Source: Thomasclavelia cocleata
GTDB lineage: Bacteria > Bacillota_I > Bacilli_A > Erysipelotrichales > Coprobacillaceae
Direction of reading: 5' to 3'
NCBI RefSeq assembly: GCF_900102365.1
Contig: NZ_FOIN01000028.1
Span: 1-33,646 of the forward strand
DNA: 33,646 nt
Part shown: one piece after another, positions 1 through 33,646 of the stretch
Layout: every line of letters starts with the position of its first letter
Position numbering within the stretch: position 1 is the first letter of the stretch
Notes under the pieces: generated by a model
Database searches by the model: none
What the model saw: only the letters and a program-made list of their open reading frames with translations
What the model was told of the DNA's origin: nothing
Position numbers and translations under genes: made by a program

Positions 1-370
1 TGCAAATTTAAGTAATGCAAAAGGCTTACCATCAGCAATCGAAATTATGAATAAATATTTCGAAAAAACTGATGAGGGATATATTGCCTATAAAACATTT
101 GGTCTATGCTATAAACCAAATCCTAATTGGAAAATTGAAATAGGAGAAGTAATAGAAGAAAATGTCAATTTCAATAGAACAAGTGGCTGTGGGTGCGGTA
201 TAAATGTAGCAACTTTAGATTGGGTTAAAGGAGACATAACAACTTCAGGTCGAACAATATATAAAGTTCTTATTAGAAACGAATGGCTAATGGGTGTGTG
301 CGTACCTTATCAAACAGATGGTAAAATCAGATGTGAGAAAGTTGAAATTATTGGTGTCGTAGAAGAATAA
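1..370 (+). CDS. Pentapeptide-repeat protein, C-terminal part (5' end outside window)
   Basis: The reading frame is open from base 2. Its first residues, ANLSNA, are one pentapeptide repeat unit (A-N/D-L-x-x), so the true start is upstream and the ATG at 47 is only internal. After the last repeat comes a roughly 110-residue domain rich in aromatic residues, with a Gly/Cys cluster (SGCGCGINVA) near its middle. I recall similar tails (DUF5758-like) on phage pentapeptide-repeat proteins, but could not check this. Pentapeptide repeats form a right-handed beta-helix, and some members mimic DNA or protect gyrase. The function here is unknown. A pentapeptide-repeat protein also begins at 33473 and runs off the other end of the window; the two may be halves of one gene. 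Confidence 0.7.
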   Translation, partial: ANLSNAKGLPSAIEIMNKYFEKTDEGYIAYKTFGLCYKPNPNWKIEIGEVIEENVNFNRTSGCGCGINVATLDWVKGDITTSGRTIYKVLIRNEWLMGVCVPYQTDGKIRCEKVEIIGVVEE

Positions 371-419
371 GTGCAAGTACTGGTATATGTTAAAGATATC
401 AGAATGGTTTTATTGTATC

Positions 420-448
420 TTGATGTTTAGGAAATAAACAAATATACA
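420..448 (+). promoter_or_regulatory. Possible sigma-A type promoter
   Basis: TTGATG at 420-425 and TATACA at 443-448 are separated by 17 nt. They lie in the 162-nt gap between the pentapeptide gene and the next gene at 533. In such AT-rich DNA chance matches are common, so support is weak. Confidence 0.3.
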
Positions 449-532
449 GTTTGTAAATTGTATAAATGGGAAAAATATGTAAAAAAAAGAAAATTGATGA
501 ATAGAAATAAATAGAAAGAATGAGGTAGAAAA

Positions 533-1114
533 ATGGAAAATATTAAAAATTATAATGATTTCTTAAACGAAATTGATAATCTTTTAAACACAAAAAATAA
601 ATTAGAACAGATTGAATGGACTAGATTGGCAGAAGAATGTAAAGAACTAATACCAAAAATTGTTCCATTAAAAGATGAAATAAAAATTTTATTAAAAATT
701 AGAAGTAAATTAAAACTTGAAGATATTTACAGTAGTGGTTTTAGATCAGAAAAAGCTATATTTACAACTAGTAATAGTCATTTTTTCACATATAAAAAAC
801 GTGGTTGTAACGATTTTGAAATTCTTTTGAATGGCGATCTTTTTGCGATTTATTCAGAATCCACTAAGTTAGGTTATAAAATTTCTTGTGAAAATCCTAA
901 TATTTCTACTCGGTTAGATAATAAAGCTTTAATTGAAATTATAATACTTGTAAAAGGTTTTATTAATAATTATGAAGAAATTAAAAAACTGTTATTTGAT
1001 GGTATTGAAAAAAATTTGACTGATCTTTATATAAAAAATGAACAACTTTTGAAAAAATTAGATGTAGTTAAAAGAACTATCGTAACAGTAACTGTTACAG
1101 AAGATTATATTTAA
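533..1114 (+). CDS. Hypothetical protein, 193 aa
   Basis: The start has a GAGGT ribosome site 6 nt before the ATG. The protein is mainly charged and probably helical: residues 1-65 and 145-185 look like coiled-coil or helical-bundle segments rich in Lys, Glu, Leu and Ile. A middle part (about 75-125) is richer in Ser, Phe and Tyr and looks like beta structure. I see no signal peptide, membrane helix or catalytic motif, and do not recognise a family. The next gene starts 12 nt downstream, so the two are probably cotranscribed. The extreme 3' end contains a perfect 17-nt DNA palindrome (1082-1098). Confidence 0.6.
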   Translation: MENIKNYNDFLNEIDNLLNTKNKLEQIEWTRLAEECKELIPKIVPLKDEIKILLKIRSKLKLEDIYSSGFRSEKAIFTTSNSHFFTYKKRGCNDFEILLNGDLFAIYSESTKLGYKISCENPNISTRLDNKALIEIIILVKGFINNYEEIKKLLFDGIEKNLTDLYIKNEQLLKKLDVVKRTIVTVTVTEDYI

Positions 1115-1126
1115 ACTTAGGAAGAA

Positions 1127-2034
1127 ATGGATAGATATAAAAAAATGGAAAATTATATAAATCAAAATATAAATCAAACGAAAAACTTAGAAGAGTTAGT
1201 AAATAAAATTAATGGTAATATTAATGATATATCAAATGAAATAGAAAATACTAATACAAATAATATAAACTGTTTGCAAATTCTAGAGCACGATAGCGAA
1301 AGAGTTTTAACAACTAAACAACTGGCTGCTTGTTATGGAACAAATGTTGAAAATATTAAAAAGAATTTTCAAAGAAATAAAGATAGATTCAGAGATGGCA
1401 AGGATTATTTTATGTTAAAAGGTGATGAGCTCAAGAAATTTAAACGCAAGGTCAATATTACTGACTTCGCAGAAAATAGTAAAAGTGATACCCTTGTCAC
1501 AGATGGCGAAGTGACTAATTGTCCCTTCGTGTCTAGAAACGTTAACACTTTTTATCTTTGGACTGAAATGGGTGCATTACGTCATTCCAAACTTCTGTAC
1601 TAAAGGAATTACAAAACAAGCCCATAACAGAATATAGTTCTGATATACAGTCTACTAAAGATACTTTTAATAAGTTATTCTCAACCCCTATAAATGAACC
1701 AGGAACTAAAACTAAGGAAATTAAATTAAAAGATGGGAAAATCGCAACTGTATTAATTAGACAACATCCAATTGACAAGGCAATTGATGAAGTTTGTGAA
1801 CTTATAGGTGATAAACCAAGGAAGAAAATTCTAGCTTGTAAAGCTATTTATAAAGAAATGGACAATACAAATATTGTTGATTGGGCTTATTATAAAAGAC
1901 AATATAGAAAGAAACATAACATAAAAAGTCGTAAAACTTCTATTACAAAACTTAGCCTTATCAAAGAAAGTAGAAAGCTAACAAATATTTTTAATCAGGC
2001 GGTAGAAAATTTACTAAACAAAGAAGTGGATTAA
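1127..2034 (+). pseudogene. ORF6N-type phage antirepressor relic, frameshifted
   Basis: The first frame (1127-1603) has a helical N-terminus, then an ORF6N DNA-binding-type domain: RVLTTKQLAACYGT, then KNFQRNKDRF, then FYLWTEMGALRHSKLL, after which it stops at TAA 1601. In intact relatives, such as the protein at 16445 here, this motif continues with a segment like NTDKAWEVYD. The -1 frame is open from 1567 to a TAA at 2032-2034 and encodes about 145 charged residues with phage-regulator character and no start of its own. No slippery heptamer lies at the junction, so I read this as a decayed or internally deleted gene rather than programmed frameshifting. The N-terminal 158 aa could still be expressed. 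Confidence 0.6.
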
Positions 2035-2061
2035 CTGTATTTGTTGGATATGAGGAAAAAT

Positions 2062-2490
2062 ATGGTAAAAATACATAACAATAATTTTAATAGAAAAGAA
2101 CAAATAACCCAAAAATTGCATAGTTTAGCAAAAGATGACTATACAGTTTTGTTGAATTTATATCAAGAGATTAACTATATAGATAATACAGTGTTTAAAT
2201 TTTCATGTGTAGACTATCTTTTTAACGCTCTGCACTTTGCTGACAATATTAATATTGAAGAGTTGGTTGAAAAATTGACATATGGAAATGTAAATGATCC
2301 TAGAGAGTTAGTGCGTTGCGATTATTATGGGAATTATGAAAATGTTAGTGACGAACAGTTACAACAAGAATGTGAAGATGATACTAATATTTGGGCACTA
2401 ATAGGTTGGTTAGATAATCATAGTGCTTGTAAGAATGTTTGGAAAATACTTACTGAATATGGATTAGAAGAATATTTCGTATACGAATAA
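2062..2490 (+). CDS. Hypothetical protein, 142 aa
   Basis: The frame is open from a TTG at 2041, but the ATG at 2062 has a GAGG site just upstream and is preferred. The protein is acidic toward the C-terminus. Residues 60-110 hold a run of Asp, Glu and Asn, including a DPRELVR segment, and the end has tryptophans (NIWALIGWLDNHSACKNVW). I see no membrane segment or signal peptide. It may be a small helical phage protein; no function is assigned. It follows the decayed ORF6N gene and precedes another unknown gene after 27 nt. Confidence 0.55.
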   Translation: MVKIHNNNFNRKEQITQKLHSLAKDDYTVLLNLYQEINYIDNTVFKFSCVDYLFNALHFADNINIEELVEKLTYGNVNDPRELVRCDYYGNYENVSDEQLQQECEDDTNIWALIGWLDNHSACKNVWKILTEYGLEEYFVYE

Positions 2491-2517
2491 AACAAGCGTT
2501 TTATAAGGAGGTACGTT

Positions 2518-2838
2518 GTGAGAAGAAGTGATTTTGAAAAAATAATAAAAATAAGAAGTATTTGGAAAATTGATAAAAGAAAGGGCAATTATATGCTTGC
2601 AGATGGTAGCAAATTATCAAGATATGTTAGAGGATTAATAATCTCTCAAATGAGATTGGATAATTTAGGCATTAGATCAAATGGGGATTTATGTCATGCT
2701 TCAGGTGGAGATTGGAACATAGAACAAAGTCAGTTTGATGATATTTTGCTTTATCCACCATTTGAAAACAATGAAATATGTACTTACGAGGAAATGGAAA
2801 CAAGAATTACTCGCTTAGTTCATGATTTACTTTATTAA
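2518..2838 (+). CDS. Hypothetical protein, 106 aa
   Basis: The start codon is GTG, supported by a strong AAGGAGG site about 6 nt upstream. The protein is basic in its first third (RRSDFEKIIKIRSIWKIDKRK), then mixed, with a short glycine-containing stretch (CHASGGDWNIEQ) around residue 60 and an acidic helical end. No family is recognised. Immediately after its stop comes an orphan AGGAGG (about 2840) with no usable start codon behind it, only a short ATA-initiated frame. That may be a trace of a lost small gene. Confidence 0.6.
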   Translation: MRRSDFEKIIKIRSIWKIDKRKGNYMLADGSKLSRYVRGLIISQMRLDNLGIRSNGDLCHASGGDWNIEQSQFDDILLYPPFENNEICTYEEMETRITRLVHDLLY

Positions 2839-2921
2839 AAGGAGGTTTTAATAAAAGTTAAAGGTTTAATTTAAAATTAATAAAATTTGACATTTCAGAA
2901 AGAAAAAAATGAGGGAAAATG

Positions 2922-3599
2922 ATGATGAAAAAGTTATGTGAATTGGTTACGATTGAAGAAAATAATGAAAATTGTGTTGTATTAAAAGTTAAGCCAAATA
3001 AAAGATTAGAATTAATTAAATTGGGTTGCTTTAATGGAAATGAAGTTATATTCGTTCTAACTAAAGGTGATGATGAAACAATCAGGATAATTGAAGATTC
3101 TAAAAAATCATATTCATGGGATAGACACACTTTAGTTGTGGACAATATGAATGTAAAAAGACAACTCATAACAGAATGTATAATAAGAGATATGGATATT
3201 TACTGTGGTAAGAATAAAAAATTGATTTTAAAAAGTATGAGAGATTTATCTGAACCAATTGTCGAACATACAATTAAATTTATATTGTCTCGTAAAGTTG
3301 ACGTTCATAAAGATGATGAGTATTATGGTTTTTTTGACACAATAAACGATGCCAAATTACATTTTGAAAAATTAGGATTCCATTTAAGTTTTAAAGAAAT
3401 GAAAGTTACTCAAACAGGTGTTGTAGTTTGTTATTTTAAAATTTCAAAACCTAATAAAAAAATAATAAGAAAGCAGCTGTTAAAACATACAATCATAAAA
3501 AACAGTAGTATCTATTCAAATATAATAGAGTTAGAAGTTAATATAATTGACAAAGTTAATAAAACTAGTGTAGTAGATATAACTACACATTGCAAATAA
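2922..3599 (+). CDS. Hypothetical protein, about 225 aa
   Basis: Three consecutive ATGs occur at 2919, 2922 and 2925. The GAGGG site ends at 2915, which favours 2922 or 2925. The protein is alternating hydrophobic and basic, suggesting a mixed alpha/beta fold. Residues 125-180 (from KVDVHKDDEYYGFFDTIND onward) could be a compact second domain. No transmembrane helix or known catalytic motif is visible. The C-terminus ends in a Thr/Val-rich segment. The family is unrecognised. It lies 22 nt upstream of the BRO-N/KilAC antirepressor and is probably in the same transcript. Confidence 0.6.
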   Translation: MMKKLCELVTIEENNENCVVLKVKPNKRLELIKLGCFNGNEVIFVLTKGDDETIRIIEDSKKSYSWDRHTLVVDNMNVKRQLITECIIRDMDIYCGKNKKLILKSMRDLSEPIVEHTIKFILSRKVDVHKDDEYYGFFDTINDAKLHFEKLGFHLSFKEMKVTQTGVVVCYFKISKPNKKIIRKQLLKHTIIKNSSIYSNIIELEVNIIDKVNKTSVVDITTHCK

Positions 3600-3621
3600 G
3601 TTAGGGGACAGAAAATAAAAA

Positions 3622-4467
3622 ATGAATGAAATAGTAATTAAAAATAAAGAAAATGAAATATTTAATTTTGAGTTTGAAGGTCATCAAATTAGGTCGATTT
3701 TAATTGATGGTGATCCTTGGTTTGTGGGAAAAGATTTAGCTGAAGCTTTAGAATATACTGATCCTATAAGCGCTATGAGGAAATTGGATAAAGATGATAA
3801 AATTTCCACCTTAGGGAATGATAGCCTATCGTCAAATATATTTTACGGTAACAACAATAAAAGAGCATATCCAACTTTAATTAATGAACCAGGAATGTAC
3901 TCGTTGATAATGGGTAGTAAACTTCAAACAGATAATGTTACAAGATTTAAAAAGTGGATAACACATGATGTGCTACCATCTATTAGGAAACATGGCGGTT
4001 ATATATATGGACAAGAAAATATGACAGATGATGAAATTATGTCGAGAGCATTGATTGTGGCTAACAGTAAACTTATTGCTTTAGAAGAAAAGAACGAACG
4101 GTTAAAAAATGAAAATGTAGAAAAGACAAGTTTAATGGAACTGTTACAGGGGTCTAAAGATAGATATTTGGCTAGTGAAATTGCTCAGTGTTATGGAATG
4201 AGTGCCATTTCATTTAACAAACTATTAAACCAATTTAAGATTCAGAAAAAAGTAGGTGGAGTATGGACTTTAACCAAACAGTACGAAGGAAGCGAAGAAG
4301 AGTATATGATATCAACTTTTAAAAATATGTGGGAAAATAAGGAAATTGTAGGTAAAAGAAAATTTAACGCATGGACTAAAGACGGGGTGTTGTTTATCTA
4401 TAAGACACTAAAAGAACATGGCATTGTACCAACTATAGAAAACGCAATTACAGTTGTGGAGGGTTAA
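3622..4467 (+). CDS. Phage antirepressor, BRO-N plus KilAC domains
   Basis: Residues 10-125 match the BRO-N pattern: WFVGKDLAEALEYTDP, then INEPGMYSLIMGSKL, then FKKWITHDVLPSIRKHGG, the usual sequence of landmarks. A linker helix (about 130-165) is followed by a KilAC (phage antirepressor C-terminal) domain at about 170-275 with YLASEIAQCYGMSAISFNKLL and a W/G-rich strand. Proteins of this architecture bind DNA or repressors and modulate lysogeny; P1 Ant is the classic example. This is one of about seven antirepressor-type genes in the window. The stop is one nucleotide before the start of the next gene, so translation is likely coupled. Confidence 0.9.
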   Translation: MNEIVIKNKENEIFNFEFEGHQIRSILIDGDPWFVGKDLAEALEYTDPISAMRKLDKDDKISTLGNDSLSSNIFYGNNNKRAYPTLINEPGMYSLIMGSKLQTDNVTRFKKWITHDVLPSIRKHGGYIYGQENMTDDEIMSRALIVANSKLIALEEKNERLKNENVEKTSLMELLQGSKDRYLASEIAQCYGMSAISFNKLLNQFKIQKKVGGVWTLTKQYEGSEEEYMISTFKNMWENKEIVGKRKFNAWTKDGVLFIYKTLKEHGIVPTIENAITVVEG

Positions 4468-4468
4468 T

Positions 4469-4723
4469 ATGATAATTGACAAAAAGGTTACTCAAAATAA
4501 ATCTTCGCAAAGTAAACACAGCGATTATTGTGAACTGTCTAATGATTTACACATGAGTCAAATGGAGACTAGACAGTTTTCTAAAAAAGAAACAATTGGC
4601 TTAATTGAAAAGAATTTTAAAGGTGTTGACGAGAATGGTTCAATTTGTGCAATTATGAATGTCGAAATGTCTGATGGAGAAATTGGTCAGGTTATTACAT
4701 TTGGGAAAAGGTTGGAGTGGTGA
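4469..4723 (+). CDS. Hypothetical protein, 84 aa
   Basis: The ATG at 4469 is placed 8 nt after GGAGGG, which lies in the end of the antirepressor gene; an in-frame TTG at 4454 is less likely. The protein is small, polar and Ser/Gln/Lys-rich in its first half (KKVTQNKSSQSKHSD). The second half has a Gly-containing strand-like end (GQVITFGKRLEW). No family is recognised. It ends in TGA followed directly by TAA, and the next gene starts 3 nt later. Confidence 0.55.
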   Translation: MIIDKKVTQNKSSQSKHSDYCELSNDLHMSQMETRQFSKKETIGLIEKNFKGVDENGSICAIMNVEMSDGEIGQVITFGKRLEW

Positions 4724-4726
4724 TAA

Positions 4727-5203
4727 ATGAAAGATGATATTAAAATGTTAATATTTAAAGTTGATACTGATGGAGATTTTTGTTGGAATTGTAAAACATT
4801 TCCTAGAAATAAAGACAGGTTTGGTGATTACGACGATTGGATAATAGTATATTTTAAAAATCCAACTAGACACGATATTCAGCAAGCTGTTGGATTAATT
4901 GCAAAAGAATTTAAAGAAAGTTTAAAAATAATTGATGATCATTTAAAAAATATTGTAAAAAAATATTGTAATGAAGTTTGTAAATATTTATTAAAATCAG
5001 TTGAGTTAAAAGATATGATGAATGATGATTATATTAGTTGTGATTTCAAATACAATGGTTTTGCTAATGTTAGACACACAAATGGTGTTTATAGTATGGA
5101 ATTAAAATTAATTAACTATTTAGAGCAAGAAATTAGCTTTGCTAATAATGATAATAAAATGATATTAGGAACATTTAATATAGCAATTGAGGATTTGTTG
5201 TAA
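4727..5203 (+). CDS. Hypothetical protein, 158 aa
   Basis: A GGAG(TGG) site lies within the preceding stop region, about 9 nt upstream of the ATG. The protein is acidic and Asp/Asn/Lys-rich, with a Trp-containing N-terminal third (DFCWNCKTF and DDWIIVYF) and helices around 75-110. It has a pair of Cys residues near the N-terminus and three in the middle, but no clear zinc motif. No membrane segment is seen. The family is unknown. It sits directly upstream of the Clp-like gene in what looks like one operon. Confidence 0.55.
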   Translation: MKDDIKMLIFKVDTDGDFCWNCKTFPRNKDRFGDYDDWIIVYFKNPTRHDIQQAVGLIAKEFKESLKIIDDHLKNIVKKYCNEVCKYLLKSVELKDMMNDDYISCDFKYNGFANVRHTNGVYSMELKLINYLEQEISFANNDNKMILGTFNIAIEDLL

Positions 5204-5221
5204 AGGAGAAGAGAATGAAAC

Positions 5222-6490
5222 ATGTTAACAAAATTTGATGAACAAGCCCAAAAAGCAATTGTTGTAGGTGAAAGTATTGCTTTTGATTTAGGACATAATA
5301 ATGTTGGTAGTGAACATCTGTTATTATCATTATTAAAAATAAGTGATTCAAAATTAAAAGAATTGTTAGAAAGAGATGACATATATTATAAAGATGTATA
5401 TAACGATGTAAAAAGACTGCTTGGAACAAGTGACAATAAACCTTTTTGTTTAGAATATAGTCAAAAACTAACAAGTATTTTCAATATAGCAGTTGAAACA
5501 GTCAAAGAGTTAGATAAAGATAAAGTCAGCTTAGATATTTTAACAATTGTGTTGTTGGAAGATGAAGAGAGTATAGCATATGAATTGTTAAAAAAATATC
5601 AAGTAAATTTTAAAGACATTATACATCAGTTGATTAAATATGAGGAAGAAAAAATAAATAATTTAAGTAAAATAAAAACATTTAATTTTGTAGAAGTTTA
5701 TGAACCAAAAGAAGAAAAACTGATTTTAGAAAGAGATGATGAGGTGTTACAAATTTTAGTCGGACTTTCTTGTCAAACTAAATCTAATATAGCTATTACT
5801 GGATATGCTGGAGTTGGTAAAACTGCAATTGTTGAAGAGTTAGCACGGAAATTAAAGTTTGGTAAAAATCAAGGGAATTTGAAAGATTATACTGTTGTTA
5901 AATTAAATTTAACAAGTATTGTTGCTGGAACTAAATATCGTGGTGAGTTTGAAGAAAAAATAGATAATTATTTGAAATCAATAAAAGACAAAAAGGTTAT
6001 TACTTTTATTGATGAAGGACACCAAATAGTACAAGCAGGAGTAGGTGAAAACAGTTTTGGATTAGGAGAGATGTTAAAGCCTGTATTGTGTCAAGAGGGA
6101 TACAAATTTATAATCGCTACTACAAAAGATGAATACAAATTTATTCAATCAGATGCTGCATTAAACAGACGTTTTAGACAAGTAAACGTCGAGGAGCCTC
6201 ATAAAGACAAAGTATTTTCAATGATTGAAAAGAAAATAAAACATTTAGAAAAGTTTCATGGTGTTTTAGTTTCAGAAGAAAATGTCAGAAAATTAATAGA
6301 AGAAAGTTCAAAAGTTCCATTAAGATATTTTCCAGACAAAATATTAGATGTATTAGACATGGCAATGTCTTATGCTAAAGTAACAAACAGTAAGTTTTCC
6401 TTGTATTATGCTAAAAAATATATTAATTCTTGGACGATGATTACTGAAACAAAAGATGAAGTCATCAAAGATAAAATAAGAATAAATTGA
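5222..6490 (+). CDS. ClpC/ClpB-like AAA+ protein with Clp-N domain and a single ATPase domain
   Basis: Residues 1-140 resemble a Clp N-terminal repeat domain (LTKFDEQAQKAIVVGESIA, then NNVGSEHLLLSLL). A D1-type AAA+ module follows: Walker A GYAGVGKT at 194-201, the pore-loop region AGTKYRGEFEEK at 235-246, Walker B TFIDE ending at D264-E265, a sensor-1 region (IIATTKDEY, about 297-305) and arginine-finger LNRRF (314-318). ClpC is about 810 aa with two AAA+ domains; this protein stops after the first and its small subdomain, so D2 and the ClpP-binding loop are absent. It could form an unfoldase ring alone or mix with host ClpC and alter it; both are inference. An ATG at 5215 is better spaced from AGGAG but encodes only seven codons. 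Confidence 0.88.
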   Translation: MLTKFDEQAQKAIVVGESIAFDLGHNNVGSEHLLLSLLKISDSKLKELLERDDIYYKDVYNDVKRLLGTSDNKPFCLEYSQKLTSIFNIAVETVKELDKDKVSLDILTIVLLEDEESIAYELLKKYQVNFKDIIHQLIKYEEEKINNLSKIKTFNFVEVYEPKEEKLILERDDEVLQILVGLSCQTKSNIAITGYAGVGKTAIVEELARKLKFGKNQGNLKDYTVVKLNLTSIVAGTKYRGEFEEKIDNYLKSIKDKKVITFIDEGHQIVQAGVGENSFGLGEMLKPVLCQEGYKFIIATTKDEYKFIQSDAALNRRFRQVNVEEPHKDKVFSMIEKKIKHLEKFHGVLVSEENVRKLIEESSKVPLRYFPDKILDVLDMAMSYAKVTNSKFSLYYAKKYINSWTMITETKDEVIKDKIRIN

Positions 6491-6500
6491 AGGTGAGAAC

Positions 6501-6692
6501 ATGGTTGTCAATTTGACTTATGAAGAATATTTAAATATTCCATCTCTACGAAATCAATATAATGATACTATAGCTAAATGTCATTTACATAATTACGGGT
6601 GTATATATATTGAAACAATTAACAATACAACTGATGTTATGGAAATTGAGGATGTTGAGATGTTAAGAAATGGAGTTGTTGAATATGTTTAA
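6501..6692 (+). CDS. Hypothetical protein, 63 aa
   Basis: A short acidic protein with an AAGGTGAG site 5-7 nt before the ATG. It lies 10 nt after the Clp-like gene, so it is probably cotranscribed. It has a Tyr-rich N-terminus (LTYEEYLNIPSLRNQY) and a Val/Glu-rich end. Nothing identifies a function. Its last bases overlap the start of the next gene, with the ribosome site of that gene inside this coding sequence. Confidence 0.5.
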   Translation: MVVNLTYEEYLNIPSLRNQYNDTIAKCHLHNYGCIYIETINNTTDVMEIEDVEMLRNGVVEYV

Positions 6693-6987
6693 ATTATATC
6701 GTTGTTATCATTTTTATATTAGAAGAACATATTGGAAATTTAAAGAATTAAATTTAAAAGATCAAATAATTATATATTCATCGTTATTAATAAATGGAAT
6801 TAGTTATGGACTTATATATTTGGCAATTGTAAAAGAAGGGTTTTCAATATGGTTAATTTTACTCATTTTTACAAATTTAGATAATACATATAAAACTTAC
6901 AAAAATATCAATTTATGTTTTAATAAATTAATGCTTGATCGAATGGAGCTAGTGTTAAATTCTTTAAAAAATAATGAAGATAGATAA
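6685..6987 (+). CDS. Small membrane protein, about 100 aa
   Basis: The start at 6685 is chosen because GGAG lies about 9 nt upstream; an in-frame ATG at 6670 lacks a site. A basic, aromatic N-terminus (about 30 residues) is followed by two hydrophobic segments, roughly residues 30-52 (IIIYSSLLINGISYGLIYLA) and 58-70 (SIWLILLIFTNL), then a charged cytoplasmic-type tail. The likely location is the cytoplasmic membrane. No family is recognised. It overlaps the preceding 63-aa gene by 8 nt. Confidence 0.6.
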   Translation: MFKLYRCYHFYIRRTYWKFKELNLKDQIIIYSSLLINGISYGLIYLAIVKEGFSIWLILLIFTNLDNTYKTYKNINLCFNKLMLDRMELVLNSLKNNEDR

Positions 6988-7020
6988 AAAAATATAATTT
7001 TAATGAAAGGAGGAATTTAT

Positions 7021-7251
7021 ATGCAATTGGGAGATGTAGTTACACATAAAAATAAGAAAAAACTATTTGTTATAACCTTTGTATTTAACGTTGGTGACTC
7101 AAAAGAATACGAGGTTACTAGTTTTAACGGTGACGAAAAACACCTTGTAAAAGCAGAAGAAATTGAATTTAGAGACAAGGGAACTTTGCCTTGTTTAATG
7201 GCTATTATGGAAAATAGAATGAACTATTTAGGAGGAAAACAATATGTTTAA
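7021..7251 (+). CDS. Small SH3/KOW-like hypothetical protein, 76 aa
   Basis: A textbook AAAGGAGG site precedes the ATG at 7021, so the in-frame ATG at 7003, which lies before the site, is not the start. MQLGDVVTHKNKKKLFVITFVF resembles the opening strands of small SH3-like barrels common in phage accessory genes ('GD.V.hK'); this is inference from pattern only. The C-terminus contains GGKQYV and its DNA carries the ribosome site (AGGAGG) for a tiny following frame. Confidence 0.6.
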   Translation: MQLGDVVTHKNKKKLFVITFVFNVGDSKEYEVTSFNGDEKHLVKAEEIEFRDKGTLPCLMAIMENRMNYLGGKQYV

Positions 7252-7291
7252 ATTGGACGTGTTTTTAGGTAAATCAAATGCTAAAATCTAA
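7244..7291 (+). CDS. Possible 15-aa peptide
   Basis: ATG at 7244 lies 7-8 nt after GGAGG, which is inside the preceding gene. It encodes MFKLDVFLGKSNAKI and stops at TAA 7289. The strong site and coupled overlap are the only evidence. It may be a truncated relic of a longer gene. Confidence 0.3.
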   Translation: MFKLDVFLGKSNAKI

Positions 7292-7467
7292 ATAACAAAC
7301 TTAATATAAGAATAATTATATAAAGGATATGTGAGCAGAATGAGGACAAGAGTTTATAATATTATGTTTGTAAAATAGAATATTACAAAATATAATATAA
7401 AAAGAAAGGAACACAACAATTAAATATAAAATTGAATATATGAATATATGAAATGAGGTATTAATAT

Positions 7468-7821
7468 ATGGAAGTTAAGTATACTATTTTTAAAAGTAGA
7501 GCAACAACACTTTTTATATTAGAAAATGATTATTGGGAATATATTCAAAAAAATCTTTCCACATGCAAAAAAATAAAAATAGAAGTGAACATATGTGAGG
7601 CATTAAAAGAATTAAATATTGATGCAACATATAAAAGTTACGAATATTTCAAAGAAACCGATGGTGAATACAAAGAACAATATCTGTATTCTCTTGAGAT
7701 CAAATATGAAGATAGTACTTTCTGCTATTTATATTCTTTTGATGAAAAAATGGATGTTTGCGATATAAACAGATTGTTCAATAGCAAATTTGACAACAAA
7801 TATGTGTTTGATCTATCTTAA
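7468..7821 (+). CDS. Hypothetical protein, 117 aa
   Basis: A GAGGT site lies about 9 nt before the ATG. The protein is acidic and rich in Tyr, Glu, Lys and Phe. A Cys-containing middle (STCKKIKIEVNICEALKEL) is followed by strand-like Tyr-rich segments, compatible with a small alpha/beta fold. There is no signal peptide, membrane helix or known motif. It is the last gene of the left-hand transcript and is followed by a strong bidirectional terminator. Confidence 0.6.
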   Translation: MEVKYTIFKSRATTLFILENDYWEYIQKNLSTCKKIKIEVNICEALKELNIDATYKSYEYFKETDGEYKEQYLYSLEIKYEDSTFCYLYSFDEKMDVCDINRLFNSKFDNKYVFDLS

Positions 7822-7823
7822 AT

Positions 7824-7852
7824 AAAAAAAGAAACTCTGGTTTCTTTTTTTT
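7824..7852. terminator. Bidirectional rho-independent terminator
   Basis: AAAAAGAAAC, a 4-nt loop (TCTG) and GTTTCTTTTT form a hairpin with an A-run on the left and a T-run on the right, so it can end transcription from both sides. It sits exactly between the + strand gene ending at 7821 and the minus-strand gene ending at 7854. Confidence 0.85.
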
Positions 7853-7853
7853 A

Positions 7854-8288
7854 CTATGAGTTCATCTCTTTATATATTTCTTGAATTCTAGTTTTTATGA
7901 GCTTAACAATTTCTTGATCCATTCCTTTGTATAAAGGCATACATTGAAATAACTCTATTATTGTAATAGAAGCAAAAGCATTTGCATCCACTTCTGGAAG
8001 TTGTTTGTTGTATTCTAATAAATCAATTTCTGTTCGCTCTTTATAGTTGTTAAAGAAACGATTTTTATTTTCTGGTTTAAGCTGCCAAACATGTCTTAGT
8101 TCGTGGGCAATAGTAAAAATCATGTCTAAATCAATTGTTTTATTCTTTAAATATATGGTATTGTGCTCAGTTTCGTATAATGCTAACATTGTTTTAGTTA
8201 ACATTTTTTTAGGAGATACAACAATTTTAGGAGTCTTTATTTTAAGTAAGTCGCAAACTTGAGCAACTATATTATTAGTATCGTTCAT
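7854..8288 (-). CDS. ImmA/IrrE-like zinc metallopeptidase
   Basis: The 144-aa protein contains TIAHELRHVWQ (H62, E63, H66), the HExxH zinc site, and PEVDANAFA (E99, A102, N103), matching the ExxAN pattern that supplies the third zinc ligand in ImmA/IrrE-type peptidases. In ICEBs1, ImmA cleaves the immunity repressor ImmR to trigger excision. Here there is no helix-turn-helix repressor fused or adjacent, so the substrate is unknown; a repressor or antirepressor elsewhere in the genome is plausible. It is the only convincing minus-strand protein gene, with its own promoter (8357-8384), an AAAGGA ribosome site, and a shared terminator. It is transcribed divergently from a 21-aa hydrophobic peptide. 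Confidence 0.8.
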   Translation of the reverse strand: MNDTNNIVAQVCDLLKIKTPKIVVSPKKMLTKTMLALYETEHNTIYLKNKTIDLDMIFTIAHELRHVWQLKPENKNRFFNNYKERTEIDLLEYNKQLPEVDANAFASITIIELFQCMPLYKGMDQEIVKLIKTRIQEIYKEMNS

Positions 8289-8342
8289 AATTAAATCCTT
8301 TCTTTTTTTTGTTATTAATCTTTCATATTGTTAATACTGCGT

Positions 8343-8371
8343 TTGACAACAAGTATATTATAACATAATAT
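8343..8371 (+). promoter_or_regulatory. Rightward promoter for the 21-aa peptide and downstream BRO-N gene
   Basis: TTGACA at 8343-8348, a 17-nt spacer, and TAATAT at 8366-8371. It overlaps the leftward promoter of the ImmA-like gene, so the two transcripts probably compete or are controlled together. Confidence 0.55.
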
Positions 8372-8384
8372 ATATTTGGTTCAA
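8357..8384 (-). promoter_or_regulatory. Leftward promoter for the ImmA-like peptidase
   Basis: Read on the minus strand, TTGAAC (8384-8379), a 16-nt spacer and TATAAT (8362-8357). The transcript would begin around 8350 and reach the start codon at 8288. Confidence 0.65.
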
Positions 8385-8466
8385 AAATAAAAAAAGGATT
8401 AAAGTGAACAGTTTGATAAGGATTGTAATAGATCTAAATAAATTAGTAGAAAAAAGGAGAAGAAAA

Positions 8467-8532
8467 ATGTTATATTTGTTATTTTTTGGAGTATTACTTT
8501 TTGCTTTATGGGTAGAGCCAAGAAAAAAGTAA
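8467..8532 (+). CDS. 21-aa hydrophobic single-span peptide
   Basis: A strong AAAAAGGAGAAG site precedes the ATG. The peptide is one membrane-spanning stretch (MLYLLFFGVLLFALW) followed by a short charged tail (VEPRKK). This resembles small toxin or regulatory membrane peptides such as type I toxins, though no sequence match is claimed. It has a dedicated promoter (8343-8371) and is followed by a strong terminator (8564-8596), so it forms its own transcription unit. It is divergent from the ImmA-like peptidase. No antisense RNA promoter was found opposite it. Confidence 0.6.
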   Translation: MLYLLFFGVLLFALWVEPRKK

Positions 8533-8563
8533 AAAAAAGTTTAAAAAAAATATAAAAATGAAA

Positions 8564-8596
8564 GAATGTTTAAATTTTTAAATGTTCTTTTTTTTT
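8564..8596 (+). terminator. Rho-independent terminator after the 21-aa peptide
   Basis: GAATGTTTAAA (8564-8574) pairs with TTTAAATGTTC (8577-8587) over 11 positions with two G-U pairs and a 2-nt loop, and is followed by a run of nine T. Confidence 0.85.
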
Positions 8597-8630
8597 ATGC
8601 AAAAATCAATAAATAAAAGGAGAAAAAATA

Positions 8631-9932
8631 ATGAAAGAAACAAGTTTACAAACATTTAATTTAATTGAATCAGTAGAAATTCTAGGGAAGAAAATTAATC
8701 TATATAACACAGTTGAGAATCCATTGTTTTTAGCAAGAGATGTTGCAGAATGGATTGATTATGCTTTTACTAATGCAAAAAGAACTTCAAGAGATATATC
8801 TAAAATGATTAAAAATATTGATTCAGACGAAAAGATAAAAGGAGTGTGTAATTTATATGATAGGAAAAATTTTCCTATCACAAATGAAGGCAATAATTCT
8901 AATAAAAGTACGTTTAATTCATTTTATGGAGCAATTTCACCATCAGACAAAACCAAATCAAAAGCTAGAAAAACTCAAAACATGTGGTTTCTTACTGAAG
9001 ATGGCTTATATGAGGTATTGATGCAGTCACGTAAGCCTATTGCAAAAGAAATTAAGTCAAAAATTAAAAGTTATCTTCGTGATATTCGCAAAACAGGTGG
9101 CACAGTAGAACCATATAAAGATAAAAATAATGAAGTAAAGATAGACCAAGAAATAGAAAATTTAGAATTTGACATTTTTAATTTTAGAGGATTTAAAATA
9201 AGGTGCTTGAATATTAACAATGTAGTATTTTTTATTGGAAAAGAAATTTGTGATGTTTTAGGATATTCAAATGCTAGAAAGGCAATTGACGATCATGTAG
9301 ATGAGGATGATAAGTTTAGAATGCTAAAGTCACGATTCGTTACTTTAGACATTCCAAACAGAGGACTAACTGCTATTAATGAATCTGGATTATATTCACT
9401 AATATTGTCTAGCAAATTATCTCAAGCAAGGGAATTTAAACAATGGGTAACAAGTGAGGTTTTACCATCAATTCGCAAAACAGGTGGTGCAATAGAATAT
9501 GGATCAGAAGAAAAATTTATAGAATCACGTTTTAGTAATTTTAGTGAAGATACTAAAAGAGCCATGGTAACAGAACTGTTAGCATCTAATAAAGTTTTAC
9601 AAGAACAGAATGAGTTGTTGGAAACAGACGTTAAGGCGTTAAAATCTGAAATTCTTACTTGGAACGATAGAAATAAATTAAATGCAGGTGTAAGGATGTT
9701 AGCAGCTCAAACTAATCATTATATTGGAACTATTTGGAAACAATTGTATAAACAGCTTCAGTATAAATATGGGATTTACCTTAATTCAAGAAAACAAAAT
9801 AAAAATGATTCACTAATATCACGTGTTAGAGAAGAAGAGTGGGGTATGGTTATGGAAACATTTAATGCTATGTGTGCTGATTATGGTAAATCTCCAACAA
9901 AAATGTTTCAACAAACTCTGAATAAAAATTAA
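8631..9932 (+). CDS. Antirepressor-type protein with two BRO-N domains and an ORF6C-like tail
   Basis: The first BRO-N domain spans about 15-157: PLFLARDVAEWIDYAFTNA, then WFLTEDGLYEVLMQSRK, then SYLRDIRKTGG. A second spans about 172-287: VVFFIGKEICDVLGYSNA, INESGLYSLILSSKL, and FKQWVTSEVLPSIRKTGG. A coiled-coil segment follows (about 310-345), then an ORF6C-like end with IGTIWKQLYKQLQYKYGI. Tandem BRO-N domains in one protein are less usual than one; they suggest internal duplication or fusion. The start has an AAAGGAG site 7-8 nt upstream. It probably acts as a DNA-binding regulator. It follows the terminator at 8564-8596, so it may depend on read-through or an unseen promoter. Confidence 0.88.
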   Translation: MKETSLQTFNLIESVEILGKKINLYNTVENPLFLARDVAEWIDYAFTNAKRTSRDISKMIKNIDSDEKIKGVCNLYDRKNFPITNEGNNSNKSTFNSFYGAISPSDKTKSKARKTQNMWFLTEDGLYEVLMQSRKPIAKEIKSKIKSYLRDIRKTGGTVEPYKDKNNEVKIDQEIENLEFDIFNFRGFKIRCLNINNVVFFIGKEICDVLGYSNARKAIDDHVDEDDKFRMLKSRFVTLDIPNRGLTAINESGLYSLILSSKLSQAREFKQWVTSEVLPSIRKTGGAIEYGSEEKFIESRFSNFSEDTKRAMVTELLASNKVLQEQNELLETDVKALKSEILTWNDRNKLNAGVRMLAAQTNHYIGTIWKQLYKQLQYKYGIYLNSRKQNKNDSLISRVREEEWGMVMETFNAMCADYGKSPTKMFQQTLNKN

Positions 9933-9964
9933 GTTTTTCAACATAATATTGTAGGAGGAATTCT

Positions 9965-10672
9965 ATGATATTAATAGTTGATGATGATCTTGAATTTGCA
10001 GTAAAACTTAAAAATGATTTGCTTAGATTTTATGAGAATTTTAATGTGCAAATCGAATTAATGACTTACTATGACAAAAATTTTATCTTAAACAATGATG
10101 TTGAAATCTTATTCTTGGATATTGAGCTTGGAGATGGGGTAAATGGGATTGATTTAGCCATTGAATACTGGAATGAAGGACATGACAATATAGATACAGT
10201 GTTTATATCTTCTCATGATAACTATGTTCATGATTCTATAATCGCTTTCCCTCGAGCATATATTAGAAAAAGTTCAGAATATTACAGAACAGACTTAATA
10301 AAAGCTGTCACAGTTCTTAATGAGTGGAAAAGAATAAGAGAAATGCGTTTTATTTTGGAAGGAAAAATAGTTAAACTAACTGACATTATTTATGTTGAAT
10401 CGAAGTCAAATTATGTTTATTACAATTTTATTGATGGAAGCCATATAAAAAGAAGAGCTAAGCTTTCAACAATAGAAGCCGAGCTAAAGAAATTTGATTT
10501 TATAAGATGTCACACATCTTATATAGTTAACTACAAACATGTTACAAATTTCAATAATCAAAAACATTTCTTTGTTCTAAATGATGATATTAAAATACCG
10601 ATCAGTGAGAAATATGAGAATAAGGTTATTGATATAATTCATGAAATTTTAAGAAAAAAAGTTAAACGTTGA
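9965..10672 (+). CDS. LytTR-type response regulator (AgrA/ComE-like)
   Basis: The N-terminal receiver domain shows the acidic cluster VDDD (residues 6-8), the phosphoacceptor region LFLDIELGDGVNG with D52, and the conserved K102 in YIRKS. The C-terminal half (about 130-230) is a LytTR DNA-binding domain: IIYVESKSNYVYY, FIRCHTSYIVN, and IPISEKY. Such regulators are usually paired with an HPK10-type histidine kinase and a peptide signal, but no kinase is in this window. The phage protein may be phosphorylated by a host kinase or act unphosphorylated. LytTR regulators bind direct repeats upstream of promoters. The GC-containing repeat at 10679-10703 and the small peptide at 10760 are obvious local targets to consider. 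Confidence 0.88.
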   Translation: MILIVDDDLEFAVKLKNDLLRFYENFNVQIELMTYYDKNFILNNDVEILFLDIELGDGVNGIDLAIEYWNEGHDNIDTVFISSHDNYVHDSIIAFPRAYIRKSSEYYRTDLIKAVTVLNEWKRIREMRFILEGKIVKLTDIIYVESKSNYVYYNFIDGSHIKRRAKLSTIEAELKKFDFIRCHTSYIVNYKHVTNFNNQKHFFVLNDDIKIPISEKYENKVIDIIHEILRKKVKR

Positions 10673-10678
10673 AAAATC

Positions 10679-10703
10679 TTCCCTAAATATGGGAAATTTT
10701 CCC
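10679..10703. repeat. Nested inverted repeats after the response regulator
   Basis: TTCCC-taaatat-GGGAA (10679-10695) overlaps GGGAAA-t-TTTCCC (10691-10703). Only one of the two hairpins can form at once. It could be a weak terminator of the regulator gene or an operator in front of the next promoter. Confidence 0.5.
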
Positions 10704-10759
10704 AGAATAATGAAAAAAATAAGAATTATGTTAAAATTTGAATATGGGAGGTGAAATAA

Positions 10760-10825
10760 ATGAATATATTTACGTTATTGAATAAAGAAACTTTTTTATA
10801 CCTTGTATTATTCTTAATTAGTTAA
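10760..10825 (+). CDS. 21-aa hydrophobic peptide, candidate type I toxin or signal
   Basis: A GGGAGGTG site lies 7 nt before the ATG. The product begins MNIFTLLNKETF and then is hydrophobic (LYLVLFLIS). An extended -10-like element (TGTTAAAAT) lies about 20 nt upstream of the ribosome site. About 130 nt downstream, a convergent small RNA gene reads toward it, the geometry of fst-type type I toxin-antitoxin loci. Its position directly after a LytTR regulator also recalls agr systems, but there is no Cys or acidic tail as in AgrD. Function is inference. Confidence 0.45.
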   Translation: MNIFTLLNKETFLYLVLFLIS

Positions 10826-10876
10826 ATATTTGTTATAAATATGTATTTCACGTATATAAAATGATATTATACGCTA

Positions 10877-10955
10877 TTCCTCTTTACTAATAAAATGAAT
10901 AAGGGTATTGTTAAGTTAGTTGCTTTACCATCTTTGTTTTATCAGCAAAGAGGAA
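10877..10955. repeat. Long-range inverted repeat in the peptide's 3' region
   Basis: TTCCTCTTT (10877-10885) is perfectly complementary to AAAGAGGAA (10947-10955). In a rightward transcript this would fold the 3' untranslated part of the 21-aa peptide message just before the small RNA region. Confidence 0.45.
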
Positions 10956-10957
10956 AA

Positions 10958-11006
10958 CAAAAAAGGACTAAACAGAAACCTTCGACAACTCCCTTGTTTA
11001 GTCCGT
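10958..11006 (-). ncRNA. Candidate convergent small RNA (about 50 nt), antitoxin-like
   Basis: On the minus strand a promoter (TTGTCA at 11041-11036, 17-nt spacer, TATTAT at 11018-11013) is followed by a 10-bp perfect stem, GGACTAAACA with TGTTTAGTCC (11004-10995 and 10974-10965), a 20-nt loop, and TTTTTTGT. The whole RNA is therefore a short stem-loop ending in a terminator. On the + strand the same stem has no T-run, which fixes the direction. It would overlap the 3' untranslated region of the 10760 peptide message. Confidence 0.6.
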
Positions 11007-11034
11007 TAATCAATAATAAAAAATATAAATATTA

Positions 11035-11061
11035 TTGACAATTCTATTATTGGTTTATAAT
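11035..11061 (+). promoter_or_regulatory. Rightward promoter for the 105-aa gene and recombinase
   Basis: TTGACA at 11035-11040 and TATAAT at 11056-11061 with a short 15-nt spacer. The -35 box overlaps that of the leftward small RNA promoter (TGACAA is shared), so the two may interfere. Confidence 0.5.
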
Positions 11062-11115
11062 AAGTTTTTTATACGTAAAGTAAATAAAAAATAGAATAAT
11101 CAGGGGGAAGTTAAA

Positions 11116-11433
11116 ATGAATTGTGAATTATTAAACAAATATGATGTAAGAGTATTTAAAACATTTTGCAGAGATATTATTGGTAAATGTGTTAAATATG
11201 ATAAAGAAGGGATCGTAATTCTATTAAGAAACAATAGAATGAAAAATGTTTTAACTAACAAAGATTTGGGAAATAAAGTCTTTAAAGCAGAAAAAGTATT
11301 ATTAAGTGTTTTAAAACAGGGAAACAAATTAAAATACTACTTGATAATAGATGGAAATAAAACTGAATTAGAATTGGGAAAATTAGAAAAAACTCTAATT
11401 TATAAGGAAATACATAAGTTTGCAGAAAAATAA
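11116..11433 (+). CDS. Hypothetical protein, 105 aa
   Basis: A CAGGGGGAAG site precedes the ATG. The protein is small and basic, with Leu/Lys/Val-rich strands (VRVFKTFCRDIIGKCVKYD and KVLLSVLKQGNKLKYYLI). It could be a compact DNA- or RNA-binding fold, but no motif proves this. It lies 23 nt before the recombinase start at 11457 and shares its promoter, so an accessory role in recombination is possible but unproven. Confidence 0.55.
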   Translation: MNCELLNKYDVRVFKTFCRDIIGKCVKYDKEGIVILLRNNRMKNVLTNKDLGNKVFKAEKVLLSVLKQGNKLKYYLIIDGNKTELELGKLEKTLIYKEIHKFAEK

Positions 11434-11456
11434 ATTATGTGGAAAGGAATATAAAT

Positions 11457-12419
11457 ATGTATAAAGATGAAAAGCAACTACAAAATAAAACTAAATTAAA
11501 TAAATTGCTTAATCAGTATAAATTTCCAAAACAGTTTGCAAATTATTTTAACAATAGTACTGTAAGAAGTAATCAGGCATTGTTAAATTATCTAAGCACT
11601 ATCAATAATTTTATTCAATGGTGTTTGGAAAAGAATGTTATAGACAGTTTTGATGATATTAATATTGTAACACCAGGAACTGTAAGAGAATATCTGATTT
11701 ATTTAATAGAAGTAAAGAAGTATAAGCATTCTACAGTAAACACTAAAATAAATCAATTAGCATCTTTCTTCAATTACCTTGTTGAAGAAAGAATAATTGA
11801 GAATACTCCAATAAAAAGGAGTGTTACAGTTGTATGTAAAACTAAACATAAAAAAAATTCAAACAAGTTGCCCAAAACAGAAGATTTAATTATGTTAGAA
11901 AATAACTTGAAAAAAATTCCTAATTTAATATCAAAAAATAAATACTTTTCGATATACCAAGTTCTAAAAGGAACAGGTTTGAGAGAAGTTGAGTTGTGTG
12001 GACTAGATTTGAACGACGTGCATTTAGATGAAGACTTACCTTATATTGATGTGTTAAGGAAAGGCTCTTACATCAAAGAAGAATACGAAGTGGTTTATAT
12101 GTCAAAATCTGCTTCTGATGCTATTCAAGAGTGGCTTAAATACAGAAGTTATTTAAGTCCAAAATGTGATGCATTATTTCTAACAAGAAGTGGTGATAGA
12201 ATTAAAGAGGATAATATTATTAAGGCTTTTAAAAAATATTCTCAAGGCACCATTACTCCACATATGCTGCGACATTTTTACACGAGCGAACTATATAGAA
12301 CAACTAAGGATTTGGCTTTTGTACAAGAGCAGTGTGGGCATTCTTTAGGATCAACTGTAACTATGAATGTTTATACTCATGGTACAAGCGATTCTAAACA
12401 GGTTTTGTTAAAAATGTAA
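11457..12419 (+). CDS. Tyrosine recombinase (XerC/D-like integrase), intact catalytic set
   Basis: The ATG at 11457 has a GGAAAGGA site; an upstream in-frame GTG (11439) lies before that site. The 320-aa protein has an N-terminal core-binding SAM-like domain (about 30-115) with LNYLSTINNFIQWC and HSTVNTKINQLASFFNYL. The catalytic domain carries all expected residues: R176 in GTGLREVELCGL, K202 in VLRKGSY, H269 and R272 in TPHMLRHFYTSEL, H295 in EQCGHS, and the nucleophile Y306 in NVYTHG. Size and layout fit Xer-like or small phage/plasmid recombinases. It may integrate the element near a tRNA or resolve multimers; candidate sites are the 15-bp repeats at 13494 and 13918. Confidence 0.92.
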   Translation: MYKDEKQLQNKTKLNKLLNQYKFPKQFANYFNNSTVRSNQALLNYLSTINNFIQWCLEKNVIDSFDDINIVTPGTVREYLIYLIEVKKYKHSTVNTKINQLASFFNYLVEERIIENTPIKRSVTVVCKTKHKKNSNKLPKTEDLIMLENNLKKIPNLISKNKYFSIYQVLKGTGLREVELCGLDLNDVHLDEDLPYIDVLRKGSYIKEEYEVVYMSKSASDAIQEWLKYRSYLSPKCDALFLTRSGDRIKEDNIIKAFKKYSQGTITPHMLRHFYTSELYRTTKDLAFVQEQCGHSLGSTVTMNVYTHGTSDSKQVLLKM

Positions 12420-12437
12420 AAAATTTTACTTTGCTAG

Positions 12438-12467
12438 TTGACATCAAGTTGTATTGTGTGCTATTAT
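12438..12467 (+). promoter_or_regulatory. Promoter for the second recombinase-like gene
   Basis: TTGACA at 12438-12443, an 18-nt spacer, and TATTAT at 12462-12467, placed just upstream of the AAAGGAG site and ATG at 12491. Confidence 0.55.
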
Positions 12468-12490
12468 ATTGACGAAAGGAGATGGACAAA

Positions 12491-13465
12491 ATGAAGAAAG
12501 ATTATATAACTAATTTTGATAATTATGTTCAATATATTTTGGAAGATAACCCTGATTTTAATAAAGACAATGAGTATTTTTCTATATATACAAAAATAGT
12601 AAACAAGTTTGAAATGCTTGTTGGAAAAAAAATAAGTCATTTTACTCCAGATGAGTTATTAGAATGTATGGAAAACTACAATAGGGGAACAAAAAAAACT
12701 TTCAGATCCTTTTTAAACAAATATTTCTCTTATTTAGTTATTCAAGGAGAAATGGAACTCAATTACATACAGTACGATAAAAGATTTGAATATGGCAATA
12801 TAATTGAGGATGGTATAAAATTTATATCAGACTCAAGGTTTTATAAGGTATTAGAAAATAGCAATTTGTCAAATGAGAAAAAGGCAATATTGTTAGCATT
12901 ATATGAGGGTTTAGAGTTGAAAACCATTTCTAAAATAAGAAAATCATCAATTATTAAAAAAAATGAGCTTGTTATGCTAGGAGATGGTGAATATTTTAAA
13001 AAAAATATAACTTTAGAAATAGACGAAAATGAAATAGCTGTATCTAGAAATCTTGTAGAAATTCTTAAGTCTTTAGAGTTTGTTCATACAAGATATAGTG
13101 GGTACAAAGCATTTCCTTTGAAGTGCTATAAAGACTATATATTTAAAACAGTACACATAAATAATGTGTCAAAAAAATTTGAAAACGATTCTCAATACGA
13201 GAATTATTTAAGAAAATCTATTGGTAGATTTATAAGAGATGATGTCGCTAATTTGTTTAAGTGTTCAATAGATGAACTTAGAATATCAGGTATCGTAAAT
13301 TTTGTTTGCTCCAATTTGAAAGAAGAAAACTTTCAGAAAAACAAAGTAAACAACGAAAAGATAGAGACCCTTTTGAAAATGAAGGGGTACAAAAATTCAG
13401 GTTTCTATTGGGAAATAACTTATAGAAACCTGATAGAAGATTATTATAATAATCAAGGCAAATAA
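12491..13465 (+). CDS. Tyrosine-recombinase-like protein lacking catalytic residues
   Basis: The ATG at 12491 is preferred: AAAGGAG overlaps the upstream ATG at 12482. The 324-aa protein has an N-terminal helical domain like a core-binding domain, then ILLALYEGLELKTISKIRK, which aligns by eye with the 'LLLYTGLRxSEIL' region of integrases. There the catalytic Arg position is Glu or Leu. The expected HxLRHT box is replaced by LRISGIVNFVCSNL, and a clear H-G-H and Tyr nucleophile are missing, though WEITYRNLIEDYY near the end contains tyrosines. It lies right after an intact recombinase of the same length. It could be a non-catalytic partner or directionality factor, or a decaying copy. Homology is moderately sure, inactivity less so. 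Confidence 0.55.
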   Translation: MKKDYITNFDNYVQYILEDNPDFNKDNEYFSIYTKIVNKFEMLVGKKISHFTPDELLECMENYNRGTKKTFRSFLNKYFSYLVIQGEMELNYIQYDKRFEYGNIIEDGIKFISDSRFYKVLENSNLSNEKKAILLALYEGLELKTISKIRKSSIIKKNELVMLGDGEYFKKNITLEIDENEIAVSRNLVEILKSLEFVHTRYSGYKAFPLKCYKDYIFKTVHINNVSKKFENDSQYENYLRKSIGRFIRDDVANLFKCSIDELRISGIVNFVCSNLKEENFQKNKVNNEKIETLLKMKGYKNSGFYWEITYRNLIEDYYNNQGK

Positions 13466-13480
13466 AACCTTGATTATTAT
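13446..13480. terminator. Strong hairpin at the end of the recombinase-like gene
   Basis: A perfect 13-bp stem (13446-13458 with 13468-13480) and 9-nt loop span the stop codon. There is no T-run afterwards, so termination is uncertain, but the position fits. Confidence 0.5.
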
Positions 13481-13493
13481 TCAAAAGTATAGC

Positions 13494-13508
13494 GTCACTT
13501 AGCAAAGT
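13494..13508. repeat. 15-bp repeat, copy 1
   Basis: GTCACTTAGCAAAGT occurs here and again at 13918-13932. The core ACTT-agca-AAGT is an inverted repeat. The two copies flank an 87-aa gene and the tRNA(CAT) gene and lie just downstream of two recombinase-type genes, so they could be recombination sites. Confidence 0.6.
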
Positions 13509-13533
13509 AAAATGATATAGGAGGAAAAAAATT

Positions 13534-13797
13534 TTGATCAATCTTAAAGATATAAAAAGAATATATGCTGACAATAATAACATTAAGGACAATACATATA
13601 GATTTACTAATGGAACAAGTAGTTTTAGGCAAAAGTTAACATTTCTTTCATTACAAGATTTGTTAAATAAACATGATGTAAATAAAGATACATTGAATGA
13701 AATTTTTGTTAAATCAAGTAACAATTCATTGAAAATTATATTCGATTTAACAAATGGCAATTTAATTGAACATAGAGTTGTATTTAAAAAGAAATAG
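13534..13797 (+). CDS. Hypothetical protein, 87 aa
   Basis: The start codon is TTG, supported by a TAGGAGG site 8 nt upstream. The protein is polar and Asn/Lys-rich. DIKRIYADNNNIKDNTYRF is followed by a helix (FLSLQDLLNKHDVNKDTLNEIF) and a strand-like end. No family is recognised. It is followed closely by a hairpin and the tRNA gene. It lies between the two copies of the 15-bp repeat. Confidence 0.5.
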   Translation: MINLKDIKRIYADNNNIKDNTYRFTNGTSSFRQKLTFLSLQDLLNKHDVNKDTLNEIFVKSSNNSLKIIFDLTNGNLIEHRVVFKKK

Positions 13798-13798
13798 T

Positions 13799-13820
13799 TT
13801 GTAGAAATTATTTTCTACAA
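13799..13820 (+). terminator. Hairpin between the 87-aa gene and the tRNA
   Basis: TTGTAGAAA and TTTCTACAA form a 9-bp stem with a 4-nt loop, followed by only three T. It may terminate weakly or mark a processing point 3 nt before the tRNA 5' end. Confidence 0.5.
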
Positions 13821-13823
13821 TTT

Positions 13824-13900
13824 GGACGTTTAGCTCAATAGGTTAGAGCAGAGAACTCATAATTCTCAGTTGATCGGTTCAAATCCGATAACGTCCACCA
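13824..13900 (+). tRNA. tRNA with CAT anticodon (elongator Met, or Ile2 if lysidine-modified)
   Basis: The sequence folds into a perfect cloverleaf of 77 nt: acceptor GGACGTT/AACGTCC, D-stem GCTC/GAGC, anticodon stem GAGAA/TTCTC with loop CTCATAA (anticodon CAT), variable AGTTG, T-stem ATCGG/CCGAT with loop TTCAAAT, discriminator A, and an encoded CCA end. A G1-C72 pair and the lack of GGG/CCC in the anticodon stem exclude an initiator tRNA. Encoded CCA is common in phage tRNAs. It sits just before the large unassigned RNA region. Confidence 0.95.
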
Positions 13901-13917
13901 TATTTTTAATACAAGAT

Positions 13918-13932
13918 GTCACTTAGCAAAGT
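13918..13932. repeat. 15-bp repeat, copy 2
   Basis: Identical to 13494-13508. Here the following bases extend it into a hairpin, GTCACTT-agca-AAGTGAC (13918-13935), at the 5' edge of the candidate ncRNA. Confidence 0.6.
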
Positions 13933-13985
13933 GACTGACTATGTGTTCAACGGTTTTCGTAGGAGTTCGATTCTTCTAGGGCACT
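13930..13985 (+). other. tRNA-like fold 1 (56 nt, no D-arm, weakest)
   Basis: AGTGACT pairs with GGGCACT (one mismatch, one G-U) as an acceptor-like stem. AGGAG-TTCGATT-CTTCT is a good T-arm with the canonical TTCGA loop. The middle part gives only a 3-bp ACG/CGT stem, so no anticodon arm is convincing. Confidence 0.4.
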
Positions 13986-14061
13986 ATTAATCCTTTCTTT
14001 TATTGATAGTTAAGTATTGTTCAGTGAATTTCTTCCCATTCTTGAATGATACTTAACAATG

Positions 14062-14121
14062 TGCAATTGCAGGCAGCTATAGTTCTTCCACTATAACAAG
14101 GTTCAACTCCTTGTAATTGCA
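14062..14121 (+). other. tRNA-like fold 2 (60 nt, no D-arm)
   Basis: A perfect 7-bp acceptor-like stem TGCAATT/AATTGCA, a TATAG/CTATA stem in the anticodon-arm position with an 8-nt loop (TTCTTCCA), and a perfect T-arm CAAGG-TTCAACT-CCTTG. Only about 9 nt replace the D-arm. The 3' end has no CCA. Confidence 0.55.
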
Positions 14122-14569
14122 AAAACTCATCTCAAAAAAAAATATTTGAAATCAACTAATAGTTTTGATTGGTAGCTATTAATTGATTAGGGGTACTATC
14201 TTGGTAAATAATTCTAGACAAGTTTGCCAAGGGAAGCTAATGGATTAAACCATGTACATGACAGTAAGTGAAGAAACATTATAGACATAATGCTGTAAAT
14301 GTTTGGGTAGACTGTTTTATCAATCAAAGTAGCTGAGGATAGAAAGATGGCTATCACACATAGCAATATGTAAAGTTAGGGTATTTTGTAATATCCGATG
14401 AGATGTGGGAACAATCGCCCCACCAGCTATATTGAGTTAGCTCACACTGTAGTTGAGATTAACAAATCTGACAATAAATTGATAGCCCCCTTATTAATTT
14501 GTTGTCAATCATGATGATTAAAACTATGAGTACCATAAAATCACAGAACGTGTATTAATCATCATAAAA

Positions 14570-14626
14570 TGTTCATGTTAGGTGCAGTAGATTAAATCTA
14601 TGGTGGTTCGATTCCACGAATGAACA
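14570..14626 (+). other. tRNA-like fold 3 (57 nt, no D-arm)
   Basis: A perfect 7-bp acceptor-like stem TGTTCAT/ATGAACA, a 4-bp stem GTAG/CTAT with 7-nt loop ATTAAAT (U33-like T, anticodon-position TAA, A37-like A), and T-arm GTGG-TTCGATT-CCAC. Ten nt replace the D-arm. It lies at the 3' end of the structured region. Confidence 0.55.
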
Positions 14627-14678
14627 TCAGCGAAGAAATATTTGGCCAATAAGACTTCAAATAAAAAAGGAGAGAACT

Positions 14679-14912
14679 ATGAAATTTAAATATATAATTG
14701 GTGGAATTTCAGTTCTGATTATTATGCTAGTATCTAGCTTTATTAGTTATTTGGATTATCAAAGAGATATTAGTAATTATCAACATCTCAAACATGAATT
14801 GGAATCTTTAAAAAAAGATAAAGTTGAATACGAGGGGTTAAAAGACGAGCTAAATAAGTTAGTTGGTGAAATCAATTCAATAAATGAGTTAATTTCAGAA
14901 AAAACTAATTGA
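14679..14912 (+). CDS. Membrane-anchored coiled-coil protein, N-terminal part of a TGA-split gene
   Basis: An AAAGGAGAG site precedes the ATG. The 77-aa product has a basic start, one membrane segment (about 6-24, IIGGISVLIIMLVSSFISY) and a Leu/Lys/Glu coiled coil (about 28-75). The TGA at 14910-14912 is in the same frame as the downstream 130-aa barrel-like sequence ending at 15362, which has no convincing start of its own. The intact ancestral protein would be about 228 aa: anchor, coiled coil, extracytoplasmic domain. The short form may still function alone. Confidence 0.65.
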   Translation: MKFKYIIGGISVLIIMLVSSFISYLDYQRDISNYQHLKHELESLKKDKVEYEGLKDELNKLVGEINSINELISEKTN

Positions 14913-15362
14913 AGAATCCCAACTGTTAAATTAGGAGTATGTGTAACTGGATCCTGGTACAAATCATGGATGCCTTACCAAAAAATCACTGATAAAACTT
15001 CTCCTCAGTACCAATTAATTAATAAGAGTGGATTAATTAATGTTGGTGAAGATGGATTGTTGTATTCAATTGATGGATACATAGGAGTTGCCTTAGGGAG
15101 TAAGTACGGAAACATCGGAGATAAATTTATCATTGAATTTGATAATAAAAGGGAGCTTAAAGTTATCAAGTTAGATGAAAAAGCCGATAAAGATACGATC
15201 AATGGATGCTATCATCGTTCAGATAATTCAATGGTCGAAGTATTAGTAAACAGAGAAACTGCTGCTGAAACATATCCATTGGCAATTAATGTATGGGGTG
15301 ATTTTAATTACTCAGATAAATTTAATGGTGAAATTACAAATGTATTAAAGGTTGTAGAATAA
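14913..15362 (+). pseudogene. Double-psi beta-barrel-like (3D-domain-like) C-terminal part, after in-frame TGA
   Basis: The frame is open directly from the TGA that ends the previous ORF. Domain-like sequence already begins before the first ATG (14970): IPTVKLGVCVTGSWYKSWMP. Landmarks such as WMPYQKITDKTSPQYQL, YIGVALGSKYGNIGDKF and LDEKADKDT resemble a barrel domain I recall from Firmicutes phage proteins, related to 3D/RlpA-like cell-wall domains. An AGGAG at about 14932 is followed only by an out-of-frame ATG, so independent translation would have to use 14970 with poor signals. Either the gene is broken by a nonsense change or UGA is read through. Confidence 0.6.
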
Positions 15363-15376
15363 GAATGGAGGCAATT

Positions 15377-16183
15377 TTGGAATTGTGTGAATTACAAATA
15401 TTTAAAAACAAAGAATTAGGATTGGATATTGGGGTAAAGTACAATGATGATGGCAGTATTTCAGTAAGTTTAGAAGATGCTGCTAGAGGATTAGGATTTA
15501 CTCAAACTCAAAATAAAAAAGGTAAACAATATACAAGTATCAGGTGGGAAAGAATTAAAAATTTCTTAAGCGAATTCGGCGTTCCCCCACTTGTGGGGGA
15601 AGACATTTTTATCCCTGAACCAGTATTTTATTTATTAGCTATGAAAGCAAATAATAATATTGCTAAGAAGTTTCAAATTTGGGTAGCCAAAGATGTGTTG
15701 CCTACTATTAGAAAAACGGGAAATTATTCGATTAGAACAGTTAAAGATAGCTATATGATCGAAAATCCAATTGAACGAGCTAAGAGATGGATTGAAGAAG
15801 AAACTGAGCGTCAAAATTTACGGTTAGAAAATAAAGAATTAACAAAGGAAGTTATGTATAAAGAAGATGTAATAGGCGGATTAGTTGATGATATTGACTT
15901 AGCTGAAAAGCGTAGAAGAATTACTCAAATTATTAGACAAGGTAGCGATAAGTATAGCGAAAGATACAATCTGCTTTATCATGAATTTGAAATGAAATAT
16001 AAAATGGACTTAAATCGGAGGATGGATTCTGATAAATATAAAAACATTAAACCAAAAATTAAAAATAAAATGGATAGAGGGTTACACAAAATTCCTCAGT
16101 TGTATGAAATTGCTTGTAAGTTATTTGAAAATGATGTTGTTAAACTTCAACAAGAAATTTGGAACACATGTTCAAAATTTTAA
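15377..16183 (+). CDS. BRO-N-type antirepressor with a helical C-terminal domain
   Basis: The preferred start is TTG at 15377, 6-7 nt after GGAGG; an ATG at 15365 lies before that site. The N-terminal half shows BRO-N-like landmarks: SVSLEDAARGLGFTQTQNK, FIPEPVFYLLAMKANN, and FQIWVAKDVLPTIRKTGNY. It then changes to charged helices (about 140-185) and an ORF6C-like end (RRITQIIRQGSDKY, LLYHEFEMKYKMDL). It probably binds DNA in phage gene control. It begins shortly after the split membrane gene, with the next gene 13 nt downstream. Confidence 0.8.
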   Translation: MELCELQIFKNKELGLDIGVKYNDDGSISVSLEDAARGLGFTQTQNKKGKQYTSIRWERIKNFLSEFGVPPLVGEDIFIPEPVFYLLAMKANNNIAKKFQIWVAKDVLPTIRKTGNYSIRTVKDSYMIENPIERAKRWIEEETERQNLRLENKELTKEVMYKEDVIGGLVDDIDLAEKRRRITQIIRQGSDKYSERYNLLYHEFEMKYKMDLNRRMDSDKYKNIKPKIKNKMDRGLHKIPQLYEIACKLFENDVVKLQQEIWNTCSKF

Positions 16184-16195
16184 AAGGAGTTAAAA

Positions 16196-16429
16196 GTGAA
16201 GCTGTTTGACGAGTGGGTTTATAGAAATTTAAGAAGATATGGCAATGTAAGCATAAATCCTAAATGGATAAAATTATTTGGTACAGATAATATTATTAAA
16301 GACATTGAAGGTAACGGGTTTAATAATGTAGAAATTGATTGCTATTCTAGGGATTGCTTGAGAGGTAAATATGTCATTACTCCAAGAGATATGTTAGATA
16401 ATCAATTCTGTATTATTAAAGCACGGTAA
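16196..16429 (+). CDS. Hypothetical protein, 77 aa
   Basis: A GTG start with AAAGGAG 7 nt upstream. The small basic protein has Trp and Arg residues near the start (DEWVYRNLRRYGN) and two Cys (EIDCYSRDCLRG). The Cys-x4-Cys spacing alone does not establish a metal site. It sits between two antirepressor-type genes and may be cotranscribed with them. No family is recognised. Confidence 0.5.
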   Translation: MKLFDEWVYRNLRRYGNVSINPKWIKLFGTDNIIKDIEGNGFNNVEIDCYSRDCLRGKYVITPRDMLDNQFCIIKAR

Positions 16430-16444
16430 ACAAAGAGGAGGTAG

Positions 16445-17236
16445 ATGATTATAGAAGGATTGCAAATTGTTGAATATAAAAACCAAAGAGTTTTAACAAC
16501 AAATAGATTAGCAAAAGGTTATGGAACAACGAACAAAATTATTTCTTATAATTTTAATAACAATAAGGATAGATATGTTGAAGAGAAGCATTATTTCAAA
16601 CTTGAGGGGAAAGAAAAAAAGGATTTTGTTAACTGTCTTGAAATTCAAGATGGTTTAAAAAACGCCAAAACACTTTACCTTTGGACAGAGCGAGGTGCAT
16701 TTCTTCATGCTAAGTCTTTAAATACTGATAAAGCGTGGGAAGTGTACGATTCGTTAGTTGAGCATTATTTTAAATCAAGAGAAGCAAAACCAAAAGCTTT
16801 ACCTATGACATACAAAGAGGCTTTAATCCAACTAATTGAACAAGTTGAGGAAAATGAAAGATTGGAATTACAAAACAGAATTCAAACTCAACAAATTTGT
16901 GAAATGAAGCCAAAAGTAGATTATTGTGATCTTATTTTGAAAAGTGATAGATTAGTGACCATTTCTCAAATTGCTAAAGATTATGGAAAGAGTGGTAAAG
17001 CGTTTAATAAAATTTTAAATGAGCTAAAAATTCAATATAAGCAATCGGGGCAATGGTTATTATATAGCAAATTCCAAGATAAGGGGTACACTCAATCTGA
17101 AACAATTCTTATTAAAAGAAATGATGGTCGATCTGATGCTAAATTGAACACAAAGTGGACTCAAAAAGGACGGTTGTTCTTATATAACTTACTAAAAGAG
17201 AATAATATACTGCCAATGATTGAGCAGACTAATTAA
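16445..17236 (+). CDS. Phage antirepressor, ORF6N plus KilAC domains
   Basis: A strong AGAGGAGG site lies just upstream. Residues 1-110 are a textbook ORF6N domain: NQRVLTTNRLAKGYGTTNK, FNNNKDRYVEEKHYFKLEG, and LYLWTERGAFLHAKSLNTDKA. A linker and coiled coil (about 120-155) lead to a KilAC domain (about 160-260) with LVTISQIAKDYGKSGKAFNK and W/G-rich strands ending NNILPMIEQ. It regulates phage genes by DNA or repressor binding. It is a useful intact comparison for the broken ORF6N gene at 1127. Confidence 0.92.
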   Translation: MIIEGLQIVEYKNQRVLTTNRLAKGYGTTNKIISYNFNNNKDRYVEEKHYFKLEGKEKKDFVNCLEIQDGLKNAKTLYLWTERGAFLHAKSLNTDKAWEVYDSLVEHYFKSREAKPKALPMTYKEALIQLIEQVEENERLELQNRIQTQQICEMKPKVDYCDLILKSDRLVTISQIAKDYGKSGKAFNKILNELKIQYKQSGQWLLYSKFQDKGYTQSETILIKRNDGRSDAKLNTKWTQKGRLFLYNLLKENNILPMIEQTN

Positions 17237-17265
17237 AATAGCGATTTTACGAAAGGAGAGATTGT

Positions 17266-18054
17266 ATGAAGTTTGACAAAGAAAAAAAAGATCATATTAC
17301 AGTCTATGATGGTCAAACAAAAATATTTTCATTTAATTTAAGAAAAGACATTCCTAAAGTAAATACAATTAGCGAACCATTATTTAAACCTGGAGATAGG
17401 GTAAAAACAAAGCATGGAATTGGTGAAGTAATGAATATATGGGGACTTAATGAGAGAATGATCTATAAATATGATGTTCTAATTATTGAAAATAACTTTT
17501 GTAGATTTTGGCGTCTTTGCTTTGAAGAAGATCAGTTAGAAATATACAGTAATAAAGAAGGAGAGATGAAAAATATGGAAAACAATGAATTAAAAAGAAT
17601 TAGAGATTTAGCATTAAATATTATTAGGAATGTTAAAAATTATAAAATTACATCTGCTAGAGATGAGTACAGTAAGAAAATTGAGGAACTTACTAAACAA
17701 ATAGAAGTAAACAAATTAGCTAAAAAACACGCAGAATTATTACAAAAAGATATTCAAAATTTATTAGGTAGAGATTGTAGTAATGATTCTTCCAACTTGT
17801 TAGCATATAGTAATTTTTTAACCACAGTTAATTTTCTAGATAGTGATGGTTATCTAACAACAGATGAGAAAAATGAGAAACAGAAAACGGTAAACGATTT
17901 TAAAGAAGAAAGAAAACAAATTGTCAAAAAATTTGATAACATTATTAATTCATTATACTTATGTACAACAACTGATCAAATTAATGAATTTTTAGATAAT
18001 CAGAAATTTAGAGTTAATGGCTTAATTGTAAGTCCAGAAGACTGGAAAGGATAA
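17266..18054 (+). CDS. Two-part protein: SH3/KOW-like N-terminus and helical C-terminus
   Basis: A strong AAAGGAGAG site precedes the ATG. Residues 40-95 (FKPGDRVKTKHGIGEVMNIW and following) look like a small beta-barrel of the kind seen in CarD/KOW-like or phage 'GDRV' domains. From about residue 100 the protein is helical and charged with coiled-coil character. At the junction there is a second ribosome site (AAGGAGAG, about 17560-17567) followed by in-frame ATGs, so the C-terminal part could also be made as a separate roughly 160-aa protein, or two genes were fused. No enzymatic motif is visible. Confidence 0.6.
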   Translation: MKFDKEKKDHITVYDGQTKIFSFNLRKDIPKVNTISEPLFKPGDRVKTKHGIGEVMNIWGLNERMIYKYDVLIIENNFCRFWRLCFEEDQLEIYSNKEGEMKNMENNELKRIRDLALNIIRNVKNYKITSARDEYSKKIEELTKQIEVNKLAKKHAELLQKDIQNLLGRDCSNDSSNLLAYSNFLTTVNFLDSDGYLTTDEKNEKQKTVNDFKEERKQIVKKFDNIINSLYLCTTTDQINEFLDNQKFRVNGLIVSPEDWKG

Positions 18055-18066
18055 AATAGAGAACAG

Positions 18067-18744
18067 ATGAACGAAGTAATAATTAAATATGAAAATAATC
18101 AAATGTTAGTAACTAGCTTACAAGTTGCAGAAAACTTTGGAAAAAGACATAGACATGTATTGGAAAGTATAAGAAATTTGGTGGCCGAAAATTCGGCAGC
18201 CAAATTAGTATTCTTTGAAAGTGAGTATGAGAATCGTGGTAAAAAATACCCAATGTTTACAATGAATAGGGATGGATTCACATTGTTGGCTATGGGATTT
18301 ACTGGGAAAGAGGCTCTAGAGTGGAAGTTCAAATATATTGAGGCATTCAATAACATGGAAACCAAGTTAAATAGTCCTGAATTTATTATGAATAGAGCTT
18401 TGGAAATTTCTAGAAAACAAGTGGAAGCTCTAATGCTTGAGAACAAAGAATTAAAGCCCAAAGGAGAATACTTCGATGCTTTAGTTGACAGAAATTTACT
18501 AACAAATTTTAGAGATACAGCAAAAGAGATTCATGTTAAGCAAAAGGTGTTGATGGAGTATTTGTATGATAAAAAATATATTTATAAAGATAAAAGAGGA
18601 AATACCAAACCTTATGCAAAACATGTGGAAAATGGATATTTTGAGATCAAAGAATATGCAAACAACAAAGCTGTAGGTGTTCAAACATTAGTAACACCAA
18701 GAGGACGAGAAGCATTGCGATTATTATTGAGCAATAAAAATTAA
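18067..18744 (+). CDS. Rha-family phage regulatory protein with KilAC domain
   Basis: Residues 10-105 match the Rha family: MLVTSLQVAENFGKRHRHVL, YENRGKKYPMFTMNRDGFTL and GKEALEWKFKYIEAFN. A KilAC-type domain (about 130-222) follows with LLTNFRDTAKEIHVKQKVLM, HVENGYFEIKEY and LVTPRGREALRLLL. Rha of phage phi80/P22-type elements interferes with growth under some host conditions; members in Firmicutes phages are considered regulators. It lies 12 nt after the preceding gene. This is the sixth antirepressor-type gene reading from the left. Confidence 0.92.
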   Translation: MNEVIIKYENNQMLVTSLQVAENFGKRHRHVLESIRNLVAENSAAKLVFFESEYENRGKKYPMFTMNRDGFTLLAMGFTGKEALEWKFKYIEAFNNMETKLNSPEFIMNRALEISRKQVEALMLENKELKPKGEYFDALVDRNLLTNFRDTAKEIHVKQKVLMEYLYDKKYIYKDKRGNTKPYAKHVENGYFEIKEYANNKAVGVQTLVTPRGREALRLLLSNKN

Positions 18745-18834
18745 TAAAATTTCATCTTTATTAAACAAGGTAATTAATCAGTTTAAAGAGAGTTTTAAAA
18801 GCAGAGTTGTAAAAAAACAGGAAAGAGGAAAAAA

Positions 18835-19290
18835 ATGTTAAGTTTAATCTTTATTATATCGTTAATATTGGCGGTTATTTTATTTAAAAAAACAAGTCGG
18901 AATTGCAAATATGAAGGACTATATTTTACTGGAGCAATATTAAATGTTGCATTGGCTATTATCCTTGGATTTTTGATACTAGATATCATTGTCTATTATA
19001 TTGATGTTTTTAATGTAGATAAAAAAATAGATATATATATAGAAGAAAACAAAAAGATTGAGTCTGATGTATCAATAGCTGTGGGTAATTATCAGATTTA
19101 TGAAAACAGTACTTTTAAAGAAATCATAGACAATCCAACTGTATTGGCAGTGGTGTGTCCAGAACTTAAATCAAATGAACTTGTTTTAAAACAAGTTGAT
19201 CTTTACATAGAAAACAGTCAAAAAATAAAGGATTTAAAATTAATGAAAGTAACTAAAGATATATATAAATTTTTACTTTATTTAGGATAA
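18835..19290 (+). CDS. Membrane protein with two N-terminal helices, 151 aa
   Basis: An AAGAGG site precedes the ATG. Two hydrophobic segments, about residues 2-17 (LSLIFIISLILAVILF) and 33-58 (GAILNVALAIILGFLILDII), are followed by an approximately 90-residue soluble part rich in Ile/Lys/Glu/Asp that likely lies on one side of the membrane. No catalytic motif is seen. It is followed after 30 nt by the SPFH protein, and the two may act together in the membrane; that is inference from position only. Confidence 0.65.
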   Translation: MLSLIFIISLILAVILFKKTSRNCKYEGLYFTGAILNVALAIILGFLILDIIVYYIDVFNVDKKIDIYIEENKKIESDVSIAVGNYQIYENSTFKEIIDNPTVLAVVCPELKSNELVLKQVDLYIENSQKIKDLKLMKVTKDIYKFLLYLG

Positions 19291-19320
19291 TAAAAAAAAC
19301 GAAAGAAGAGGAAAAGAAAA

Positions 19321-20199
19321 ATGTTTAAATTTACTTTACAGGCTATTTTATTAATTACAGTTGTTAGTTTAGTTGTATGGGGGCTATTTGATTTTACAGA
19401 AGAAAAATTTAAGCCAAATAAAAGAGGATTATATGCATTAATTCCGTTAGTTTTATTTATTAGTTCAATGTGTGTTGCAGTTGTTCCAGCAAATACAGTT
19501 GGCGTTAAATATAGTTCATTTAGTGGAACTAGTGAAAACACTTTAGGTGAGGGGGTACACTTTAAAACACCATTTGATACTATTTATGAAATTGATACAA
19601 CTGTCCAAGAAAGAACAGGAGAAAAAATTAAAGTTCAAACTTCAGATGCTCAATTTTTGGAAATGGTAGTAAATATTAAATACCAGGTATCTAGTAAAGA
19701 TGCGTTTAAAGTATATAAGGGATATAAGACGTTAGAAGCATTAAATAAAAATATTATTGCCAACTATGCTCAAAGTGCTTTATCAGAAGTATGTACTCAA
19801 TATAATATTATTGATATTTTAGGTGACAAACGTAATGAAGTTATTGGTAAAGCAAGTAATTTATTGAAAGAAAAATATGCTTCAGAAGGCGTAACCTTTA
19901 AAGATCTAACCATAAAAGATATGGATGCTGGAGCTGAAATTGAAAATGCAATCAAACAAGAAGCTGTTGCTAAGAAAAATGTAGAAACAGCAGAGCAAAA
20001 CAAGCAAATAGCTCAAAAAGAAGCGGAAACAAAGTTGATTAAAGCTCAAGGCGAAGCAAATGCAAATGCTGTTAAGACAAGTCAGTTGACAGATCAAATT
20101 TTAATTGAACAATGGATTGAAAAATGGGATGGAGAATTACCAACTGTTAGTGGAAGCAATAATAATATGATTGATATTAGCAAACTATTAGAAAAATAG
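19321..20199 (+). CDS. SPFH/Band 7 (prohibitin/stomatin-like) membrane protein
   Basis: Two N-terminal membrane segments (about 6-25 and 38-57) precede an SPFH domain (about 60-225): VPANTVGVKYSSFSGTSENT, GEGVHFKTPFDTIYEIDTTV, QTSDAQFLEMVVNIKYQV. A glutamate/alanine/lysine coiled coil (about 220-265, EAVAKKNVETAEQNKQIAQK) follows, as in prohibitins. Phage and bacterial SPFH proteins form large membrane rings or cages and are linked to membrane integrity and protease control. The length is usual for the family. It lies between a membrane protein and a sigma-like factor, with a strong AGGAGG overlapping the gap to the latter. Confidence 0.9.
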   Translation: MFKFTLQAILLITVVSLVVWGLFDFTEEKFKPNKRGLYALIPLVLFISSMCVAVVPANTVGVKYSSFSGTSENTLGEGVHFKTPFDTIYEIDTTVQERTGEKIKVQTSDAQFLEMVVNIKYQVSSKDAFKVYKGYKTLEALNKNIIANYAQSALSEVCTQYNIIDILGDKRNEVIGKASNLLKEKYASEGVTFKDLTIKDMDAGAEIENAIKQEAVAKKNVETAEQNKQIAQKEAETKLIKAQGEANANAVKTSQLTDQILIEQWIEKWDGELPTVSGSNNNMIDISKLLEK

Positions 20200-20211
20200 G
20201 AGGTTGGAGTT

Positions 20212-20781
20212 GTGCTTAACTTTAAAGGAGAGTGTATTGATGAATTTGTTGAAAAAAACTATCCTTTGTTTATATGGATGGTAAATAAGTACAATAGGAA
20301 AAATTATCATACACCACCACAAGATTTAATTGATTATTGTTTAACAACTTATCTTTCTTATTGTCAAAAATTTGATGTGGAAAAAAATGTTAAGTTTTCA
20401 TATTTTTTAACAAAGCCAATAAAATATAGAATTAACCATTATTATAATAGAAATAAAAATTGTAAATTTAAAACGATTGGGGCAATGTCGTTAAATAGTG
20501 AAATAAGAAACGAAAATGGTAAGCCAACAGAATTTATAGAATTAATACAATATAAATTTAACAAGTTTTCAAACCAAAATAATCATGTATTGTTAAATGA
20601 AATATTAGCGTATTTAAAGTCAAATTTTAGTTCAAGAGATTTAGAAATGTTTAATTTATATATTAATGGTGAAAATCAAGTAGATATTGCAAAAAGATAT
20701 AGTATTTCTCAGGTTCAAGTATCAAGAGTCATTAAAAATATAAGAACCAAAATAAGAAATCACTTTGGTTTTAGTAATTAA
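20212..20781 (+). CDS. Sigma-70-like RNA polymerase sigma factor
   Basis: The start is GTG, with AGGAGG and GGAG upstream. Residues 10-85 resemble sigma region 2: NYPLFIWMVNKYNRKNY, then DLIDYCLTTYLSYCQKFDVE, then FSYFLTKPIKYRINHYYNR. Residues 145-188 are a region 4 helix-turn-helix: NLYINGENQVDIAKRYSISQ and VQVSRVIKNIRTKIRNHF. At 189 aa it fits small phage/ECF-like factors. It could redirect host RNA polymerase to phage genes; its target promoters are not identifiable here. Confidence 0.82.
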   Translation: MLNFKGECIDEFVEKNYPLFIWMVNKYNRKNYHTPPQDLIDYCLTTYLSYCQKFDVEKNVKFSYFLTKPIKYRINHYYNRNKNCKFKTIGAMSLNSEIRNENGKPTEFIELIQYKFNKFSNQNNHVLLNEILAYLKSNFSSRDLEMFNLYINGENQVDIAKRYSISQVQVSRVIKNIRTKIRNHFGFSN

Positions 20782-20867
20782 AATATTACTTTTATTAATA
20801 ATTTATGGAGGTAAAATATAAAAAGTTTTCTAAAAGAAACCAACTGTTTTGGAGGTTTTTATAATTA

Positions 20868-21467
20868 ATGAGCAGTACAAATAGAGGGAAAGAGCGTAAT
20901 AAGTTTGATTATTATGTAACACCTCAAAAGGATATAATTAATTTTTTAAAAGTTTTCAAGGGAAATCATAATGAATTGAATAACATAGAAAACGTATTAG
21001 ATCCTTGTGCTGGTGGAGATAAAGATAACGATATGAGTTATCCAGAAGCTATAAAAAAAGTTTTTCCAGTTTGGAATATTGAAACTTTGGACATAAGAAT
21101 GGATAGTAAAGCAAATTTTAAGGGAGTAAATTATTTGGATACAGACATATCAAAAATTTTACCCGATTATAACGCTGATATTATTTTTACTAATCCGCCA
21201 TTTAATTTAGCAATGGATTTTGTCAAAAAAGCAATGTGTGATGTAAGTGAAAATGGTTATGTAATTATGTTGCTTAGATTGAATTTTCTTGGAAGTAAAG
21301 ATAGAAATATCTGGCTAAGAAATAATATGCCATATGAAATATACGTGCATTCAAAACGTATGAGCTTTACAAAAGATGGTGGAACCGATAGTGTAGAATA
21401 TGCTCACTTTGTATGGAAAAAGGGGTATAAGGGTATTACTAGATTGCATCTATTGGAATTTAAATAG
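20868..21467 (+). CDS. DNA N6-adenine methyltransferase-like protein, 199 aa
   Basis: A GGAGG site lies about 13 nt before the ATG. The N-terminus has the FDYYVTPQ pattern typical of phage methylases. Motif I is VLDPCAGGDKDND (SAM binding) and the catalytic motif IV is TNPPF. An acidic residue following the second strand (LDIRM) fits the adenosine ribose contact. The protein is short and lacks an obvious target-recognition domain. No restriction enzyme is adjacent, so it is an orphan methylase, probably protecting phage DNA or modulating transcription. Confidence 0.82.
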   Translation: MSSTNRGKERNKFDYYVTPQKDIINFLKVFKGNHNELNNIENVLDPCAGGDKDNDMSYPEAIKKVFPVWNIETLDIRMDSKANFKGVNYLDTDISKILPDYNADIIFTNPPFNLAMDFVKKAMCDVSENGYVIMLLRLNFLGSKDRNIWLRNNMPYEIYVHSKRMSFTKDGGTDSVEYAHFVWKKGYKGITRLHLLEFK

Positions 21468-21487
21468 ATAGAAATAGATATATTAAT

Positions 21488-21542
21488 CCATTTGTAATTC
21501 ATTTAGATTTATTAAAATTAATTACTTTACAATTACAAATGG
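21488..21542. repeat. 12-bp inverted repeat between the two methyltransferase genes
   Basis: CCATTTGTAATT (21488-21499) is perfectly complementary to AATTACAAATGG (21531-21542), with additional outer pairing across a 2-nt bulge and a 31-nt spacer. It could be a hairpin in the RNA or an operator. There is no T-run, so it is not a standard terminator. Confidence 0.55.
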
Positions 21543-21688
21543 TTGATTAAGAAATAAAATAAACTTTTTATTCAGACGTGGATAAAAAGACAAAGAATAT
21601 CAAATAAAACAAATATAGAAAATAAAGAAGAGAAAGGAAATAAAATAATACTAGTTAAAGAAAATATTTTCGATTATAAGGTAATAAA

Positions 21689-22384
21689 TTGAGTAATAAT
21701 AAAAAGTTTATTCTAAAACAAGACGATTGTCTAGAGGTAATGAAACAAATACCTGATGAAAGCGTAGATTTAATTGTAACAGATCCACCATATTTAATGA
21801 ATTATAAAACAAACCGCAGAAAAGATAAGTCACATATGTTTTGTACACCTATTAGTGGCGATAATGATAGCTTGTTAATACAATTATATATATCGGAGTG
21901 CTATAGAATTATGAAAAATAATACAGCAATGTATATGTTCTGCAATTCCAATAAAATTGATTTTTTTAAAACCGAATTAGAAAAGACTGGTTTTAAAATA
22001 AAGAATATAATTATATGGATTAAAAACAATTGGACAGCAGGCGATTTAAAGGCACAATTTGGAAAACAATATGAAATGATAATTTTGGTAAACAAAGGAA
22101 GAAAATTTTTTAATGGGAAGCGCCTGACTGACGTTTGGTACTTTGATAGAGTTAGTGGTAAAAAGCAATTACACCAAAATCAAAAACCAATAGAGTTATT
22201 AGAACAATGTATTAGAAAACACAGTGATGAAAACGATATTGTATTTGATGGGTTTGCAGGAAGTGGTTCTACGGGTGAAGCTGCGCTCAGAACAGGTAGA
22301 AAATTTTTAGGAATTGAGATTGATAAAAATTATTTCAACATAGCAAATAAAAGACTTGAAAGAGTTGAGCAAGAAATTAAATAA
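21689..22384 (+). CDS. Beta-class DNA methyltransferase (DPPY type)
   Basis: A TTG start with an AAGG site 7 nt upstream. The order of motifs is IV first (VTDPPYLMNY, D32-Y35) and then motif I near the C-terminus (FDGFAGSGSTGEAA, F189-G196), followed by GIEIDKNYFNIANKRL. This circular order defines the beta class (CcrM/HinfI-like). DPPY is compatible with N6-adenine or N4-cytosine methylation. The region between, with ADLK and VWYFDRVSGKKQLHQNQKP, includes the expected HxxQKP motif. No cognate endonuclease is nearby, so it is also an orphan. Confidence 0.92.
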   Translation: MSNNKKFILKQDDCLEVMKQIPDESVDLIVTDPPYLMNYKTNRRKDKSHMFCTPISGDNDSLLIQLYISECYRIMKNNTAMYMFCNSNKIDFFKTELEKTGFKIKNIIIWIKNNWTAGDLKAQFGKQYEMIILVNKGRKFFNGKRLTDVWYFDRVSGKKQLHQNQKPIELLEQCIRKHSDENDIVFDGFAGSGSTGEAALRTGRKFLGIEIDKNYFNIANKRLERVEQEIK

Positions 22385-22507
22385 AAAGTAGGTTTTATAA
22401 AGGATTGAACCCCTAGTTGTAAATACAGGCTTTGTGAAACATGATGGTTATAACATTTAGAAGTTATTTATCGTCAATATAAAGATATTGGAAAGGAAGG
22501 ATTATAA

Positions 22508-22996
22508 ATGAAAAGAATTATTAGAAAAAATACTTTTGAAACTAACTCTAGTTCATCACATTCGTTTTCGATTTGTATTAAAGATAAAAAAATATCTCAC
22601 CCCAAGGAAATTAACTTTGAGGCACATGAATTTCATAATTATCCATTTGATGGCGACGATATGAGTTCAATGCAAGGTAGAGCAAATTATCTTTATTCTA
22701 TAGCTATTCAATGTTTTATGGAAAATAAATTAAAAGAGGCGTTACAAAAAGCATTACCTAATACTAAGTTAAAGTTTGAACACGAATATAGAGAAATAAA
22801 AAATACCTATTTAATTAATCATCAAGCACAATATGCGGGGTCAGATCTCTTAGACAGAGTCTTGGAAGATAGTGTCTTATTAATAAACTACTTATTGGAT
22901 GATAAAACAGATGTACTGATTACAGGAGACTATGATTATTCAGGTGTAACTGGCGGAAATGATCGATTTGTAATCGGTGATGTTAAATATGAATAA
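22508..22996 (+). CDS. FETNSSS-motif protein 1, 162 aa
   Basis: A GGAAAGGAAGG site precedes the ATG. The N-terminus, KRIIRKNTFETNSSSSHSF, is nearly the same as that of the next gene. I recall the motif 'NTFETNSSSxHS' from many phage and mobile-element hypothetical proteins, with no known function. The rest differs from its neighbour: a Tyr/His-rich middle, helices around 55-85, and an acidic Gly-containing end (ITGDYDYSGVTGGNDRF). Strong conservation limited to the N-terminus suggests a recognition tag or active centre located there. A radical SAM gene follows the second copy. Confidence 0.65.
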   Translation: MKRIIRKNTFETNSSSSHSFSICIKDKKISHPKEINFEAHEFHNYPFDGDDMSSMQGRANYLYSIAIQCFMENKLKEALQKALPNTKLKFEHEYREIKNTYLINHQAQYAGSDLLDRVLEDSVLLINYLLDDKTDVLITGDYDYSGVTGGNDRFVIGDVKYE

Positions 22997-23011
22997 TTAA
23001 GGAGAAAATTA

Positions 23012-23392
23012 ATGAAGAAAATAATTAGAAATAACACTTTTGAGACAAATAGTAGCTCTACTCACAGTTTAACAATGTGCCTGAAATCAGATTATGAAGC
23101 ATGGCAACGTGGAGAAGTTGTTTCAACTGAGAATGTATACCTATATAAAGGTGACAAAACGTTTATAACTATTGACGAAGCTCTTGATTTTATTAAAACA
23201 GAAGAATACTACAAAAACAAAATTAAAGACTATAATTTAACCGACAAGAAATCAATTAGAATATTATTAGATGATTTGGATTTTGGGTTTTATGATGATG
23301 ATAATTATGAATTAGAAAAATTCTATGATGAATTTACAACTTCTTCAGGTGAAATTGTTGTGGCATTTGGAGAATATGGTTATGACGGTTAG
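23012..23392 (+). CDS. FETNSSS-motif protein 2, 126 aa
   Basis: An AAGGAG site lies 7 nt before the ATG. The N-terminus KKIIRNNTFETNSSSTHSL is shared with the preceding gene; the remainder is acidic (DDLDFGFYDDDNYELEKF) and unrelated at sight. Its end overlaps the start of the radical SAM gene by 11 nt, implying translational coupling. The shared N-terminal motif and the coupling raise the possibility that these are substrates or partners of the radical SAM enzyme. This is a hypothesis only. Confidence 0.65.
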   Translation: MKKIIRNNTFETNSSSTHSLTMCLKSDYEAWQRGEVVSTENVYLYKGDKTFITIDEALDFIKTEEYYKNKIKDYNLTDKKSIRILLDDLDFGFYDDDNYELEKFYDEFTTSSGEIVVAFGEYGYDG

Positions 23393-24296
23393 TTTATTGC
23401 GAACATATAGAAATGGCAATGCAAATATTGAATTATATACTGATGGAACAAGAATATGTCAAACAGAAGATAAAGAATTTAATTTTAAAATGCCAATGAA
23501 CATGGACATTAAAGTGACTAATTGTTGCACGTTTGGATGTGACATGTGTCACGAAAACTCATCCCCAGAAGGTAAACATGCACCACTAGAAAACTTTGAT
23601 TTTATCAATAGTTGGGTATCTGGTTCTGAAGCAGCGCTCGGCGGTGGAATGTTGACTAGTTACCCACATTTAGATGAATTGCTAGAAAAGTTATATAAAA
23701 AAGGAATTGTTACTAATGCTACTTTTCATCAAGATGAATTTGTATCTAATATAGATAAGATAAAGTCTTGGCAAGAAAAAGGATATCTTCATGGAATTGG
23801 AGTATCTTTTATAAAAGAATCAGAATGTTTGAAAGAAGTATATGGTGAGGTAGAAAATGTGGTATTCCATGTTATTGCAGGATTAGTTGACTACAAAGAA
23901 TTATCATATTTAATCAATAATTTTTCTAATCCAAAAGTATTAATTTTAGGTTATAAACATTTTCGACGAGGAAATAAGTTATATGAAAAAAATGGAGTTG
24001 AAATAGAAAATAGAATCATTAAATTAAGTAGAAACATCGATTGGTTATTTAAAAATTTTAAGGTAGTTAGCTTTGATAATTTAGCTTTAACTCAACTAAA
24101 TGTACGTAGATGGATTTCAGATTCTGCATGGGATAAGTTTTACCAAGGAGAAGAAGGATCTTCTAATATGTATGTAGATGCAGTTGAAGGTAAGTTTGCT
24201 CGAAACAGTACATCAACTAAGAGGTATAAGCTAACAAATAACATTGAAGAAATGTTTGATGTAATTAAAAAACAAGAAAGGAATGAACAATTATAA
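23382..24296 (+). CDS. Radical SAM protein
   Basis: The start at ATG 23382 is chosen because GGAG (23369-23372) is 9 nt upstream; ATG 23376 is too close and a further upstream ATG at 23325 lacks a site. The [4Fe-4S]-binding CxxxCxxC motif is in TNCCTFGCDMCHENSS. Then come ALGGGMLTSYPHLDELLEKL, resembling the GGE/GG-type SAM-contacting strand, and TIM-barrel-like alternation. No SPASM cysteine cluster is visible in the C-terminal part. The 304-aa size suits a compact radical SAM enzyme acting on RNA, peptide or small molecule. The substrate is unknown. Confidence 0.85.
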   Translation: MTVSLLRTYRNGNANIELYTDGTRICQTEDKEFNFKMPMNMDIKVTNCCTFGCDMCHENSSPEGKHAPLENFDFINSWVSGSEAALGGGMLTSYPHLDELLEKLYKKGIVTNATFHQDEFVSNIDKIKSWQEKGYLHGIGVSFIKESECLKEVYGEVENVVFHVIAGLVDYKELSYLINNFSNPKVLILGYKHFRRGNKLYEKNGVEIENRIIKLSRNIDWLFKNFKVVSFDNLALTQLNVRRWISDSAWDKFYQGEEGSSNMYVDAVEGKFARNSTSTKRYKLTNNIEEMFDVIKKQERNEQL

Positions 24297-25057
24297 ATAA
24301 TATATTAAAAACAACAGAGCAAACTCCTATCGAGATTGCTTTAGGAATAGATGAAAACGGTATGACAACTGCCAGAAAGTTGTATGATTTTTTAGAATTA
24401 GCACCAACGCAATTTGCAAGATGGGCTAAAAAGAACATAGAGAAGAATATATTTTATGATGAGAACAAGGATTGGTGGGGGTTCGACATCATGTCGAGCG
24501 GTAATAAATGTAAAGATTATAAGCTAACAACAGACTTTGCCAAACACTTATCTATGGAATCTCATTCGGTTAGAGGAAAAGAAGCAAGAGATTATTTTGT
24601 AACAGTTGAAAATAAAGCACGTGATACTCAATTGCAGTTACAGAATTTATCACCCGAACTAAGATTATTGATTTCACTAGAACTAAAACAAAATGAACAT
24701 GAAAAACAACTTAAACAAGTCAAAGATGATGTTAAGGGTATTAGAGAAGTTGTAGCTATTGATCACACATCATGGCGAGATGAAACTAATAAGTTGTTAC
24801 GAAAAATAAGTACAAGTTCAAATGGTGAAGTATCTTTTAAGGATGTTAGAAATGAGTCTTATAAACTTCTTGAACGTAGAATGGGAGTTAATTTGCCAAC
24901 AAGATTGACTAACAAACGTAGAAGAATGTTAGAAGAAGGTGTCTGCAAATCTAAAATAGAAAGAACAAATAGTTTAGATGTTATTGCAGATGATAAAAAA
25001 CTAATTGAAGGATATATAGCAATTGTTAAAGAAATAGCTATTAAATATGGTTTGTAA
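24293..25057 (+). CDS. AntA/AntB antirepressor with ORF6C domain, start codon unclear
   Basis: Family-like sequence begins 23 codons before the first ATG (24362): ATA AAT AAT followed by ILKTTEQTPIEIALGIDENG, closely resembling the usual N-terminus of AntA/AntB proteins, which I recall as MNN-L-K-TTEQTPIE. An in-frame TGA lies at 24284, so the gene would need to start at ATT 24290 or ATA 24293 behind AAAGGA, or at the poorly placed ATG 24362. The AntA/AntB domain (ARKLYDFLELAPTQFARWAK, DYKLTTDFAKHLSMES, GKEARDYFVTVE) is followed by a coiled coil and an ORF6C-like end. Either a start-codon mutation or non-AUG initiation has occurred. Confidence 0.85.
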   Translation: MNNILKTTEQTPIEIALGIDENGMTTARKLYDFLELAPTQFARWAKKNIEKNIFYDENKDWWGFDIMSSGNKCKDYKLTTDFAKHLSMESHSVRGKEARDYFVTVENKARDTQLQLQNLSPELRLLISLELKQNEHEKQLKQVKDDVKGIREVVAIDHTSWRDETNKLLRKISTSSNGEVSFKDVRNESYKLLERRMGVNLPTRLTNKRRRMLEEGVCKSKIERTNSLDVIADDKKLIEGYIAIVKEIAIKYGL

Positions 25058-25058
25058 A

Positions 25059-25670
25059 ATGGAACAGAAATTTAGAGCATTTTATCAGGGCGATATTGAA
25101 GATTACTATGATCTAACATTTTACTCTCAAGTTATTGAGGGTGAAATGTGGTTTGTTTGCAATAAAGATTCAGACATTAAATTTGAAGCATCGTATGTTT
25201 TTGGTGGTGAAGATTGGGTTATAAACATGTGTACTGGATTAACAGATTTGAATGATGAATTAATATATGAGGGTGATATTTTACCTTTTGAATTATCAAA
25301 TAAAACATTTGAATATTATTATATAAAATATGATGATGAAAATTGTCAATTTAAAGCTGTAAATAAATGTGATACAAATATTATTCATCACGATATGTGG
25401 GGAAACTCATCAGTTGCTGGGAATATTCACTGCAATAAAATTCTTCTTGATAATTTGGATTTGCCACAAATCGGATCATTAGCAATGATTAAAACATCTG
25501 GCGAAAGTATCTATTTATCAAACAAATGGTATAGAAATAATGAAAATCTGCAAAATGACATTGATAAAGCATATTACTCGCTAAAAAACATAGTTGAGAA
25601 ACTTAATAAAGAAATCTTTACACTTAAATCAAGAAATATATTTCAAAGAATTTTCAGAAAATATGAATAA
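25059..25670 (+). CDS. YopX-like phage protein, 203 aa
   Basis: The ATG at 25059 follows the previous stop by one base; an in-frame ATG at 25047 overlaps it. No good ribosome site is present, so translation is likely coupled. The N-terminus KFRAFYQGDIEDYYD and the segment NMCTGLTDLNDELIYEGDIL match the YopX pattern ('TGLkDknGkeIYEGDil'). An additional Trp-rich strand and a helical basic tail follow. YopX proteins are small beta-barrel phage proteins of unknown function. Confidence 0.75.
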   Translation: MEQKFRAFYQGDIEDYYDLTFYSQVIEGEMWFVCNKDSDIKFEASYVFGGEDWVINMCTGLTDLNDELIYEGDILPFELSNKTFEYYYIKYDDENCQFKAVNKCDTNIIHHDMWGNSSVAGNIHCNKILLDNLDLPQIGSLAMIKTSGESIYLSNKWYRNNENLQNDIDKAYYSLKNIVEKLNKEIFTLKSRNIFQRIFRKYE

Positions 25671-25685
25671 AGGAGAAAATTTATA

Positions 25686-25856
25686 ATGGACGTTGTTGTA
25701 ACTACAATTGGGTACGTTATAGGAGTTGGTGGGATTGTTTGTGCAATCATAAAGATATGTCAAGAAAAACATGATAATTCTAAATATATGATTATCATGA
25801 TGGCTTGTGTTGCCATTATATATATTACAAATTTGATTGCCGAATCAATTAGATAA
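25686..25856 (+). CDS. Small two-span membrane protein, 56 aa
   Basis: AAAGGAG lies 9 nt before the ATG. The 56-aa product has two hydrophobic stretches (about 3-24, VVVTTIGYVIGVGGIVCAII, and 36-50, MIIMMACVAIIYITN) joined by a polar KICQEKHDNSKY loop. The size and two spans resemble holin-like or small regulatory membrane proteins, but no family is recognised and no endolysin is nearby. Confidence 0.6.
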   Translation: MDVVVTTIGYVIGVGGIVCAIIKICQEKHDNSKYMIIMMACVAIIYITNLIAESIR

Positions 25857-25891
25857 AAGAACTGTTTTAATTAAAAGGATGGTATAAATAT

Positions 25892-26422
25892 ATGAAGAAT
25901 GTTAACAAAAAACTTCAATACTTAATAAGCTTTAAAACATATAAGGACATTTGCGATATGTATTCAAAAATACAAAATAATGTACCGCTCTATATTGTCG
26001 AATCGTTATATGTAAACGCAGTAGATGAAGTGCTTAAGGAATATAATTGTAATACTCTAACCGAAGGAAATCTTAGTTGGGGGAGAGGGCACGTATATGC
26101 AAGAGACAAATTAATCAAAAAGCTATTATATTGGCTTGAAGATAAAGAAGAAATTAATAATTCAAAGGAGAAAAGAGAGCAAATGAAAACACTAAATGAA
26201 AGAATGGAAGAGTTTTTAAATAATTATTATGACTTGAAGAAAAATAGAATAATTGATAAATATAATGAATTAATAACACAAGCAAAAGAAAAATCTAACA
26301 AAGAAGCAGCAACTAAATTAATTCAAAAAATAGCATCCAATTCATACAAAATAGATGTTAGTAAAATTAAAAATTGTTTGCCAGATGGTTATGCTGAAAA
26401 TGAGTTATCTATTGCTATTTAA
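25892..26422 (+). CDS. Hypothetical helical protein, 176 aa
   Basis: An AAAAGGATGG site precedes the ATG. The protein is charged and almost wholly helical: residues 1-60 mixed, then a long Lys/Glu coiled-coil-like region (about 85-150; KEKREQMKTLNERMEEFLNN). No signal peptide, membrane segment or catalytic motif is seen. The C-terminal PDGYAENELS may be a small cap. No function is assigned. It is followed closely by a 62-aa gene and the GHKL-like gene, likely one transcript. Confidence 0.6.
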   Translation: MKNVNKKLQYLISFKTYKDICDMYSKIQNNVPLYIVESLYVNAVDEVLKEYNCNTLTEGNLSWGRGHVYARDKLIKKLLYWLEDKEEINNSKEKREQMKTLNERMEEFLNNYYDLKKNRIIDKYNELITQAKEKSNKEAATKLIQKIASNSYKIDVSKIKNCLPDGYAENELSIAI

Positions 26423-26467
26423 GGGCTTAAGTTAATAGATAAAAACAATGAAGAAGTTAAATTATGT

Positions 26468-26656
26468 TTGTCGGAGGAAGATAAAACTGCACTATCAAGA
26501 TTAGCTACATTAAAAAATACTGAATTGGGTAATTTAAATGAATTACTAAGCCAGGTCAAAATGTTAATATTAACATGTGAAAGTGACCATGACTTTAAAG
26601 AAATTTTGACTGCTTACAATATAATTGACAAAACAACTGGGAGATTGATTGTCTAA
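26468..26656 (+). CDS. Hypothetical protein, 62 aa
   Basis: The only start available is TTG at 26468; the ribosome site is poor and the frame is open for some codons upstream. The product is small, acidic and helical (LSRLATLKNTELGNLNELLS). Its TAA overlaps the ATG of the GHKL-like gene by one base, suggesting that it is coexpressed with it, perhaps as a partner. Real coding is likely because the frame is open and coupled, but the start is uncertain. Confidence 0.45.
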   Translation: MSEEDKTALSRLATLKNTELGNLNELLSQVKMLILTCESDHDFKEILTAYNIIDKTTGRLIV

Positions 26657-27882
26657 TGTCTGAAGTCTATGAATTAAGTTTGAGTAAAAATTATGTAAGT
26701 AGTTGGACAATTAGTGATGCAATAAGAGAGATTCTTCAAAACGCAATTGATAGTGAAAAAGATGGTCATAAAATGTATGTAAATTATGATGTAGAAAATG
26801 AAGAGTTGTTAATTGGGAATAAACATACATATATTGATAAAAGTACTCTAATTCTTGGAATTGGTGATAAAACTAATAATAATAAAATGATCGGCGGAAA
26901 TGCTGAAGGATATAAATTAGCATTAGTGGTCTTATTAAGAAATAATCACAATGTTGTTATTTCTAATAGCGAATATTTATGGGAACCTTACTTTGAATAT
27001 TCTGATACTTTTAATACAGAATTATTAAAAGTTAAATCAACAAAATGTTTAGATAATAATAATCTAGAATTTAAAATTAATAACATTTCATCATTAGTAT
27101 TTGAAGATTTAAAAAATGATTTTCCTTGTATAGAAAATGATTTTGGAAAGGTAATTAATACAGTTAATGGACAAATTCTATTAGATATGAAATTCAAAGG
27201 GAAGATGTTCGTTGAGGGTTTATATGTACAATCAGATGACAACTTTCAATTTGGATATAATTTTAATGCATGTGAAGTTAAATTGGATCGTGATAGAAAG
27301 GCTATTAACTATTATGATTTAAAAAAATTAACTGCAAAAGCAGCAATTACGGTAGAAGAATGTAATGATGAAATTTACAAACAGATAGTTAGAAGTAGTA
27401 CCGATACTTCGAAAATAGCCGACATAATAGATTTTTTAGATGATGACTTTGCAAAAGAATTTACTGCAAAATTTTATGAGGAAAATAAACTTGATGATGA
27501 TGTTATGGTAGCTACTTCTGGTGTAGGAAAATTATTAGAAAAAGAGGGGTACAAAACATTTGAATCTAATGAAAATGTATCAGCTATTGTAGCTAAAGCA
27601 AAAGATAAAGAGGATATATTAGATGAGGCTAAAGATAAAATGAGAAAACAATCAAATGAATCAAGTGCTTGGTCAGAATTTGAAGACTCTAATACCAGAA
27701 GAATACTTAGATTATTATATAAAATACAAAATAAATTATCTAAAAGTGAACATGACGAACTATATGATATTGCAATTGATGTATCTGATTACAGTTTTAA
27801 ATACATTCAAGAGGTTGTAAAAGATAGTTTGCCAGAGTGTTTGGAAGATAAATATATTAATGAAAGGTTAGAGGAGTGTTAG
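26656..27882 (+). CDS. GHKL-type ATP-binding protein, 408 aa
   Basis: The start overlaps the preceding stop by one base. The N-terminal part carries GHKL (Hsp90/MutL/histidine kinase) landmarks: the N-box AIREILQNAIDSEKDG (E and N that bind Mg-ATP) and GIGDKTNNNKMIGGNAEGYK, resembling the G1/G2 boxes. A beta-rich middle domain follows, then charged helices (about 300-345) and an end helical bundle. There is no H-box or receiver domain, so it is not a conventional sensor kinase. It may act like MORC or phage ATPases that remodel DNA or proteins. The role is unknown. Confidence 0.7.
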   Translation: MSEVYELSLSKNYVSSWTISDAIREILQNAIDSEKDGHKMYVNYDVENEELLIGNKHTYIDKSTLILGIGDKTNNNKMIGGNAEGYKLALVVLLRNNHNVVISNSEYLWEPYFEYSDTFNTELLKVKSTKCLDNNNLEFKINNISSLVFEDLKNDFPCIENDFGKVINTVNGQILLDMKFKGKMFVEGLYVQSDDNFQFGYNFNACEVKLDRDRKAINYYDLKKLTAKAAITVEECNDEIYKQIVRSSTDTSKIADIIDFLDDDFAKEFTAKFYEENKLDDDVMVATSGVGKLLEKEGYKTFESNENVSAIVAKAKDKEDILDEAKDKMRKQSNESSAWSEFEDSNTRRILRLLYKIQNKLSKSEHDELYDIAIDVSDYSFKYIQEVVKDSLPECLEDKYINERLEEC

Positions 27883-28059
27883 ATGTATTATAAATTTACT
27901 TGTAATATGACATGTACTGGCAAGGGGTATGTTGAAGCTGATTCATTAGAAGATGCAAAGCAAAAAATATTAACTGGCTGTTACGATGATATTTATGATG
28001 AGACTGATCACAAAATTGCTGAAATAGTTGCAATCGAGAAAGATGATTGTGAACAATAA
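27883..28059 (+). CDS. Small DpnD/PcfM-like protein, 58 aa
   Basis: ATG follows the GHKL gene's stop directly, with GAGGAG 8 nt upstream. The pattern FTCNMTCTGKGYVEADSLED and AKQKILTGCYDDIY resembles DpnD/PcfM-type small beta-alpha proteins ('v.v.EA.s.eeA'), a family of unknown function in mobile elements. The assignment is by pattern only. It contains four Cys. It is too short for most gene callers' default cutoffs, but its coupling and ribosome site are good. Confidence 0.55.
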   Translation: MYYKFTCNMTCTGKGYVEADSLEDAKQKILTGCYDDIYDETDHKIAEIVAIEKDDCEQ

Positions 28060-28118
28060 TAGTTGTGATTTGTATGTTGATTTAACAAAAAAATGGATTA
28101 ACTAACGAAGAAGTTAAA

Positions 28119-28238
28119 ATGGTAAACAAATTAGTCAAAAAAACAGGTGTTTTATTCTATGAGTTAACTATTAGCTATCTAGAGTTTAAGAAACTAGGTG
28201 AATTATTTAACGATAATATTAATGAAAGTGAGAATTAA
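28119..28238 (+). CDS. Possible 39-aa peptide
   Basis: ATG at 28119 with a weak GAAG site. The frame extends a few codons upstream with protein-like sequence (GLTNEEVKMVNKLVKK), but its earlier start appears lost: ATG GAT TAA in the neighbouring frame sits just there. The peptide is helical and polar. This may be a decaying small gene. Confidence 0.3.
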   Translation: MVNKLVKKTGVLFYELTISYLEFKKLGELFNDNINESEN

Positions 28239-28261
28239 AATGGAGATTTAAAGGAGTCTAA

Positions 28262-29017
28262 ATGGATAAAACAAAATTAGGAAATCGTATGAAAGAATAC
28301 GAAAATCAATCACAAACAAAGCTGTTAAGAAGATTGCCTGTTATTATTCGTGTTGATGGCAAAGCTTTCCATACATTTACTAAAGGTCTAAATAAACCGT
28401 TTGATATAGACTTTTGTGATGTTATGAAGCATACAATGAAAAAATTATGTCAACAAATTCAAGGATGCGTTTTGGCTTATTGTCAAAGCGATGAGATAAC
28501 ACTTGTTTTAGTAGACTATAAAAATATCAACAGCGATGCTTGGTTTGATAATAAAGTTCAAAAAATGGTTTCAACAAGTGCAGCTTTAGCCACTTTATAT
28601 TTCAATCAAGAAGTTGAATCAAAAAATTGTTTTAGTGCGGTATATTTTCCAGATGAAGAAAATTTATGGGAAAAGAGATGCTTTAAAGCTTCATTTGATT
28701 CAAGGGCATTTAATTTGCCTAAGCATGAAGTTGTGAACTGCTTGATTTGGAGACAACAGGATGCTATTAGAAATAGTATTCAAGCATTGGCTCAATCTAG
28801 ATTCTCACATAATGAAATGCAAGGCTTGAATTGTGATGAATTAAAAGAGAAACTGTCTGTTGAGGAAGGTGTTCATTGGGATAAATTACCCAATGAATTA
28901 CAAAGAGGTGTTTGTTGTATTAAAGATGGTGATGGAAATTGGGTTATTGATTATAACATACCATTATTTACAGATGAAAGAGATTATATTAACAATTTAG
29001 TTATGCTAGAACAATAG
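28262..29017 (+). CDS. Thg1-like protein: 3'-5' RNA polymerase (tRNA-His guanylyltransferase family)
   Basis: AAAGGAG lies 6 nt before the ATG. Landmarks are IIRVDGKAFHTFTKG (metal-binding D32 and glycine) and LAYCQSDEITLVL (D77, E78), the two-metal catalytic set of the Thg1 family, plus FNQEVES and FKASFDSRAFNLP and WRQQDAIRNSIQALAQ (nucleotide and tRNA contacts). Thg1 adds G to tRNA-His; bacterial and phage Thg1-like proteins add templated nucleotides to 5'-truncated tRNAs in the reverse direction. At 251 aa the length is normal. It begins the compact NAD operon, 9 nt before the nicotinamidase gene, and could repair tRNAs cut by host defence nucleases. The latter is inference. Confidence 0.92.
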   Translation: MDKTKLGNRMKEYENQSQTKLLRRLPVIIRVDGKAFHTFTKGLNKPFDIDFCDVMKHTMKKLCQQIQGCVLAYCQSDEITLVLVDYKNINSDAWFDNKVQKMVSTSAALATLYFNQEVESKNCFSAVYFPDEENLWEKRCFKASFDSRAFNLPKHEVVNCLIWRQQDAIRNSIQALAQSRFSHNEMQGLNCDELKEKLSVEEGVHWDKLPNELQRGVCCIKDGDGNWVIDYNIPLFTDERDYINNLVMLEQ

Positions 29018-29026
29018 GAGAAAGAA

Positions 29027-29557
29027 ATGAAAAAGAAATTATTAATTGTGGTGGATATGCAAAATGACTTTATTGATGGTTCTTTGGGAACAAATGAAGC
29101 TAGGGCAATTTTACCAAATGTTATAGATAAAATTAAAGAATATAAAGACAAGCCTGATTCAAGAATAGTATTTACTTTAGATACACATAACGAGAATTAT
29201 CTCAATACAAACGAAGGTATAAATTTACCAATAATTCATTGTATTAAGGGGAGCTATGGTTGGTGTTTGAATGGAGAAATATTAAAATTAATTAAACCTA
29301 AACCAAAACAATTATTTGAAAAGAAAACATTTGGGTCAGTAAAATTAGCTCAATATGTAAAAAAACATCAGTTTACTGATATTGAAATTGTTGGATTATG
29401 TACTGATATCTGTGTAGTAAGTAACGCATTGCTAATTAAGACGTTCTGTCCAGAAATACATATTGTTATTAATTCAAAGTGTTGTGCTGGAACAACTTCA
29501 GAAAATCATAAATATGCACTTAAAACAATAAATTCCTGCCAAATAGAGGTGATATAA
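29027..29557 (+). CDS. pncA: Nicotinamidase/isochorismatase-family hydrolase
   Basis: TAGGAGAAAG precedes the ATG. The 176-aa protein shows the cysteine-hydrolase fold: VVDMQNDFIDGSL with catalytic D10, a metal-site-like region LDTHNEN (D52, H54) and H71, a lysine in FEKKTFGS (about K99/K100), and the nucleophile region VGLCTDICVVSNAL (C129). These fit nicotinamidase, which converts nicotinamide to nicotinate. Its position directly before Prs-like and NAMPT-like genes and upstream of NAD synthetase supports a role in NAD metabolism rather than isochorismate hydrolysis. With NadE it would allow a deamidated route back to NAD+. Confidence 0.85.
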   Translation: MKKKLLIVVDMQNDFIDGSLGTNEARAILPNVIDKIKEYKDKPDSRIVFTLDTHNENYLNTNEGINLPIIHCIKGSYGWCLNGEILKLIKPKPKQLFEKKTFGSVKLAQYVKKHQFTDIEIVGLCTDICVVSNALLIKTFCPEIHIVINSKCCAGTTSENHKYALKTINSCQIEVI

Positions 29558-29558
29558 A

Positions 29559-30389
29559 ATGATTTTAATTAATGATAGTAAATTAAAACTAAATCATTTT
29601 CCTGATGGCACATTACATTTAACTCCTTCATGCGAAATTAAAACAGTTAATATTATCAAATGGTATTATGAAAATGAAGAAGAATTAATTGCTTTAATTT
29701 ATATTACAAATTATTTAAAAGAGCATGGTGGAAAAGAAAATGAATTACATATGCCATATATTCCTAACGCAAGAATGGATAGAATCAAGACAAAGAGAGA
29801 TGTATTTACATTAAAATATTTCGCCAATATTATAAATTCATTAGGATTTAAAAAAGTGCTATCAATTGATCCACATTCGCCAGTTAGCGAAGCTTTGATT
29901 GATAATTTATATTTACTTGACTTAAATGTATTTGTAAGACGACTTATATTAAGAGATATTAATATTAACGAAAATATTAATGAAGATGACTTAATTGTTT
30001 ATTTCCCCGATAATGGGGCTAGTAAAAAATACGAAGATTTATTTCGTGGGTTTAAAACTTGTTATGGAGTAAAACATCGTGATTGGACAAGCGGGAAAAT
30101 TATGGGGCTTGAAATAATTACAAACGAAATTGATTTGAAAGACAAGACCGTATTAATGTTTGATGATATTTGTAGTTATGGTGGATCAATGTATTATGGT
30201 GCAAATAAATTAAAAGAACTTGGAGCAAAAAAGATTTATGCTTATGTAAGTCATTGCGAAAATAGTATTTTAGATAGAGAAAGAGGAACTTTAATTAAAT
30301 CACTGGAAGATGGCACAGTAGAAAGACTGTTTACTACTAATAGTTTATTTACTGGAAAACACGAGAAAATTGAAGTTATAAAGGTTTAA
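29559..30389 (+). CDS. PRPP-synthetase-like enzyme, candidate ADP-ribose pyrophosphate synthetase (NARP1 Adps)
   Basis: GAGGTG within the preceding gene serves as ribosome site. Landmarks of the Prs family: FPDGT (14-18), the flexible-loop region MPYIPNARMDRIK (65-77), metal-binding IDPHSP (D104, H106), and the PRPP loop VLMFDDICSYGGSM (198-211). At 276 aa it is shorter than the roughly 315-aa bacterial Prs. In the published NARP1 pathway, a phage Prs homologue (Adps) pyrophosphorylates ADP-ribose rather than ribose-5-phosphate. The gene pair with a NAMPT-like enzyme and no adenylyltransferase fits NARP1; ordinary PRPP supply for NAMPT (NARP2-like) is the alternative. Confidence 0.9.
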   Translation: MILINDSKLKLNHFPDGTLHLTPSCEIKTVNIIKWYYENEEELIALIYITNYLKEHGGKENELHMPYIPNARMDRIKTKRDVFTLKYFANIINSLGFKKVLSIDPHSPVSEALIDNLYLLDLNVFVRRLILRDININENINEDDLIVYFPDNGASKKYEDLFRGFKTCYGVKHRDWTSGKIMGLEIITNEIDLKDKTVLMFDDICSYGGSMYYGANKLKELGAKKIYAYVSHCENSILDRERGTLIKSLEDGTVERLFTTNSLFTGKHEKIEVIKV

Positions 30390-30403
30390 GAAAGGAAAAT
30401 GAA

Positions 30404-31867
30404 ATGAAAAATTTAACAACCTTATTATTGTCGGATACATATAAACAAACACATCTGCGAATGTTTCCTAAGGATTTAACAAAATTGGTTTCTTATTGGA
30501 CACCTAGAAAAGCGATGTCAGAGAAGTATGATAAAATGGTGTTCTTTGGTTTGCAGGAGTTTATCAAAAAGTATCTTGTCGAAGATTTTAATAATAACTT
30601 TTTTAACAAACCAATAGATGAGGTTATTGGAGAATATAATTCCTATATGGACACACAATTAGGCGAAGGAAACTATGATTTGGACGCAATCATAAATCTT
30701 CATAAATTAGGGTATCTACCCATTCTAATTAGAGCATTGCCTGAAGGAAGTATTGTTAATATGGGAGTTCCTTGTATTGAATTGACAAATACTCATCCAG
30801 ATTTTGCGTGGGTTGTACAATGGCTAGAATGTATTCTACAAGTAGAATTATGGCCAACATGTAATTACGCTACTATTGGAAAGATTTATAAGGAAGTAGC
30901 AAACAAATATTATGATCTAACAGTTGATAATATGGATTCTAGAATGGCTATGTCAGACTTTGGAATGAGAGGTATGTCATGTTTAGAAGATTCTATTAGA
31001 ACATCTGCATCATGGCTGTTATCTTTTGATAAGACAAGTACAATCCCCGCATTGCAATATATTAGAGAATATTATAATGCTGATAAAAATATTGGAATTG
31101 GAGCTGTATCTACAGAGCATGCAGTTATGGGAGCTAACTTCTCAGTTGATGGCGATGAAATCACTTTTGTAAAAAGATTATTAACAGAATTATATCCTAA
31201 TACTTCATTCAGCATGGTATCTGATACTTATGATTATTGGAATATAGTAAAAAATATTTTACCTCAATGCAAAGAAGAAATTATGAATCACAATGGAAAG
31301 TTATTAATTAGACCTGATAGCGGAGATATTGTTGAAATATCAATTGAAACAATTAAACTCTTGTGGAAAACATTTGGTGGAAGTATCAATAGTAAAGGAT
31401 ATAAAGTATTAGATCCTCATATTGGCATTATTTATGGGGATGGATGTACTATAAATAAAGTCGAAGAAATCTATGAAGAGTTATATAAACTAGGGTTTGC
31501 TGCTAACAACATTGTATTTGGAGTAGGAGCGTTCTGCTTCCATGCTATTTTTGAAGATGATGGAAAGTTTATTGTTAATACAAGAGATACATTTGGTATT
31601 GCTATGAAGGCTACTTATGGGGAAGTTGGAAATTTCAAATTCCCTATTTATAAAAATCCTAAAACAGACACATCAAAATTAAAGAAATCTCATAAAGGTT
31701 GTTGTGCTGTTATTAAAACAGAAGATGGATATAAATGCGTAGATGGATATAATTGTTTAGTTTCTACAGAAAATACGTCATTAGAAAAAATGTTTAGCAA
31801 TGGTATGTTAAAAAGAGAAGAATCATTTGAACAAATTCGTCAAAGATTAAATAAAGGAGAATTTTAA
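30404..31867 (+). CDS. nadV: NAMPT/NadV-like phosphoribosyltransferase, candidate Namat of NARP1
   Basis: AAAGGAAAA precedes the ATG. The 487-aa protein has the full NAMPT signature: LLLSDTYKQTHLRMFP, SDFGMRGMSC (D185-F-G-M-R-G), the catalytic-histidine segment STEHAVMG (H239), IRPDSGD (ribose-phosphate contacts), and VFGVGAFC. NAMPT joins nicotinamide to PRPP to make NMN. In the NARP1 system a NAMPT-like protein (Namat) instead joins nicotinamide to ADPR-PP and makes NAD+ directly. Sequence reading alone cannot tell these apart, but lack of an NMN adenylyltransferase in the operon favours the latter. It overlaps the next gene by one base. Confidence 0.93.
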   Translation: MKNLTTLLLSDTYKQTHLRMFPKDLTKLVSYWTPRKAMSEKYDKMVFFGLQEFIKKYLVEDFNNNFFNKPIDEVIGEYNSYMDTQLGEGNYDLDAIINLHKLGYLPILIRALPEGSIVNMGVPCIELTNTHPDFAWVVQWLECILQVELWPTCNYATIGKIYKEVANKYYDLTVDNMDSRMAMSDFGMRGMSCLEDSIRTSASWLLSFDKTSTIPALQYIREYYNADKNIGIGAVSTEHAVMGANFSVDGDEITFVKRLLTELYPNTSFSMVSDTYDYWNIVKNILPQCKEEIMNHNGKLLIRPDSGDIVEISIETIKLLWKTFGGSINSKGYKVLDPHIGIIYGDGCTINKVEEIYEELYKLGFAANNIVFGVGAFCFHAIFEDDGKFIVNTRDTFGIAMKATYGEVGNFKFPIYKNPKTDTSKLKKSHKGCCAVIKTEDGYKCVDGYNCLVSTENTSLEKMFSNGMLKREESFEQIRQRLNKGEF

Positions 31868-32298
31868 TGATTGATAACTTTAGAGGTAAATATCGTTTTT
31901 TAAGCAATTATTATGAAACACCAATTGAATATGATGGGATAGTTTATCTTAATAATGAAGCTGCTTTTCAAGCACAAAAAATAACTAGAATTAGTGAAAA
32001 GATTAAATTTCAAAATTTAAATCCTGTCGAAGCCAAGAAACTAGGGAGAAAAATACTTTTAAGAGATGATTGGGAAAAAGTAAAAGAAAAATATATGTAT
32101 GAAATTGTTAAAGCAAAATTTACTCAACACCAATATTTAAAGAAAAAGTTATTAGATACATATCCTCATGAATTGATTGAAGGAACGACTGGTTGGCATG
32201 ATAATATTTGGGGCAATTGTGAGTGTCCTAAGTGTAAAGATATTGTAGGAGAAAACAAACTAGGCAAAATTTTAATGAAAGTTAGAAGTGAGATTTGA
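31867..32298 (+). CDS. NADAR-family protein (YbiA/DUF1768-like)
   Basis: AAAGGAG lies within the end of the previous gene and the start overlaps its stop by one base. FRGKYRFLSNYYETPIEYDG, LNNEAAFQAQKI and GWHDNIWGNCEC...LGKILMKVR are hallmark NADAR motifs. NADAR proteins bind ADP-ribose/NAD derivatives; some hydrolyse riboflavin-pathway intermediates and others remove ADP-ribose from guanine in DNA, reversing DarT-type defence. The Cys pair in CECPKC is unusual-looking but also seen in phage members I recall. Its place between NAMPT-like and NAD synthetase genes points to ADP-ribose chemistry. Confidence 0.9.
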   Translation: MIDNFRGKYRFLSNYYETPIEYDGIVYLNNEAAFQAQKITRISEKIKFQNLNPVEAKKLGRKILLRDDWEKVKEKYMYEIVKAKFTQHQYLKKKLLDTYPHELIEGTTGWHDNIWGNCECPKCKDIVGENKLGKILMKVRSEI

Positions 32299-32300
32299 TA

Positions 32301-32699
32301 ATGGACTATTATTTAAGCCCAGATAATTGTTATCAAAGATTAGAAGATGAGTTTATAAAATATGGCAAATTAATCATTGCTGTAGATTTTGATGATACAA
32401 TTTATGATTTCCATAGGCTTGGACGAACATATACAAATGTTATTAACTTATTAAAAAGATGGGATAGATATGCACAAATTATTATCTTTACGGGTAATGG
32501 AGTAGATAAACTTTCCGAAATAAAATCTTATTGCAATAGATATGGAATTCCTTATGATGGGATTAATTGTAATTCAATGGTAAAAGTAAATGGACGTAAG
32601 ATATATGCCAATGCTTATTTAGACGATAGAGGTGGATTGCCTATGGTATATGATCATCTTAATACATTAATTGAAAAAATAGAAAAAGGAGTGATTTAG
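32301..32699 (+). CDS. Small HAD-superfamily hydrolase
   Basis: ATG at 32301 follows the NADAR stop by two bases; an upstream TTG (32295) is not needed. The HAD motif I is VDFDDTIYD (two Asp: nucleophile and acid/base), a motif II-like strand is IIIFTGNG, and a late acidic motif is AYLDDRGG. At 132 aa it lacks a large cap domain, resembling phage HAD phosphatases that act on nucleotides or nucleic-acid ends. In this operon a nucleotide-type substrate is a reasonable guess, for example removing a phosphate in NAD recycling, but the sequence does not identify it. Confidence 0.8.
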   Translation: MDYYLSPDNCYQRLEDEFIKYGKLIIAVDFDDTIYDFHRLGRTYTNVINLLKRWDRYAQIIIFTGNGVDKLSEIKSYCNRYGIPYDGINCNSMVKVNGRKIYANAYLDDRGGLPMVYDHLNTLIEKIEKGVI

Positions 32700-32700
32700 C

Positions 32701-33441
32701 ATGTATAAGTTTGATGCTAAAAAAGTAAAAGATGAAATAGTTTCTTTTATAAAAGATTGGTTTGATAAAAATGGCAAAGATTGTAATGCTGTTGTTGGAA
32801 TATCTGGCGGAGTTGACTCTTCAGTTGCAGCAGCCTTATGTGTAGAGGCATTAGGGAAAGAAAGAGTAAGAGGATTGCTTATGCCTTGTGGAGAACAAGA
32901 AGATATCAGCTATTCTTATTTTCTTTGTGGACAACTTGGGATCAGTTTTGATGTTATGAATATATTTAATGCAGTAACTGCTATTAATAATCAATTTCCA
33001 CCAAGTGTTGAGGTTTCAAAACAAACTATTATAAATCTTCCTGCTAGAATTAGAATGGCTACATTATATGCATATTCTCAATCGGTTAATGGCAGAGTTG
33101 TCAATACTTGTAATTTATCAGAGGATTGGATAGGATATTCAACCAGATATGGAGATAGTGTTGGGGATTTTAGCCCACTATCAAAACTTACAAAGACAGA
33201 AGTAAAACTTATTGGCAAAGAATTGGGACTATCCAATATACTAATAGATAAAGTTCCAACTGATGGACTTTGTGGGAAAACCGATGAAGAAAATTTTGGT
33301 TTTTCCTATGAAATTTTAGACAAATATATTCGCACTGAGGAAATAGATGATTTAGATATTAAAAACACAATTGATAAAATGCATAAAAAAAATTTATTTA
33401 AATTTCAACCAATGCCATGTTTTGAATATATAGCAAACTAA
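32701..33441 (+). CDS. nadE: NAD synthetase (NadE, ammonia-dependent type)
   Basis: AAAAAGGAG precedes the ATG with good spacing. The ATP-pyrophosphatase P-loop is VGISGGVDSS (32-41). NLPARIRMATLYA (QARxRM-like region), NTCNLSEDWIGYSTRYGD (matching the NKsE...GY.T.yGD motif, with Ser for Lys differences) and GDFSPLSKLTKTEV follow, and PTDGLCGKTDEENFGF is the usual late motif. It converts nicotinate adenine dinucleotide to NAD+ with ammonia and ATP. At 246 aa it lacks the glutaminase domain. With PncA it closes a deamidated branch; the intermediate adenylation step is not encoded here. Confidence 0.93.
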   Translation: MYKFDAKKVKDEIVSFIKDWFDKNGKDCNAVVGISGGVDSSVAAALCVEALGKERVRGLLMPCGEQEDISYSYFLCGQLGISFDVMNIFNAVTAINNQFPPSVEVSKQTIINLPARIRMATLYAYSQSVNGRVVNTCNLSEDWIGYSTRYGDSVGDFSPLSKLTKTEVKLIGKELGLSNILIDKVPTDGLCGKTDEENFGFSYEILDKYIRTEEIDDLDIKNTIDKMHKKNLFKFQPMPCFEYIAN

Positions 33442-33472
33442 GAAACATTAAAAAAACAAGGAGAAAATAAAA

Positions 33473-33646
33473 ATGCTAAAACAAATAACACAAGAAGAAC
33501 TAAATAAAATATTAAATCTTCATGAAAAATGGTTAAATAATGAATATGGTGGAGCTAGAGCAGATTTAATTGACGCAAATTTAATTAATGCAAATTTAAG
33601 TAATGCAGATTTAAGTAATGCAGATTTAAGTTATGCAGATTTAAGT
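33473..33646 (+). CDS. Pentapeptide-repeat protein, N-terminal part (3' end outside window)
   Basis: AAGGAG lies about 9 nt upstream of the ATG. After about 28 helical residues (QITQEELNKILNLHEKWLNN), repeats begin: ADLID ANLIN ANLSN ADLSN ADLSY ADLS, running off the end. The DNA coding for one unit, 33589-33607, is identical for 19 bases to window positions 1-19, in the same repeat register. The gene is separated from nadE by 31 nt. Confidence 0.8.
   Translation, partial: MLKQITQEELNKILNLHEKWLNNEYGGARADLIDANLINANLSNADLSNADLSYADLS

Follow-up and report, generated by a model that had tools for sequence, protein, structure and literature searches.

What a phage of a gut bacterium might gain from carrying a nicotinamidase and an NAD synthetase in a single run with homologues of Prs and NAMPT is the question raised by positions 28262-33441 of the window, a 33,646-nucleotide stretch of Thomasclavelia cocleata DNA (contig NZ_FOIN01000028.1) that is also represented in a 129.7-kb virus record (99.98% over 11.2 kb). 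Judged from the sequences, these genes probably specify an enzyme set that rebuilds NAD+ from the two fragments made by immunity, via nicotinic acid rather than nicotinamide; many other phages and bacterial genomes carry the set as well. The genes, their order, the phylogeny, the pocket residues and the co-occurrence described below are direct observations. All seven ORFs of the run first described here are present at their positions on the forward strand, with intergenic gaps, calculated from the ORF coordinates, of +9, +1, +14, -1, -4 and +1 nt in order, and most of their start codons have GGAG/GGTG-like ribosome sites upstream.

The first ORF of the run encodes a Thg1-like tRNA-His guanylyltransferase of 251 aa (28262..29017, +; Pfam PF04446, 3.8e-32; phrog_4717, 8.7e-87), which is an accessory member: such genes occur near 6/13 S-type and 10/133 A-type loci of the variant class defined below, and near 0/98 classical NARP1 loci. 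It is followed by PncA, a predicted nicotinamidase that would convert nicotinamide to nicotinate (29027..29557, +; Isochorismatase PF00857, 3.1e-23), and the run closes with NadE, a lone synthetase domain predicted to convert NaAD to NAD+ (32701..33441, +; NAD_synthase PF02540, 6.1e-51; TIGR00552 over cut-off). Both of these components of Preiss-Handler salvage are therefore encoded and their catalytic residues are conserved: PncA D10, K99 and C129 and D52, H54 and H71, which we take to be the catalytic and metal residues, at 0.99-1.00 among 129 aligned cluster PncAs, and the NadE SGGxDS motif at 0.99-1.00 among 108 aligned sequences. Between them, downstream of the Prs-like and NAMPT-like genes, lie a NADAR gene (31867..32298, +; PF08719, 6.8e-27), whose predicted activity, the freeing of ADP-ribose from ADP-ribosyl compounds, would make it a possible feeder, and a gene for a small HAD-type protein of 134 aa (32295..32699, +; phrog_1238, 4.8e-21), whose match to the BT0820-type HAD phosphatases is weak (3.8e-07, under the NCBIfam cut-off). 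For the HAD ORF, the start codon is either TTG or the ATG at 32301.

The Prs-like protein (276 aa; 29559..30389, +; Pfam Pribosyltran_N/Pribosyltran at threshold) is predicted to make ADPR-PP from ADP-ribose and ATP. Phylogeny, which the original prediction proposed as a check, groups it with 90 of 91 classical Adps proteins in one clade (support 0.987), at a branch of 1.64 from 15 Prs references, so that by sequence it belongs with the ADP-ribose-using Adps enzymes and not with Prs. Its AlphaFold model (pLDDT 94.9) has the Prs fold, and its loop reads DDICSYGGS as against DDMIDTGGT in Prs, the Prs DT[AG]G loop being absent; this contrast is partly circular because the Prs references were picked from 20 loci by their DT[AG] pattern (the five omitted loci print DTGG or DTAG there too), which is not the case for the tree and the HMM scores.

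The NAMPT-like gene (487 aa; 30404..31867, +; Pfam NAMPT_N and NAPRTase) lies directly beside the Adps-like gene, across the 14-nt gap, as is expected of NARP1. Its product is closest to Namat, with 9w5x/9w5w as top PDB matches (Z 46.1; AlphaFold model pLDDT 94.9), and it keeps H239, F377 (= F392) and TRD 393-395. The pyridine pocket is where it differs: residue mapping places S212 (codon 31037..31039, +) at the equivalent of SpbetaL1 D215, the Asp that binds the nicotinamide amide in Namat and NAMPT and that is characteristic of NARP1, and S236 (codon 31109..31111, +) at the equivalent of A242. Among 311 distinct proteins (what remained of 353 sequences with 380 aa or more after removal of 42 copies with an identical core), position 215 carries S or A in 147 and an acidic residue in the rest (D, 161; E, 3), and position 242 is S in 147/147 of the S/A variants and A in 164/164 of the others; the variants comprise 14 S-type and 133 A-type proteins, named for the residue at 215. 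According to two sources (PMC4442680, PMC10907753), the residue altered at 215 distinguishes NAMPT from NAPRT, and in the NAPRTs of the host and its relatives the equivalent residue is A in 17/18 and S in 1/18, with T opposite A242, in an alignment judged by eye. As judged by sequence, only the pocket is NAPRT-like, since the variant Namat falls outside the NAPRT (PncB) family (TIGR01513 21.9 bits vs a cut-off of 297.4; host PncB, 547). We predict that it joins nicotinate to ADPR-PP to give NaAD and PPi, a possibility raised in the original prediction and made stronger by the D215->S and A242->S changes, but less firm by a crystal structure of human NAMPT with nicotinic acid (title of 6ta0), which implies that the Asp is not absolute; the two pocket residues would then offer a simple sequence test for distinguishing nicotinamide-type from nicotinate-type Namats.

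On the adenine side, the stacking aromatic at position 392 is present as F377 in the window protein and as F in 145/147 variants; elsewhere this position is F/Y in classical Namat, Q in the NMN-forming HdNadV and G/A in the NARP2-like group, for which it is not independent evidence, G/A here having been the criterion of membership. The selectivity-clamp region, GAFCFHAIFEDDGKFIVNTRD (31526..31588, +), retains F377 and carries, according to the alignments, a 10-residue insert that forms a beta hairpin in the model (E381-383/E389-391). Compared with the Namat signature GSX-Phi-X-Phi-X-Phi-TRD (PMC12774641), it keeps the X1 Phe and TRD, has Ala in place of the motif Ser, includes the insert and lacks the second aromatic; position 396 is V and position 40 is M. 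The SCL-loop stacking position, R/K/Y in NARP1, is M38 in the window and R in 132/133 A-type proteins, in a loop whose alignment is uncertain. Because the clamp is altered, the preference for ADPR-PP is less sure for the window protein than for canonical Namat, and the structure models are of monomers, the adenine site being at the dimer interface. In phage Phass-1, the A215/S242 pocket goes with a complete canonical clamp (GAYTYQYVTRD), and PncA, Adps and NadE are present too. An independent origin of the Phass-1 pocket gains no clear backing from the trees: a quick tree of 86 rows gives its Namat classical rows as nearest neighbours, and a tree of 35 rows places it with the variants at support 54, a grouping with classical rows not being rejected (p-AU 0.416). 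A viral scan with this protein as query gave no matches.

The main rival to a nicotinate-using Namat, which we regard as unlikely, is a PRPP-fed booster of the Preiss-Handler pathway, in which PRPP from the Prs-like protein would be used by the NAMPT-like protein, acting as a convergent NAPRT, to form NaMN, which host NadD or phage NadM would turn into NaAD for NadE to finish. Simple boosting of this kind is possible because the host genome itself already has PncA-like, PncB, NadD-like and NadE genes, and NaMN formation is possible because Namat retains activity with PRPP (PMC12774641); the NAPRT-like pocket is also consistent with it. The reading sits poorly with Prs-like proteins that go with Adps and lack the Prs loop, with the near-universal F392 and with the whole Namat clamp retained in Phass-1. 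The absence of an adenylyltransferase from the cluster, noted in the original prediction, is borne out: no PF01467 (NadD/NadM/CoaD superfamily) match was found on the window's contig or in the 129.7-kb virus record, although the genome to which the contig belongs holds 6, and NadM is near 51/60 NARP2-type loci. Nor does this phage display the combination that the prediction had named as telling against it, grouping with Prs and NadV together with a NadM gene in the phage; yet NadM-like genes do occur near 5/146 related loci, which favours the rival. These five (L010, L181, L176, L220 and L217; L010 alone was scanned with NCBIfam and L217 with Pfam) are NMN-adenylyltransferase-like members of a set of 54 "NadM" matches near variant loci (2 S-type, 52 A-type). 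The set as a whole was rejected as proof of a PRPP route, 44/54 having an NrtR-type pattern (the motif NFRRK or a longer form, Pfam-confirmed for L284 and for L234, a locus of Pseudoruminococcus massiliensis) and the remaining five being unclassed Nudix matches. Across whole variant virus records, PF01467 is found somewhere in 6/20, which again favours the rival, and is absent from 14/20, which speaks against it; the L014, L015, L016 and L120 records have distant matches, as does the L018 record in addition to a nucleotidyltransferase that was discarded as a NadM candidate for being RfaE/glycerol-3-phosphate-cytidylyltransferase-like.

It is more doubtful still that the enzyme takes both nicotinamide (to NAD+) and nicotinate (to NaAD) with ADPR-PP, as in the self-contained two-branch pathway originally proposed. 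The window protein does keep the five other listed nicotinamide-pocket residues, D13, Y15, F189, R192 and R306. The loss of the amide-binding Asp across the whole clade lowers this reading, however, the D215A change in SpbetaL1 Namat having reduced activity ~8-fold (PMC12774641), and the co-encoded PncA would remove the nicotinamide. With the Asp lost and nicotinamide destroyed by the nicotinamidase, a single nicotinate branch would replace the nicotinamide branch.

The variant pocket occupies one branch of the family tree (SH-aLRT 100; 34 sampled variants among 82 rows, trait columns removed), and because the 147 variants form one clade, the pocket change and its gene link represent few independent events. 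Near 146 variant loci, PncA is found at 132, NadE at 135 and Adps at 138; the corresponding figures are 0, 0 and 91 for 98 classical NARP1 loci and 0, 1 and 1 for 60 NARP2 loci. PncA, Adps, Namat-like and NadE genes recur together at 56/66 viral and 66/80 genome loci of the clade, which argues against chance, although these proportions are not population frequencies, since the loci come from query-driven scans (the larger ones limited to the best 80 matches) and from regions fetched from a phage collection. In 10 picked virus records in which the variant lacks a nearby PncA, Adps or NadE, the whole record holds NadE in 8/10 and PncA in 7/10, and 30 whole classical virus records contained 0 PncA and no full-length NadE. 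The distant copies in the 10 records lie, in some cases, tens of kb or further off. NadE and PncA thus belong to the system, and although the NARP1 core is present and metabolic genes are common in phages, it is very improbable that this is ordinary NARP1 with PncA, NadE, NADAR and HAD as unrelated cargo, for the distribution of PncA and NadE matches that of the pocket change, even through copies elsewhere in the record, and neither is found near the classical loci. The NadE of Synechococcus phage Bellamy, considered as related context, was set aside because it sits among glycosyltransferase-type genes.

We consider it fairly likely that the operon derives from NARP1 and uses nicotinate, and we infer each catalytic step and the anti-defence role as follows. 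Immune NADases would cleave NAD+ to ADP-ribose and nicotinamide; PncA would convert the latter to nicotinate; Adps would pyrophosphorylate ADP-ribose to ADPR-PP; the variant Namat, its pyridine pocket turned nicotinate phosphoribosyltransferase-like and its adenine-side Phe retained, would form NaAD straight from nicotinate and ADPR-PP, with no NaMN intermediate and no need for NadD/NadM; and NadE would amidate NaAD to NAD+. NADAR, or in relatives a macrodomain (near 8/146 and 42/146 variant loci, respectively), may supply ADP-ribose from ADP-ribosyl compounds. What survives of the earlier interpretation is NARP1 inside a larger module, the Adps grouping, the nearness to Namat and the tracking of the clade by PncA and NadE making these two integral; its two branches find no support here.

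The operon shares with NARP1 (Adps + Namat; phages SPbetaL1, Bas63 and DyoEdafos) mostly adjacent Adps-like and Namat-like genes, the Adps clade, the Namat fold and catalytic core and the adenine-stacking Phe, and differs in its pocket, its remodelled clamp hairpin, the addition of PncA and NadE and a predicted product of NaAD instead of NAD+. With NARP2 (NadV + NadM) it has in common a NAMPT-family enzyme and the reuse of NADase-released nicotinamide, but it has no NadM, has an Adps-like partner, has Phe for the Gly/Ala of the NARP2 group and falls in a separate clade. Preiss-Handler salvage (PncA, PncB/NAPRT, NadD, NadE) likewise has nicotinate as its entry point and NadE as its last enzyme, whereas the operon has a NAMPT/Namat-family enzyme, no NadD step and a predicted ADPR-PP donor. 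In RyDEP-NARP1 of mycobacteriophage DyoEdafos, a NARP1 locus is accompanied by an ADP-ribose-releasing gene (PMC13232231); NADAR or the macrodomain could be a comparable feeder here, in place of the RyR domain there, and the predicted nicotinate route belongs only to the present operon. On balance, we lean towards a third route of NAD+ reconstitution, from both NAD+ fragments and without any adenylyltransferase, with a new activity, nicotinate ADP-ribosyltransferase from ADPR-PP, employed by phages against NAD-depleting immunity and by gut bacteria as a chromosomal NAD-repair operon, often with NrtR. If this is true, NAD+ would be made from nicotinate and ADP-ribose with NadD bypassed, a reaction of which we found no description. 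It would also explain how phages rebuild NAD+ in hosts with their own nicotinamidase, where a nicotinate-using enzyme would be the better tool because NADase-freed nicotinamide would be deamidated anyway.

Outside phages, the PncA-Adps-Namat-like-NadE set also occurs in chromosomal operons, often adjoining NrtR, an ADP-ribose-sensing regulator whose DNA binding is relieved by ADP-ribose (PMC12735969, PMC6800001), a setting that speaks for the proposed route. A bacterial Adps-Namat pair is known from Paenibacillus foliorum, where NAD+ is regenerated from nicotinamide (PMC12774641); the present operons resemble it in having the pair in a bacterium and differ in adding PncA, NadE and often NrtR. 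Genomes of gut Lachnospiraceae and Ruminococcus repeatedly contain the PncA-Prs-NAMPT-NadE operon, in many cases with NrtR, and the proposed route, if true, would provide this operon with a function. Databases label the proteins of these bacterial operons as phosphoribosyl enzymes.

The NAMPT-like protein of the operon appears from its sequence to be a Namat, the NARP1 enzyme that joins nicotinamide to ADPR-PP, with a nicotinate-type pocket. Its nearest solved structures, by sequence as well as by fold, are Namat with nicotinamide and Namat with NAD (9w5x, 9w5w), and the structural comparison of Namat against NadV that the original prediction had proposed came out on the side of Namat (Z 46.1, rmsd 1.3; HdNadV, 43.9; human NAMPT, about 42-43). 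The nicotinamide pocket of Namat is described as F189, R192, D215, A242, R306, D13 and Y15, with D215 hydrogen-bonded to nicotinamide (PMC12774641). In the window protein five of these seven residues are unchanged, while D215 and A242 (SpbetaL1 Namat numbering) are both replaced by Ser. The Asp at the corresponding position (D219 in the human protein, D203 in Xcc) is reported as the residue swapped for Ser in NAPRT (PMC4442680, PMC10907753), and among 18 NAPRTs from the host and its relatives position 215 is Ala in 17 and Ser in one, with Thr opposite A242, these residues being taken from printed motifs because the profile alignments were noisy.

A survey of this family began with 353 proteins, each 380 aa or longer, drawn from 351 loci, the window and SpbetaL1; 311 distinct proteins were left. 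Of these, 161 have D at position 215, 3 have E, 133 have A and 14 have S, and position 242 is S in 147/147 proteins with A/S215 (the variants) and A in 164/164 with D/E215. The Glu found in place of Asp at this nicotinamide-amide position occurs in two Lak megaphages (L140, L149) and in locus L105. Within the stretch fetched around each locus, to which the neighbor counts are limited, the 146 variant loci have PncA nearby in 132 cases, Adps in 138 and NadE in 135, most commonly in the order PncA-Adps-Namat-(macrodomain)-NadE, with several loci reshuffled. The corresponding counts are 0, 91 and 0 at the 98 classical NARP1 loci (D/E215 with F/Y392) and 0, 1 and 1 at the 60 NARP2-like loci (G/A392), 51 of which have NadM; PncA and NadE are both absent from the five remaining loci. 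Whole records were also searched, and ten variant records chosen for lacking PncA, Adps or NadE in the neighborhood yielded NadE in 8/10 and PncA in 7/10, which argues that these genes accompany variant Namat even when unlinked. The same search found PncA in 0/30 classical records, with only two weak partial matches to NadE (1e-5), and in 10 NARP2 records PncA in none and NadE in one (L340, the sole NARP2-type locus with NadE; its NadE and NAMPT genes are about 5 kb apart). In a quick tree from which the trait columns were removed the 34 sampled variants form a single branch (SH-aLRT 100), and the same holds for the NARP2-like group (20 rows, 100) and the classical group (28 rows, 87). Since the variants make up one clade, the association reflects long co-inheritance and not many independent events.

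The Prs-like protein of the operon is Adps-like by sequence, and its model has a Prs fold (pLDDT 94.9). In a tree of 243 proteins, built to the original prediction's suggestion of setting Adps against true Prs, 137 variant-associated Prs-like proteins cluster with 90 of the 91 associated with classical Namat, and the branch joining these Adps-type proteins (length 1.64, support 0.987) is separate from the references, 15 true Prs from the host and its relatives. A loop that reads DDMIDTGGT or nearly so in Prs is DDICS[YRK]GGT in most variants, DDLSSFGGT in SpbetaL1 Adps and DDICDGGGTF in DyoEdafos Adps, the last two being the enzymes reported to supply ADPR-PP to Namat (PMC12774641, PMC13232231).

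The weakest link in the argument for ADPR-PP use is the altered clamp. F392 is present in 145/147 variants, TRD is also kept, and the variants carry an insert, which in the window protein is predicted to fold as a beta hairpin; the second aromatic is absent from them at the aligned clamp position. In HdNadV, which forms NMN, the two clamp positions are occupied by Q and R. The gut phage Phass-1 (OQ749652) encodes, in a row, a nicotinamidase, a Prs-like protein with the Adps loop DDICSRGGTF, a NAMPT-like protein and a NadE ORF, the last two separated by an uncharacterized 139-aa ORF (8576-8995 of its locus). Its NAMPT-like protein combines A215 and S242 with the canonical clamp GIGAYTYQYVTRD, Y392 and Y396, and thus a nicotinate-type pocket and an ADPR-PP clamp do coexist. 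The description of Phass-1 tabulates a nicotinamidase, and a term search of it found no discussion of a pathway (PMC10607447).

Together, these proteins would form a route in which PncA converts nicotinamide to nicotinate, Adps converts ADP-ribose to ADPR-PP, variant Namat joins nicotinate and ADPR-PP to give NaAD, and NadE converts NaAD to NAD+. The chemistry of all four steps is predicted from sequence, and active-site residues of PncA and NadE are conserved. The host genome encodes nicotinamidase-like genes of its own, so that freed nicotinamide would be short-lived, a possible reason for the switch to nicotinate.

Operons of this kind are not confined to phage records. A genome scan returned loci mostly from gut Clostridia MAGs, and PncA, Adps and NadE lie nearby in 66 of the best 80. 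In an isolate of Pseudoruminococcus massiliensis (L234) the operon PncA-Adps-Namat-NadE-NrtR, flanked by AgrB and an esterase gene, is chromosomal; its NadE (648 aa) includes a carbon-nitrogen hydrolase domain. ADP-ribose is reported to release NrtR regulators from DNA (PMC12735969, PMC6800001), and this ligand is also the predicted first substrate of the proposed pathway. ORFs of 720-721 aa adjoin the bacterial operon in L237 (5454-7619) and L240; that of L237 has a radical-SAM-like N-terminal part followed by an NrtR-type domain, and may represent a fused regulator.

NARP1 was reportedly first described in Nature in 2024. Within the collection of open-access papers that was searched, we found no paper on NARP1 together with a nicotinamidase and nothing relevant on nicotinate with ADP-ribose pyrophosphate in phage. 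In a 2022 survey of viral NAD/ADP-ribose systems (PMC9503650), a term search found no mention of nicotinamidase, NadE, NAMPT, Prs or NAD synthetase.

All seven consecutive ORFs originally proposed for the operon (28262-33441) were found on the + strand, with intergenic gaps of -4 to +14 nt, and GGAG/GGTG-like ribosome sites lie upstream of most starts. Six of them receive concordant assignments from Pfam, PHROGs and NCBIfam, namely Thg1, an isochorismatase-fold nicotinamidase, Prs-like, NAMPT/NAPRT-like, NADAR and NAD synthetase; that of the seventh, HAD, is weaker. The window is one (C73) of 88 contigs of a 2.96-Mb genome and carries many phage anti-repressors, an integrase and a sigma-factor-like gene. 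Its operon end is contained in a 129.7-kb IMG/VR virus record (L005), in which 1-11244 matches window 22405-33646 at 99.98% (mismatches 0, gap openings 2) and which runs on into another contig, C48, of the same genome. The stated absence of NadD/NadM held for both the contig and this record, each with zero PF01467 (NadD/NadM/CoaD superfamily) nucleotidyltransferases. In the IMG/VR copy the PncA and Namat ORFs are broken (L005 6623-6976, 8001-8189) and in the window they are open; the two gap openings over 11.2 kb are possibly sequencing errors. Window 1-546 matches the continuation of the virus record (L005 11218-12138 region), which in the window's own genome is located in C48, and a pentapeptide-repeat-like tandem region lies at the other contig end (33560-33646); these ends may reflect repeat collapse or duplication of a junction. 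The seven anti-repressor-type ORFs of the 33.6-kb window (1127, 3622, 8631, 15365, 16445, 18067 and 24362) are unusually dense. A 408-aa ORF at 26656-27882 matches phrog_6077 and has no Pfam match; near its start is REILQNAIDS, which we take to resemble a GHKL-ATPase N-box.
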